Part shown: positions 1-64,000 of the stretch, piece after piece
Layout of the letters: every line of letters begins with the position of its first letter
How positions within the stretch are numbered: the first letter of the stretch is position 1
Source of the DNA: Trissonchulus latispiculum
Taxonomy: Eukaryota > Nematoda > Enoplea > Enoplida > Ironidae
Assembly: GCA_030248195.1 (NCBI GenBank)
Contig: JASAND010013323.1
Span: 1 to 64,000, forward strand
Direction: 5' to 3'
DNA: 64,000 bases
Program-made: the position numbers and the translations under genes
Notes under the pieces: model-generated
The model's database searches: none
Seen by the model: only the letters and a program-made list of their open reading frames with translations
Told to the model about the DNA's origin: nothing

Positions 1-182
1 TCATAGGCCGCCTGCCACTCCGTGAAACACCAAATAACCCTTTTCGGAGGAGGTCTTATCAATTTATGTGCGTTTTTAACAAGTTTTGACACGAATGTAG
101 TCTTCCCTGCTTTAGTCGGGGCGGAAACCATGCAGGTAAAGGGGTGCTTGAAGTAGAGAAATTCACAAGGAATACAAGTCAT
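1..182 (-). CDS. FtsK/A32-like DNA-packaging ATPase, N-terminal fragment (Polinton/adintovirus-like)
   Basis: Translated on minus from the ATG at 182-180, this gives about 60 residues before the window ends. They include a Walker A P-loop (APTKAGKT, residues 21-28) after the stretch HPFTCMVSAP, then PPPKRVIWCFTEWQAAY. P-loop followed about 30 residues later by a basic residue, a hydrophobic strand and a W/Y-rich segment is what I associate with the genome-packaging ATPases of Polintons, adintoviruses and their relatives; they pump DNA into a capsid. Walker B and the rest lie outside the window. The start overlaps the last 20 nt of the membrane-protein ORF, the kind of compact overlap seen in virus-like elements. 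Assignment rests on the P-loop context and on the polymerase next door; a host P-loop protein cannot be fully excluded. Confidence 0.72.
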   Translation of the reverse strand, partial: MTCIPCEFLYFKHPFTCMVSAPTKAGKTTFVSKLVKNAHKLIRPPPKRVIWCFTEWQAAY

Positions 183-549
183 TGAGCTCGTTTTTTGTAA
201 GATAGATAGGCCCGAGGTAAGCGCTTTCTATGTTTTTATTGACGTCAAGACAAAGCTGAAAATTGTATACCTCTGAAATGAAGGGGCAGTGCTTAGCTGA
301 GGCGGTTAAACAACTTCCTACGGAGCACTCGTAGTAGAGGTCTAGAATTGAATTAAACTGGGGTGGAGCGTAGTAGACGTGTTGCCCCTGTTTGGAAATA
401 CGTATTCTACCATCTGCTTGGTAGTCTAAACGAAGTGGTTCCTTGCAGTTTCCGGTCAATAGCCAAATATTCACCGAAACGCTAACTATAAAGGCTAAAG
501 TCAGTAAAACGATGAAAACGCATTGCAGGATATCCTTGTTTAGGGTCAT
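163..549 (-). CDS. Small single-pass membrane protein of the Polinton-like element
   Basis: The open frame extends to 585, but the first ATG is at 549-547, giving 128 residues. Residues about 7-31 are a strong hydrophobic segment (FIVLLTLAFIVSVSVNIWLL within it), followed by a roughly 95-residue domain with six cysteines (NCKEP, YECSVGSCL, KHCPF, LCLD), consistent with a disulfide-bonded ectodomain. I do not recognise the family. It sits between the divergent polymerase and the ATPase, whose start codon lies within its 3' end, so it is probably part of the element's late/structural block. Polinton-like elements often carry short single-membrane-segment proteins of unknown role. A transmembrane subunit of the virion is a guess only. 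Confidence 0.55.
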   Translation of the reverse strand: MTLNKDILQCVFIVLLTLAFIVSVSVNIWLLTGNCKEPLRLDYQADGRIRISKQGQHVYYAPPQFNSILDLYYECSVGSCLTASAKHCPFISEVYNFQLCLDVNKNIESAYLGPIYLTKNELNDLYSL

Positions 550-1894
550 TCTGAAGCGTACAATGTCGACTAAGCAATAGAACAAATATCAGATAAGATT
601 ACAGTTGTTTGAGTTTAGTTATTGCGGGTCAAAATTCGTTTTTATGCTTGATAACTGGACTATTTTGTCTGAGGCGAAATGAAGTTTTTCTCTAGCCGTG
701 TTAGGTGTCGTTCTATAGAGAATGTGGAGGTAAGACGGATACTTTTTATTTCATCCAAATCCGATGAACACGTCTAAAGTTATAAGCTTTTCAATATCCC
801 TTTAATCTCATTATTAGAATGGAAGACTTAACAAGGTAATTAATTTCTCCCAGTTTTCAAAACGCAGCTGTCAAATTGGACTACTGTCAAACTAGTCCCT
901 TTTTAAAACGCGCAGCCGTGCCTCAGTTGTAATGAAAATTAAACCGCTAATAACTCCATCTGGTTACGGTTCTCTGCAATAATTTTTGAATAGCTAGGTA
1001 GATCTCGCTCTCAGCTTTCAGTTTATATAAAGAACATTGCACAAATCCTTACCTACGGCTTACTGCAGAGGCTAAAAGTTTTATTACAAAATATGAACTT
1101 GTTTAATGCCTAAAAGAAGTGTAACATTGTAAGCTTTATTTTAAGATGTATGTTTTCTTTTCTGTTGGTTATTTGGTACCACATTGTAGCCCCTGTCATG
1201 CTCTATCTAACCGTGTTAAGTTTACCTCACTCCGAAAAACGTAGCTAAAGTTATGATTAGTTAAAGTTATTAATAAATCGTATAGTTTATGCCTGTGCAA
1301 GTGTCTCTCCCTTCATAGTAAGTCCAGTTTGTAGTAAAGTCTCTTTCTCTCCTTGCTGCTGTTGTAAAGTTAGAGGAAGACTTGCTCTGCGTATTAAGGC
1401 TAGCGTTGAAAGACTCAGCGTAAGACTCAAAGTGTGTACGACAGTGTGTGTTCTACTTTTTAGTCTGTCACCAGGCTGGTAAGTCAAGACCAAACAACGT
1501 AGAAAAGAACATCAATTTTATGAAACCTTCCCAAACAATGCAGCAGCCAGAACTTATTAAAAATCAGAGTGGAAGCATTATTGAAGGGTTTTCCTGGAAG
1601 ACTACTTCTTATCCAAGTTTTTGGGCCCGGTCCGGAAGGCAAAAGGGCTGTTCAAAGCACACAGCACATGCACTAAGTTGAACAAACAAATAAAATTGAA
1701 CAAGCAAAAAAGTAATGGAAACTTTTCAGGCCCCCTCTGCAACACCAATGTGATAGGTTAACTTTGGGCCCCCTCCGACACCTGTCAAATTTGATGGATG
1801 ACCTGTCAGATTTGATGGATTACCCCCGCGGTCGGCGCCTTTGATCTCTGCCCCCAGGGAATTGATAATTACCCCCTTAGGGCATCTGAAAAAG
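550..1894. other. Divergent intergenic region, no gene supported
   Basis: Between the leftward membrane-protein ORF and the rightward polymerase promoter I see only short ORFs with no domain or composition signal. Its right third (1720-1890) holds C-rich runs and a near-repeat of CTGTCA(A/G)ATTTGATGGAT at about 1784-1820, possibly promoter-proximal elements. Confidence 0.5.
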
Positions 1895-1944
1895 TATATA
1901 AGGCCGCAAAAATCGGGTACCCCGTCAGTCGGACTCTGTCAGTC
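1895..1944 (+). promoter_or_regulatory. Core promoter for the DNA polymerase gene: TATA box plus two TCAGTC initiators
   Basis: TATATAAG starts at 1895. A TCAGTC initiator-type motif lies at 1925-1930 with its A at 1927, 32 bp downstream of the TATA start, the standard RNA polymerase II spacing in arthropods. A second TCAGTC is at 1939-1944. Downstream is a CT-rich stretch (TCTCTCTGCGCTCTCTCTC) and then the repeat-rich leader. This gives a predicted 5' leader of about 365 nt before the ATG at 2293. Seen directly: motifs and spacing. Inferred: transcription start. Confidence 0.6.
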
Positions 1945-1994
1945 GTCGCGAGCGGTCGGTTCTCTCTGCGCTCTCTCTCTGCGATATTGGCTAT

Positions 1995-2263
1995 TCATAT
2001 AAACGATAAAGTTCATTGCAAAGTACATATAAACTGAAGACATTTTTGAAATCAATAAAAGGAGTTCATAGAAGTGCATAAAAGCGGCTATTGGAAAGAT
2101 ATAAAAGGACTTACTTTTTACATATAAACGACAAGCCTAATAAAAGGCAAAGCGGATATCCGTTCTTATTCTCATTTAAAATTAATAAAAGCGGGAAGTT
2201 AATAAAAGGGCAAAGTTAATAAAAAGGTTATATCATTCAAAATTCTAAAGTACATATAAACGC
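1995..2263 (+). repeat. Leader with repeated CATATAAACG and ATAAAAG(G/C) motifs
   Basis: The 5' leader of the polymerase gene contains four copies of CATATAAAC(G/T) (about 1997, 2036, 2121, 2253) and about seven copies of ATAAAAGG/ATAAAAGC (about 2055, 2078, 2100, 2140, 2184, 2201, 2219), spaced irregularly by 15-45 bp. The reading frame is not kept, so this is not coding. They could be transcription-factor sites, RNA-protein sites or alternative TATA-like elements. Confidence 0.6.
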
Positions 2264-2292
2264 TTGATAAATTTGATTCTGAAATTTTAATC

Positions 2293-5200
2293 ATGTCTTC
2301 GATTTCTCAATTGAACGCTGCTATTTCAACTGGAGTTTGGAAAGGAAATCCCGTTATTACCCAAGCCCTAAGAGACCAAGCCATCTCCCTCATAAAAACT
2401 GAGTGGGACGGCAAGGAAGTTGTTGGCTCAGATGAATTCTGGACCTACGCCCAAACCTTACCCCAACCTATTACCCTACCTACTTCCCACCCCTGTCCCA
2501 TTTGCAATGAGTCATTCCCCAATTTGGCCGAGCTGAAGAAGCACAAGGCAATCCATTCTAACAACCCCATTTTTCAGTGTCCACGTTGTGAAAAGACCTT
2601 TACCAGGAAATATAACTTGGAAAGGCACACCATAAAGTTTCACCCAACAGTTGCTCCCCCTTCCTATGAGTGCCGAAAATGCGGCTTTACATATAGGACC
2701 TACAAAGGTTATCAGGGCCATCTTAGGACTCACCGGGAAGCCCCCAAACTTCAGGACCCCAAAACTTTAAGGCAAACTCACTTTTCGAATCTTCCAACTG
2801 AGGACGCCCCCAAGCTGACTAGGAGTATTGTAAAGGATCTCCCAGAAGACCTGGCCCAAATTTACAGAGAACATTGGAGTAGAATCCGAACACGGTACTT
2901 CGTCTCCTCTGGAATCCAAAATAGATACAACTTTAGGTTAGACAGCCCTTTCCAACTTAAGGACCTGGTTAAAATTATATTCAAACTTCAAAGATGGCAA
3001 TTCAAATTTAACCTATCCTTCGGTTTTGTTCTTAGGAATATCGAAGACGGGGAATTGAGGTATTACTACCCTTCCGGAAATAACCGGTATTTTGATGAGC
3101 CTATCCACATTTCAAATGAGGGAGATTTAGGAAAAGTTTTCTATGAACTTGAGAGAGGGGACATCCTTGAATGGGTTAGACAGCAGCGCCCCAATACAAA
3201 GTGGACAGTCCTGAAAATTACAAATGTTTGCTTCTACATTAATAAACTTATCTCCTATCCTGTTGGCGAGGCTCGGTATCTTCCTGATTACGTTAAAAAT
3301 AACCGGGGTCTCAATGCTCTAGTGAGAAATGATCATACTGGAAGACCATATCTAGATGAAAAATGCCTCTTTAGATGTCTAGCCCTCGCCTTTGGATCGA
3401 AACTGAATGCATTAGAAGAAAGAACTAATGAGCTAATTGAACAGTGGGTACAACCTGGAGAAGACTTTAATGGGGTCTGCCTCGAGGACTTGGATGAGAT
3501 AGAGGAAAAGTTTGATATTGCAATTACGGTTTACGAACTTGGTCCCACAGTTGAAGAAGCCGATGAGGAGCCTGAAGATCTGAATGAGCTTATAATTCAA
3601 AATCATGAAAGAGATCAGGAAATTACAGATATAGCTGCCAAACTTATTCGACGGCCTCTGGGAAAGCGGTCCAGAAAAATGGCCATTAACATTTATGAAA
3701 ATCATTTCTCGTTTATTAAAAATTTAAATAAGTTCACTCTTACCTGGAAATGTTCCAATTGCGAAAAACTTTTTCATCATCATAACGATTTCATGAGACA
3801 CTCCAAAAGCTGTGAGGTGGGCATCAAACGTATCTTTCCTGGTGGAGGAGTTGGGCCTACAAAAACGATCCTGGATAAAATTAGTGAGCTAGGAATCCCT
3901 GTGCCAGAATGGTACTACCCCTTTAGAATTGCCTATGATTTCGAATGTATGTTCAAACCTACAACTAAAAAAAGCGGTCCAAAATTGATCTACGAACAGG
4001 ACCTAATCCCAGCATCGGTTTCTATTGCATCCAATGTCCCAGGCTATGAGAATCCAAATTGTCTAATAACTACCGGGGATCCCTATGAGTTAGTGGTCCG
4101 AATGAAGGACTACATGGAAGAGATCGCCGATAAGGCATACGAACTTCTTAGGGATATCTACGGGCCTACCCTTTCCGGTCTAGCTGAACACGAGAAGCTC
4201 CTGGCCGAATTCGAGGGATGGCTTAAAGCAGTACCCACATTAGGATTCAATTCTGGAAAATTCGATATGAACCTTATAAAATGTTGTCTGATTACCAACT
4301 TACTCCTAAATGGAAAAGACATCAATTATACTGTCAAAAAGAATAACAACTACATGGCCCTCTCTACCCCCAAATTGTACTTTCTTGATATTACAAATTA
4401 CCTTGCCGCTGGAACATCCTACAAAAAGTGGCTAAAGGGTTTTAAAATTGAGGACCAAAAGGGCGCCTTCCCATACGAAGCCTTCACTTCCCTCGAGTTC
4501 CTTGATAAAGGTTTCCCCCATCGTGACTTATACTATTCTACTCTTAAGCAACAGGAAATTTCAGATGAGGACTTCATAGCCGTTGTAGCAGCCTGGAGAA
4601 AATACAAATTTAAGAATATTAGGGATCAGCTAATTTGGTACAATAATTTGGATGTAGGGCCCTTCCTTCAAGCTACCGAAAAAATGGTAGAATTTTGGAA
4701 AACTATGGGAATTGATATGTTCAAAAGTGGGGCTATCTCCCTCCCTGGTCTAGCATATAAACACATGATGAATAAAATACCTAAGCACACGATCCTTCCT
4801 CTTTTCAGCAGATTCACTCAAAATTGGCATAAACTTATTAAGGATAACATAGTCGGGGGTCCTAGCTTGGTGTTTCACAGATATCATGAAGCCGGGGTAA
4901 CTGAAATTACAAATGGGTTTAAAGTTGCACAAATTTTTGGGTTCGACGCCAACGCCTTATATCTCTGGTGCACTATGCAAGAAATGCCCACTGGTCTGTA
5001 TGCCGAATGGAAACCCACAGAAGATGGGAAATTTAAAAGGTGGCTACAAAAGGGCAGGAAAGAAGCAATGTGGCTGGAGTATATGGCAAAGGCACTGGGA
5101 GTTCGGGTTGAACACGCTTACAACGGGGGCCAAAAAAGGATTGGAAAATCCAAAGTTGATGGGTGGGTCTCGGAGAAGAATCTAGTTCTACAATTTCATG

Positions 5201-6579
5201 GGTGCTATTTCCACGGACACGGTTGCGAGTTAGATAGAAATCAGGTTCCGGAAGATCGAACTAAACGAAGGGAAAGAACTGAAAGAGTCTCCCAGGCAAT
5301 TAAAGATGGAGGTTTCGACTTGATTGAAAAGTGGGAATGTGAATTTGATAAAGATTTAAAAGATTCCCCGGATATGCAAGAGTTTATGGAAGAACACTTT
5401 AATCTCCCAAAGAAAAGATCAGTCCTTACATTTGCACAGTTAGTTACCCAAATTCAGGCTAATAGAATTTTTGGACTAGTTGAGGTGGACATTGAGGTTC
5501 CTGAGGAAAAGAAAGAACATTTTGCAGAGATGACTCCTATATTCAAAAATGTAGAAATTTCTAAGGAAGACATCGGGGATCACATGAGAACTTTCTGCGA
5601 TTTGAATGATCTTATGAACCAACCTAGAAGGGGTCTAATTGGAAGCTACTTTGGAAAGAAAATTCTTCTAGCTACACCTCTAATTAAATGGTATTTAAAA
5701 CATGGCCTCAAAATTACTAAGATTTATCAGGCAATTGAGTTCAAACCTAAAGCTTGTTTCAAAGAACTGGGAGATGAAGTTACTTACCACCGATCTGCAG
5801 CCGATTCCGATCCCGATTTGGCACTTAAAGGGGAAATGTTTAAACTCTTGGGAAATTCCTACTATGGTCGTACAATTACAAATCTGGAAAAGCACCAGGA
5901 TGTAAAATATTGTCAAAGGTCAGGAGCCAGCAGGGAGGTAAACGGGTGGAGATTTCGAAGGTTAGACGATCTGGGAAATGGGGTATATGAAGTTCAGTCG
6001 GCTAAATCAAAAATTGTTTACAGGTTACCAGAATTAGTGGGATTTTTCGTCTATCAGTACGCCAAACTTAGGATGCTACAATTCTACTATGACTGCCTGA
6101 AACCCAATTTGTGGCCCGAAACCTTCCAATTGTGTCAAATGGACACCGACTCCCTCTATTTCGCCTGCTCTTCCAAAAATTTAAGTGATTGTGTCCCTAT
6201 TAGAAATGAGAAACAATGGAATAAGGCTCTCAAGGATTTCTTTGTTTTAGATCCCTCCCAAAAAAGAATACCCGGTTTGTTCAAGGAGGAATGGACCGGG
6301 GACGGCATAATTGCCCTCTGTAGTAAGACTTACCTAGCTTGGGGAAAGACGAATAAAGTCTCCCATAAAGGTGTAAGCAAAGCCCTAAATAAGTATGACT
6401 CCGAAGATTTCAAAGAAGTTTTAGAAACAGGAAATACAAAATCTGGAGAAAATAGGGGTCTTAGAATGGTAGATGGGGATATGGTGAAATACTTCCAAAC
6501 TAAAGACGCCCTTCCCTACCTCTACCCTAAAAGAAAAGTGCTAGCCGATGGGGTGACAACTGTTCCTTTAGATATTTGA
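2293..6579 (+). CDS. Protein-primed family B DNA polymerase of a Polinton/adintovirus-like element, with zinc fingers, OTU-like and Vsr-like domains
   Basis: The protein has 1428 residues and an intact frame. Order: three C2H2 fingers (C68/C71-H84/H88; C96/C99-H112/H117; C127/C130-H143/H147); an OTU-like block with C358 in DEKCLFRCLAL and H471 in NHFSF; a C487/C490 finger; 3'-5' exonuclease motifs ExoI (D549-E551), ExoII (N653..F657-D658) and ExoIII (Y783..D787); polymerase motif A (D885, FDANALYL), motif B (K1184..N1188-S-Y-Y-G1192) and motif C (D1284-T-D1286-S). Between A and B lies a Vsr-endonuclease-like insertion: D956-G, FHGCYFHGHGC (968-978), R-rich segment, KWECE (1013-1017). Such PolBs replicate Polinton-type elements by protein priming. 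All catalytic motifs are present and there is no stop or frameshift, so the copy may be recent. Start chosen at ATG 2293, first in frame after the leader. Divergent to the ATPase/membrane genes. Confidence 0.93.
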   Translation: MSSISQLNAAISTGVWKGNPVITQALRDQAISLIKTEWDGKEVVGSDEFWTYAQTLPQPITLPTSHPCPICNESFPNLAELKKHKAIHSNNPIFQCPRCEKTFTRKYNLERHTIKFHPTVAPPSYECRKCGFTYRTYKGYQGHLRTHREAPKLQDPKTLRQTHFSNLPTEDAPKLTRSIVKDLPEDLAQIYREHWSRIRTRYFVSSGIQNRYNFRLDSPFQLKDLVKIIFKLQRWQFKFNLSFGFVLRNIEDGELRYYYPSGNNRYFDEPIHISNEGDLGKVFYELERGDILEWVRQQRPNTKWTVLKITNVCFYINKLISYPVGEARYLPDYVKNNRGLNALVRNDHTGRPYLDEKCLFRCLALAFGSKLNALEERTNELIEQWVQPGEDFNGVCLEDLDEIEEKFDIAITVYELGPTVEEADEEPEDLNELIIQNHERDQEITDIAAKLIRRPLGKRSRKMAINIYENHFSFIKNLNKFTLTWKCSNCEKLFHHHNDFMRHSKSCEVGIKRIFPGGGVGPTKTILDKISELGIPVPEWYYPFRIAYDFECMFKPTTKKSGPKLIYEQDLIPASVSIASNVPGYENPNCLITTGDPYELVVRMKDYMEEIADKAYELLRDIYGPTLSGLAEHEKLLAEFEGWLKAVPTLGFNSGKFDMNLIKCCLITNLLLNGKDINYTVKKNNNYMALSTPKLYFLDITNYLAAGTSYKKWLKGFKIEDQKGAFPYEAFTSLEFLDKGFPHRDLYYSTLKQQEISDEDFIAVVAAWRKYKFKNIRDQLIWYNNLDVGPFLQATEKMVEFWKTMGIDMFKSGAISLPGLAYKHMMNKIPKHTILPLFSRFTQNWHKLIKDNIVGGPSLVFHRYHEAGVTEITNGFKVAQIFGFDANALYLWCTMQEMPTGLYAEWKPTEDGKFKRWLQKGRKEAMWLEYMAKALGVRVEHAYNGGQKRIGKSKVDGWVSEKNLVLQFHGCYFHGHGCELDRNQVPEDRTKRRERTERVSQAIKDGGFDLIEKWECEFDKDLKDSPDMQEFMEEHFNLPKKRSVLTFAQLVTQIQANRIFGLVEVDIEVPEEKKEHFAEMTPIFKNVEISKEDIGDHMRTFCDLNDLMNQPRRGLIGSYFGKKILLATPLIKWYLKHGLKITKIYQAIEFKPKACFKELGDEVTYHRSAADSDPDLALKGEMFKLLGNSYYGRTITNLEKHQDVKYCQRSGASREVNGWRFRRLDDLGNGVYEVQSAKSKIVYRLPELVGFFVYQYAKLRMLQFYYDCLKPNLWPETFQLCQMDTDSLYFACSSKNLSDCVPIRNEKQWNKALKDFFVLDPSQKRIPGLFKEEWTGDGIIALCSKTYLAWGKTNKVSHKGVSKALNKYDSEDFKEVLETGNTKSGENRGLRMVDGDMVKYFQTKDALPYLYPKRKVLADGVTTVPLDI

Positions 6580-6676
6580 TTGCAAGTTTGTTTTATCCCA
6601 ACAGTCCTCTTAAGGACTACTGTATATATTGTACATATTCATTTGCTGTAAATGATCACTTAGAAAATGAAAAAAT

Positions 6677-6682
6677 AATAAA
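6677..6682 (+). terminator. Polyadenylation signal AATAAA of the polymerase gene
   Basis: AATAAA about 100 bp after the TGA, in an A-rich stretch. An 8-bp stem (AGTCCTCT...AGGACT region, 6600-6620) lies just after the stop. Confidence 0.5.
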
Positions 6683-6770
6683 AATACAAAAGTACAAAAA
6701 CATTGCATGCGCCGGACTAGGTTAGATTAGGTAGGTTACTGTACATAGATTAGGTAGGTATGTAGATTTA

Positions 6771-6940
6771 CAGGAGGTACTGGGGGTACAGGGGGTACGG
6801 GGGTACAGGGGGTACAGGGTGTACTGGGGGTACAGGGGGTACAGGGTGTACTGCGGGTACAGGGGGTACTGGTGGTACAGGCGGTGCAGGTAATACTGGG
6901 GGTACTGGAGGTACAGGGGGTATTGGGGGTACAGGGGTAC
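6771..6940 (+). repeat. G-rich minisatellite, unit about 9 bp (GGGGGTACA/T)
   Basis: About 18 imperfect units of GGGGGTACA, GGGGGTACT or GGTGGTACA. The plus strand is purine/G-rich with many GGG runs separated by TAC, so it could form G-quadruplexes. The Tyr/Pro/Thr-rich ORFs on the opposite strand are artefacts of the repeat. It lies just beyond the polymerase gene, where a Polinton terminal repeat could be, but I could not see the other terminus. Confidence 0.85.
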
Positions 6941-7019
6941 ACGGAGCATGTTCTGCTAGGAATTAACAATCCCAATCCTGGGATTGAGGTGCGAAATGCT
7001 CGCCCTATACTACTGACAA

Positions 7020-7530
7020 CTAGACTCATGCTAGTTGTCGAGTCTAGTGCCTCAAGTGTACCATAAAACCCTCGCAGTCGAGTAGCTACTAGCACTCGAC
7101 TTGCGAGTCTAGCTTCTCACAAATTGGGACACTAGTAGACTAATCGGGTTCCATGAAACTTTCGTCTTGCCTTGTTAGTTCGCTACTATCATCCGTCTAG
7201 TTCTATAGTCTATTTTGACTAGAGAAGTGATAATTAAAGTTTGATAACTTTTTCATTTTTTATCAAAAAAGACTCAAAATCCAGAGACGCACGTTTTTGA
7301 ATCTTTTTCGAATGTCTGCGATTTTTACAAAGTTTCATTGAGATTTGAATTTTATGCGATTTTTTACATGATTATGGTCATTTCCTGGCGAACTCGCACT
7401 CGCAGTGTTAGCCCTCGCACTAGCACTGCTAGTTTGTCGAGCCGCAGTACTCGCTTAGCTAATTTCGTCGAGTCAACCGAAAAGTTTTATGGTACACTTG
7501 ACTCAACGACTAGCACTAGCATTGCGAGTT
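7020..7530. repeat. Inverted-repeat block with GACTAGCACT-like motifs
   Basis: TCAAGTGTACCATAAAAC (7053-7070) recurs as its exact reverse complement at 7484-7501. Both arms are flanked by related words built from CTCGACTAGCACT (7020-7130 and 7390-7530). It may be a small inverted-repeat element or one end of the Polinton-like element. A short hairpin CAATCCC...GGGATTG is at 6967-6986. Confidence 0.55.
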
Positions 7531-8239
7531 CTGGATGATGATAGTCAATCTCGCCGTCACGGACACAAATCGTTCCTTGATTTCACAACAGCGGCGACAA
7601 ATAAAATAGTCAGTGTCGGCTGTAGAACTTTTCTTCCGGTAAAGATAAGAGTGGCTAGGGTGGGCATTTGACTCAACAACAAGAAGTTGAGACTTTGAAA
7701 ATTTAGCAAAAATAAAGTTTGCACGGACGGCCATCTGTTACTCTAACTAAAATCACGCAAAAAATCATTTTATACAATTCAATTAATGTTTAATTCAATT
7801 CAATTTAATTTAATCAATTTAATTTTGTTGTTCAGAAAATTGATTTATAATTGATGTTAATGAAAGCAAATGGCCGTTGAAAACTGTTTTCAAAATGTAT
7901 GCCTTGCGAAAATTATGTAAAAAAACTACTAATCCTTTCAAAAATTCCACAAATTACGAAATTTAAAATTGAACACTACAACATTGCTTCATAAAAAATA
8001 TTCGTTCAGCTATTAGTTAGTTCTACAGTACATAGACTTAAAAAACGTAAACTGTGAATCTAACTAGTAAACTGTAATACAATATTTTGTACAATATCTT
8101 TTTCGCATTGACCTTTGACCCACATCTGTCTTTCTGATTAGGAAGGTGACATCAATTCAATGCATTGACTCAAGCGGCACCCAATCGTAAATTTGATCCT
8201 ATAGGCTTCAATTCTTTGTGAAAGCAGATAAAACTTTCC
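7531..8239. other. AT-rich non-coding DNA
   Basis: No ORF with protein-like content. 7780-7850 is a run of TTAATTCAATT-type words. Nothing else recognised. Confidence 0.5.
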
Positions 8240-8520
8240 AAATATATTATTTTGGTGCTCTTTAACGTTCTGGGACCAGTGCCGCATTTTTAGGTGAGAA
8301 GATAAAAATGTTTGGTTTTTGCCATTATTTTCTCAGTATGTAGTCGATACATCGGATTGGCTGTACTGGCTGGAAAGAGGGCGTCAAAATGAACGTTTTT
8401 CCTTTTAGTACCCTTGCGCTATCTCTAGTGGTTAAAGTCAGTATACACCAAAAATGATTTTCTGGGTACAAAAATGGCCGTTTTCAAGAAAATCAGTTGC
8501 TTCAAAATTACTGACAAAAC
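8240..8520 (+). repeat. Dispersed repeat, copy 1 (other copy 63410-63690)
   Basis: Shares an ordered series of words with 63410-63690 in the same orientation: GTGCTCTTT, TCTGGGACCAGT, ATTTTTAGG, GGATTGGCTGT, GAAAGAGG, AAAATGAAC, GAGCTATCTC or GCGCTATCTC followed by AGTGGTTAA, AAAATGGCC, AAAATTACTG. Diverged, non-coding, probably part of an old transposon family. Confidence 0.75.
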
Positions 8521-9107
8521 TTGGTTTGTTTATATTCAATCGATACACAGTCTCATTGGACATTTTATCAATGCCTATTACCTGGAGTTAGCTCTTCTCG
8601 CTGCCTATCGCCTACATATGGGCGATGGCCGGTTTGGCATATGTAATGGAATTAATAAAATAAAATATTAAAAGTAACCTAAAATCAGCTTTAATAGAAG
8701 TTTCAAAATAATCAAATCACCGGGACGAATTCTCATGCCCTGGAATTGGAAAGAAGAGCGAAGGTCATCATCATGGGAAGTAATTGTCGAATAGTATCCA
8801 AGCAATAATTGTATAGATTATCATGTTTGTCTAGCTAGAGTTGCCAGTATTCAGTAGAAATCAGGAAATTCACCAATAGCGTTCAAGGTTCACATTCAAT
8901 TAAGACATTAATATTAGTTTTAAACACGATTTTAAGTCTAATTAAGTTTTACTAATGCGTGACTATTAATGATACTACTTCAGAAAAGGTGAAGTAAGGA
9001 CACGTTAGCCCTAATCCCTTCGGTTTCCCATCCCTTCAACAAATGGAGTTGTTACTCTCACTCGAAGATAGCAGTCGACAACTAAATTAAACTTAGGTGA
9101 TTTGGTG
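8521..9107. other. No gene seen
   Basis: AT-rich and unassigned. At 9045-9058 a GAG-TTGTTA-CTC mini-hairpin resembles the TTGTTAC hairpins of the 33.9-39.6 kb region. Confidence 0.45.
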
Positions 9108-9511
9108 AGTATAGCCCATAATAGTCAAGTATAGCCCTCCCTGTAAAGATAACTTAATTACTAATGCTCGTATGCTAGTCAGCAGGAAGTTATAAACCCG
9201 AAACACAAAGTTTATGTGTATAATTGAGGCGAAAATTAGTCATAAAATTGCCTATAAAATGGAAATTGGCATTAAAAATAGCAAATATTGGAAGATGGTT
9301 CACTATCAGATACAAAATAGCTAAGTACGTAGTTAGATAGGGTTAATTAGTAATAATTAAGTGTTTATTAGATAATAATTGGTTAATTCTATGATTTTTG
9401 GTCGAAAATTGACTTGGGCTTATGTGAAAGAGAATTTGTTTCTGATTCAAAAAATCCAAACCCGACTTTTCAACTCCCAATAATAAGAAAGTTATAAAGG
9501 AAAATGTTTTT

Positions 9512-9758
9512 GTAAGATTACTTTTTGTGTCGTTAATCTTACCACTCCAAAAAGGAGTGTTCTAAAATTGGTTTTCTTTTTAGTTTGACTTAAGTCAAAC
9601 CTTTTCCTTTTCCATTGTCTGGGAGGTTGTCTACCTCCCAGACTACACCTGAGTCAGGTGTTGTTCCCCTTTCCCTCTTTCTTTTCTTTCTCTCTCTGCT
9701 AGGCCTCTTTCTTCTGGGCCTAGCAGTTGTCCTCGCTTGAACTTTTGGCCGAGGACAA
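9512..9758 (+). other. Seven consecutive stem-loops in copy A
   Basis: Hairpins follow one another with short linkers: GTAAGATTA/TAATCTTAC; CACTCC/GGAGTG; GTTTGACTT/AAGTCAAAC; GTCTGGGAGGT/ACCTCCCAGAC; ACACCTG/CAGGTGT; CTGCTAGGCC/GGCCTAGCAG; TTGTCCTCG/CGAGGACAA. All stems are perfect and all recur in copy B at about 34384-34628. Confidence 0.9.
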
Positions 9759-10024
9759 GGCCAACAAAGAAAAAGGAAAGGAAATAGTAGGATAAGCCCA
9801 AGACATTGTATTTAGAGGGGCCTTAGCTCCCTCAATAATAATTAATATATTAATATAAGTAGCTAGGTAAAGGTAGATAGGTACGATAATTTCGCCAAGT
9901 TTCGGCACCCAAAATATATCAGAAATGGGTCAGTTGGGGGCAATAAATCCAAAATCTCATTAATTTCCACCCCCAACGGCCAGCTGGGTCAGCCCGCTGC
10001 AGCGCAGCACACAGAAAAGGTGGC

Positions 10025-10060
10025 AAGCTTCTAGAAGGTTCTAGAACCTTCTAGAAGCTT
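10025..10060. repeat. 36-bp perfect palindrome
   Basis: The left half AAGCTTCTAGAAGGTTCT is followed directly by its exact reverse complement, and GGCA/TGCC outside it extends the stem with one bulge. In copy B (35021-35058) the same site carries two changes on one arm only. Confidence 0.95.
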
Positions 10061-10224
10061 TGCCTTAAAATCAAAGAAGAAGCGAGCTCCAGGTCTCGCT
10101 AATGACCTGTCACCGAGCTGTCAGCAAAACTGTCAGCTCGGTCCAAAATTTTTATTTCAAATCAGTGTTCGTTGAGTTGCAGCCGGAGTAGATTGCTTTT
10201 CCCCTCCCCCTGGTGCGTTCCTTA

Positions 10225-13200
10225 AGAAAAAAAATTGGTTATTATTTGGATGTTTACTGTTTTAGTGTGAAATTAAATTTTGTTTTCGAGATTATGATGG
10301 TCGAAATAGGCCCAGTTAACAGCCATTAAGCTATTACAGTTAAAACCAGAACACAGAGATGTACTTGTTCTATGATCTTAGCATAATTATAAACCAAAAT
10401 TAGTGTTAAATAGTAACATACTAATTAATACAGTTGCACATATTATGAACACATTTAACATTGTTTCTGTTTCCAAAATGATGTTGTCAAATGGGTAAGA
10501 AGCTGGTCCGTCTGCAGTTACCGAAAGCAATAATTAATCTGGAGGTACCGTATCTTCAAGCAGAAATGCTCAGAGCGTTGACGCAAGAGACTTACAAAGT
10601 AAAATCTCACAGATGATACTCTTTCAGTATACGTAGCCCTCTAAATTTGTTTGACGCTTTTTTTAAAACGTTTGCCTTAAAGTGACAGTTGGGACAAGGA
10701 TTGTTTAGCTTAAAACTAACTGAAGTTTAACTCTTGCAAACGTGATCAACAAGTCGGGCAAACCGCACATTGGCCATTTGTAGAGTACCTGCTGAAAATT
10801 AAAGATGACTACAGTTGGTCCTATCTCAAATTCATAACCTATTCAAAACTTTTGATTGCAGACTTAAAATTACTTCCTGAGTTCTCCCACAGCATCTTTG
10901 ACCCACTTTTCGTACATAGTGATGGCAAAAGAATTTTGCTGTTTCGGACCAGTTCATCCGAAAATGGTTGCCCTTAAGAGGGGAGCTGGGATAAGTGGTT
11001 TTTCGACTAAACAATGTTAGTGCTATTACTCTTTCCCTTCTCATGGCATTCTGATGTGGGGATGGCTTGCAGCATGGCTCCAAGAAATGAATGAGTAATA
11101 ATAGTTCCAAGTTGATGTCTCCGAATGGAACCAAACAACATCTACCATTTTTGAAGAGCCCTCTCACTTGAACTGTTGTAATCCGTATTCAGATTACTTG
11201 TTGAAAGATATTCACGGCTTTTAAAACGGGTTAACGGTAATCGGTTTGGGCAATTTAGCGATAAGCCATCAGCCTCTGCCTACAATCAAGCCCGTTATAG
11301 TTTTTTCCAGTTGCTATGGATATGGCCCGAGCGATCGCAGTATATGCACAGAAGTTCGACTTCTAATGTGAATTTAAATCTGGTTTTACTGGGCCTGACG
11401 TTTTCAGTACTACAAACTGTTGTTCACCTGATTCGCAGCTGGTAGTCGCTCCGGTTTCGTGACTATCAGTCTCATTGATACAATTAATCTAATCTGCGTA
11501 TCCATCGAACAGTTCGGTAAATAGTACTTTATATTTATACTTTAGAAGTTCATATTAATTTGTTGTCGTTCTTTGTTTCACTGATAGTACTATACTGGTG
11601 ATTGATCAGTTTTTTACTGAAGTCTGGACACGGCTTTGTACGTTTTCTTTATATTTAAAATGCACGACTAAATATATAGCAGCACTGAACGACTGCAGTT
11701 GGCTAGGGCTTTAGGTAGCGTTATATATTCTATTCTATTGATCTATTCTGAATCATGCTGCCGTGTAGATCAATTAATTCATTAAGCAATCACGTTTACA
11801 AGGTTCCTGGGACGGTATTCCTTCTTTTTCTATGTAAATGTTATTTATAAGCAGAATTCCTATACCTTTGCCATCTTGAACGTAGCTTCATGATTTAGAG
11901 TAAAATTACATTGGAGAGGTTGTGGTAATCATGTTGGAACAGTTATATCCTTGCATCGACATGTGTTGGATATCGACAGCGAAGATACCGCTCGGCTAGA
12001 ATTTAAAGTCCGTTGAATTGCTGTTGACGAGAATGACTAAGTAACTAACTAACCAAGATCTTAATTGGATGAATCTTACGGACGAAACCAAATAGCACCT
12101 TCTTCAGTGAATTGTCTTGTTCCGGTATAATGAATGCTATATTAATGAGGTCTTAGGATTAAATTTAAAAAATTATGTACAAAAGAAAATGAGCTCAAGT
12201 TACTTTAGATTTATTATCTCTTCGTACACGTACACTTTTATTTTAAATGTTGAAGATATCTTGAATATCTTCGCAGAATTCCGGTGCTGTAGCAAATGTC
12301 TTCAGCAAACGGCTTCAGCATAAATTTATGATTACTAGCTGAAAGTCTTCCTAAAACGACAAAATAACAAGGTAACTCCAGTGCTTAGATCCATACATGA
12401 AATGACCCTTGACTGATATACACTATGATTGCAAGTGTGATGGTCTGATCGAAGTTACAAACGCTGCGAACGTTATAAATTTAGGAAATTTTGCCCTACA
12501 TTAGTTGCTTAAATGCCATATACTTGTTTAGAGTTTTTTCGCAGCTTTTGTTCCGACTCTGAGCTTTTTGGGGTCCCCATTCACTCTTACTAAAGTGCGT
12601 ATGGTTCGTTTCTTCAGGTTTTTAGTGAAAAGTAATAGCGCGGATTCGAATCATTTTTAGTAGTCGCACAAACTTTGTACAAATCTTAAACACAAACTAA
12701 GACAAAGACATAATACAGTCATACCTGACCCAACAGGCCTAAAAATAATAGGCGATTGTCGCGATTGGGGTTGAAGGGCGAACTCTAGAAAGATAACTGG
12801 AGAGCTAACTAGTAAACTCATCTACATTGTTAAATATTGTCTGAATATTTAAGCGTATTCTTATCAGTGACTGTTAAGATCAGGTTGCAATCATCTGGGG
12901 GTGTTAACGTGAAAAATATTTAAAGTGCACAGCTACAGTGCTCTGGGTGACAAACTGCTAAAAGTACTTGCCTAAATTCATTGGTCTGCAAATTACAGAT
13001 CGGGCAACATCTTTTGAATTTGCAATTAGGATTCTAGCGTGCGCATTTGAGGACTCAGTTTGAAGGAAAAATGCTCACTTAGATACTGTGCTGGGACATT
13101 GACTAAATTTTGACAAATGCGTCACACATAAGGCTGGTATGAGAAATGCGGCAGTTGCAGTGGAATAAAATTAGGCTGAAATTTAGGATAACGATATAAT

Positions 13201-13504
13201 CAAAATTTACTTAGGTTTAGGCTGACTAAAACGTAGACAGACACCACTACTATGGAAGATCTCGGAAATCTGTTGACAGTGGTTCGACTAATGGCCCCCA
13301 ACTGTCTTGAATTCATGATACACATGCTGATTGATCATCGTAACTTATGGAATAGAATCTTTTTAGAAACTGTCCACTCTGTAGCGCTAACACTGCCAAA
13401 GCAATAGCACCTACCTATGGTTGGTAGTTTACAATAGAAATACTAATAACCGCAATTTTAGTCATCCACACATTTGAGTTACATATCACAATCACAGTTT
13501 CTAT
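10225..13504. other. Long stretch without a supported gene
   Basis: Only short ORFs. The longest (minus, 10832-11167) has no domain or hydrophobic pattern and I do not support it. No tRNA, microsatellite or inverted repeat stood out. Confidence 0.5.
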
Positions 13505-13858
13505 TCCATGAATACTTCTTAGCCTCTAGCATGCAAGTCATTAGACACACTTTCTGTTATCAGAACAAGATGTCTGCTCTGATTTCTAACGGCTGATCTC
13601 CCCGCCAAATCAGTCCTTAGTGAGCCGCCGTAATTCAGTACTTGGTCGAAACTGGAGTACGCTTCCTTATCTATGTTCGATGCGTCTTTGCTTGTGTGTC
13701 AAAGCTGGAAACACATGCTGTGCTTTCGTGAACTTTTTTGAAGTAATGTGATTACTTTCGGGGGGGGGGGAGGTAAACCGTTAGCGAGTCTTTTTTAGTT
13801 TTTGCTCTGATAACTGAGAGCATGCCTAGTGGCGTACTTTTATCGTCATGTACTCTTG
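13505..13858. mobile_element. CAAGAGT foldback element, degraded copy
   Basis: The right end TCATGTACTCTTG (ending 13858) and inner words CTCTGATAAC, CTAACGG and C/G homopolymers match the family. Partly complementary left-arm words (GTTATCAGAACAAGA, TGCTCTGATTTCTAACGG, about 13556-13593) are present, but the left terminus is not recognisable. A run of ten G is at about 13758. Confidence 0.6.
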
Positions 13859-15239
13859 GTAGAGTCATGTACTCTGTAAAGTAGCGCACAGCAGAAACAA
13901 AAGCAATTACCAGTTTTTAATAATAAGTATATGACGAAAGTGCTGAAGGTTTTAAATGTTTTGAAACGGCCAAATTATAGGTTATCATGTGAAACGTTTC
14001 AGCTGACGCCAGGTGGTAAATGTTACCAGCGCTTTAGGCAATATTTGTATAAATTTATATTTGCAGTCTGTGTACAATGAAGATGAAGGCCTCCGCGAAG
14101 ATTACAAGACGTTGACGCAAACATTAGCTGGTATCGATCTTATGGTAGTTTTTATTTTTAGGCTGACACTTTATTTACACAAATTAATGACACTTAACCT
14201 TAAAACATTTAGCTCAACAATACAGGCAAAACTATAGTTATAACAATAAAAACAGTAGGTTATATTTCAAAACAGTGCTTAGTCAAATTATCAAACTACT
14301 AACATTATGTTATTATCCAGAAAAACAATAATTCAAATTCCAAAACATCGATTAAGCAAATTAGCTAATCAGCTCTAAAACAGCAAATGAGAAAGTTTAC
14401 CACCAAATTTACAGAATGGTTGTTACACTATAAATGACTAGGCCTGTTCTGGAGCCCTGCGCCGGCACAGTCGTATGCGCAGCTCCGACACGGACACGTA
14501 GGTCTATTCATCCTTGGCTTTGCGTTTCCGCCTGCCCCCGCGTATTGCAGAGGACTCTTTGGCTGTCTCCGCAACCACAATTGATGAGGGTGATAGGGGG
14601 TTTGACCTCGTTGGCCTCGTTGGCTGTCGAATTAGTCGCAGCAAAAGGCGGACGAGGAGAAGGAGGAGGACGTAGAGGCGATGCTAGAGGAGGAGGCGAA
14701 GGATGTGGATGAAAAACGGCGCAAATGCGCATAGGGCAGTTCTGTTTTTTACGCAGCAAAAGCTGGGAAAATGTTTATTGGAGACAACAGTCACCACACA
14801 GAAAGGCGCCGGTAGACAACATTTGTACAATGATGATGACTTTTGAGATACATAATAAATACCAAGGTATTGAAAAATACAAGTTTCGCTTGTAATTTTC
14901 ACGAGATCTTATGTGTGTATACTTTCCACCGGGCAGATACTTTGGTGTAATAGAGTAAATGTTCGATTAATATACCTGTATTATACAAGCAAGAAAGGTG
15001 TACCTTACAGTAACAAGAAAAATACTATAGGAGCCACCGTGGTCAAAACATTTAAATATGCCAAGAACGAAGAATCCATGTGCGCAAAAATGGATGCAAA
15101 AATGCTCTGAATACAGAATCCGTATGATAAAATAGTTTTTCAAGTTAATTTTTCCATGAAAGATTGACATCATTCGAGAAGTCGTGGCCTGGTGATTTCC
15201 AAATGTAAATTTTAGCTCTTCCTTCCTACCTTCCTTAAT
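13859..15239. other. No gene supported; GA-rich stretch 14640-14710
   Basis: 14640-14710 is a purine-rich GAGGAGG tract that yields Arg/Gly and Pro/His-rich ORFs on either strand; these look like composition artefacts. 14430-14600 is relatively GC-rich and could be a gene relic, but I cannot assign it. Confidence 0.4.
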
Positions 15240-16138
15240 TCTGATCCTTTGATTGATTCTTTTTGAAAACATATTGTTAGTTGATGGCGTGAATCAAGAT
15301 GAAATTTGATGAAACTTTCCAAAATAAGTTCGTTTAGCATTCTAACACACTGTGCGCAATTCCTCTTCAAAAATTTGAGATTTCCGTTCAGGGTAGGTTT
15401 TTGCCATTTTCTGAAAGTTTTGCCAGCAGGTGCATAGACTATATATATTCGAATGATCTCGTTGAACTCTACAAGAATGGGTTTGGAAGCAATTTTAAAG
15501 CTTTTCCCTGTTGTGAGATATAGCTAATTTTCTTATTTTGGCGTCGAAAGCTTGTCCTTTTTGCAGAAAACAAATAATCCATTATTACTTGAGTTATGGA
15601 AGCTGTAAAATCAAACAAACGATGTTGAGTTGCTATCATAAAAAATGTACAAAAAACAAAAATATTCTACACAAACACAACAAATTTTTTCGAAGATTGT
15701 GGAGCATTCACAATGCAATGCAATTTACTACACAAATGTACTCAGCGACCTTTTCAAATTGCTTCGATAGGTACCTTCTAGCTAAAGTGGTCGCATGCCA
15801 AAGTTGGAAAAAGGTAGAATCCAGGATGCGCACACATTTCAGCCTATTTCTCCTTAACGAAGAGCGATTTAAAAATAACAAAAAAACGCTTCCAGCTATT
15901 TGAAACAAGCAAACCGACGCCTCGCAAAAAGTTTACTTGAGTCTGCAAAAAATTTGGAAAAATATACTTCTTCTAAAATGTGTTAAAAAATTTTTAGAAA
16001 AGCAACGTTAATTTCATGGTATGCACTAAAAAGAGAAAATGTACGAAAAAGCTACATTTTGATACAAAAATGGCTTCTTCACTCCAAGCAATATAATAGC
16101 TCAAAGTTGACGTGACCAAGGGAATTCACTACCTTAAG
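15240..16138 (+). mobile_element. TTAAGGTGGTG-type non-autonomous element, copy 1
   Basis: Collinear with 45712-46710 over its length: shared words include ATCAAGATGAAATTTGA, GAAACTTTCC, GTTCTAACAC, GATTTCCG, GATTGTGGAGCA, CGAAGAGCGATTT, ACTTGAGTCTGCAAAAAA and AAATGGCTTCTT. The right end is AATTCACTACCTTAAG (16124-16139); the left end is decayed. No transposase. Confidence 0.75.
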
Positions 16139-17235
16139 TTAATCAAGTTTTTCGTTTTAGAAACAGAGAAAAGTTTTTGTCAAACACAATATTATCAAAA
16201 CTGCGTTTAATTCACAACCTAATTGTCCACATGTGTTTACAATGAGAGTTCCCACCACTTGCAGTACAATTCCCTGGCGGTTCAATAGGCCGAATTTCTA
16301 GTTTTAGAGGATACTGAATACCATCCGGATTAGGAATCTGCAACACGAAATTTTCAAATAACATGATAACAGCAATACCAGCAAATTTATTTTTACACTC
16401 GTTTCCAAACTGACTGGCGCTATAATCAGCTATATAGTTTAGGTGTTTCGAATGCGCCATCATTTCTGTGATTAGCTCTTCCTTCATTCCTCAATTACTT
16501 TTGTCTAATTAACACTTTTCTGGCTTTTCGAACTGGATCTGGCAGTTTTGCTCAGTTTTGGCGGGCAGGTATATTGTCACCCTAAAAATATTATATGAAA
16601 TAATTGCATCCCGCCTCGCAGTAATAAGTTATCCAACTAAAATGAAATTACTTCGCGCTACCTGAGGTAGTGAAACCAAAACTATAGTTTTTGAAAAGTA
16701 AAAGGCAGCTAAGGACAATCAGTTTTTATATGCATAGGTGGCATCTATAAAAAATTGAGGAGCATGACTTAGCAAGTCTGAATCTTTCATTACAACGGCA
16801 CAAAGTCAGGGATCAAAATTTGCCATCCATACCACATGACCAAATCACAATAACAGACTTTACTGCTCATCAAAACAAACGGATACTTACAAATTTCTCT
16901 GGCTTTCCTAATCAGCTGACCAAATATGAAGCAAATAGATTTTTTAAAGGTTGTTCGCTGACAAATACACAATATCTCAAGTACTCAGAAGTCGAATAAT
17001 TTATCTCATTAGACAGAAAGCTATATTATGAGGACACTATGGGACGGGCATTTTAAAACTGGATTAAATTTATTTTATTTTAGTTTTAATTTTTCTAATT
17101 ATAATTAAAGGTATCAGAGAACAAATCGTAGAAAATTTGTAAAAATCATAAACTGAAATGTTTTAACGGCAGAAAAAGTTCCACAACCAAAAACACTAGA
17201 CAACCCTGCCCACATAGTGGAACGAACTGCCCAGT
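16139..17235. other. No gene seen
   Basis: Unassigned AT-rich DNA. The minus ORF at 16212-16487 has no recognisable feature. Confidence 0.4.
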
Positions 17236-17334
17236 GACCAGTTTCATATGGCACACATAACGGTTCACCAATAATCAGGTCGAAATGACCAGTTTCATCT
17301 GGCCATAACGGTTCACCAATAATCAGGTCGAAAT
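17236..17334 (+). repeat. Two-copy tandem repeat of about 50 bp
   Basis: GACCAGTTTCAT(A/C)TGGC through AATCAGGTCGAAAT is repeated head to tail (17236-17286 and 17287-17334), differing by a 3-bp indel and a substitution. A recent slippage duplication. Confidence 0.9.
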
Positions 17335-17449
17335 TAGCTGTCATACAATACCGCTCAGAATCATTTACCCATTCTTGCGCGTTCAACGTTAGGGATTTTG
17401 TACTCGTTCTGTAACTGGCCTGCATTGATTCCGATATATATGTGTCCCA

Positions 17450-17598
17450 GTCTTAAAGCATTTGCCGTCTAATTTCAATTAGACGGAGAATTTCAGTCTA
17501 GCAGCATTTCGCTCATGCTCATGCTATTATACTAGCCCAATTGCAATTAGACTGAAAATCTCCGTCTAATTGCAATTAGACGGAAAATGCTTTTAGAC
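17450..17598. mobile_element. Miniature palindromic element with CCGTCTAATT repeats
   Basis: Outer inverted repeats TCTTAAAGCATTTG / AAAATGCTTTTAGA enclose two palindromes: 17465-17486 (CCGTCTAATT TC AATTAGACGG) and 17561-17584 (24 bp, perfect, centred on AATTGCAATT), plus a partial CAATTGCAATTAGACTG at 17539-17555. Too regular to be chance; a MITE or multimer protein-binding site. Confidence 0.7.
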
Positions 17599-18177
17599 TG
17601 CGACTATATATCAGTCAGTTTCTGGTACAAGCCGACTTTGGCGCGATGGGTCAAAAAATTAGTTTCGCTTATACTTTGCTCATTTGTAGGGCCTATGCAT
17701 TGTGTTTACATGGCAAAATATGAAACAATTTGGTTCAGCCAATTTGGAGATATAAGCGTGTAAAGTTGGGCTGATTTTGGCAAATAGCTGGCACGGCTCG
17801 GACAACAGTTTCAGGCTATTTATTGATATGCTAAAGTGAATCATACCATGAATTCTACATCATTAAAAAGGCCTATTATTAAGGTTTACTTTGTGCTAAA
17901 CTATGAGTAATTTCACTTTCACCATCTTAAGAAAAATAGCAAAACAGGAGCTTAGGAGGCTATGTTGAGTACATGCATTTGCATGCTTTAACGTTAAAAA
18001 ACGTTTTTTGTAAAAATCCGAGTCGGGATTTTTTCTGTACTCTTTTCTGGCCCTATTAGCTATATGCATGCCAAATATTGGCCAGAAAAAGTAGAACCTC
18101 CGACTTCCATACGCGTTAAGGTACGTATCGTTCACAACTCTATTCGCCATGTCGTACATTCCACAATGCTGAAAGGA
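17599..18177. other. No gene seen
   Basis: Unassigned. The 115-residue minus ORF crossing into the next repeat shows no domain signal. Confidence 0.4.
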
Positions 18178-18515
18178 GCTATGAACGGAAGCCAGTTCTA
18201 AATTTTTTCTGAATATGCTTGTGCTGGAACGGACGTTAGACATCCTAGAAATTTTAGGAGAAATGGAATATAGTATATGTCAAGGTCAATTTCGAACCAA
18301 ATCCCAAACGTCATCTCATCCGGTCGAACAGTCCGTAATTTTAGAAGGGTCTATGAACGGATGCTGGGTTCCAAAACTTTTTCTGAACATCTTTGTGTTG
18401 TAACGGACGTTAGGCATACTAAAAAGTTTAGGAAAGATTAGGACCTGCTAATGTCAAGGCTGATTTCGGATCAAATCCCAAATGTCAACTCTTCTGGTCG
18501 AACAACCCGTAGTGT
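18178..18515 (+). repeat. Two tandem units of a dispersed repeat family
   Basis: Units of about 165 bp (from about 18178 and about 18345) share CTATGAACGGA, TTTTTTCTGAA or TTTTTCTGAA, GGAACGGACGTTAG, TGTCAAGG and ATCCCAAA-GTCA in order. An inverted copy lies at 22632-22795. Confidence 0.8.
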
Positions 18516-19519
18516 TAGAGCGACCCAAAAGAGAAAGAGTACGTCGTATTAAAATTGCCAGCATTGATTTTTGGTGTGCTCACATGGTCATTATACTCCT
18601 CTGGTGCAATGTTGAAGTACATTTGTGTTTAAGAATACGTTTGTGCGTGTAGCACTATGCAAATGCAAGGGTTGTTGGTTATCCAGCTTTTGGTAGAAAT
18701 CTCACAAATTCTTTAAGTCGTTAACTTATTATGAATCTTGTGCTGCAGCTGTTCGTAGTGCTTACCATTGCAACCAGAAAGTTTGCATACAGAGTCTGCA
18801 CTTATTCTGCGCTAGGAATATACCACAACACAAAAATATTTGCTACCTTCAGCAGACAGCCTTTATCTTTTGCCGCAGACAGCGTTATCTTTTGCAGCAG
18901 ACGTAAAAATAGCATGCGGGCTAACGAAAACATACGATTCTGCTCAATGTTATTTTTTGCACTTATTTTACTTTGATTTCTTTTAAATGGACCGTACCGT
19001 GCTTGAGAAATCCTAACTGGGCCAGTCACTACTTGGGTCTATTCGGGTTACGGGGCACTATAATCTCCTCTACAAAAAATGGAAAAATATACCCACTAAT
19101 TTTAAATATGTCTGCAAAAATCTAATGATCCAGTATATTCATTGAAATATATGGGAAATATCAGTTTTATTCAATGCCGTGACTTAACGTTTTGCCAACC
19201 AATTCCAAAAATTTCTTATTCTTTGATCCTTCTAGACTCTGAACTTCTGCCTGTGTGCGCAGGGTCAGGCCAGGAAACAACGGTTGGAGCTCCAGCATAT
19301 ATTGATTTCGCAATACTGTACAGATATATACGTATTATATTGAAGAATTGAAGTATCCTGTTGGGGTAGTAAGATTTCTGAAGTTATACCACATTTAGCC
19401 TACTCTATGTACAGTTTTTGCAAAGTCTCTTGCAAATTAAATTTCGAAATACTGGGTCTTTATGATGATCTGTAACCTACGCATTAGGTGACATATTTAA
19501 TATACGTATACCATAGAAG

Positions 19520-19550
<31 letters not shown>

Positions 19551-19590
19551 ACAGCCTTGCTATCATCTTTCAGCGACTTCAAAGAACTCT
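18516..19590. other. No gene seen; (TA)n at 19525-19550
   Basis: Contains a perfect TA microsatellite of about 13 units at 19525-19550. Otherwise unassigned. Confidence 0.5.
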
Positions 19591-19896
19591 ATGCCTGCAA
19601 GATTATTTATTATTTTACATCTTGCCTTCCTGATTCGTACGACATGCAGCCATGATTGTATTATTAAGAATTCATTATACATATCGTCGACATGTTCTGA
19701 AAACCAAGCCCACTTCACCGCACTAATTGAACTTGCCAAGCGCCGAATTTCTGATGATTATGTTGCACCCGGACTAGAAAATGTGGCTCAAGTAATCCTT
19801 GCCCGTGGACTTGGAATTTTCGATCTAACAACTCTTAATTTGGACGAACACTACGTATGCGAGAAACATGGGAAAGAATTGTACGATGACTGTTAA
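19591..19896 (+). CDS. Hypothetical small protein with apparent signal peptide (possible first exon)
   Basis: 101 residues. Residues 1-20 look like a signal peptide (basic N-end, then LFIILHLAFLI, small residues before TCSHDC). The rest is amphipathic and protein-like: FTALIELAKRRI, GLENVAQVILARGLGIFDLTTL and a C-terminal VCEKHGKELYDDC. A C-x-x-H near the end after a hydrophobic helix resembles Cx2H-containing domains I have seen in uncharacterised invertebrate proteins, but I cannot name one. The stop follows directly; the frame could instead splice near 19890. Six cysteines fit a secreted protein. Neighbours give no functional clue. Confidence 0.35.
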   Translation: MPARLFIILHLAFLIRTTCSHDCIIKNSLYISSTCSENQAHFTALIELAKRRISDDYVAPGLENVAQVILARGLGIFDLTTLNLDEHYVCEKHGKELYDDC

Positions 19897-20566
19897 ACAA
19901 CTAATATCCGGAGCAAGAGAATAAGACGGGGTGAACGGGTGACGTAACAAGAGTAATAGTAACAAGAGTAATAATTAACATAGTTAAGATGAATTTCTAT
20001 CTCAGCTTTGCATGCAAAGAGGGGAATGGAAATGGAATGTTAGTCTGGATTATTGTAATAGATTTTGCACATTTGAAAAAGTTTTTGCTTTTGAGCCGCG
20101 AAATCAAACACAGTAAAAATTGAAATATTTCGTTGGTTTGCAGCAGACATCCGCATAGAATAACTGACATGTAAATCACTTGAAAATACAGGACATAAAG
20201 AACTCATTTGTTTATCGATTGTATTTCACATCCCCTAAGAAAAGTGAACTCATTTATTAGTTTTATTACCGGTAAAACAAATGCGATAGAGTCTAAGAAC
20301 GCTAGACATTTTTTAAGCTCTGTTATATAGAGCTACAAGTTATATTTAAGTGCGTTGGTTGAAGGTGTCGATTCCTTGTGCAAGTATTATCTTTTCAATG
20401 TTTTATTGGGCGCCAAATGTTTTCAATTCTATTTTCAAGCAATTTTCAGTTTTTTAAAATTCTGCATAAACTCCCTCCCTCAATAATACAGCATCTGATG
20501 TGCAGAAGTTATAGTGTAAATATGTGAAAGATATTAATCCCTTTACGAAATGCATATGTAGACTTT

Positions 20567-20917
20567 ATGTACCAGGAGTTGAATAGTCTTTTTGGTGAGG
20601 CGGTTTCCAAAATGGAAGATGTTGTCATTCAAGATCCGGCCATTAGAAAAAGATTTTCTTTTGGAGGAGGCCTGTATGGAGAGGTTACCCGATGTGGTGC
20701 TAAACGAGATTTTACGTGTTTGCGCCTGGTGTTCTACAACATCTCTTCGGCTAATCCCGATGTGATCATACCAAATTGGACAAAAGGATCGCTCACACTA
20801 TTTGTGAATCAAGTCAAAGGGATGGCAAACCAGATTCAAGAGGTTGTTTGGTCATTGGAAGAGGAAGATAAAGTCAAGCAGTCCGAGGTGCAAAAGTCGC
20901 GACAGGAGGGCAAATGA
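20567..20917 (+). CDS. Hypothetical protein, first of two overlapping ORFs
   Basis: 116 residues, start at ATG 20567 (in-frame stop at 20525). Mixed alpha/beta-looking sequence with a charged Glu/Lys-rich tail (SLEEEDKVKQSEVQKS). No family recognised. Its TGA overlaps the ATG of the next ORF in an ATGA arrangement (20914-20917), unusual for host genes but common in viral or retroelement coding units. It ends about 215 bp before a foldback element. It could also be the last exon of a spliced gene. Confidence 0.35.
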   Translation: MYQELNSLFGEAVSKMEDVVIQDPAIRKRFSFGGGLYGEVTRCGAKRDFTCLRLVFYNISSANPDVIIPNWTKGSLTLFVNQVKGMANQIQEVVWSLEEEDKVKQSEVQKSRQEGK

Positions 20918-21099
20918 TGGAAGAAGAGGAAGTGGGCGAAAAACCATTAAAACTGGGAAGCGGGAAAAACCAGAAGGATGGGAAGAAACAGCAAAAACCG
21001 AAAAGAAATTTAAAAAGGAAGGCAGCAAGCGAATTTGTGCTGTCGGAAGCAGAAGAAGGTAGCGAACCGTCAACCGATGACTTGATGAGCGATATATGA
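20914..21099 (+). CDS. Hypothetical Lys/Glu-rich protein, second of two overlapping ORFs
   Basis: 61 residues: an acidic start (MMEEEEV), a lysine-rich middle (KNQKDGKKQQKPKRNLKRK) and an acidic Ser/Asp tail. The composition resembles a nuclear-localisation or nucleic-acid-binding tail. It might be the true C-terminus of the upstream ORF reached by a -1 shift. Low complexity makes any assignment weak. Confidence 0.25.
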   Translation: MMEEEEVGEKPLKLGSGKNQKDGKKQQKPKRNLKRKAASEFVLSEAEEGSEPSTDDLMSDI

Positions 21100-21132
21100 T
21101 AAGGTTAAATAGTATTTCAGTATTGGTATTAG

Positions 21133-21756
21133 CAAGAGTTTATAATAGGAAGAGTAAGACACTTAGCGCTTCCTAATGTATAAAACTTGCGATATGCTCG
21201 AAGCATTAAAGCCGAAATCTCCCTTCTCAGCGTGTAAGCATACTACACTGACATTTTCAGAAACAAACATTTTCGACAAAATTAAATTCTATAACTTGAG
21301 CTAAGAAAGTTGCACAGGAATAATTTTCATATCTTTATGTTGCGTAGAATGAAACCTTTTTAACAATATAAAAACTATGTAGTTCGGTTCTGGTAATCTT
21401 TTACAAATCCGAAATTAAGGTAATGCATTTTGAAGAAATGGAATCCCTAGAATTTTCGTGGATGTATTGTTCTATTGCCGGATTTACAAGAGATTGCCGG
21501 AACCGATCTATACAATTTTTAATATCGTTAAAAAGATCTCATTCTACGAAACATAATGATATAGAAATTATTGCAGTATGATGTTACTAGACCAAGATAT
21601 AGTATTTAATTTGGCGAAATCGAGTTTTCGATGAATGTCAACGTTGCATGTTTACACGCTGAGAAGGGAGATTTCGACTTTAATGCTTCGAGCATATCGC
21701 AAGCTTAATACATTAGGAAGAGCTGAGTGTCCCACTCTTCCTATTATAGACTCTTG
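21133..21756. mobile_element. CAAGAGT foldback element, 624 bp, almost entirely palindromic
   Basis: Starts CAAGAGTTTATAATAGGAAG and ends CTTCCTATTATAGACTCTTG. The arms pair nearly end to end (for example TTGCGATATGCTCGAAGCAT with ATGCTTCGAGCATATCGCAA), leaving a small centre near 21440-21480. Flanks GTATTAG (21126-21132) and TTATTAG (21757-21763) look like a 7-bp target duplication with one change. No ORF. Confidence 0.85.
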
Positions 21757-21763
21757 TTATTAG

Positions 21764-22631
21764 TATCAGTATTAGTATTTAAAACCTTTTTCTGTTTTAA
21801 GTTGTCAGTAGATGACCGACTGTGGAACAAAGTTTTGAAACAATTGTGCTATTAAATTTAATACATTTCGTTTAATTTCATAAACTTTAAAACAGAAAGA
21901 GATTCACACAGTCTCAGTTTGTCGAAACAAAAAATTACACACTTGGTAATTTTCATAACCATGGACTTTTCCAAATACCCCGTTGATATAATCGATTCAG
22001 TCACGTGTGAATCACTTGCAAAAACTGCACTAAGGCTGACGCACATTTCGTTTTCACTTTGCAATGAAACTTTGTCAAATGCAGTTAAGATTGCCTTTGC
22101 TTCGACCAATTTGAAAATTTAAACTGATTCGTGATATAATTATAAAGAGGGAGGAACCAACTTGCAGCTGAAAGTTTGCTACAGATAGGAGTTTTACTTA
22201 TTTCCTATCTTGACTTGACTTTATGTTAACTTTTTATTATGAAATTCATATACTCGTCCGAAATGACCTTTCTGACCGTACAAATAACTTGTAGGTAACA
22301 GATATACAGGCCACAGAGATACATATATATTGAATTAAAGTCGTTTCGACTAATTCCGAGCGAGATCCCGACATGAAATATTTTTTGAAAAACATAGCAA
22401 GTTACTGTATCAGTGCGAACGGCGTGCGTCAGACTAAATACGATAAATTCATGTTAAGAATGCTTTGTTTATGCAGTGATAATAATTTCAAACAGTTGCT
22501 GATAGTATAAGGAAAATTACAAATTTCTGTTAGCTTTATTGCCAAAAATTTGTGCAGAAATCTAGACGTCGAATTTCGTCCTTAACGTCTTACCCACCAG
22601 ATGACAAGTATATACTTGCATCCCGTTCATA
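21764..22631. other. No gene seen
   Basis: Unassigned AT-rich DNA. The ORFs at 21858-22122 on both strands are mutual shadows without support. Confidence 0.4.
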
Positions 22632-22795
22632 AGAGATGACATTTGGGATTTGATTCAAATTCAACCTTGACATTAGCAGGTCCTAATCTTTGCTAAACGT
22701 TTTAGTATGCCTAACGTCCGTTCCAACACAAAGATATGCAGAAAAAATTTTAGAACCTAGCATCCGTTCATAGACCCTTCTAACACTGGCACTTT
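22632..22795 (-). repeat. Inverted copy of the 18178-18515 repeat
   Basis: Reverse complement carries AGAAGGGTCTATGAACGGAT, GGAACGGACGTTAGGCATAC, GATTAGGACCTGCTAATGTC and AAATCCCAAATGTCA in the same order as 18340-18497. Confidence 0.85.
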
Positions 22796-25276
22796 TTAGT
22801 TGGCCCCCACTTTTTGATTCTCCACTCTACTTTTCAGAGCCCCCCACTATCATCCCCCACTTTTTTGGGAGTCGCCCAAAAGTGTCGAAAAAATAAAATT
22901 TTGAGGTCAAATGTTCAAAACTTTTCTTAATTTTTAGCTAATTTATGGACATATAAGTTCATTTTAAGCTTAAAAACTTTAAGCTTGTGTTATTACCTGA
23001 AGAATGTTATTTATCGCTAAGTTTTGAGCTGAAAGAGGCTGGTTGTGCTGGATCATAATACAGTTTTCTTAAATGTTTCAGAGCATCGTTTGATAACATT
23101 ATATAATATACCAAATACGTATAGTAAAATAAGCTTAACACCTACTAGCATTAAAAATATAAGCTTTACGAAACCTATCACTTCAGATAGAAATCGAGAT
23201 ATACTATTTTAATAACATCAATTATGAAACCATAAAACCTATACAATTGATGATTCATGCATACTGTAGTTATATATACATTAGTCAACATATAGGTTAT
23301 TCGAAAAAATGTCATTGTGTTATTCTGAGCAATTTAATGGGCTAACATAGTTAGTTATAAATTGCATTTTATTATAAAACAGACTATAAACACATATATT
23401 ATAAATAACACAATGACATTTCTTTTAAAAAGGTAACAGCAGCGTAAACCAACATCAAATTACAGATTTCATTACTACTCGGATTGTCTGATGGTTGACA
23501 GCTAAACCAAACTTTCTTGCCATTTCTTGTCCTGCTTGGAGTCCTTCATCTATCTTCATCCATTTGCTTCCATGCACATAAACCAATCAGTCGAGAAAAC
23601 CAGAAATGTACATGAGTTGACAGTAATTACGGTTCCGCTAAACCTCTTCGTATTATATACCGCATCAGGTAGCTCCTTGAGGTTAGAACGGGTAGAACCG
23701 GTCTTTTATACCTACTATTGGGCAAATCGGCCCCGTCGACCCCGCATGTGACAGAGACGGGGCCTAAAATCAACAGAGTCGGGTCGGGGTCGGGCCGTCG
23801 ACAAAATCTGCGGGGCCGAGCCGACCCCAGAATTATAGTCTGACCCAATCCTGTTGGGATGACGTGAGGTGCAAAATAAAAATTTTTACTTTTTTTCTGC
23901 GAGTCTTGAAAGTTTCGAAGGAATTAAGCACTCAGGAACATTTTTAAAAACACGAATATTTTGCAAGAATATGGGCTGAGACGTTAGAATTTCGTTCAAG
24001 CACGACCTTGAACCCTTCCCTTTTCAAAATCCTGGGTGCGTGCCTGACCACAAGATTGACCATAACCTGACCGCACGACCACCATTAGACGGAAAAAGGG
24101 GAATTAGGCACAAATTTTGTACACAGTCACCTATTCGGCTTCGATTTTCAAGTATATACCTAAATGTCCCCAAAAACAAGAGTACGTAACGATACACATA
24201 CACAATAGTACTCACGACCCCAGGCGTACTCTGTGTTATGAAAACAGAAACTATGCTTCACTTTATCAGTTATACTCTATCAGTCGGTCAGTCTACTCTA
24301 TCGTTCTCCCGCAAACTGGAGGCCTCACACACTGCCGTTACATGCATGTATGTTAGATCCATTAGGCCAAACAGGATCGCTCACTGGCTTAGTCTAAATT
24401 ACACGTTGGTATTAAAATGGGCACAGCGTAGGGAGAGGTCTAAGGCTAAGCTTCAGCAAGTATAACACATGCACTTGCAATAATTCTAGGCGAGTGAGCT
24501 ACCCTCGCTTGGGTTCCGTACCCTCGCCAGGCAGTGCAGAACGTGCTTTAACACATCTAAGCCAAAGCCAGGGCTTCGCCCTTAAGCCATAAAACATAGC
24601 TAATAATGATCAACAAGAATTATCAGCATGATGGGTGGGCTCATAAAGAGAACATCCAAAATTTCCTCTATGGGGACACGTTGAGGACCGCATAGAAAAC
24701 TAACTGCTGTCCCCATAGAGCATTTAATCTTAGAATTGTGTCCCCATAGAGCAGTAAATAACGTAATATTATTATGATTTTATGATTTTTGAGCTTTTCT
24801 TTTTTATCCTGCACCCTGACTTTTACTCGATTTTGCACTTCACGTAATCGAAACTAAAAGTGGTAGTACGTACTTTTATTTTACTTTTTCAGCTTAATGA
24901 TTAATAATCATAACCAACAGCAAAACAAAACGTTCGAAATTTAATGCAGGGCTGCTTAGGGTATGCTTATATTGTGCTTTAGGAAGCACATATGTTTTCG
25001 AAGTATAGTTGTAAATTTCAAAAATTTTATGAAATTAGCATTGATCAGCCAGAACATCTCATATCTCATATGTTGGGAAACTTTAACCGTTCGGGGATTA
25101 CTGTGTCCTGAAACCCGCAAGAGCCTGCAGCTGAACCCGCACATGGACGGGTCAGGTTAGAGTCTATTTTTTGCGGTCCACAAAAATGTTCGGATTTGGA
25201 AGAAATTTCTTTAGGTGGTGAATCCTTTTGGAGACTTCAACAATGTCTACTATCAAGTACAGCTTAGTAGGCAAAA
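22796..25276. other. No gene; GC-rich hairpin 23729-23764 and CCCCATAGAG repeats 24666-24752
   Basis: 22800-22890 has repeated CCCCCACTTTTT words. 23700-23835 is a GC-rich island with a 9-bp stem GGCCCCGTC/GACGGGGCC. 24666-24752 holds CTCTATGGGGACA and, downstream, two copies of its complement TGTCCCCATAGAG (24708, 24740). No protein-coding signal. Confidence 0.5.
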
Positions 25277-26233
25277 CTTAAGGTGCTGGCTCGGGTTCGT
25301 GTATTTTTGGGATTTAAAAGAGCAATTATTGTTGAAATATATTCAAATTTGCTACAACTACATCATTTAGCCTAGAAAAAATTCTAAAAAAGTCGCGGCT
25401 CAAAAACTTGAGTTTTGGACAAATTTGCTTTAATCGGCCATAACTTGCACTGTGGGTACACGGACGAACTTATAATGATTCGAATCGCCTCTCCAAGACC
25501 TACAACTTTGCTCTTGAGAGTATTCGTCGACTCTTTACGGTTTAACAGATAACAGCAAAAATCGATTTTCGAGGTCCAAGACTCGCCATTTTTCGAAAAA
25601 TCAAATATTGCAAGATTACGACAATTTCAACGGCGTTTGTCATACTTGTAGTCTTAAAGAACAAATAATGCCCAACGGAAAGCTCTCTGCGACATCTGTG
25701 CCTACGCACAGCAACGAAAATGTGAAATTTTGAAAATCGCAACCAGATTGTTTTGAACACGGATTTCTCTCAAATCATGCAACCAATTAGAAAACGGCAT
25801 TAGACATGCATTTTTGGGGCAACTGCCGAGGGCTATTTTTCATGGTTTCGAGTTTTGTCTTTCCGTTCAAAAAAATAAGCATCCAAACTTGAATTTTTTG
25901 GCGAAAATCAGTCAAAGTGTACATTTTTCTCAAAGTCTTAAGCTTACCTGATCACTAAAAAATTTCAGAAAAAATAGCCCTCGGGAAGACGTTTCTTTTG
26001 AAGCCTGAACCGATCGCTTTTTTAGCTTTCCCACATTTTGAGAAACCCATTTTCAAAAATTGTTTTTCGGTCATCGCATGTTCAAGTCGAAGAGTTGCAA
26101 TGAGACAGGTATACCCTACCTAGCTGTAACAAGCACATTCTAAAATGATATACAAGTTATCGTTGAATTCCAAGAATTGAGCAAATTACAGTCTTTCAAA
26201 TTTTGCTGCAAATACCCGAACCAGCACCTTAAG
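25277..26233. mobile_element. TIR element, 957 bp, termini CTTAAGGTGCTGG
   Basis: CTTAAGGTGCTGGCTCGGGT (25277-25296) pairs with ACCCGAACCAGCACCTTAAG (26214-26233), one mismatch. No transposase ORF. The termini resemble the TTAAGGTGGTG family at 45712-46710, suggesting a common mobiliser. TSD not clear. Confidence 0.8.
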
Positions 26234-29200
26234 GAATCTGAATAAACTTTGGCGTGCTAGTTGGCAGGCATAATGCCAACACATGTGTACAATTTCAGAG
26301 ATCAGAAATCCGGAGAAGTCACACTCTACAAATGTGTAGGTCAGTGAACATTTTGTCCTGTCCTGAGCTAACCCTTTAGTGTAGAAACTTCGTGTTTGAT
26401 ATTAGCACAGTATATTGCTAGAGCTTTTTTCTTCTAGGGTTTCTGATAATTGCAGCCGATAGCAGCCAACGGGGAACGGAACTTTGCACACAGCGCTTGG
26501 GACAATTACGCAGGGTGTTATCAGGATTTTGAGTCTGGTATTCTTATTAAGGGCAATAAGCTTGTAAAAGTTTCCTGAATTTTTCTGACGCAAAATGTGC
26601 ACCTACGATTAAACTTGAGTAAAGCAAAGCTGATATGTTTTAAATGTGTAAACTGAGGTTTTTAATTAAGACGAAACCGTAATATTGTACGATTCCTGGG
26701 TGCTTGCCACATCTATGCTGCTTTGCAATGGAAATGCAATGCAATTGCATATGGAAATGTGGACGGAGCTATCAGGGGCTCTCTCACATTGCCTTCTTCG
26801 AAAACTTTCATTACTAAAACAACTGCTCCTGCAACGGGTTCCACTACAGCTAGTATTCATAGTTTGTCCTAATCTTGTCAGTCAGTCAGACAATCATGCA
26901 GTCAGTCAGCCAGTCCGTTGTAGACGAAAATTGCCTTGCAGTTCTGAAGTTACTTCAGACGAAGAAAATGTTCAATCTGTGGAGTGCAATTGTGCAATGC
27001 AAAAATGTACCTCGCCCAATACATTATATTTGACAGTTCTGCAATAAGAATAGGGATTAAATCTTTGGCTAAGCGGATACAACTAATGAACTGGCAATAT
27101 GCGCTTGCTCTCACCGTTTTTGGAATGGTGCGTAGATGCTTACGATGGCGATTATTTGGTTGAATGCAAGCACCCTCCGCAAACCTGATAATGGACATCG
27201 CCCAATTTCAGTCAAATGAGGTCATATATTTGTAATAATCCAATGTGCCGATTTGATTATCCAGTCATTGTTGTTGAATGCTTTGCGTATCAATCTCTAT
27301 TAAGCCAACACCAGCAATTATGGATTTGAAATTCAATGGATCAATCAACGAGAAGTTGGTTTACCTATCAGTTCTTGAGGAAACACCTTTTCTCTGCAAA
27401 GTGACAGTGATGAAGAAAACAATAAAATATTTTGTTTTTGTCTATTGTACTTGGCGGTAGCTTTGATGTAATTCGATTAATTAAAGGAGTTAATAATAAG
27501 AATCGGTCAATTGAAATTTTACTTGAAGCAGGTAGCGGTTTTGGTAGCTCAATCATTGAAGTTGCATCCAATCTACTTCACTGTAAAATTTCGTCTCATT
27601 GTCGAAACGGACAAAGGCCAGGTGTAGTGGATAGTTTTAGACCAAAAGGCTCCACAAATCATATAAAATATCATCTGATCTATCTGATGACTCATACGAG
27701 CATCACAATCAATCGGAAATCTGCCCGAATCATTTTCCCTCTCTGAGACAGTAGTCGTGGGACTGAATCTAGGCAGTCTATTGATTGGGAAAACGTGGGC
27801 TCAGCTCGAACTTTGCGGAATAGGCCATAATAATTGTTCCACAACCGCTGCTTCTACTTAACCATTTTCAGTAGACGGTTGGGTCGGTGAAGTCTTTCCA
27901 AAAAACCAGTTTGCAGTTTGACTTCTACCTAAAACAGCTTCACCTCTGTTTCGTGGAACTTTGCTTCATTTTTAACAGAAGTGGCTATGGAAGCAAAAAC
28001 GGAATCAGTAGCGTTCAGCATGAAGATGTAACAGGATGGTCTTATGTCTGGACTCAACTGCTAAAATGGAATCAAGGACCGGCAGGCTTCCACTGACACC
28101 TCTGCTATTAATGTCTTGGCCTTTGCCTGCCAGCTGACAATATCCTGCGTACCCTGACCATCTGTGGCAACGGTTATAGTAGTCAATCCTGTGTTTGCAA
28201 GCGATATTGATATGCAAATCCCCCATGGAGTTATCGGAGGACTTGCTGAATTTCTGAAGGATACTTGGATACCGGATACTGGATACCTATTGATAAAACA
28301 AGAGGGGTTTACTGCGTATAAAACCTTCCCCCTTGGCTCAGTTCAAGTTGTGATACCTAAAACAGTAGACACAAAAGACAATACATTATCATAAAACAAC
28401 AAAAACAATAATAATTAGTTTTTATGGATTTCTTGTTCATTTAGCGCAATAGTTCACTAGCAGTCTACAAAGTTTCGGTAAGAAGTTTTAAAATTAACAG
28501 ACATCTGTGATTGAAACAGTAAATAATTCATCGAATATTCATTTCTGTGTGTGCAGGACGGCTGATCATCAACTGATCGTTTGCCACTTTAGCATAAGAA
28601 GGCATTCCTAAAACTTCGACATTTATTGCAGGAGTCGCGTCAGATAACCAGCGAAGATATCTTCTATTCATTTCAGTCTATGCGACACCTTTCGCATATT
28701 CTGAATGGCATAAATGTCTCTAGGTCAATAAGTTGAGCAGAGTTAGACCAGTTGTGGCCATTCCTAGACAAAACAAAATTGGATGGTCTTCTTTGTCTTC
28801 TGGTAAGTGGGTCCCAAGGGACTTTTATTCGCTAATTATAAATCTGCGCAATACCATACTTTGGTTTGATTAGAAGTGTAATCTCAAATGGTTCATTTCC
28901 AATGACGGGTACGACAACAGATAGTATTCTGATTATAGCCATAATTATATAATTAATTAGTATTATTGACTAAATGTGGCTAAATTTTATTTGCAATAGC
29001 TCACAAAACATAATGGATAAATTAAGGTGCACTTTATCAACTACAATTTTATACAGTAACACTGTAACAGCAAGTAGATTTAGCACTAGCCTATCATCAT
29101 CAATCATCAAATTTCTTGTTTTTAATGCCAAAATTCTGTCATGGTTGAAATTAAGATGATTTTTCCATAGATTGCTTAGAAGGCGTTGCATAAAGGAACA

Positions 29201-29290
29201 AACAGACAGAAAATTTTTTAGGCTGAAGGCTGCAAAAGAGCAGCTTCCCATGAACTTCCTTGCACTTCCTTGCACCCCCCCCCCTTCCTT

Positions 29291-29474
29291 GCACTGAAAA
29301 TAACGTTAGGGTTTGGCAGGACATACTTGTTTCAAGATGGATAAAAATATCTGTATTCGAACGATTTTCAATTTTGCAAACTATAGCCTGAAAGTTGTAA
29401 TTCCAGACAGTTGTTTCTATAATTTCTGCTCCGATTCTACACTGGAAATAACGCTAGGGTTTGGCAGAACATAC
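29291..29474 (+). repeat. Direct repeat of about 35 bp, 149 bp apart
   Basis: CACTG(A/G)AAATAACG(T/C)TAGGG followed by TTTGGCAG(G/A)ACATAC occurs twice with three substitutions. A poly-C tract precedes the first copy. Confidence 0.85.
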
Positions 29475-32347
29475 GTCATTATGTTGATAGAGATTAAAGA
29501 TTTAATTGTTTGATAAAATGCTAAAGCAACGCTTTTTGGCATGTTTGAAACATTTAGTAAACTAGTCTAGCTGTCACGCAAATACAAAAGCAGAACAATG
29601 TGGTATACGTTTAAATGCATGTGTGTTGTCACAACGAAAATGAATCAGAACTTGTTCAACCACAATGAACGCTCGACCTGTGCTCAAAATGACAGTGGTA
29701 TCGATACAAATGGGGGTGAAACTGCTCAGCCCTTGCAGACATATTAACGAAGTATTTGCTGCAACAATAACGACAGCAAACAGGGTAGTTGGCGCAGTCT
29801 GATCTGAAAATATTAAACTGCAGGCCAGTAGTTGTAAGCGTCTAGTTTAGCAGTTCAACGCTGCTAAATGGTTCTGCAAACCTAATCAACATAGACGCTT
29901 ACCTTACGCATGACTATAAACTGTGTGAAATTTGAAGTATACATATGGTATAAACAGATATAGTTGTGAGGTCATCGAATTATTTTTCTCCCAAAAAAGC
30001 GATAATGAATCCAATGCATGTCTACGGTTATAGTTCTCAGAAGCTTACATATCTTTAAGAATTTAATCCAGATCTGTTTCATGAGCTATCATTTGATAAA
30101 TTTAAATTAAGACATTATATCACTTAGTTAAGAGATTTTAGTAAACAATTGGTTTTCTGTTGCAGGACTATCAGATACACATAGTTTGTTTTTGCAGCTT
30201 ATGTTTTTATCGGAACGCTACTGTAGAAATTACGCTACAGCTACACTACGCTATTATTTGCTTGTTTTACACCAAAGTTTATGGATTAAGCATGATTTCT
30301 ACCTTGTCAATGAAAAAGACTAAGTAAATTGATTATTACTGCGTAAAGTTTAAATCCAAAATTACTACCTCGTGCTATCTAAATGACTGGATGGTAAAAT
30401 GTTCATTTTGAAGACTAAATACCCAATTTTCCTTTCAGTAGAAATAACATGCACGTGTTTCCTGCATTGATCTGTCCAAAACTTGTTGGGTGGATCTTAT
30501 TTATACAACTATTAAAACACAGAATCATCAGAAATAAAGTTAGAAAGTCATTAGGAAGTTATTTAGAAAATTTTTGCATCATATTTTCTTCAATTTTATC
30601 CAAAGACACACCATCGATCGCATTTGTCAATGCGAATGATCTGGAAGTCCCAGTTCCTTAAATATAAATTTTCGATATTGATCAGTTAGACAAAACTGTT
30701 ATACAGTCAGTGCAATTTACAAATTCAAGTCTGCAAAGGTTTAAGTGCTTCCAATTCTTAGTTGATATTGTATACATGTTATGTTATTACTTTATTGCTA
30801 TATATTTATATGTTACTTACCACATTTCAGTTAACATAAGTGAGCAAAGATTAAACTTTGTTACACCTGTGTACATAGGCCTTGTCCTGGAAAATAAATG
30901 GAATTGTTCAACATTCATCATGGTACAAAATCTGTAGCGATTGGATTATCCCGGCACACTCAGCTCTAAAGAATATATATGTTTTTTGTTGTTCCAATTA
31001 CCGCTGGCAGAGCAAATTTCTGAAAACTTTTACAGCCTGTACAATTGCGACTTGCATATATTCAGAGTTACAAAATCTGCTTAATTTAAGTATTATTAAT
31101 TGCACATTTCATCGATAATTCAATACGGCTACGTTTTACCTCATGGATTGCCTCAGTGGTAAAGTTTGGATCAGCAAAGACCGTTTCCATAGATTTCTGC
31201 AGAATCTGTGCGGCATCTTGTTTAGCACACTGAGCTGATCTGCTATATCAATCAACTAGATTATACTTAGACTTCTGTTTTTTATTTCAGCCATTTTGAG
31301 CCATGAGCCATTTTCCAACCTGTGACTTCCAAAAACTTTAGATTATTTAAATTCCAATTCAAAAGCTGCAGGGGATCGCACATAGTGGTACACTAATGTT
31401 GGTTCTATTAATTAGTATCCTAATTTCAGAATAATTTTAAAGAACCTGTTTTAAAACCAATTAGTTACTGTCAGCACAGGTCCCTGCCTATTTACCTGCT
31501 TCGTAAATATTTACTATGTTTACCTGTAGTTTCCCCATTGCAGCTGCGATTTAAACCCATTTATGACCTTGATTGTCAAAAATGTGGGCAGTGGAGCAGC
31601 AATCGATTTGACGGCCATGTTTGTAACCTTCAGCTGCGTTTTTCCATGGTACTCCAAGTGACCGATCACTGCGTGCATTTTCTAGAATTGCATAAATATT
31701 TGTTGCTCTGTTCAAGCATGCTGGCTTCACTGTGGATGAATTTAACACGATTTATACCTGAACTAGTTTAGTTTCCTTCAGCGACCTAAAATTTGTTCAG
31801 TTTCTGAAGCACTTGTGATTTTCATTGTGTTTTCTTTTTCTGATGACGTACAACAATTTCCCCCAGCCCATACATACAACTTCTTGCACAGGCTATTCCT
31901 ATAACTTTAACGTTGGGCTTGCGATACTGCTCTTACAAAATTATTTTACAGCAAACAATTTCATTTACTCAACTACCGTAACAGAATACTTACCAGCTGC
32001 TATGACGTTGTTGGTTGGTTGTTTTGGTCGGTAATTACTCCGAATTTGAAAATGTGATGAAAAGTCGGGATTCTTCAATTAAGCAGCATGGTTTAGGCGT
32101 TATCATAACTAAGGGACCTGCTCAAAAATTGGCTTAAACAAGTTTTTTCCCTAAGTTTGGTGATAAAGTACACGTTCATGACGCCTATATTCTGGGAATG
32201 GTAATAAATTAGCAAAATTCTTGGAATATCTGGATACCAAGATCGATATGAGAAAACATTTAGTAATGGAATTCTAATTCAAGCTGCCCAGTTATGATTT
32301 CTTCAGTCTAGCAGAACCTTCATAACGTAGAGGAAACTGAAAACTCG

Positions 32348-32386
32348 TAGACTGCAGACTGTAGACTGTAGACTGTAACTGTAGAC
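32348..32386 (+). repeat. GACTGTA microsatellite
   Basis: About five units of GACTG(T/C)A in tandem. Confidence 0.85.
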
Positions 32387-33695
32387 AATAATACAGTTTT
32401 TCAATAAAATAATAATATGCATGCGTCAAAATGTTCAGTACAAAGCCTCCCCTCACTTTAGGTAAACGTGTCATGCGCACTAGCACGCTAAATAATTAAA
32501 GCTACATACGCCTTCTGACGAAGTTTATTGTTTGTGAGCATTCGTGTCTAGCATATTGCAGCGCAGATTTGTTAAAGCTCGTTTAGTAGCTTATGAACTT
32601 TAAACTTTTCGCATATGTTTGAAAGCAAGCGCAAGCTAAGGAATTTATTTGGCGTTAGCACAAAGGGCTAACTCATTTAAACTACGTGCGCGCAAGCATA
32701 CAATGCTAACGCCAGTTTAAAAACACTAATGACAAATAATTATTCTGAGCTGGCGTGTAAACAAGATGCGTGTGAGGTTTACGTGCGAGTTTTCTAAAGA
32801 TCACATGTTAAAGACGTGTCTATATGTTAAAGAGATTGGTGTTAATGTTCTAAATAATTCTATTCAGAAATGTGAAACAGTGCCACAGATAGTAATTGAC
32901 CTATGCGTGTGTTGATAGTGTGTATACATAACCATAATTGTAGATACTTGTGTATTATGCATATAGTTCAGTGTTCCTTTAAAGGAAATAGTGAGAGCAC
33001 TGCTAGAGAAAGAGAAATCAGGTCTTTTCAATTTTAAACGGGGTCAAAGGCCGTTCGCATTAAGACACCTTCTGAATTCTGTACATCCTTCAGAAAATAT
33101 GGCGAAACAAAGGTGCGGCTGGCGATAGGAGGGGTGGAGGGCGGGGTGCATAGGTGTATATACCAACTTTACCGTTGAAGCTTGCAACTTTGGCAGTACT
33201 TTGGTCAAATCACAGTCCTCCTTAAAGTGATGTTGTTTCTGTAGCGTACATACTTTAATCATAGGGAACCTCCTTTAATAGTGTAACTTATGAAGGTCTA
33301 TTATAAGAAATACTACTAACAACGGCATGCGTTTAATAACGTACTCAAAATGTTTGCAGCCTACGTACTTTAATCATAAGCTGCTTTTTCTAGTGTAGTT
33401 TACGTGAACGTCGCGTCTTCAGTAGCCGTACTTAAATTCATTAAACTGCGGGCATAATCTACGTACTCGCCTTCAGCGAGCTAATTGAAAGAGAGCAGGC
33501 GTCTGTTTCACATTCTAACTATGTTTAATTAAACTCGTGCAGGTCAAAGGTTGACTTTCCTTAAAGCAAGCCTTCGTGTAACTTGCATTAACACGCACAT
33601 TAATTATTCTGCACACAGTTGCGTACGACAAATAATCAAAGTAGCATATGAGCGTACGTAGATTAGCCTAATGAAAGAACAAACGAAACTAAGAT

Positions 33696-33850
33696 TGTCA
33701 CTACAGCACCTCCGACCCGAAAAATTCGGGCCCGGGGTGGGGATCGAACCCACAACCTTCGGTTAACTAGACCGACGCTCTACCGATTGAGCCACCCGGG
33801 CACAATCGAACCAAGCTTAAGTTGGAATTCGTTCCCAAACTGTAGTGACA
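33696..33850. mobile_element. 155-bp inverted-repeat element carrying a tRNA-like gene
   Basis: TGTCACTACAG (33696-33706) and CTGTAGTGACA (33840-33850) are exact inverted repeats enclosing the tRNA-like sequence with about 30-40 bp on each side. Confidence 0.7.
33730..33801 (-). tRNA. tRNA-like gene, anticodon loop CTAGTTA (AGT, Thr as folded)
   Basis: The minus strand folds into a full 72-nt cloverleaf: acceptor GCCCGGG/CCCGGGC, D-arm GCTC-GAGC, anticodon stem TCGGT/ACCGA, 5-nt variable loop, T-arm GTGGG-TTCGATC-CCCAC. A and B boxes (TGGCTCAATCGG, GGTTCGATCC) are intact and a T5 terminator follows 5 nt downstream. The loop reads C-T-AGT-T-A, formally tRNA-Thr(AGT), but position 37 is T rather than purine, atypical for a working tRNA. 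No CCA is encoded. Being flanked by inverted repeats inside a transposon, it is probably a tRNA-derived SINE/MITE module or a captured tRNA; only expression or copy number would tell. Confidence 0.7.
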
Positions 33851-33929
33851 TTTTAGAAGACGCTTTCGCGAGACTAGATATCCCAATAAAGTGAGGAGAC
33901 CCTTTGTACTAAACATTTTGACGCATGCA

Positions 33930-33971
33930 TTAGTGCAGTTGTTACCTGCATAGGGAATTCAGCGCACCCTC
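33930..33971 (+). repeat. 42-bp direct repeat, left copy
   Basis: TTAGTGCAGTTGTTACCTGC and following bases to ACCCTC; same sequence with one change at 35219-35260, on either side of hairpin element copy B. Contains a TTGTTAC hairpin (33934-33950). Confidence 0.9.
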
Positions 33972-33979
33972 TATAGCCC

Positions 33980-35221
33980 AGTATAGCCCATACTAGTCAA
34001 GTATAGCCCTCCCTGTAAAGATAACTTAATTACTAATGCTCGTATGCTAGTCAGCAGGAAGTTATAAACCCGAAACACAAAGTTTATGTGTATAATTAAG
34101 GCGAAAATTAGTCATAAAATTGCCTATAAAATGGAAATTGGCATTAAAAATAGCAAATATTGGAAGATGGTTCACTATCAGATACAAAATAGCTAAGTAC
34201 GTAGTTAGATAGGGTTAATTAGTAATAATTAAGTGTTTATTAGATAATAATTGGTTAATTCTATGATTTTAGGCCGAAAATTGACTTGGGCTTATGTGAA
34301 AGAGAATTTGATTCTGATTCAAAAAATCCAAACCCGACTTTTCAACTCCCAATAATAAGAAAGTTATAAAGGAAAATGTTTTTGTAAGATTACTTTTTGT
34401 GTCGTAATCTTACCACTCCAAAAAGGAGTGTTCTAAAATTGGTTTTCTTTTTAGTTTGACTTAAGTCAAACCTTTTCCTTTTCCATTGTCTGGGAGGTTG
34501 TCTACCTCCCAGACTACACCTGAGTCAGGTGTTGTTCCCCTTTCCCTCTTTCTTTTTTTTCTCTCTCTGCTAGGCCTCTTTCTTCTGGGCCTAGCAGTTG
34601 TCCTCGCTTGAACTTTTGGCCGAGGACAAGGCCAACAAAGAAAAAGGAAAGGAAATAGTAGGATAAGCCCAAGACATTGTATTTAGAGGGGGCTTAGCTC
34701 CCTCAATAATAATTAATATATTAATATAAGTAGCTAGGTAAAGGTAGATAGGTACGTAGATCATGATGATGTAATCTTTAACTCATAGAAAATTGTACAT
34801 TTTGTGTAATAATCAAATGAAGTTGTGAAATTTCACGAAAATTCCCCTTGGTTATGTTTATGTGTTAAAGAAAGTTTTGCAAAATTTCGCCAAGTTTCGG
34901 CACCCAAAATATATCAAAAATGGGTCAGTTGGGGGGCAATAAATCCAAAATCTCATTAATTTCCACCCCCAACGGCCAGCTGGGTCAGCCCGCTGCAGCG
35001 CAGCACACGGAAAAGGTGGCAAGCTTCCAGAAAGTTCTAGAACCTTCTAGAAGCTTTGCCTTAAAATCAAAGAAGAAGCGAGCTCCAGGTCTCGCTAATG
35101 ACCTGTCACCGAGCTGTCAGCAAAACTGTCAGCTCGGTCCCAAAATTTTCATTTCAAATCAGTGTTCGTTGAGTTGCAACCGAAGTAGGTTGCTTTTCCC
35201 CTTCCCCTGGTGCGTTCCTTA
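33980..35221 (+). mobile_element. Hairpin-dense non-coding element, copy B
   Basis: Near-identical, same orientation as 9108-10224, about 24.9 kb away, with the same ends AGTATAGCCCAT and GCGTTCCTTA. It keeps about 125 bp (34757-34880) absent from copy A. All stems of copy A are present, though the long palindrome has two changes here. It is preceded by extra TATAGCCC words and enclosed by a 42-bp direct repeat. The ORFs within are not protein-like. It is followed without a break by more hairpin-dense DNA. Confidence 0.75.
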
Positions 35222-35260
35222 GTGCAGTTGCTACCTGCATAGGGAATTCAGCGCACCCTC
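35219..35260 (+). repeat. 42-bp direct repeat, right copy
   Basis: As the copy at 33930-33971 but with loop TTGCTAC instead of TTGTTAC. Confidence 0.9.
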
Positions 35261-35281
35261 CCAGGTTAGGACGCGTAGGGA

Positions 35282-35315
35282 CTTTTTCTCTGACCCGCAC
35301 TGGTCAGAGAAAAAG
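35282..35315. other. 14-bp perfect stem-loop
   Basis: CTTTTTCTCTGACC / GGTCAGAGAAAAAG with loop CGCACT. Bordered by repeats, no ORF. Confidence 0.95.
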
Positions 35316-36301
35316 AAATTGAGTTTTTTAACGCGAACGCTACACTTTGTTTTAGGGGCCAAATGGGTGTGTTGTGCCCGGCCAAACTTTTAATAACATT
35401 CAGGCCCTTTTGGCCAACTTTTTCCTTTATTATGGAGGCCTTTGGCCATTTTTTATTATGCAGTTTTTAAGGCATTCAGGCCATGTTTTCTTTCCATTTT
35501 TATGGGGCCATTGGGCCAGTTTTTTATACGATTTTGGGCCAAAGAGCCCCAGTTTTCACTCAACATTCTGGGCCTAAGGCCATATTTTAGTTATGATAGC
35601 ATGCGTGGGCCTTTAGGCCACTTTTACTTTGTTTTATTTCATTTTCTTCGTTCTTCATTATTATTTTATTATTTTAAATAAAGGGACAGCTCATGTAAAC
35701 CCCTCCTGTTGATGGAGGTCTTGAGAATTGTCCCTATTTCTGTTTTTCTGTTTTTCGTGCCGACACTCTCTATATATCGAGGTTTTCTGACCTCCACCTC
35801 CGATTATTTCTATTCATTTATTCTGTTATTTTTAGTTGCACTCTTCTGGTCAAGCCACGACCAAGTTTTACTAATTTTAATAAGGTCCTTTTTGGCCTAA
35901 ATTTGGGGTTTAAAGTAGAGTATTGGGATATCTAAGTGGGGACCCAACCTCCAAGTTTGAGTTAGAGGGTCCCTTTGCTACGACCCTATTTTTATTAAGT
36001 TAGTTAATGGCAATGTTCACCCCACAGCCGGCAACTAGGAGTTGCCAGCCATATTGTTTTAATCTCAGGCTTTGTTAAGCCTTAAAATCACTGTTTGTAA
36101 TTTGTACTGCTTGTCGTAGGTCGGTAACCAAAAATAATAGGTTATTAAAAGCGCATGAGCGAAGTTTAAAACAAGAATCCCAAAAATAATCTCTTGCTCT
36201 TTCTAAATAATTAATAATTAAGTGTTTCACGGGGAATGACCGGCTTCCCCATTAATTAATCTAATTATTGTTAGTAGTCCTGTTTAATAATAGTTTTGTT
36301 T

Positions 36302-36328
36302 AGTAATGATTGCTTGGCAATCATTACT
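36302..36328. other. 12-bp perfect stem with 3-nt loop
   Basis: AGTAATGATTGC / GCAATCATTACT, loop TTG. Confidence 0.95.
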
Positions 36329-36386
36329 CACACGGCTTTCGTAAAATACAAAGTTCTCAAAATCACCAAAGTTCTGCGCTATAAGC

Positions 36387-36410
36387 TGAGTTTTAGATGC
36401 CTAAAACTCA
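36387..36410. other. 10-bp perfect stem-loop
   Basis: TGAGTTTTAG / CTAAAACTCA, loop ATGC. Confidence 0.95.
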
Positions 36411-37300
36411 CAACAAATTTTCGTTCAAATTTAGTTAATTTGGTGCGCTTGAATTAATAATTAGCAGCATAGGTTACTTAATATTCATTAGAGTTAGTTT
36501 CCATTTAGGTTGTTTGTAATCATGTCTGTTTCTAGGATTAGCTAGATAAGTAATTACCTAAGAAATTGTATGTCTGTGTGTGTGCATGAATTGTATAAAT
36601 GGCATTGTATTGGCTTCCATGACTGTATGCGCGTTGACTCGCGGAAACTCCTTCTGTCCGATGAAGGTTGTGAGCATCGCTGGAGTGGTCAAGACTCAGA
36701 TCTTAAGCAGGAATGAAGTGTATGTGTGATTTGTATGAATGATTATATTCTTTATTAATGAGAACTTGTTTAGTCTGAATGTTGCATAAGTGAGGTATAA
36801 GCGGTTATTGACGTAGGTATTGTGTAAATGTTGTATGATTGTGATTAATTGACAAATAGGATTACGTAGTTCAATACTAGATTACCTAGGACCTCTGTAT
36901 GTACGCTTTATGTAATATAGTTGTCAATCGTAATCGAGCAAGTGACTGCCTGAATGGTTATTGATTCCCTGTGTGCATGATTTGTATGAAGTGCCGAAAC
37001 TATATCAGAACTCCTATAGTACGCAGGAAAAGTAGTAATAAGTAATGTAGTTTCAGGTTGCAAGTCGTGTATCTGGAAGTTTGCGAGTATTTGGTTGCGT
37101 AGGAAATCTGGGTTTAGGTACTGTTTAGCAAATATGCAAATGAGGTTAAGGCTATAGGACCTAGAGTCACGGGGACTCCGTATTGAGTCCTCATCAGCTT
37201 GAATCTGGATATCCTCGATTCGTCCCCGTAAGTCACTCTTTGTCAAAACCACCAGTTTTGTGAATTTATCTAGCCTTCAACGTTTAATACTCATAAAATA

Positions 37301-37600
37301 GGGAGTTGTTACCTTCCCTTGGTAGAACCCAATAAAGAACAGAAGTTCCACACTAAATTATGACGTTTTCATTAAATTTGTGCGTTAACTCTCTTTTAAC
37401 CACTGATGTTTGTTAAGAGCAGGAAGTTGTTACCTTCCTCACTTAAACTCGCGAAACTAAAAGCTCTACATTCAAGTATTGTGTTCTGGTCAAACTCACG
37501 TGCAAATCGCTTTCTAATTAAGTAACACTTATCAAAGATAGGAAGTTGTTACCTTCCTTGCTAGGACCCGGAAAAACAGAAGGTCCTAAACTTGATCACC
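37301..37600 (+). repeat. Three diverged ~120-bp units each opening with a TTGTTAC hairpin
   Basis: GGGAG, GGAAG and GGAAG stems with loop TTGTTAC and CTTCC arms begin at 37301, 37422 and 37541. In units 1 and 3 a second hairpin follows: TAGAACC...AGTTCCA (37323-37350) and TAGGACC...GGTCCTA (37562-37588), showing a compensatory G-C to A-T change. The rest of the units is diverged. Confidence 0.8.
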
Positions 37601-37761
37601 TTAACCAACTTAATGTTTCCTGTGTTAGACGAATAAATGGGTACTTATCTGCTGTTAAAGGACCCCAAAAGTATATCAAATTCGAGTAATAGGTTTTAAT
37701 CGTACAGAAGCAGACTGTACAAAGAGAAATCAAGTTGAAATCACAGTTTCACATCGAAGGC

Positions 37762-37793
37762 ACAATTTCTTGCACAAGAACGCAAGAAATTGT
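37762..37793. other. 12-bp perfect stem-loop
   Basis: ACAATTTCTTGC / GCAAGAAATTGT with an 8-nt loop. Confidence 0.95.
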
Positions 37794-38367
37794 CCTAAAA
37801 ACTAACGTTTTACTTAAAGCCAATTTTAAGTATCGTGATCTTACTCAAATCATTCAGAACTTGTGTTAATCCGCTTGAATCACGAATTTTCACAACAAAT
37901 TTGACTTGTACAAGTTTGTTCTAAGTTCAGAAAGCCAAAATGTGAGTAATGGTTGCTGGGTTCGAATCCCGCACCTATAACTTGTATTAATGGGTTTTAA
38001 CCCATTTGATTCAGGTGCGGAGCTTTCACCTGTCCTGCCAGGATCAAAGTCAGATTGTCAGTCATCGGAGTCTCAGTGCTTACAGTAATTGATTAGTGAT
38101 CAGCTCAGTCGAAGAATACGGATATAGATATATACTGGAACAGTCATTTGAATCGGAATCAGCTTTGCTAAGGTACTTTGAGAACCAGTTCAGACTATTT
38201 GGGGAACGATTACGGCAGAGACAATCACAGATACAGCACCAGGATCGACAGTGGGACCTAAAACCTAACAACGAAAGTCTAACCTTGTTCTAGTCTATTC
38301 TAAAGTGACTCTTATTCTTTCGACCTAAAAAGATGAATCTTTTCGAACTAATCATCCGTCTCATTGA

Positions 38368-38384
38368 AGGGGTTGTTACCCCCT
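38368..38384 (+). other. TTGTTAC hairpin with AGGGG/CCCCT stem
   Basis: Same heptaloop as the 37.3-37.5 kb hairpins with an unrelated stem. Confidence 0.9.
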
Positions 38385-38546
38385 GCCCTTGCGCCTAACT
38401 AATTCAGCGGTTATCTCAGTCATTCGGAAGTAGAGAATTTAACGAAGAGATTAAATTAAACTTAACCTGTACTAACCCCATAAACGGACCAGGAATCTCC
38501 CCAACCGGACCGCCCTTGTGTTTGACCCCTTGGCGACCGTATAGCA

Positions 38547-38577
38547 TCCGAAAGTGCTATTGTTACTAGCATTTCGG
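38547..38577 (+). other. TTGTTAC hairpin with TGCTA/TAGCA stem
   Basis: The 5-bp stem (38555-38559 / 38567-38571) is extended by CCGAAA/TTTCGG with one bulged G. Confidence 0.9.
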
Positions 38578-39179
38578 GCTCACCCAAAGACCGGAAACCT
38601 TGCACTACTAATCCCTTTAATCTAGTTAATTTAAATTGTGTAGTAGCTTGTTTTTTATTGATATTGTATTATCCTTTAGTAAGGAGGACGGAAGAAGAGT
38701 AATAACTTAACCACACGAACACAAGCATATAGGGACTGCACAATAGAGTTTAGTAATAGGCTAAACCCTTGTTAGTTAAGATAGTCAAGAAAGGAAAGGA
38801 AGAGGAATATAGTAGAGTTGAGTTGAGTTTAGCTATGGGAACCTTGTCCCTAATAACAATTAATAATCAGGGTAAATCAGATACTGGCAACTCTGGCAAA
38901 CCACTGTTGTTTGTCTAATTGTTTATACAGCATATAGTTTGTGATTTGTAACCTGTTTTATCCCCTGTACGCACTATAATAATCCTGTTCATTGTTTATT
39001 GTCATTATTATTATTGTTAATACCACTATAGCTATCTTTATTAAACTGTTGTGTCCTAATTTTGAATCCACTGACTAGGACATAAGGATCAGATCAAGAT
39101 TTGGATTCATAGCCCCTGCACAAGTAAGTGTTAAAATTGAACCCTTGGTCCCGACAAAGACATCGCCATCATTGTGCTG

Positions 39180-39205
39180 GAATCTTGATTTGGTAATCAA
39201 GATTC
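39180..39205. other. 11-bp perfect stem-loop
   Basis: GAATCTTGATT / AATCAAGATTC with loop TGGT. Confidence 0.95.
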
Positions 39206-39600
39206 TCAATCAGTGTTCTTTGATACAGACCTGATTCAACTATCCAGAAACGGCAAGTGTCGACCCCGCTTGCTACTGATATCCCTTGGATCCCCATCCG
39301 CTTCAAACGAACTCACACCTAGACCCCATCCAGGTTGACCGCAAGGAATCTTTGGTTCTGGACAAATCACCTTCCGAAGATCCTGTGCCTAAGTTTATCC
39401 TCATCGATAAACGAGTCGACCTTCCGTGTACTCGAAGTGGTTGATACCCAGAGTCAGTCGTGATAGACTGTTGCGCTGTTTGGAATCCCTATCTCACCCA
39501 CTTCATTACACATAGCATGCCATCACCTTTATATGGTGTGAAGTCTGACTATACTGAACTTAGTAAAATGCTGTTGACTGACTTTTGATTACTAGGATAA

Positions 39601-40312
39601 GACTAAACTACAGGTGAATACCGGTGGTGTGTGATGCTGGAGAAATGGAGGATTTAACCGACTCAAAGTCAATTTCACGGTTACAACGGTTTATTAAATT
39701 CTGAGCAAAGCTTGACAACAAGATTAGTACCAAACATAAATTTTAACCAGAAACATAAACTTTGACAAAATACTAGAACAACTCACAAAAACCCGGCAGA
39801 AGCCGACTGAGCGACAGAGGTGACTTAACCAAAACCCAACACTAAATTCCCCAAATTCGAACCAACTAACGCTACCCAACCTCTCTCAATCAAATTACAC
39901 CCACAACTGCGACAAACCAACCCAATATGGAGAATCTCAAATATTAGCTAGCCAGACCTGCGAATTTAGACAGAAGTAATATAAATTCATTGAACGTTTG
40001 TCAAAATGTAATATTAATTCACTTAGGCTTAGCAGCTCATGAATAATTTATATCTTTCCTGTCGGTGCTAACTTCACAATGGGCGATAAGCAGACATGTT
40101 TTAAATTGACTGGAAGTTTGTTGGCATGGTAAATATGACATAAAATATCACTGTGGCATGCAGAAAAGGCCTTTAAATAGATTGAAATATATAAAATTTC
40201 AAGGCGAATAGTAACGAAATGGCCTTCTGTAGATGAGTAAGTAACGAGATATGGATTTGGCATGCGGGGGTGGATCACCAATAATCGCGTGGCAGCGAGA
40301 GTGTTAAGCTAG
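39601..40312. other. No gene seen
   Basis: 39760-39950 is C/A-rich on the plus strand and poor in hairpins, unlike the preceding region. Unassigned. Confidence 0.4.
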
Positions 40313-40857
40313 AGATTTGGCCGATAAAGCATTTTGGCACAACAGCGATTTTTTTGTTTTGAACATCGATTTCTCAGAAACTACAATGGATTCGCGTGAA
40401 TTTTGGCAGGATGAAAATTCACACTATTGCGGAGGCACATTTTTCTTGTTTAAGCTAAAACATCTTCAGTTGGAAGAAAAAGCAATGCTAAGTTGCGAAA
40501 TTTCATGCCACCGCACATTTGGTGGATTTTCTGGATCATTAAGACTTGTTGAGCCAAATCCAAACATGCCCCTCGGTCCACTTGTCCTTCATATCATGGC
40601 ACAAAAAGAACTTGGCCGATTCTACAGTTTTGAGAAATCGATGCTCAAATGTTTTTGGTCCAAGTTTAGCCTATATACTAAAAACTTTTTGCTGTTTTTT
40701 GCTAATTTTGCTAGTTTTGCAAGCTCATTTGACTATACTGATTATAAGCTTTAAAATAATGTATAAAATTCTTTCCAACTCCCAAAATTGCGAAAGTTAT
40801 AACATTTCAAATGATCACGACAAAAGCACTGCACAAAAGGATACCACCACCTTAAGA
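40313..40857 (+). repeat. Dispersed repeat, copy 1, ending in a CCACCTTAAG terminus
   Basis: GATTTGGCC, TTCTCAGAAACT, TTTTGGCAGGAT, GTTGCGAAATTTC, AGCCAAATCCAAA, GCACAAAAAGAA and GGCCGA recur in order at 41512-41818. It ends with ACCACCACCTTAAG, the terminus of the TTAAGGTGGTG elements. The 145-residue ORF in it is not kept in the second copy, so I do not call a gene. Confidence 0.65.
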
Positions 40858-41511
40858 CTAATGAAGTGTAAGGAGACTCATTAGTCAGTTTCTTCCCACA
40901 AAATTTACCAAAGCCGTTTTCTCTTACTGTGCCAATGATCTTTTCATTAACCAAATAGCTGTGAGAAATTTTTAAGTATTTGTGTTGGGTGTCGCCAAAT
41001 CGGGGGTAGACCAGGTTCTTCATAGCTGGTCACAGCAAGACCGTTAATAGCCAATGTGTGGATGCATTTTTGCCCGCGCACGTGGTTTGTTTTTTCTTAC
41101 CTATTGGGTCAATTGGGTCTGGGCCACGAAAATTCTTGATTTAATTTGGATCAGGGCCACTGAAATCGTGTCATTTGTTCCGGGGTCACGAAATTATAAA
41201 AGTTTGTAAGTCGCCTTGGGTCTTGGTCAAAGTTGCGCTTTGGTCCAGTGGATCATGGATCATAAAACACGATCCAGTTTCCATCCCTCATTTCTAAGGA
41301 ACTAATTTCTAATTTCTTAGTCAGCATAAGCCGGGAACTTTTACGAGGTCCGGTAACATTATGTCGCTTCTGAGGAAATTAAGTTTATTTGAAATTGCTG
41401 ACACATGTTCAAGACAACTCCGGTTTATTTATACATACCTAATAGTGGTTACATCGTTCCATTCCATATTTTAAAGACACCTATTACTTTAGGTCTATTG
41501 CTTAAAACTGA

Positions 41512-41818
41512 AGATTTGGCCCACACATTATTTCAGCAAAACTGCCACTATGTTATTTTGTACATCGGGATTTTAGAAACTGATTCAACAGAATCAAGAT
41601 ATTTTTGGCAAGATAAAAATTCGCCTTCTGTTGAGGTACATTTGCCTTGATTTGGGCTAAGCGGTCCCACTTTCGAGAAACTCAATGTGAAGTTGTGAAA
41701 TTTCGTATAGCGGATATTCTGGACGATTAAGAGCTGCTTAGCCAAATCCAAAAAATCCATGTCATAATCATAGCACAAAAAGAAATTTCGGCCGACTCTT
41801 CTGTTTTAAGAAATGCTT
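41512..41818 (+). repeat. Dispersed repeat, copy 2
   Basis: Diverged copy of 40313-40660, same orientation, with frame-breaking changes. Confidence 0.65.
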
Positions 41819-42789
41819 TAAGTATTATGAGGGTTAATAATGTTTACAGCTACGCTCATATTAAAGTTTAAAGAAAAGAAGAAATTAAAGAAAATATATT
41901 TTAAAAGAAAGAAGTAGGAAAGAAGTAATCTTTTGAAACAAATAAACTTCTTTCCTTCTTCTTTGCTATGCCTGTTCTCTGTTATGAAATTTTTGTTTGA
42001 AACATTTGCGAGGCCCAATTGACATCAGTCCGGCCCGAGTCTACGCCCGGCTTGAGAAATTATTAACAGAATCCTACGCCCTAACAAATGGACCCCCTCT
42101 CACACGCCTCTATATAACTTCGGAGTCCAAACGGGCGTCGCTCAGTATAATTACACGCTGAAATAGACCAATTTGGGCATGGGTACACATGCATGTACAA
42201 AATGTGAGACCATTTCCACTTACGGTTTACCATTTATTTACTATTTAGTCGCGGGACCAGAGGAGGTGTGAGAGAGGGAGTATTGAGAAGCGTGCAGAGC
42301 CGTTTTTGCAGTCATAGCCTGATGTCATACTCTTATAATTATGTACTTTTTACGTACTGGAAGCAGTCGTTCGTAAACAATGATGCTTCTTTAATTTCTT
42401 GTTTGATGAAATAGGTTAAACTAACATAGTGGGAGTTTAATTTTTGAATCGGGTGAGCCAACTCTAATGAACATCTAAATTTGATTCAGCAATTCCGCGA
42501 ATTCATCTGATTACTTGAAGCTAATGAGTGAAAAGGTGATTTTCAGGCCGCTTATTTCGAATCGTTGAACCAATTTGATTTGTTGACGCTCTTGCAAACA
42601 GTTAACTAAGAGACCAACTATGTCACAGCACCGCTCCAGTACGGTCGTGGTTATGAAAACATGCCCATCCCAATTCTGTCTTGCCACCCGCGCGTCCTAC
42701 TACAATAATATTTACAATAGTCCTACTTCAATTGTTTATTTAACTGCATACGATAACTACACTGAGTCTATTCTGTATCAAAAACTGGT
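41819..42789. other. No gene; foldback remnants around 42080-42350
   Basis: GACCCCCTCTCACACGCC (about 42089) faces GGAGGTGTGAGAGAGGG (about 42262), and ATACTCTTATAATTATGTACT at 42330 resembles the CAAGAGT family terminus. Probably a decayed foldback copy. Confidence 0.45.
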
Positions 42790-43054
42790 AGGGCTGCAGT
42801 AGTAGCTGTTGTTGTCGGCAGTTCTCATTCGTACAGGCAGATATGCCCTTTGAAATGACTTAGGGTTTCTTTCCGGATTTGGATCATATTCATCCACCAC
42901 TTTATCCAAAAGCAGATACACGCAGCTTGGGGGCATCCAAAGAGTCAGCCTTTGTGAAGCTCGTTAGCACATCGACGACATGGATCTCGACATTATGTCC
43001 GTCCAATTTGGCAATTCTTGTTATAGCCCATTCAACAGCTCTGTCCACCGACAT
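42790..43054 (-). pseudogene. Frameshifted gene fragment, unassigned
   Basis: From ATG 43054 the minus strand reads about 43 well-behaved residues (MSVDRAVEWAITRIAKLDGH...). Protein-like sequence then continues in a different frame (VYLLLDKVVDEYDPNPERN) to about 42795. Base composition is more GC-rich than the surroundings. This looks like a decayed exon with one indel. I do not recognise the family. It could belong with the next fragment upstream (43438-43621). Confidence 0.4.
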
Positions 43055-43304
43055 CAAATAATTCTACTTTAGCGTTGAATTGGTTCTCCTCTGATTTGCT
43101 CAATTGGATTGGCCACCACTCTCTCTCAGCATCATCCACATTTTTGAGCTAAAAATATGTCATCTGGTATGTATACTAATATTAACGGAGTCGCTCAGTT
43201 TTAGCTGGGAAGCGTTTGAGCGTAAAATGGGTTATACAAAGTCAAAGGTATTGCATAATAATAGCTCTAGTAGTGGTAATTACAAACAGTTAACTTTAAC
43301 ATCG

Positions 43305-43437
43305 TAGGGCCTATTTGTTTAAAGATTGGTCGGATTAAAAGGATTAAAATTACTCGTTTAATCCGCCGAGGTGATGTTTCTTTAATGCGGATTAATTTTA
43401 ATCGAATCCGTTTAATCTTTACAGAAATAGGGCCTTA
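43305..43437. mobile_element. 133-bp MITE, termini TAGGGCCTATTT
   Basis: TAGGGCCTATTTG-TTTAAAGATT at the left faces AATCTTTACAGAAATAGGGCC at the right. Internal GGATTAAAAGGATTAAAATTA / TTAATTTTAATCGAATCCG also pair, so the whole unit folds back. The termini are hAT-like (AGGGCC); no 8-bp target duplication is evident. Confidence 0.7.
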
Positions 43438-43621
43438 GAAACTTAGCGGAAAAATAATTCAGTATTTCACATGCCGGGCGAAGCTTGTCAGAAAATGCTT
43501 GAATGCGCACGGCCCGAAGCGAGGATCCCAGCAGATTGCGCAAGATAATGAGTGAGTCTTTGCGTTCATAGTTAATGTCGTTGAAGTAGAGTCGGTTTAC
43601 ATTGTTTCTGCCTGTGGCCAC
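43438..43621 (-). pseudogene. Protein-like exon fragment, unassigned
   Basis: An open minus frame of about 60 residues, including NRLYFNDINYERKDSLIILR and SLRAVRIQAFSDKLRPACEI, GC-rich relative to its neighbours. It has no ATG of its own (the frame opens with a non-ATG codon) and runs into the small MITE. A possible exon of the same lost gene as 42790-43054. Function unknown. Confidence 0.35.
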
Positions 43622-43950
43622 GTATCAGTACCTCAATAGGTTTAGGTACCATTGAATAGGTTTAGCTATTTGATCCAGGAAAAATCCAGGTTTATATTTC
43701 TTCCACATTTACACAAACCACAAAAGTTGTGCTTTTGATTGGAGGGTGGGGGGGGGCAAAAGGCGAACTGGCCTTAATCTGCCGGGTAACAACAAATACA
43801 AACGGCTGGCAACTGTCCCAATAGCATGATTCAACAGTAGAAATTGAAAACGAATTGTCTGTAGAGTTATGAATGTTAAACATGTTGAATTTAAACATTT
43901 TGAACTGACACCGAGTGAGTAGATATAAAATGCTGATTCTGGCACAAAAT

Positions 43951-44041
43951 AGGATCCATTTCTAGTTCAAAACTCGGTGGATCCTACTTGCTTCCAGTTC
44001 AAAAGTGGATCCTAGAAAATAGGAGCTCCGGAGGATCCTAT
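43951..44041 (+). repeat. Four GGATCC-centred words in 90 bp
   Basis: AGGATCCA, TGGATCCTA, TGGATCCTA and AGGATCCTA spaced 20-45 bp, two preceded by AGTTCAAAA. A short degenerate tandem repeat. Confidence 0.7.
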
Positions 44042-44612
44042 AATAAAGTTAATAATGACAGAACGCGGTCGTCTGTAACAGATTCTTAAGATAGTTAGCT
44101 ACAGATCACAGAACCTGTTTTCAAAACGAGTAAAGGACATCACAAATTTCCATTTTATTCATAATTTCGAAACACAACGTAATACGTGCAAAACCAGTTA
44201 GTAGTTATTGCTGCACTTCTCTTATTGCTGCACTTCTGTTAACCTTAATATCACGCATGTATTTATCAGCGAACCTTCTTACAGTTGCATTGGAATTTAC
44301 CACAGTCTCCGCAACAATCTATTTTAACAGCAATATAATCAACAAATAGTTAAACCGTATTTTTGTTTAACACTACCGACGTTTTTACGTCGACTATAGA
44401 TCCAGAAACCTGTTCCGTAAACAAGCATAGGCGTTGAAATTCACTACGTTGTAGTTTGAATAGGAAACAGCAATATAGTTAGTAGAAACCAGACAGTAGT
44501 CACTGTTATGTGTTTTAGAGAAACTCGCTGACGTATTTTATTGTTAACATAGCTAGCTATAAAACTTGAACCAGTTTTGTAGACCAATGAACAATATTGC
44601 AATTTCCGCCTT

Positions 44613-45205
44613 TCACAATTTTTGAAATGTCAACACATACGTATGTAAGAAGACTTCTTCGTCATTCATTTCTGCTAGATTAGCAAGTATGTGAATATCA
44701 ATGCTTTTGTTCTTCTGAATTGCCAATTTATAAGATTCACTGGTGTCTATACCTTTATCTTCTTCAATTAAATCCTTCTTGTCGCGTATTTCATTTATTA
44801 TTGGATCATTTTGGAAAGCAGTAAATTGGGCAAATTTGTTTAATAGCAAATCATTGAGTGTCTGGCGGATACGTGGCATCAAATCGGCTAATGCTTCAAG
44901 TCGAGCCCCTGCTGTGGAATAACCGTCTTCTTCTATTCTCTTAGAAGCCTCTTGAACTTGGAATTATGCCTGTCTAAGGCTTCAGCTTTTAGGTCATTCC
45001 AGAAAGCGCCTAGCTGTTCAGTTTCCTGGTCTCTAGCATCATCCCTGGTCATATTTGAATCCTGATCAGAGTCAGCGCCGTCGTTATCGCTCTCATCAGC
45101 TATGGCTTCGTTACTTACATTGTCTAGCTGATGAGTCCTCACTTTATGATTGTACAGGCTTTGACGATGTGAATAAGTCTTCATACAAACAGGACAGTCA
45201 TACAT
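44613..45205 (-). pseudogene. Single C2H2 zinc-finger protein, frameshifted; probably element-derived
   Basis: The ATG at 45205 begins MYDCPVCMKTYSHRQSLYNH, one C2H2 finger, then an acidic linker (ESDNDGADSDQDS) and a helical segment to KFKRLLRE, where a stop occurs. The adjoining frame continues without a stop from about 44960 (EASKRIEEDGYSTAG...) through an amphipathic, charged helical domain to 44613. One indel near 44930-44960 thus separates the finger from the body. Short intronless finger-plus-helix proteins of this kind are, as I recall, common beside Polinton-like and other large DNA elements in invertebrates. No other element gene lies beside this one. A spliced host gene is possible (an AG/G acceptor-like site precedes the ATG). 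Confidence 0.55.
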
Positions 45206-45390
45206 TGTCAATACCTACGTCAGTACATACTGTAAGTGTGAAAAATGTCGCCACTTTTGTTAATTCTGACTTACGACTTACACAAGCCTATGCACTGCTC
45301 ACGCCCCACCTTTCGTCCACCTCTTAATTTCAGTACGTCTTCTAAATATGAATTTCGAAACGTTCTGCCTACAACTCTGGTAAGGCTCAT

Positions 45391-45616
45391 CAAGAGTTAC
45401 ATAATTATAAGAGTATGCCACAATTCAAGCTCTATGTTATCAGAGCAAAAACTATGCTCTGCACGCTAACGGCCCACCCCCTCGCAAATCAGACCCTAGT
45501 GACCCCCCCTCGCAAATCAGTACCTAGTCGAAACGGGCCGCTAGCGAGCAGAGCATAGTTTTTGCTCTGATAACATGAGTGTGCCTAGTGGCACACTCTT
45601 ATATTATGTACTCTTG
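45391..45616. mobile_element. CAAGAGT foldback element, 226 bp, exact 7-bp TSD
   Basis: CAAGAGTTACATAATTATAA ... TTATATTATGTACTCTTG. Arms pair over about 85 bp (for example TATCAGAGCAAAAACTATGC with GCATAGTTTTTGCTCTGATA). GGCTCAT precedes (45384-45390) and follows (45617-45623), a perfect 7-bp duplication. Non-coding. Confidence 0.9.
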
Positions 45617-45711
45617 GGCTCATGTGCTACAACTGCAGCACTTAGGTTTTATCTATGTTAATTTTGGTCCGAATCAGTCTGCTTATTGTACAAAGCCTCA
45701 AAGCAGGTAGC

Positions 45712-46710
45712 TTAAGGTGGTGATTCCTTTTAGGCACATATTGTTAGTTGGCGGCGTAAATCAAGATGAAATTTGACGAAACTTTCCGAAATGCGTTCTT
45801 TTAGCGTTCTAACACCCTCCGCGCAATCCAGATTCAAAAAATTGAGATTTCCGGACAGGGCAGTTTTTCCAAATTTCTGAACGTTTGGCGGCAGCTGTAC
45901 AGTAATGACTATGTTCATTGGAAAGATCTCGTTGAGCTTCATATTTAATTTTTTATTTAAAGCATACTTTTTAAAGCAACTTTCTGGCTTTTCTCTACCG
46001 TGAGATATGGCTGATTTTCTTGTTTTGGCGTAGAAAACTTGTCATTTTTGCAGAAATCAAATAATCCATCATTTCTCGTACTATGTAAGCCGTAAAACCA
46101 AAGTAAGGGCGTCGATCTAAAGGTCTCACAGTAGCAAATTGTCCGACGCATGATCGTCTTCCGACAGCTATCCCGTAGGCTGCTATCATAAAAATGTAGT
46201 TTTTGCAAAAACACGACCAATTTTTTTCTAAAGATTGTGGAGCACTCACCATGCAAGCTTGAGGGCTGCTATTTAATAGATGTGTTCTGCACAAATATAC
46301 CCAGGGTCGTTTTTTAGTTGCCCCGATTATTGCTTTCCAGCTAAAGTAATCGCTTGACAAATTTGGGAGGCAAAATACAGGTTACGCACACATTTCAGCT
46401 TATTTCTCCATAACGAAGAGCGATTTCACAATAAATAAAAAATCGTCCCCAGCTATTTGATGGAGGTATCGAATGATATAACCGATGTCTCGCGAAAAAA
46501 TTTACTTGAGTCTGCAAAAAATCTGGAAGATTATACTTCTTCTAAAATGTGTTAAAAATATTTTAGAAAAGCAGCATTACTTTCATAGTATGCATTAAAA
46601 ACAGAAAATGTCAAGCTGCGTTTTGATATAAAAATGGCTTCTTAACTCCAAGTGATGTATGAGTAATAATGGTGCAAACTTTATGTGACCAAAGGGAATC
46701 ACCACCTTAA
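45712..46710 (+). mobile_element. TTAAGGTGGTG TIR element, 1.0 kb, copy 2
   Basis: TTAAGGTGGTGATTCC at the left faces GGGAATCACCACCTTAA at the right. Collinear with 15240-16138 and, inverted and partial, with 51350-51690. No transposase. Confidence 0.85.
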
Positions 46711-46958
46711 ACAAATGCAAATGTAGATAGGAACGTATTATATATTCAAATGCTATTCATCAACAATCAGTGAGGCCACAAATAGTATTTGCTGGTTAAA
46801 CATAACTGGTTCTAGCTAAGAACATTTTAAAATTCATGAACAAGCAGATCAAATCTCAGCAAAGTGTTGTGCCATTATATAACTACCAGTTGGTAGGACC
46901 CAAATTCAAGAATTACTTTTCGGCATCGTAATATTCGTTAAGCGTAAGCTAGCAACAC

Positions 46959-47070
46959 CAAGAGTACATAATGATAAGAGTGTGACAGCAGACAGGCTCT
47001 CTGTTATTAGAACAAAATCTATGCTATGCGCGCCATCGAATTACCCCCCCCCCACAAATTGACCCCCTCT
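46959..47070 (+). mobile_element. CAAGAGT foldback element, left half only
   Basis: CAAGAGTACATAATGATAAG, GTGTGACAGCAG, CTCTCTGTTATTAG and the C-tract ending ACAAATTGACCCCCTC match the family's left arm. No right arm was found. Confidence 0.7.
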
Positions 47071-47280
47071 CACACCGCCCCTATATGCCCCTATTGACCC
47101 CCTATATGTTACTCAATGTCACGTTATTTGTTATGTTGTTGTCCACCTGCATCCATATATATCAGATCTTTCGAACTCGTGAATTGCACTTCAATAGATA
47201 CATAGAGATTACTAGGTGCATTTATATACATTTATATATATTTATACATTTATATTGTTCTCATTCAACAGGTCAGGCAG

Positions 47281-47449
47281 TTTAATGAGCTAATTGACCC
47301 GACTACAAAAGAAGTTTACTTGACAAACTGACTAACTAAACGCGTGTTTCTTATATATATATAAAACTAAAATAGTAATGAAAATCTGAAGGTGTTGTTA
47401 TTCTCCGTTGTATTTCTTTGTTAGTGGTAGATTAAATCTAGCCTCTACA
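47281..47449 (-). repeat. 3' LTR of the gypsy element
   Basis: 169 bp if bounded by the GGCAG duplication; the part from 47341 to 47449 is shared with the 5' LTR. Contains a TATATATATAA stretch usable as a TATA box. Confidence 0.75.
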
Positions 47450-47474
47450 TGAGCCCCCCCGCGAAGAGCGGAGC

Positions 47475-49752
47475 TCATATAGAGTGCACAATTGCCGGTA
47501 GTTTGAAAGTTACTTTCTTTGTCTGTTGGGTACTAGCATCCCCAATACCAAAAGCAGGTTTTACCCTGTCTATTGATATGGTTTCTTGGTGGCTGTTGTT
47601 CTGGATAGTGACGGTCTTGTCCGTCCTGGCAACGACTTTGTATGGGCCCGTGTATGGTCTTTGGAGGCTCCGCTGCTGGGTTTTCTCTTTGTGAATCCAG
47701 ATATGGGTAGCTGTATCGAGGCCTTTTGGCACATGTGTTTTGGTGTTGTACAGACGTTGCGGTGGTTGAAATGTAGCTGTCGTTCTTCTGATCGCCTCGA
47801 CAAGTGATGCTGCGGAAAGGCAAGACGCATTCGTGGACTGCTTTTGAAAGTAGGCACTAGGAAGACTCACGGTCTCACCGAATACCATTTGTGATGGTGC
47901 GAAACCATGCACATTTACAGTATTCCGAAGACCGAGCAAAATCAGTGGTAGGTTGTCCGACCATGACTTACCATCGCACCGAGCTTTTAGGGAATTTTTG
48001 AGGGTACGGTGAAAGCGTTCGATGGCTCCGTTAGCCTGAGGGTGATAGGCAGTTGTTGTTCTGTGGGATACTTGTAGCAGTCGCAGCGTGTCTTTCCATA
48101 CCTGGGATTCAAACTGTGTGCCGCGGTCGGATATGACAGTTTCTGGTATTCCATATCTGCTTATCCACGCTGCAACAAAGCTCTTTGCCACAGCCTCGGC
48201 CGATATGGTTGTTAATGTTGCGACTTCCATCCAGCAGGTATACCTATCAATCATTGTCAGAAGATATCTGTGATTGCGGGAAGGAGGCAATGGGCCAACC
48301 AAATCGATGTGTACGGTTTTAAACCTCCCTTTTGTTGGGATGACCATTATTGGTGACTTTGTGTGTTTTGTTATCTTGGACGACTGGCATTCGATGCACT
48401 CGCGACACCACTGCCTTATGTCGCGATGCATCTTTGGCCAGATGTATTTGGATGAAATGAGTCGCTGGGTTGCCTTTATTCCGGGATGATGGAGGCAATG
48501 CATTTCTTGGAAGACAGGCTTTCGGATTTCCTTCGCAAGAAATGGGCGCTTTATCCCATTTTTCTCGGAGCATACGAGTGTTGTATTGTTGGGAAGTACA
48601 ACTGTTGTTATGTCAACTCCGCTTCGATTGAAGAAAGCTTGCAAGTCTTCGTCAGTGGCTTGTGACTGCGCTACCGCGTAACTGTCACACAGAGAGACAG
48701 CCGTTACGCGAGACAAGCAGTCTGCCACGACGTTGGTTGTTCCAGCCACGTGGACAATTGGGGCGTTGAATTCTGAAATGTAGGAAAGCCAACGAGTTTG
48801 TTGCATGGTAGGGTTTTTCATGCTGAGACAGTGAATGAGGGGTTTGTGGTCTGTCTTTATAGTGAACTTTTCCCCTTCTAACCATGAGAAATGTTTGAGG
48901 CTGTAGTAGATAGCTAGTAATTCCCTGTCGTAGGCTGATCTTTTTGCGTCTGCAGGCGTCAACTTCTTCGAGTAGAATGCCAACGGTTCCACGGTTTCTC
49001 TCCGGCATTTGATTCCTGCTGCAAAACAGCTCCAATTGCATAGCCGGAAGCGTCTGTTGTAAGCGATAGTTTGGCTTGTGTCTTAGGGTGTCGGAGCAAT
49101 GTGGCGTTAACCACACTTTGTTTCAGGTCACTGAAGGCCTGATCTGCCCTTACATCCCAATCAAGCTTCGTGTTTTTGTCCCTTGTAGTCCTTGTTAAAT
49201 CTGTCAGAGGAGAGGCTGTTTCGGAAAAGTGTGGAACAAATCTATGATAAAAGCCGCACATTCCCAAAAACCGCTTTAGTTGCTTTACTGTTTCTGGTTT
49301 TGGGAATTCACTGATGGCCTTTGTCTTTCGTGGGTCTGGTTGTATTCCTTTGTCGCTCACTCGAACGCCTAAGAAGCCAATTTCTTTTTGGAAAAATTGG
49401 CACTTTGTAGGCTTGATGTACAGTCCATTGTCTGACAATAGCTTGAATACTGTATCGAGATGTTGTATATGTTGCTGGATTGAGCGACTTCCGATAAGTA
49501 GGTCGTCTACGTAATTCCCTACGTAGTCTATTTCCTTCAATAAACTATCCATGAATCTCTGGAAAGTTTGTGCCGAGTTTCGAAGACCAAATGGCATCCT
49601 TTTATACAAGAATAGACCAAATGGCGTTGTTATTGCTGTTTTAGGCTGGTCTTCTAGGGCGACGGGAATGAGATGGTAAGCTTTCACTAAGTCTAGCTTA
49701 GAGAAAACGGAACAGCCTTCAAACTTAGCTACCACATCGGCTGCATCGGCTG
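47475..49752 (-). pseudogene. pol: Gypsy Pol fragment: RT - RNase H - integrase, one frameshift
   Basis: RT starts mid-domain at the LTR junction ([16 protein letters not shown]) and keeps [17 protein letters not shown] and the catalytic YVDDLL (49498-49515). The RT frame runs to 48959; the RNase H frame ([18 protein letters not shown]) opens before it at about 49010. A single-base shift therefore lies near 49010-49020 between RT-connection and RNase H. Integrase follows intact: HHCC finger (HHPGIKATQ...WCRECIECQ), DDE core D in HIDLVGPLP, D in VISDRGTQF, E in NGAIERFHRTL, then a chromodomain-less C-terminal GPYKVV segment, stop at 47475. It cannot make Gag or full RT, so it is a dead copy. 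Confidence 0.93.
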
Positions 49753-49754
49753 CA

Positions 49755-49865
49755 CGCGTGTTTCTTATATATATATATAAAACTAAAATAGTAATGAAAA
49801 TCTGAAGGTGTTGTTATTCTCCGTTGTATTTCTTTGTTAGTGGTAGATTAAATCTAGCCTCTACA
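49755..49865 (-). repeat. Truncated 5' LTR of the gypsy element
   Basis: 111 bp matching 47341-47449, ending at a junction with TGCAGCCGATGCAGCCGATG, a short GATGCAGCC tandem that may mark the deletion point. Confidence 0.85.
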
Positions 49866-50097
49866 GGCAGAATCAAGATTAGTACTAAAGTAAAACCCTG
49901 AAATTAACAAAATTTGTAACTGTAACAGAAGCAGAATATCCAAATTCTTTGGATCTTCTAAAAAGCGTTTTTCGCAAAAATACACAAATGGCAATTCAAA
50001 ATAATGCAAGATTACCATTTTTCTAAAATTTTCAAATAGAAAAGGCCTATGTACGACCAATTCACTATCAATTTATCCTAACTAACGTTAATAGTAT

Positions 50098-50446
50098 CAA
50101 GAGTACATAATATATAGGAGTGTGACAGCAGGCAAGCTCTCTGTTATCAGCTGTAGGTACATACTATGTTCGCTAACGGCTGACCCTCCCCCCCCCACAA
50201 ATGTGTATGTGCTCTTCAAAGAAATTCGCACGCTATCTTTATGTGTTAAAGCTCGAAAACACAACTACTCAGTTGGCTCAATGTGCGTCTGCTTCGAACA
50301 TTAACGCGTAAAGATAGCCTGCGAATTTCTTTGAAGCGCACATACACGTTTGTGGGGGGGTCAGCCGTTAGCGAACATAGCATGTACCTTACAGCTGATA
50401 ACAGAGAGCTTGCCTGCTGTCACACTCTTATGTATTATGTATCTTG
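50098..50446. mobile_element. CAAGAGT foldback element, 349 bp, exact 7-bp TSD
   Basis: CAAGAGTACATAATATATAG ... ATTATGTATCTTG. Arms of about 150 bp are almost perfectly complementary (GTGTGACAGCAGGCAAGCTC, AAAGAAATTCGCA, GCTAACGGCTGACC). ATAGTAT flanks both sides (50091-50097, 50447-50453). Close relative of 56498-56813. Confidence 0.92.
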
Positions 50447-50589
50447 ATAGTATTTACAAATGCTTCAAATACTGCACGGAGCATACACGATTCTCTATTG
50501 ACTTAAATTCAAAGAATTCACAGATGCAATTAACACAAAAAATGCATTAGCGTTAGGAGCTTTAGTTAGAATAGATGTAACAGTTGCCA

Positions 50590-51015
50590 AATTAACCTTT
50601 TTAAACATTTCCACAACGGATTTAATCCGTAGTTTCGAAAAATCTCCAACTTCGGGGGCTCCGCCCCCAGACCCCCCGGTGTACGTTTGCAATAATCCTG
50701 CTATCAAGGATCACCAGTTCTCAAAGTTTTCGAAACCGAATGTATGTTTTAATATTTGCTACCTTTCTTCTTCTTCTTCTTCTCCTAAATATTTCATAAA
50801 TTTTTAATACTTTAATTAGTTTAACTAACATTGAAATATCAGAATAAAGTGTGTCAATAATGTGTCGAAAATTACTAAGTTCTGCAACAGGCGCCAAATA
50901 AAATCTTTTTAAACATTTCCATTACGGATTATTCTGTAATTTCAAAAAATTCTTCAACTTCTGGGGGGCTCCGCCCCCCAGACCCCTCGCCGTGTATGTT
51001 GGACATTCTAGGTAG
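50590..51015 (+). repeat. Duplicated segment with GGGGGCTCCGCCCCC palindrome
   Basis: 50590-50695 and 50905-51000 share TTTTTAAACATTTCCA, ACGGATTTAATC / ACGGATTATTCT, TCCAACTTC / TTCAACTTCT, the GGGGGCTCCGCCCCC palindrome, CAGACCCC and GTGTA(C/T)GTT. The palindrome gives a strong hairpin in each copy. Confidence 0.8.
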
Positions 51016-51349
51016 GTAATCCTGTAATCGTGCATTACAGTTAAGCAGCATCAGCTTTCTAAATACTCTAACTAGCTTTGCACTAAAGAAATTATCGAAA
51101 TTTTCATAAATAAAACAATTTTTGCACTAAAAAACACGCTAAAACAAAAATTCTGCCTGGTCGCGAAATTTCTTAACGGGACGTAACTTAAGTTTAGCGG
51201 GACGCAAGGTTGACGCAAATCCCAAAACCAAAAAACCCTGGATGGCAGCCTACTAGATAGCAATTGGAAATTGCCTTCCAAAAATTGTCTCTGTAAGACT
51301 TTCAAATCGACCCCTTTAGTTTAATTCAACGGCTTGCGTAGCTTTTAAG

Positions 51350-51690
51350 TAGTAATGAATAGTTTGATTTCTGCAAAAATGACAACATTTAGACGCAAAA
51401 ATAAGAAAGATGGCTATATCTCACGATAGAGAAAAGCTAGACAGTTGCTTCAAAAAGCAAAAATGTAGAGCAAAACGAGATCTTTTGAATGAATATAAAT
51501 ATGACTGGGCAACTGCTGTCAGTCAAGTGTTGTCAAAAACCGTCCTGAACGCAAATGTCGAAGTCTAAACAGAATTGCGTGGAGGGTGTTAGAACGCTAA
51601 AATAATTGTTTTGGGAAGTTTCATCAAACGTCATCTTGATTTGAGCCGTCAGCCAACCATAAGTCCCCTAAAGGAATCACTACTTTAATA
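51350..51690 (-). mobile_element. TTAAGGTGGTG element, partial inverted copy
   Basis: Reverse complement carries GATTCCTTTAGGGGACTTAT, ATCAAGATGACGTTTGATGA, AACTTCCCAAAACAA, GCGTTCTAACACCCTCC and CTATCGTGAGATATAGCCAT in family order; the far end is missing. Confidence 0.75.
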
Positions 51691-52712
51691 TCAAATGAAA
51701 GTAATGAGTTCTGTTGTTCCATGGCTTGGTGCTTCTCTACTTCGAAGTTTGAACCAATGTCGTGTTAGAAGTGGCTGTGATTACACGATTTCTTATTAAA
51801 TGATATTCTGCTTTTGCGGTTGTAAACGTTATCTGACTTATGATCTCAACACTGTTGCAAGTCACTCTTGTTCTGAGGCATAAAAACTGAAAATAAAAGC
51901 TGAACTCGTGTTTCTTGGAAATATGTAGTTCACAGACATAGACAAAACCTCCTCCCTTTGTTGTTCACACAACGACAGGGGCCAGGAAAATAACAAGGTG
52001 GAACCAGATAGATCGTTCTAAAGGCAGTGTCAAAATCAAGCTTAAGCTTTCACTAATGACAAACCTGAACGGGAGGTCAAATTTCACTGACCCTTGTGGA
52101 AGCAAATTTGAGTACCCCTTGTGAGATAGATTTTTCTTAGGGGGACTTTTGAGAGCGATTTTTACGCGATTTTTGCCATTTTTTAAAAAAAAACAGCTAT
52201 TTTTTAGTTAAAACACGTTTTTCGGACGTTTTTTAGCAAAAAACAGCAATTTTAAGTGAAAAATTCCGGCGAGGCCGGAAAATTTTTGGAAATTTTATTC
52301 GTAAAACCTATTTTTTGGGCAATTTTCTTACCCCTTGTGGCCAATTTTCTTACCCCTTGTGGGAGCAATTTCTCGACCCCTTTTGGACAACTTCCCCGAG
52401 GGGGGGGGAATTTCCCTTTCCCCCCCCCTTATTCACCTGTGAATGAAACCCTAACTATTTTAGTTTTATTGTCGTAAGCAACTACAAGAACCATATCGTA
52501 CAAGATCGGCCGAATATTTGAAGTAACAAAGTAAAGCGCAAACTCTCAAATTTAATGCTCAATCCCAAATAAGTGAACTAGTTCCGCAGCGAGAAAGAAA
52601 GCCAGAGAACAAGAAGCGTCGCATAATATAACTGCTTTTTCAGTTGCCACTAATTGCAAAATGGAATTGCCATGAACTTGACTAAGGTCGTTGTGCTAGT
52701 GCTTGTGCTTTA
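51691..52712. other. No gene; repeated TTACCCCTTGTGG words
   Basis: CCCTTGTGG-type words recur at about 52095, 52115, 52330 and 52353. A CCGGCGAGGCCGG hairpin is at 52267 and G8/C9 runs are at 52402-52437. The plus-strand peptide from ATG 52672 looks like a signal peptide but overlaps the receptor's last exon on the other strand. Confidence 0.45.
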
Positions 52713-52916
52713 TCATTTTCGGGCAATTAAGGTGCTTTTAACAGCACCAGAATGGAGCGCATCCCGATAGACACCTGCAGGATAATGAGAGGCCCGTGAG
52801 GGACTGATTTCAAACTGGTCCCCTAAAAATGTTACATTAGTGGAATTTCGCCGAGCTCGACTTCGACGACCATTCTCTGACAGATTTGCCCTCGATCCAT
52901 TCACCGCTGAGAATAC
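52713..52916 (-). CDS. Ionotropic receptor, C-terminal exon
   Basis: Follows an acceptor ACTGTTTTAG/GTATTC. In phase 0 it reads VFSAVNGSRANLSENGRRSR... to LIARK and a TGA, 67 residues, Ser/Arg-rich and without membrane segments, as expected for a cytoplasmic tail. It replaces the intronic read-through tail of the long exon. Confidence 0.7.
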   Translation of the reverse strand, partial: VFSAVNGSRANLSENGRRSRARRNSTNVTFLGDQFEISPSRASHYPAGVYRDALHSGAVKSTLIARK

Positions 52917-53215
52917 CTAAAACAGTAAAAACAAGACTAATCAGTAAGTTATTGTAATGTGGAAAACGTACTCTGCAATTGCATATTAGCAAATTTTCAT
53001 TTCCTTAGTTTTCAAGATCGGAAATATATTGTGTCAGCCCAGCCCGCGTATTCATGCTTCTGCGCCTCTCCTACACAAACTGTTTTTGTTTTTTTTGAAA
53101 ATAGCTCAGTTCAAGCTACGAATATATTCATATTTTATGTATTGTATAAAACATAGAAGAGAAAAATTAAGAAAAACAGAAAGAAGCTAGCACGGAAAGT
53201 TGAAAAGTGAAATAC
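52917..53215 (-). other. Intron of the ionotropic receptor gene (299 bp)
   Basis: GT at 53215-53214 (CGG/GTATTT) and AG at 52918-52917, pyrimidine-rich end; phase 0 on both sides. Confidence 0.65.
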
Positions 53216-54553
53216 CCGCATTTCTGAATTTGCTGCAGTTCCGTTTAAGGCAAAACCATTTTCCATTGACTTAGGTTCCACAAGATTTGATTCTCGATGA
53301 AGAATGAACTGCTTAAAGTCCCATCCCAATTTCTTAGCTCTCTTTAAGGCCCAGAAAATCACCTCAGCCAAAATGTAAAGGGTGGCAACAATAACGCCAC
53401 CAAGCAATAAAAATAGGGTTTCCGTTATGTTGGAAAAGGTTAACTTCTCCAAGACATAACCACTTAGACCGTCTTCTAGAACGGTACTATTTCCACGACG
53501 TATCGTATCCGAAATAAGAAGTCTGTCGTAAAGATCGGGCACCGAGCCGGCAATAAAGGCATATTCCAAACGATTTTTGATGTACCATGGAAGGGAATTT
53601 CTGTACCACAGAACTTTGAAATCCACTGGCATACTGTCATCTCTTACAACCAGTAAACTTTTATTAGACTGTCCTAGGTAATAGTTTATTCTGGTTGTAA
53701 AATCCACAATAGTGGCATATTTCCATACAGTTAAATGTTGATTGAGTTCTTGGATTATGTTAACTGATTTATGTTCGTGCTCCAAAATCTTGTAGGCTGC
53801 CGGATTCAGAAAGAGATTTGGCATGCTCAGTTTAAAATCTTCGAAAACATCCCGATAAACTAGAATGAAACACTTTTGATTGACAACTAGACTCATTAGA
53901 CCTTCATAGTTGCTAAAGGGCAATCGTATCTCAGGCGGTTTGGCCAGTTCAATTGCAATACTGTTGGCAACAATACCAAGAAATATACTAACAATAAATG
54001 ATAGAATGTGTTCAATAAATTGTCCAGAAGCCCAACGAGACCTATGAACCCAATATCGATATTCATCGCCAAGCAATTGCTTCATGTAATGTTCAGAAAT
54101 TGCCAGAAAAATTGCTGTTATCAGGATACTGCAAGCCAGTGACAACCAAACATCACCATGATAAGTATCAAACAGTGATGTATCATGAAACGTTTCTCTA
54201 TTCTCCGGCTTTCCCACCAAGAAGGCGGGTTTGTCGGAAACCATGGGACCGGTAGCACTGCAACAGCTGGCGAATTCGCTCATATTAGCGGAGATGGCTC
54301 TACCGAGCATATCAATGGTTCCGTTGATCAAGGCACTTTTGAGATCATCGAAGTCGGCCAACTTTTTCATAGTCACATTGATACCCGCATTGTGTAAGAC
54401 TCTTATGGTTACCATAATGTCAACTCCAGGATTGGCACAGTTGGAGGGATAGTCCACAAAACAGTTTTCGACGTAGGGTGAGGATACCACTGCTCCTACT
54501 GTTATCTGTCTCATAATAGTATCATTTTCAAAAAATGTACATATCTGTAACAT
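53216..54553 (-). CDS. Divergent ionotropic receptor (IR/iGluR-like), main exon
   Basis: About 446 residues from ATG 54553. Ligand-binding lobe S1 begins MRQITVGAVVSSPYVENCF and includes GTIDMLGRAISANMSE. TM1 is at residues about 134-153 (DVWLSLACSILITAIFLAIS). A pore/TM2 region is at about 177-204 (FIEHILSFIVSIFLGIVANS). S2 is long (NYEGLMSLVVNQKCF... to GLSGYVLEKL). TM3 is at about 378-401 (ETLFLLLGGVIVATLYILAE). This three-segment, no-large-ATD layout is that of arthropod chemosensory IRs; the glutamate-binding Arg/Thr/Asp set is not obvious, as in divergent IRs. The frame is open to 54772 without an ATG, and an acceptor-like TTACAG sits at 54552-54547, so there may be an upstream exon with a signal peptide that I could not identify. 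Role: ligand-gated cation channel in sensory-cell membrane (family knowledge). Confidence 0.8.
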
Positions 54554-55019
54554 TAAACCAACAGGGCAATATAAGTCACAGTATGCATACAAACGCCGTT
54601 TACCAAACAATAAATGGGCTTGAATACTAATTAATGGACTTAAATGTAAACGCTTGAGCTTCTTAAGACTACAAATGAAATTTAAGCGACTTATGAAAAC
54701 ACAAATAACAATAAATAATAACTTTTTAGTTTCCCTCTCATTGCTTTTAGCGAGTAGCCATAACAGTACCAATCAACCAATGCTATCAATGACTAAGACT
54801 TCGTTGTCGTAAACCCCAGTTAACATATCTGTAGCGGTGTCACCCGGGTTTTGGCATTGATAGCATTGGGCATTGAACCATGATTTCCTGCTTCTGCCAA
54901 CCGTATAGAGATATACGTTTGTAATAGAGATTCCTGGGAGTTTAACCACAGCACTACCTCCACTACATGAGCTGGCGCAATGTAACGCAAGCCCTGACAG
55001 CTAAGGAGATTTCTGACTA

Positions 55020-56171
55020 CAGTCCTTGTCAGAAATAAGTTTCTTATTTTCGCGAATGTTCGCAGTTTCGCGAAGACATTCGACACGAAACATTTTGATG
55101 AATGTTCGCGAAGGGTCGAATGCAGAGTCTTTTGTGCATTCGCAGTTTTTCTGACATGTCAAAACAAACAGCAGGAGTGCCTGCTGCTTTAACTGAATTG
55201 CTAGTATCCACCGGCCAACTGTTCAGTTTTACCTCTGTGTAGTATAGAGCTTTGGACTGGCAGCTGTGCAATAAAAGCAAGTTTAAGCTTAAGCTTTTGA
55301 CAAGGAATCAATCACGTCCTGCCGCGCTGCGAAGGAGAATTCAAGCCGACCTTCGCGAAAGTTATGTAAAACCAAGAGTCCATGATTTTCTTCTATTATC
55401 AAGAAGAAGAGTAAGCCACTAGAGTTCTCCTCTTCTTGGCATTGCGTAACGGTGCTCCGACCACAATGCACGAATCTTTCCCAGTTTGGGGGGGTCGACA
55501 GGTATACCCCCTCCGTTTGGTGGTGGGGGGGGGTAGCCGAAAGTGGTCCCCGTTTCGTGGGAGGGTAGCCAAAAGTGGTCCCCGTTTGGGGGGGGATCCC
55601 TAAAAGAGGTCCCCGTTTGGGGAGGGGGTCGCTGAAAGAGGTCCCCGTTTGGGGGAGGGGTCGTTCAGGCAGGCTAAGTTTGGCCCATCCTGATTGGCTG
55701 AAGGCGACCCCCCGCCCCAAACGGGGACCACTTTTTGTGACCCCCCCAAACGGGGACCAGTTATTGTGACCCCCCAAACGGGGACCCATTTTCGAATAGA
55801 ACAAAACTACCGTAGTCCTTTGCTTTTGCTAGACCTCCCCCAAACGGAGGAGGGGGGTTTCTGCAATCTGATTGGCTGTTGGCTACCCCCCCCCCCCCAA
55901 CAAACGGGGACCTCTTTTTGGCTACCCCCCCCCACCAAACGGAGGGGGGTATGCGCTGTCAATTCGGTCGACCCCTCCCCCAAATGGGGGAACATTAGCA
56001 TATTGCGGTCAGAGCACCGTTACGTAATGCCAAGAAGAGGAGCCCACTAGTGGCTTACTCTTCTTCTTTATAATAATGCAATTATGCACTCTTGGTAAAA
56101 CTAAATTCGCAAATTCGCGAAAGCCTTTCGCATTCGCCTTCGCGAAGAAACGTATTTCTGACCAGGACTGT
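55020..56171. mobile_element. Tc1-like TIR element (TA TSD) containing a foldback element
   Basis: CAGTCCTTGTCAGAAATA (55020-55037) faces TATTTCTGACCAGGACTG (56154-56171), with TA on each outer side. Subterminal DNA has repeated TTCGCGAA octamers (six). No transposase; the core is occupied by the foldback element 55373-56094. Confidence 0.8.
55373..56094. mobile_element. CAAGAGT foldback element, 722 bp, arms of CCCCGTTTGGGG repeats, exact 7-bp TSD
   Basis: CAAGAGTCCATGAT ... ATTATGCACTCTTG, with GTAAAAC on both sides (55366-55372, 56095-56101). Outer arms pair (CTCCTCTTCTTGGCATTGCG / CGTAATGCCAAGAAGAGGAG region). Inner arms are tandem GGTCCCCGTTTGGGG units in one orientation (55500-55665) and CCCCAAACGGGGACC units in the other (55710-55990). 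Long ORFs here are repeat artefacts. Confidence 0.9.
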
Positions 56172-56497
56172 AGGCGGATCTGTTTTAAACCCGGACGAGT
56201 CTCACCAGGGAGTGGGGGATAAGAATTTCGGGGAACGCTGGAATGGAATGTCTGACGCCTGAGAGATAGGGAAGTTGAACCGATAAACACGCTCAGAAAG
56301 TGCCCCGGGCTAATTTCAGAGTGCCTATCTAGAGTTACGAAATTTAGAGAAAGGTACGAAATTACTCAGACCTAGTTTTATTAAGTTAAATAGCAGGACT
56401 TAGTCAGACAACTGACGGTTTAATGGTAACACAATTAATAACGATACAAAATTAATTAAAGGTTAACAACAATACCAATAACCTTACTGGCTACCAG

Positions 56498-56813
56498 CAA
56501 GAACACATAATAAGAGTGTGACAGCAGGTAAGCTCTCTGTTATCAGCTAACGGCTGACCCCCCACAAATGTGGATGTTCACTTCAAAGAAATTTGCACGC
56601 AATCTTTACGTGTTAAGGCTCGAAAACACAACTATGTGCTCGGTTGGGTCAATGTGCGTCTGTTGCAGGCTTAGAACGCAAAGTGCAAATTTCTTTGAAG
56701 TGGTCATACACATTTGTGGGGGAGGGGTCAGCCGTTAGGGAACAGAGCATGTACCTAGAGCTGATAACAGAAAGCTTGCCTGCTGTCACGCTCTTATACT
56801 CTATGTACTTTTG
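56498..56813. mobile_element. CAAGAGT foldback element, 316 bp
   Basis: CAAGAACACATAATAAGAGT ... ACTCTATGTACTTTTG. Arms share GTGTGACAGCAGG, AGCTCTCTGTTATCAGCT or variants, CTAACGGCTGACCCC and CTTCAAAGAAATTTGCA. Flanks do not give an exact 7-bp duplication. Sister copy of 50098-50446. Confidence 0.85.
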
Positions 56814-59800
56814 CTATGTACCAGTAAAGTGAGAGTCGGAGGAAGGGGAGACAAAACGGAGAAATTGGGGGAAACGGAAAGTCAAGAAAAAAGGAAAAAG
56901 GAAAAAGACAGACGGAAAGTCGAGCACAAAGGGGGAGGAAAATGTGAGTTGAGTTAGCAGTAAAAAGGGATTAAAAATAGAAAAGGGTTAACAAAAAGGG
57001 TACGTAAATGGAATAGGAAGGACAACCCCCAGAATTCAGCAAAAATGGTGGATCAAAAATGTCACAATACGACTGTTTGGCGGGCACCACTACAAAATCT
57101 CAACTCAAGGTGGTATGACTAATGATTATGAGCATAAAGGTATGTTGCGAAAAACCGATGATATAAGTTGATTTTTGTGCTCAATCTTCTAGCCAAACAT
57201 AAAACAATTTCTATGCAGTGTTAATTATAGAAATGACTAATATTGATATTTTCATTTATTTTGATTCTACCCAGTACAAATATATGTTAATGACTATTCT
57301 TTATCCATTCTATAGATATATACATCATTCTATTTTACAAACGCCGTTATGATGACGTATATAATTATCTGGTACATAGTAACGCAAATTTAAAGAAATT
57401 TGGACTTCTGAAAAGATATCTCCCATTTGGGTGCTGTTGCGTTAGGCAACCTGTCACTTCAGATTTTGCACTTTCTCTTTAATAATAAAGGGTTTCATTA
57501 GGGCACTGAGCTTTAGAGAAATTGACACTGTTTAAAAATTTGTGTAAATTGTTTAGATAACATAATGTGTCATTGTACCTTTGTGCATGTATCATCTATT
57601 TATCCCTGTTTAGCAACAATTAATTTGTTAAAAAGTATTTAGTGTGATTTCAAAGTTTTAAATTTTGTGTTTCGGAATTGTAAGTTCTTTCTATGTAAGT
57701 TTGCATTTTGCATCAGCACTTAAGATGACTTCAGCAAAACTTTGGCAATCCTTAAGAAAGAACGAATTTGGATTTTCAAAATAAGAATTTTAAATTAGTA
57801 AACAATTGAAATTGTAAACTTGACATAGTATTTGCGAACTCTACTGTTTCGCACAAATTTGTTTTACTACTTTTTTAACTACATGCTAACTAACTGTCTA
57901 ATTAATTGTTAAATACACTAAACTATATTTATTCAAAACAGTCATCCAGTACCAAAAATATTCAAAATACTTCAACATACTCAAAATAGTCATCCATCAA
58001 GTAGTCTGAAATATCGAAGGAACACGTAAACGGTGCCCTAACGGAACGGTGCCCTAATGCAACAGTGCCGTAACGAAACAGTCAAAATTGGAGAAATTAA
58101 AAAGAGTACCATAATGGGAAACAATGGCTTCAGGTCCCTCTGGTTTCTCGCAAATTGAGACTAAAATTTTTGCCGGAATAAATTGGAAAACTTTAGTTAC
58201 AGGACACGCCTGTGTTGTACTCAGAATGCGATCTATGGAGCTTATTTAAAAACCCCAAACCTCCAGAGCCCAGACATTCTAGAAAACACATATCCTGCAG
58301 CAAAACTTGAAATTAGATTATTGCGGATCAAACCTCTTTAAAAGTTAAGCACCCCCAAAAACCCCTAATAAAAATCAATCCGAAATAAGAAATTTGTGAA
58401 TACGATCATAGGACATCTTGTTGTGTGCAGAGTAAGTGAAGCTATTAATTTGTCGTTTTTGTAGCTTTTGTTAATCGTTCAGGAAGACTACTGTCTGGGT
58501 CGGTCCTGTTTTCATTGTTCAAAAATCATCAATTTCCCAAAATCTGACTTTAAAAATTTGCCAAAAATTCGTTACTCAACAGAATTGCGCAAATCCAGAT
58601 AGCTGCAATCTAGAAATATTTCCTTAACATGTGTGCAAGCAAAGTAGTAGTTGTAGAATTGTATCAGAACACATGTCTTTGCCACCTCTCAAGGACTCTA
58701 GAACGATAGAAGCAATATTATGCAAACTGATCTTGTCTTGCTTAGTAGACCCACGGGGAATATAGGATAATGAGGAAATTGGAGATAATCGAAAACCGGC
58801 AAAAAGTAACCCCTCTCTATAGTTTGCAAGACTAACAATTGCAGGCTGCCTTGACGGAACTACAGGAAACGAAAAACTGATAATATTTGTTTAATTGGAT
58901 TAACTTTGCAGAACTATTGGAAGCTATTTTATGCAGAACTGTTTGCATAAAGATTGTTTAAATAGAATATCAGGCTAAAGCAACAGTTTGTGTAGCTATG
59001 CAAAGCCATTATAAAATTAAGCTTTACTAATCCTTGCTTATTTTATTCTTTAAGTTTTCACTCCTCAATTTTTTGCCTTTAGTTTCTTTCCCTGTTGATA
59101 CATTACTTCGCTATAGCACGAAGGTGTCTTAAAAGCTAAAGCTGGTTTGCCTGCTTGGTTCATCAAAAATAAACGTGATTTTAAAGGTTCAATTAAAAAA
59201 CTAAACAAACATTCAATATAAATTAAAACAAAGTATACAGACCTTTATGACAAAGATTAAACTTATGGAGAGTTTGATGAACTCCTCACTGGAATCTAAC
59301 TTTGCTGATTTGCGAAGGAAGTTACCAAGTTTAGCTGCGTAATGATGGTGACCAGGAATGGCCAAAGCAGTCAAAAATACAGTAAAATATCTATTATCCT
59401 AGCTAGGCATGGAAAGTTGGCTATAAATATTTTATCAGAAAAAGGAAAACGCTAAAAAACCTAGGAAACTCTGAGCCTAAAAGGCACTCAAATGCTGCCC
59501 CGCTCTCTCTTTCCATAGTCAAGTTTAAAAGCTCATTTTCTGGTTTCCACGGCAACCAAACCCACCTACCGACTGTTTTCACCCAATTTTCTGATAACCT
59601 GATGTGAAAACTATACTGTGCCAACAAACTAAGTCATGACTTAACTTTGTATGAAAATAATAGGAAATTGCGTGACAGTAGTTTTAGTTATTTTCAAAGG
59701 GAAATGATGAATTATGAAAAGGGTCTTTGAAGATCTAGAATAGAATGGCTTGTTCAGCTGACACGCGTGAACGTATGGTTTACATTTTCTGCTTTATTAT

Positions 59801-61447
59801 ATTATTTTCAAAAGGAAATATCAATAGCTAGCAAAAGTAATTTCCAGACTGGAATGTATATCATGTATGCCTCGATCAGTATATAAGTACAGAACTAAAT
59901 TTAGCCGAGTTTGGTCAGAAAAGTTCTCTAATCCGTGTGATATCAGGTCAACTTAAAATACAATTTAAAAATTAGAACAAATATTTAAAAATCAGTATTG
60001 ATTGTCAGAAAATTCTAATGATTGTGTAGAATATTTCCTTGATTTTACCCTAAATTATTCAAAAGTGAGTGCTAACTTCATCAAAAATCAATCTAAATTT
60101 GACTGCTGTGTACGGTCCAAGGCCGTACATAGCTAGTACATCTTCATCGCCATTTTGATTATAACTTTATTCATTCTGGTTTCAAATTTCCTAACGTGTG
60201 GCGGTTTTTGGGCGCCATCTTGTGATCATCTTTTTCTGGCGCGGATTGTTGGTTAGTCGGGGGGATCGTTTGGGGTCACACCCACGCTGATACTTGGTGT
60301 TCACATACGGTTTGTTTCTTTGATTGAGATTTTGTTAAAGTCTATTTGTGCTTGCCCGTTTTCCATTTCCTGCCGTTTTGTGGATGTTTTATTTGAAATT
60401 ATCAAGAATATTGTTTTTATGTTTGAAGGTGTTGGAACTTTGTATTTTCTGTCTTTGTGAAAGTAAATCCGTGAAATTAGGGCTGTGCCGATTACTTTAA
60501 TTAGGTTAGCGATTAAGTAGGGTTAGAATCAGACTTATTACACACTCAACCTCGAACCTTTAATCTTTATTGAATAAATTATTTACATACAGAATTTCAT
60601 AATTCGACAATTGTTGGAAAATTGCTTTGTGAAAAATAGAAGGAGAAGGAGAATGGTGTTTCTGGCAATTTGCGGGAGCAAAACACCCCTACCCATTTTT
60701 CGCTTACACTGGGAGCGGCCGCATTACGCAAGGTTCCCCCCCGTTTTTCATAACCAATATTCCTATCTTTTTTTATGAAGAATAAATAGAGAACATATGG
60801 TCCATGTGAAAAATACATGTATTTTATATAGAAAATCGAAGACTGGCAAGGATAGCAACAACAATTTCAACAAAAATTAAAGGAAGAATCGTTGAGAGGC
60901 AGCAGGAAAAACCATTACTTGGGGTTGAGAGCAGACATGTGCAGGAGGGGAAGTTCTGGGGGGGGGCGGTAAGCCGGCGGCCTCAGGCCGCCGGAAAATC
61001 GGATTATTCCGGCTTTTTGCCCAAAAAACCGGAAAAGCTCCGGATTCTGGGGGGGGGGTGAGCTCCAGGTCTGGGCGGTGCAAACCCCCCCCCAAGCACA
61101 TGTATGGTTGAGATAACTGTAAACCTGCAGATTTGAGATCTTTCGCCACCACCAGCAATGGCACTGACCAAATTTGACAATCTCTCTTAGCGTCCAGCAT
61201 GTTTTGAAAATCGCACCTACCTAATCGGCACTCCAGGAGGTAGGTGAATGTCACTGAATGATAATTCACCCCTATCCTGTTACGCCTCCTATCTGATCCT
61301 AAACTATCTATCCACAACGCCCGCACCCCTTTCCATTAGTTGTTCACATACAACAAGTAACCTTCTTCAACACGGAAACCAGCAAACCAATTATATCTAC
61401 TCTTCTAATTAACGTGGGTATCTACTGTCTGAGTCTTCCGGACTTAC
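56814..61447. other. No gene supported; small tandem and palindromic sequences
   Basis: 58026-58075 has three near-tandem copies of ACGGTGCCCTAA. 60103-60123 is a TGTACGG/CCGTACA hairpin. 60974-60994 is a perfect CCGGCGGCC TCA GGCCGCCGG hairpin in a GC-rich patch (60950-61095) with further CCGGA words. The 149-residue minus ORF at 60877-61326 spans that patch and looks spurious. Confidence 0.5.
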
Positions 61448-61515
61448 TTTTGAGCTGATAAAACATAGCGTATGACGCTTGTCATACGCATATGTATTAT
61501 ATATGTACTCATGAT
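61448..61515 (+). mobile_element. Possible right end of a CAAGAGT-family element
   Basis: GAGCTGATAAAACATAGCGT then ATGTATTATATATGTACTCATG is similar in layout to the family's right arm; no left arm is visible. Confidence 0.3.
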
Positions 61516-61929
61516 TATACAGATTAAACCTGGTTTGACCAAAAACTAAATTCTACTTTAGTTCGATCCATTTTAATTGGGCGAAAGAGAAGGGTCCCCG
61601 ACCCCTGGCTCCGGCCCTTCCCTGGCGCCGTCAGTGGTTAACACACCTAATCTCGTTCGTATTTCACTAGCATAAAGAAATGTTCAAACCACACTAGCTT
61701 AGAATTATAAAAATGCTAGCAACTTTTCAAATCAATTCGGAACGATTTTATGTAGCGCTTTACGGTCATCTTCTGTCATAAAAATTGGCAAGATTTCGAT
61801 TCAATTGACCACAAGAGATTTGTTCCCCTACTTCATCTACTTTTAACCTTTTACAGTTGACTCTTACCGTTTTCGGTGAGCGGATCCATTATAAATCTAA
61901 ATAAGAGGTAGTTGCTAAAATAATTTGTA

Positions 61930-63335
61930 ATCTTAAGTACGTTTTGAAAAATTTTCAAGCCTGATCAAATTGTGAGCATGAAAGTGAAATGACTGTTGAC
62001 CAGTCCCTGACTTATGTGTGTTCACCACCTTTCAACTTTGCACATTTACGATCAGGCCCATGTCAAGATAAAAGTCACTTTTTGATGCGTTCTGACCTAC
62101 CACTTGATTTTCTTGAAGCTTTTATTTTCATGGGGATTCTTGGGGTTCTGGGGGTTCTTAATTTTTTGTAGAGATTTGATCTATAACTATGTTTAGTTTC
62201 ATTCTTTGATGGGGGTTCTGGGGGTTCTTGGGGGTTCTTAACTTTTCGAAGAGATTTGATCCGTGACTGCATATATTTAGTTTCAAATTTTTGATTTGGG
62301 TTCTTGGGGTTCTGGGGGTTCTGAAATTTTTTCAGGAGATTTGATCCTCTACTGCTTAGTTTTAAGTGTTTGCTGGAAATTCTGAGTGTTCTGGAGTCCG
62401 GGTGTACCGAAAAGTGTGCGCATTGTCTGGGCCTAAATTAAGGGCGAACTTGTTGCTGTTGTCGTCAGCTTTCGATTGACACCCATATTGTGGATATTGG
62501 ATGTTTCATACACAGAATTTTCAGTCTAAGTTTATGAGAAAAGCGAGGAGGACCTCCCCCCCCCCAGTACACCCCGGTTCTATGCTACAAATTTGATGAC
62601 TGAGATACATATATACATATTATAAACATACCATGTCTGCTGAAGTACCTGCTGAAGGAAAGGATCCGCAACGTAGTCACGTACAAATCAAAGTCCTGGA
62701 TGCAAACGCATGAAAAAATTTGAGAACCTCCTTTTTTCTGATGAGGGTTCTGGGGGTTCTAACTTTTATCTTGACATGGGCCTACGATCATATGCATACC
62801 GCGAATTCGCGAAAATCAGAGACAAAATCTTTGATCGATTTTGATCGATCCATTTTAGTGGTCGATCAATCACTCGGATTGATGTCCCGACTCGATTTTT
62901 GAAATCAGGTACTTAGATCTAGCCTAGGGGCAACTTCTCAGCCAAATCGGAGTCCAAAAGTTTTTTTTAACCACAAGGGGGAACCAAGGCGAAAAATGTC
63001 CCATATGAATAAATGCCAAAACTTTTTGGTCCAAAAGAAGTCTTTTATAAATAACGTATGTTCATATTTTCACATATAATTCACCGATTTGATACCTATA
63101 TAATGGGAAAGAAGCTCAAGCCATGGAGTTGCCTTTGTCATGCATATTATAATCATCGTGTACGTGCAGAATAAGAATTGTTTTATTGTTGTACAGGTCG
63201 TAAATGCATATGGTCGTAAATGTGAAAAGTTGAATGGTGGTGAACCACACATAAGTCAGGGACTGGTCAATAGTAATTTCACTTTCAAGCTCACAATTTG
63301 ATCAGGTTTGAAAACTTTTCAAAACGCACTTAAAA
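61930..63335. mobile_element. 1.4-kb TIR element with internal G-rich tandem repeats
   Basis: 61930-62060 and 63198-63335 are inverted copies (TTGATCAGGTTTGAAAA-type, AAATTGTGAGC, GACCAGTCCCTGACTTATGT, TTCACCACC). Inside, three to four diverged units of about 80-100 bp carry GGGGTTCTGGGGGTTCTT followed by GAGATTTGATC (62128-62345, and 62735-62765). No ORF with support. Confidence 0.75.
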
Positions 63336-63409
63336 TTTCTTTAGGTGCTGGTTTCCTTTCGGGTATTTTTCACTCATACGGCTTTAATCCTTTACGTAAA
63401 TAGCTAAAA

Positions 63410-63690
63410 CACGAAATAACCTATTTCCGTGCTCTTTCACATTCTGGGACCAGTCCTATATTTTTAGGCCGAAAGATAAGAAAGTTTTGGTTTTTGGCCT
63501 TACGCTCCCGGTAGGTGGACAATGCACGGGATTGGCTGTTTATGGCTAGAAAGAGGACACGAAAATGAACATTTTTGCTTTTACAACCTTTGAGCTATCT
63601 CCAGTGGTTAAGTCAGTGTAAGCAAAAAACTGTTTTTAGGGCTAAAAATGGCCATTTTCGAGGAAATCAGTTTTTTTCAAAATTACTGCC
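63410..63690 (+). repeat. Dispersed repeat, copy 2
   Basis: Collinear diverged copy of 8240-8520. Confidence 0.75.
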
Positions 63691-64000
63691 AGATGTTAAG
63701 GACAAAGTAGTGTAGCGAAAGTGTTGTAATATAGCGATTACCAACAACTTGCTACTGGAACTGCGCCCAATAGATAACGCGCCTGGCCTAACAGAAGCCA
63801 GTTCGTGGGGAGCCTCGCCAGTAACTGATGTTACACGTAACGCACCAGGCTAACCCTAAGTAAGCCATAAAGGACCACGAATAAATATAGGCATTTAATA
63901 ATGGCGCATTGGCCGGAAAAAGGCACGTACATAAATGAAGAGGCAAAGCATAGAAATAAGCACACATATAATAAGCATATAGTAAAGGCCACAATGACGG
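63691..64000. other. No gene seen
   Basis: Unassigned up to the window edge. Confidence 0.4.

Follow-up and report, generated by a model that had tools for sequence, protein, structure and literature searches.

Hairpins with a common UUGUUA loop lie in the giant LTR of a retrotransposon from the nematode Trissonchulus latispiculum

Among described systems, the giant Ty3/gypsy-like elements Ogre (legumes) and Burro (planarians) are LTR retrotransposons with a retrotrans_gag-type Gag and a CCHC knuckle; Ogre LTRs measure 1.9–6.5 kb, and the available part of the source mentions no array of hairpins with a shared loop for either element (PMC6431247). Packaging signals provide a second comparison. 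MoMuLV NC has one knuckle, which binds UCUG where it is exposed; the leader contains several such sites, and the packaging signals of MoMuLV and HIV-1 NC have in common an unpaired G next to U at several sites in the 5′ leader (PMC7599994). Single-stranded RNA viruses of the MS2 type carry dispersed packaging signals, many stem-loops with a common loop motif that are spread over the virus genomes (PMC6281560, available text). A third comparison is the NHL domain of Brat, which binds linear single-stranded RNA, has the RNAcompete consensus UUGUUAA and was crystallized with the ligand UUGUUGU (PMC9070667, available text).

Here we describe hairpins in a 64,000-nt stretch of T. latispiculum DNA (contig JASAND010013323.1, positions 1–64,000; hereafter, the window). 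Like Ogre and Burro, the element that carries them is an LTR retrotransposon with a gag-like frame of that type, although pol was not seen here. Several stem-loops have a common loop on different stems, as packaging signals do. MoMuLV NC binds a UCUG linker and not a hairpin loop, whereas the candidate sites here are one hexamer presented as the loop of about ten hairpins over roughly 4.4 kb of LTR. Unlike the MS2-type signals, they are confined to the LTR in the stretches scanned, and unlike the sites preferred by Brat, whose UUGUUA core they share, they lie in loops. Our literature search found no leader of the loop-coded kind proposed below for an LTR retrotransposon.

A giant LTR and its element

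The hairpins are part of an ORF-poor LTR of about 6.4 kb and do not form a free-standing element. The LTR has the ends TGTAATG...CATTACA with short inverted tips, is flanked by 4-bp target duplications, occurs in hundreds of copies in a large genome, and contains no stop-free stretch longer than 151 codons (11 copies). The flanking duplication matches at 4/4 positions in the window and in eight of 11 other two-ended copies; it fails to match in L020, L028 and L027, and L027 runs into internal sequence. The window carries one such LTR (8642–39510), broken by an insertion of about 23.7 kb and a local duplication. On the left, the target duplication CATA (8638–8641) precedes TGTAATGG, and the 5′ part of the LTR (about 1.58 kb, 8642–10224, + strand), which starts TGTAATGGAATTAA, has a left boundary common to other copies. 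The insertion (10225–33929) has TTA at both junctions, and other copies are continuous there. It is followed by a duplicated LTR piece (33930–33979, + strand) that holds the first hairpin and a few extra bases; positions 33930–33971 equal 35219–35260 with one difference. The remainder of the LTR (33980–39510, + strand), whose portion 33980–35221 repeats 9108–10224, ends CCACTTCATTACA, and the right-hand CATA can be read directly after it (39511–39514). We rejected a 25-kb element with the two 1.2-kb copies for its LTRs, since both lie inside the CATA duplication and the LTR continues without a break in other copies.

Past the right end of the LTR, seven of 30 loci have a primer-binding-site-like stretch, and five of those seven also have a gag-like frame. 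The stretch, TGGAGCCCCCAGTGAGGA, lies about 17 nt past the LTR and starts with TGG, the expected start of a primer-binding site; it carries no tRNA assignment. The sole polypurine-tract candidate, GTAGAGGT, precedes the left end in one copy (L073). In the one copy scanned against Pfam (L055), Retrotrans_gag (3.8e-8) occurs together with one CCHC knuckle (1.2e-4), a feature of Ty3/gypsy elements (Metaviridae). On contig C19445 the repeat flanks an internal coding region: two right ends lie 20.3 kb apart on one strand, a gag-like stretch follows the first LTR (L051), and the left end of the second is in L073; the internal start also follows the second LTR for 95 bp (L044), and this is not a simple two-LTR element. 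Past gag, where the PR-RT-RH-IN order of a Ty3/gypsy pol would be expected, the five frames scanned of L071 (5 kb) and L072 (1.4 kb) gave no Pfam domain below E 0.05. Comparison of the gag stretch with 3668 candidates revealed no relative at E ≤ 1e-3, and a viral contig collection yielded neither an exact 19-mer hairpin match nor a gag relative. Shared ends, 4-bp duplications, the primer-binding-site-like stretch and the gag-like frame identify the element as an LTR retrotransposon. The first-pass annotation of this DNA knew of no eukaryotic element described by the loop motif; the hairpins, which lie in such an LTR, are not an unknown free-standing element.

Several other features lie on the + strand of the LTR. 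An array of TTCTAGAA palindromes (35021–35056, also 10025–10060), which look like heat-shock elements, forms a helix paired in 97% of cells. A TCAGTG initiator-like motif (35159–35173) may mark the transcription start, and a putative polyadenylation site (35674–35759) consists of AATAAA and, behind it, a GGGACAG...CTGTCCC hairpin (in L015) with a GT-rich tract. Of all 50-nt bins of the LTR, the most conserved one (L015 4851–4900; score 1.00 in the divergent group) contains the tRNA T-arm/B-box-like TGCTGGGTTCGAATCCCGCACC (37954–37975). A tRNA anticodon arm, with its 5 bp and 7 nt, was considered for the hairpins and rejected: ARAGORN found no tRNA in eight of eight LTR loci, and Rfam gave no match above gathering score in four of four, mir-1277 and CrcZ falling far below theirs. 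The window's one tRNA is a tRNA-Thr unrelated to the hairpins.

One loop on unrelated stems

The first-pass annotation listed seven hairpins, and all seven are present where it placed them, on the + strand, six with TTGTTAC loops on 5-bp stems and one with TTGCTAC. The first, gtgcag-TTGTTAC-ctgcat (33933–33951), is a local copy of the second, gtgcag-TTGCTAC-ctgcat (35222–35240); other copies carry TTGTTAC, TTGGTA or TTGTTGC at this site, and L014 has gtgcaa-TTGTTA-ttgcat. Three more are tandem copies of a unit of about 120 bp: gggag-TTGTTAC-cttcc with one G-T pair (37301–37317), aggaag-TTGTTAC-cttcct (37421–37439; found without change in 14 of the 21 aligned copies), and aggaag-TTGTTAC-cttcct again (37540–37558), whose inner stem GGAAG/CTTCC and loop are identical in all 21 aligned copies, L028 being without the sixth pair. 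The hairpin aggggTTGTTACcccct (38368–38384) has CGGGG/CCCCG and GGGGG/CCCCC stems with loop variants elsewhere. The last, aagtgcta-TTGTTAC-tagcattt (38552–38574), has an identical loop in 21 of 21 copies and the same form at 27 of 30 right-end loci (three not found). Because three are tandem and one is a local duplicate, the seven represent about four separate placements.

To this list we add, also on the + strand, aggct-TTGTTA-agcct (36067–36082) and the loop variant ggaatcttgat-TTGGTA-atcaagattct (39179–39206), which has TTGGCA at 20 of 30 right-end loci. A TTGTCTA variant reported earlier at 9617–9643 is borne out as the conserved helix gtctgggagg-TTGTCTA-cctcccagac, with a second copy on the + strand at 34488–34514. 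GAG-TTGTTA-CTC does occur at 9046, where it has a 4-bp stem and a hexaloop and not the heptaloop on 5 bp; the latter form, with TTGTTAC, is found at this site in four of 11 two-ended copies.

The sharing of the loop exceeds chance. Between 33900 and 38600 we observed six TTGTTAC hairpins, whereas two of 1000 dinucleotide shuffles gave one and none gave two, so the shuffle control proposed in the first pass upholds its observation; the most hairpins sharing any one heptaloop in 300 such shuffles was two. The word itself is not over-represented (15 in the window vs 13.3 expected), and what is unusual is its placement in hairpin loops rather than its frequency. Across the 21 aligned LTR copies, TTGTTA forms the loop on a stem of at least 5 bp at 10 of 21 sites (three of the ten being tandem repeats), compared with 226 of 12353 for all hexamers; the next-ranked hexamer, TTGTCA (3/11 sites), is a variant of it. 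As a heptamer, TTGTTAC is a loop at five of eight sites against a background of 77 of 12099, and the conserved core is UUGUUA, the seventh loop base being variable or absent. In the window's LTR pieces, 8/23 TTGYYA words on the + strand are loops and 0/12 on the − strand, compared with 3/90 and 2/83 outside these pieces; there are none in eight of eight internal stretches scanned (L044 left out). The flanks of separate sites, the tandem set excepted, have no similarity that we could find. Different sites in one LTR thus have unrelated stems and one loop.

Conservation among diverged copies

The 21 aligned copies, whose identity to L015 ranges from 0.67 to 0.88, contain 35 conserved helices with 282 pairs, compared with 1–6 helices in 12 column-shuffled alignments. 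Two-sided changes occur in 32 of the 282 pairs, compared with 0–2 such pairs in the shuffled alignments, and mean column identity is 0.907 in stems, 0.827 in loops and 0.755 in the rest. Of 268 cells with two-sided changes, 155 are still paired, vs 30–43% with slid partners, and one-sided stem changes show no excess (419/1019, or 41%, vs 38–45%). The paired-cell share of the real helices (0.953) is like that of helices found in the shuffles (0.89–0.97). Most of the 35 helices have no TTGTTA-type loop, and any one site mostly has the same stem from copy to copy instead of a freely varying one.

These data support one part of the first-pass proposal, a structure recognized by its loop, in that the loop is kept while its surroundings diverge in the 21 copies and recurs at ten of 21 TTGTTA sites, with no similarity found between the flanks of separate sites outside the tandem set; the structure is not a free-standing element. 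Simple copying of one hairpin, which had been named as a refutation, applies to the extent that the genome matches examined belong to copies of a single large LTR, each site having been copied with it.

Possible readers of the loop

We suggest, tentatively and at somewhat less than even chance, that the hairpins are loop-recognized protein-binding sites in the 5′ leader RNA of the element, most likely packaging signals for Gag. Judging from sequence motifs, transcription would start near TCAGTG, at LTR position ~1645, and polyadenylation would occur near ~2100. All ten scored loop sites, of which the first is at 1713, would then fall in R-U5, the RNA between cap and gag. Each loop would present an unpaired G flanked by U to which the element's CCHC Gag may bind, the stems would serve to present the loop, and several Gag molecules would assemble on, and package, the leader RNA. 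Against this model, the proposed start has one loop site (LTR ~407) and two variants (467, 984) upstream of it, and MoMuLV NC, the precedent, does not bind a hairpin loop. The loop motif runs in the gag sense orientation. G-U cells outnumbered A-C cells with G-U-tolerant detection (222 vs 116); because this excess vanished with strand-symmetric detection (169 vs 162; U5 part 149 vs 136, U3 55 vs 58), the strand test provides no evidence. Folding z-scores are similar on both strands as well, so these results do not favour an RNA over a DNA role.

The same results would fit a role in DNA, in which cruciform or single-stranded sites serve integrase, a transcription factor or recombination, and at least one conserved palindrome, the TTCTAGAA array, resembles a protein-binding DNA palindrome. 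The single orientation of the loop word in the window's LTR pieces and the free stem sequences, which would be unusual in double-stranded DNA sites, make this improbable. The UUGUUA core brings to mind a host RNA-binding protein such as Brat or another TRIM-NHL protein that reads the loops to localize, repress or export the element's RNA; yet the linear ligands of Brat leave the kept stems unexplained, and selection would be expected to remove repressor sites from the element unless they were of use to it; we regard this reading as unlikely. Slightly less probable again is a general leader architecture, acting in translation, by internal entry or by shunting along a multi-kilobase leader, or in the strand transfers of reverse transcription, with the shared loop as a structural module. 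The many helices with other loops, the length and lack of long frames of the LTR, and the further structure near the putative polyadenylation site all agree with it, but architecture alone fails to explain one hexamer as the loop at ten sites. Least probable is that incidental hairpins appear conserved through recent shared ancestry of the LTR copies: the examined matches do sit in copied LTRs and one-sided changes are tolerated no better than with slid partners, but within the same copies conservation is higher in stems and loops than elsewhere, two-sided changes keep pairing beyond the slid-partner range, and ten sites have one loop.

Three further candidates were rejected. Kissing loops, as in retroviral dimerization, are contradicted by TTGTTAC not being self-complementary and by its complement GTAACAA occurring as few as six times, in five of 21 copies. 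A rolling-circle or HUH origin, to which TTAC in a loop might point by its likeness to the geminivirus nonanucleotide, does not suit sites that are many per LTR and internal to a unit with LTR ends. Nor do the hairpins form a stand-alone array of small-RNA genes, the ~120-bp spacing being that of three tandem units within the LTR.

We know of no explanation for why some retrotransposons keep multi-kilobase LTRs without long reading frames. Returning to the leader model, we consider it possible, and a little less probable than the Gag-site proposal, that the ~6.4-kb LTR acts as a large structured RNA leader whose loop code is a single word, in which UUGUUA on about ten hairpins with different stems is read repeatedly by one protein to form a multivalent platform for packaging or regulation. 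Since one genome contains hundreds of diverged copies, comparison among them can test the structure, and the loop offers a short, testable handle, as a hairpin probe, for finding its reader protein. If the model is true, the dozens of kept hairpins and the re-used loop would imply RNA signals in the extra length of the LTR.

Hairpins sharing a TTGTTAC loop

The first-pass annotation had described hairpins with the heptaloop TTGTTAC on stems of differing sequence between 33934 and 38571, and these are present where it placed them. The word itself is not enriched in the window (15 occurrences vs 13.3 expected), and between 33900 and 38600 it forms the loop of six 5-bp hairpins, a number that 1000 dinucleotide shuffles of this stretch did not reproduce (one hairpin in 2/1000, two in 0/1000). 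The first hairpin listed in that annotation is a duplicate of the second, because 33930–33971 repeats 35219–35260 with one difference.

A giant LTR as the carrier of the hairpins

A search of the genome (734 Mb, 21,732 contigs) returned 361 + 313 occurrences of GGAAGTTGTTACCTTCC and none of its reversed control. Twenty loci of about 8 kb (nineteen of 8001 bp, one of 5980 bp), picked among the first ~100 listed places for a close pair of GGAAGTTGTTACCTTCC sites, all align to the window and all carry the AAGTGCTA hairpin downstream of the pair on the same strand; the remaining hairpins were found in only part of them. The repeat unit begins with TGTAATGGAATTAA, ends with CCACTTCATTACA and measures 6360–6565 bp in the 11 copies with both ends. 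Six of these lack a stop-free stretch of at least 110 codons (the longest in any is 151), and eight are flanked on both sides by a 4-bp repeat; the repeats mismatch in L020 and L028, and L027 continues into internal sequence. Further ends were sought on the right (1564 first-look candidates, 40 scored) and on the left (507 candidates, 40 scored). Seven of 30 right ends, the window's own included among the 30, run on into CGGTAAA...TTTGGAGCCCCCAGTGAGGA, followed in five (L051, L053, L054, L055 and L063; broken in L051) by a gag-like frame and in L044 and L062 by different sequence farther on. In L055, the sole stretch scanned, the 439 aa read match Retrotrans_gag at 3.8e-8 and a single CCHC knuckle at 1.2e-4. 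Given these ends, the 4-bp repeats and the gag-like frame downstream, the hairpins lie in a giant LTR of an apparent gypsy-type retrotransposon. For pol, nothing in Pfam scored below E 0.05 in the five frames scanned of L071 and L072. Contig C19445 holds two LTRs on one strand, 20.3 kb apart, and is not a simple element, since the second also continues into the internal start (95 bp). LTR right ends lie 8.4 kb apart on C16819 (G000:C16819) and just 759 bp apart in L062 (C19844); both are copies with short internal parts.

The window has a single LTR copy, at 8642–39510, flanked on both sides by CATA. It is interrupted at LTR position ~1.58 kb by 10225–33929, with TTA at each junction; 9108–10224 recurs at 33980–35221, and ~490 bp that other copies possess is missing at 37246. 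Within its pieces, TTGYYA words serve as loops in 8/23 cases on the + strand and 0/12 on the - strand, and in the rest of the window in 3/90 and 2/83. A tRNA-Thr(AGT) gene between inverted GTCACTACAG and CTGTAGTGAC lies at 33700–33850. The window also contains a distinct gypsy-type element with RT-RNaseH-integrase spread over two frames (47475–49735, - strand), C/G-rich tandem arrays of ~30 bp (55524–55948) and a 1428-aa ORF with C2H2 fingers (2293–6579). Many relatives of this ORF, the named ones from lancelet, sea urchin, sea star and sea anemone, carry DNA_pol_B_2 (PF03175), and the ORF probably encodes a family-B polymerase of mobile or viral type.

Conservation of stems and reuse of the loop

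We aligned 21 copies, ten of them partial (the 20 loci and window 33980–39513), with identities of 0.67–0.88 to L015, the reference LTR copy; much of this variation is probably post-insertion decay. Hairpin voting gave 35 helices and 282 pairs, 32 with two-sided change, vs 1–6 helices and 0–2 such pairs in 12 alignments whose columns were shuffled in 60-column blocks, a partial control for voting and alignment that are biased toward structure. Unpaired cells in the 35 helices number 248/5303; the paired-cell share is similar in the real alignment (0.953) and in the shuffles' few helices (0.887–0.971). Mean column identity is higher in stems (0.907) than in loops (0.827) and elsewhere (0.755), and the 37540 and 38552 hairpins show no loop variation in 21/21 copies. 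On the structure of L015 alone, two-sided changes stayed paired in 155/268 cases (58%) vs 30–43% with partners slid 1–3 columns, and one-sided changes showed no difference (419/1019, 41%, vs 38–45%). Five LTR copies hold 8–13 strongest hairpins each, vs shuffle means of 0.1–0.5; in six 6-kb stretches elsewhere in the window the count is 0–5.

Among alignment sites represented in three or more copies, and counting loops of hairpins of at least 5 bp, TTGTTA is a loop at 10/21 sites vs 226/12353 for all hexamers, with TTGTCA the runner-up (3/11). The ten sites fall at L015 LTR positions 1713, 1853, 2478, 3653, 4210, 4330, 4449, 5290, 5477 and 6139. An L015 self-comparison yielded no internal repeat but the tandem set 4210/4330/4449; around 407, 984, 1713, 5290 and 5477 the flanks have only short words in common with other sites. 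The 5477 hairpin keeps the same form in 27 of the 30 right-end loci and was not found in three; among these 30, that at 5290 reads AGGGG-TTGTTAC-CCCCT in 18, has a TTGTCAC version in three, stands on CGGGG/CCCCG in one and GGGGG/CCCCC in two, takes other or broken forms in three and was not found in three. The 6139 hairpin (gttca-TTGTTAC-tgaac) occurs in 3/5 divergent copies as aligned (L011, L019, L026) and in L017, whose aligned part ended before the site, and is absent from L016. A second shared loop, the octaloop TGTYCGAT, recurs in many copies on CCTCC/GGAGG and CCTTC/GAAGG stems (L015 position 2109, near window 35700, and 3059, near window 36650). At 37954–37975 a tRNA T-arm/B-box-like GGGTTCGAATCCC precedes nested hairpins, and the 50-nt bin holding it is the most conserved of the LTR; no tRNA was called in the 8 loci scanned.

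Possible readers of the loop

An array of TTCTAGAA palindromes conserved in LTR copies (35021–35056, also 10025–10060), which we take to be heat-shock-element-like, lies upstream of what are presumably a start, TCAGTG (35159), and a polyadenylation region, AATAAA with a GT-rich tract (35674–35759). This order suggests U3, transcription start and polyadenylation; from the palindrome array, the element may be heat-inducible. If the order is right, the ten scored loop sites would fall in R-U5, the leader from cap to gag.

RNA is favoured solely by the fixed orientation of the loops, because G-U cells show no clear excess over A-C cells in strand-symmetric detection and folding z-score means are alike on the two strands (L015 -1.34/-1.33; L019 -0.78/-1.03; elsewhere in the window -0.09/-0.21). 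A host protein might read such RNA loops: the consensus of a Brat-like NHL protein is UUGUUAA, but the protein binds linear RNA (PMC9070667). Our limited search of open-licence papers found no LTR carrying an array of hairpins with a common loop. We prefer to read the hairpins as loop-recognised protein-binding sites in the element's own 5' leader RNA, where UUG presented in a loop on any stem would be a fit ligand for a zinc knuckle. In MoMuLV NC the single knuckle binds exposed UCUG, and several UCUG are exposed in the viral leader (PMC7599994). Dispersed packaging signals, which PMC6281560 describes as multiple stem-loops with one recognition motif, would embody the same idea as the LTR's several stem-loops with one motif.
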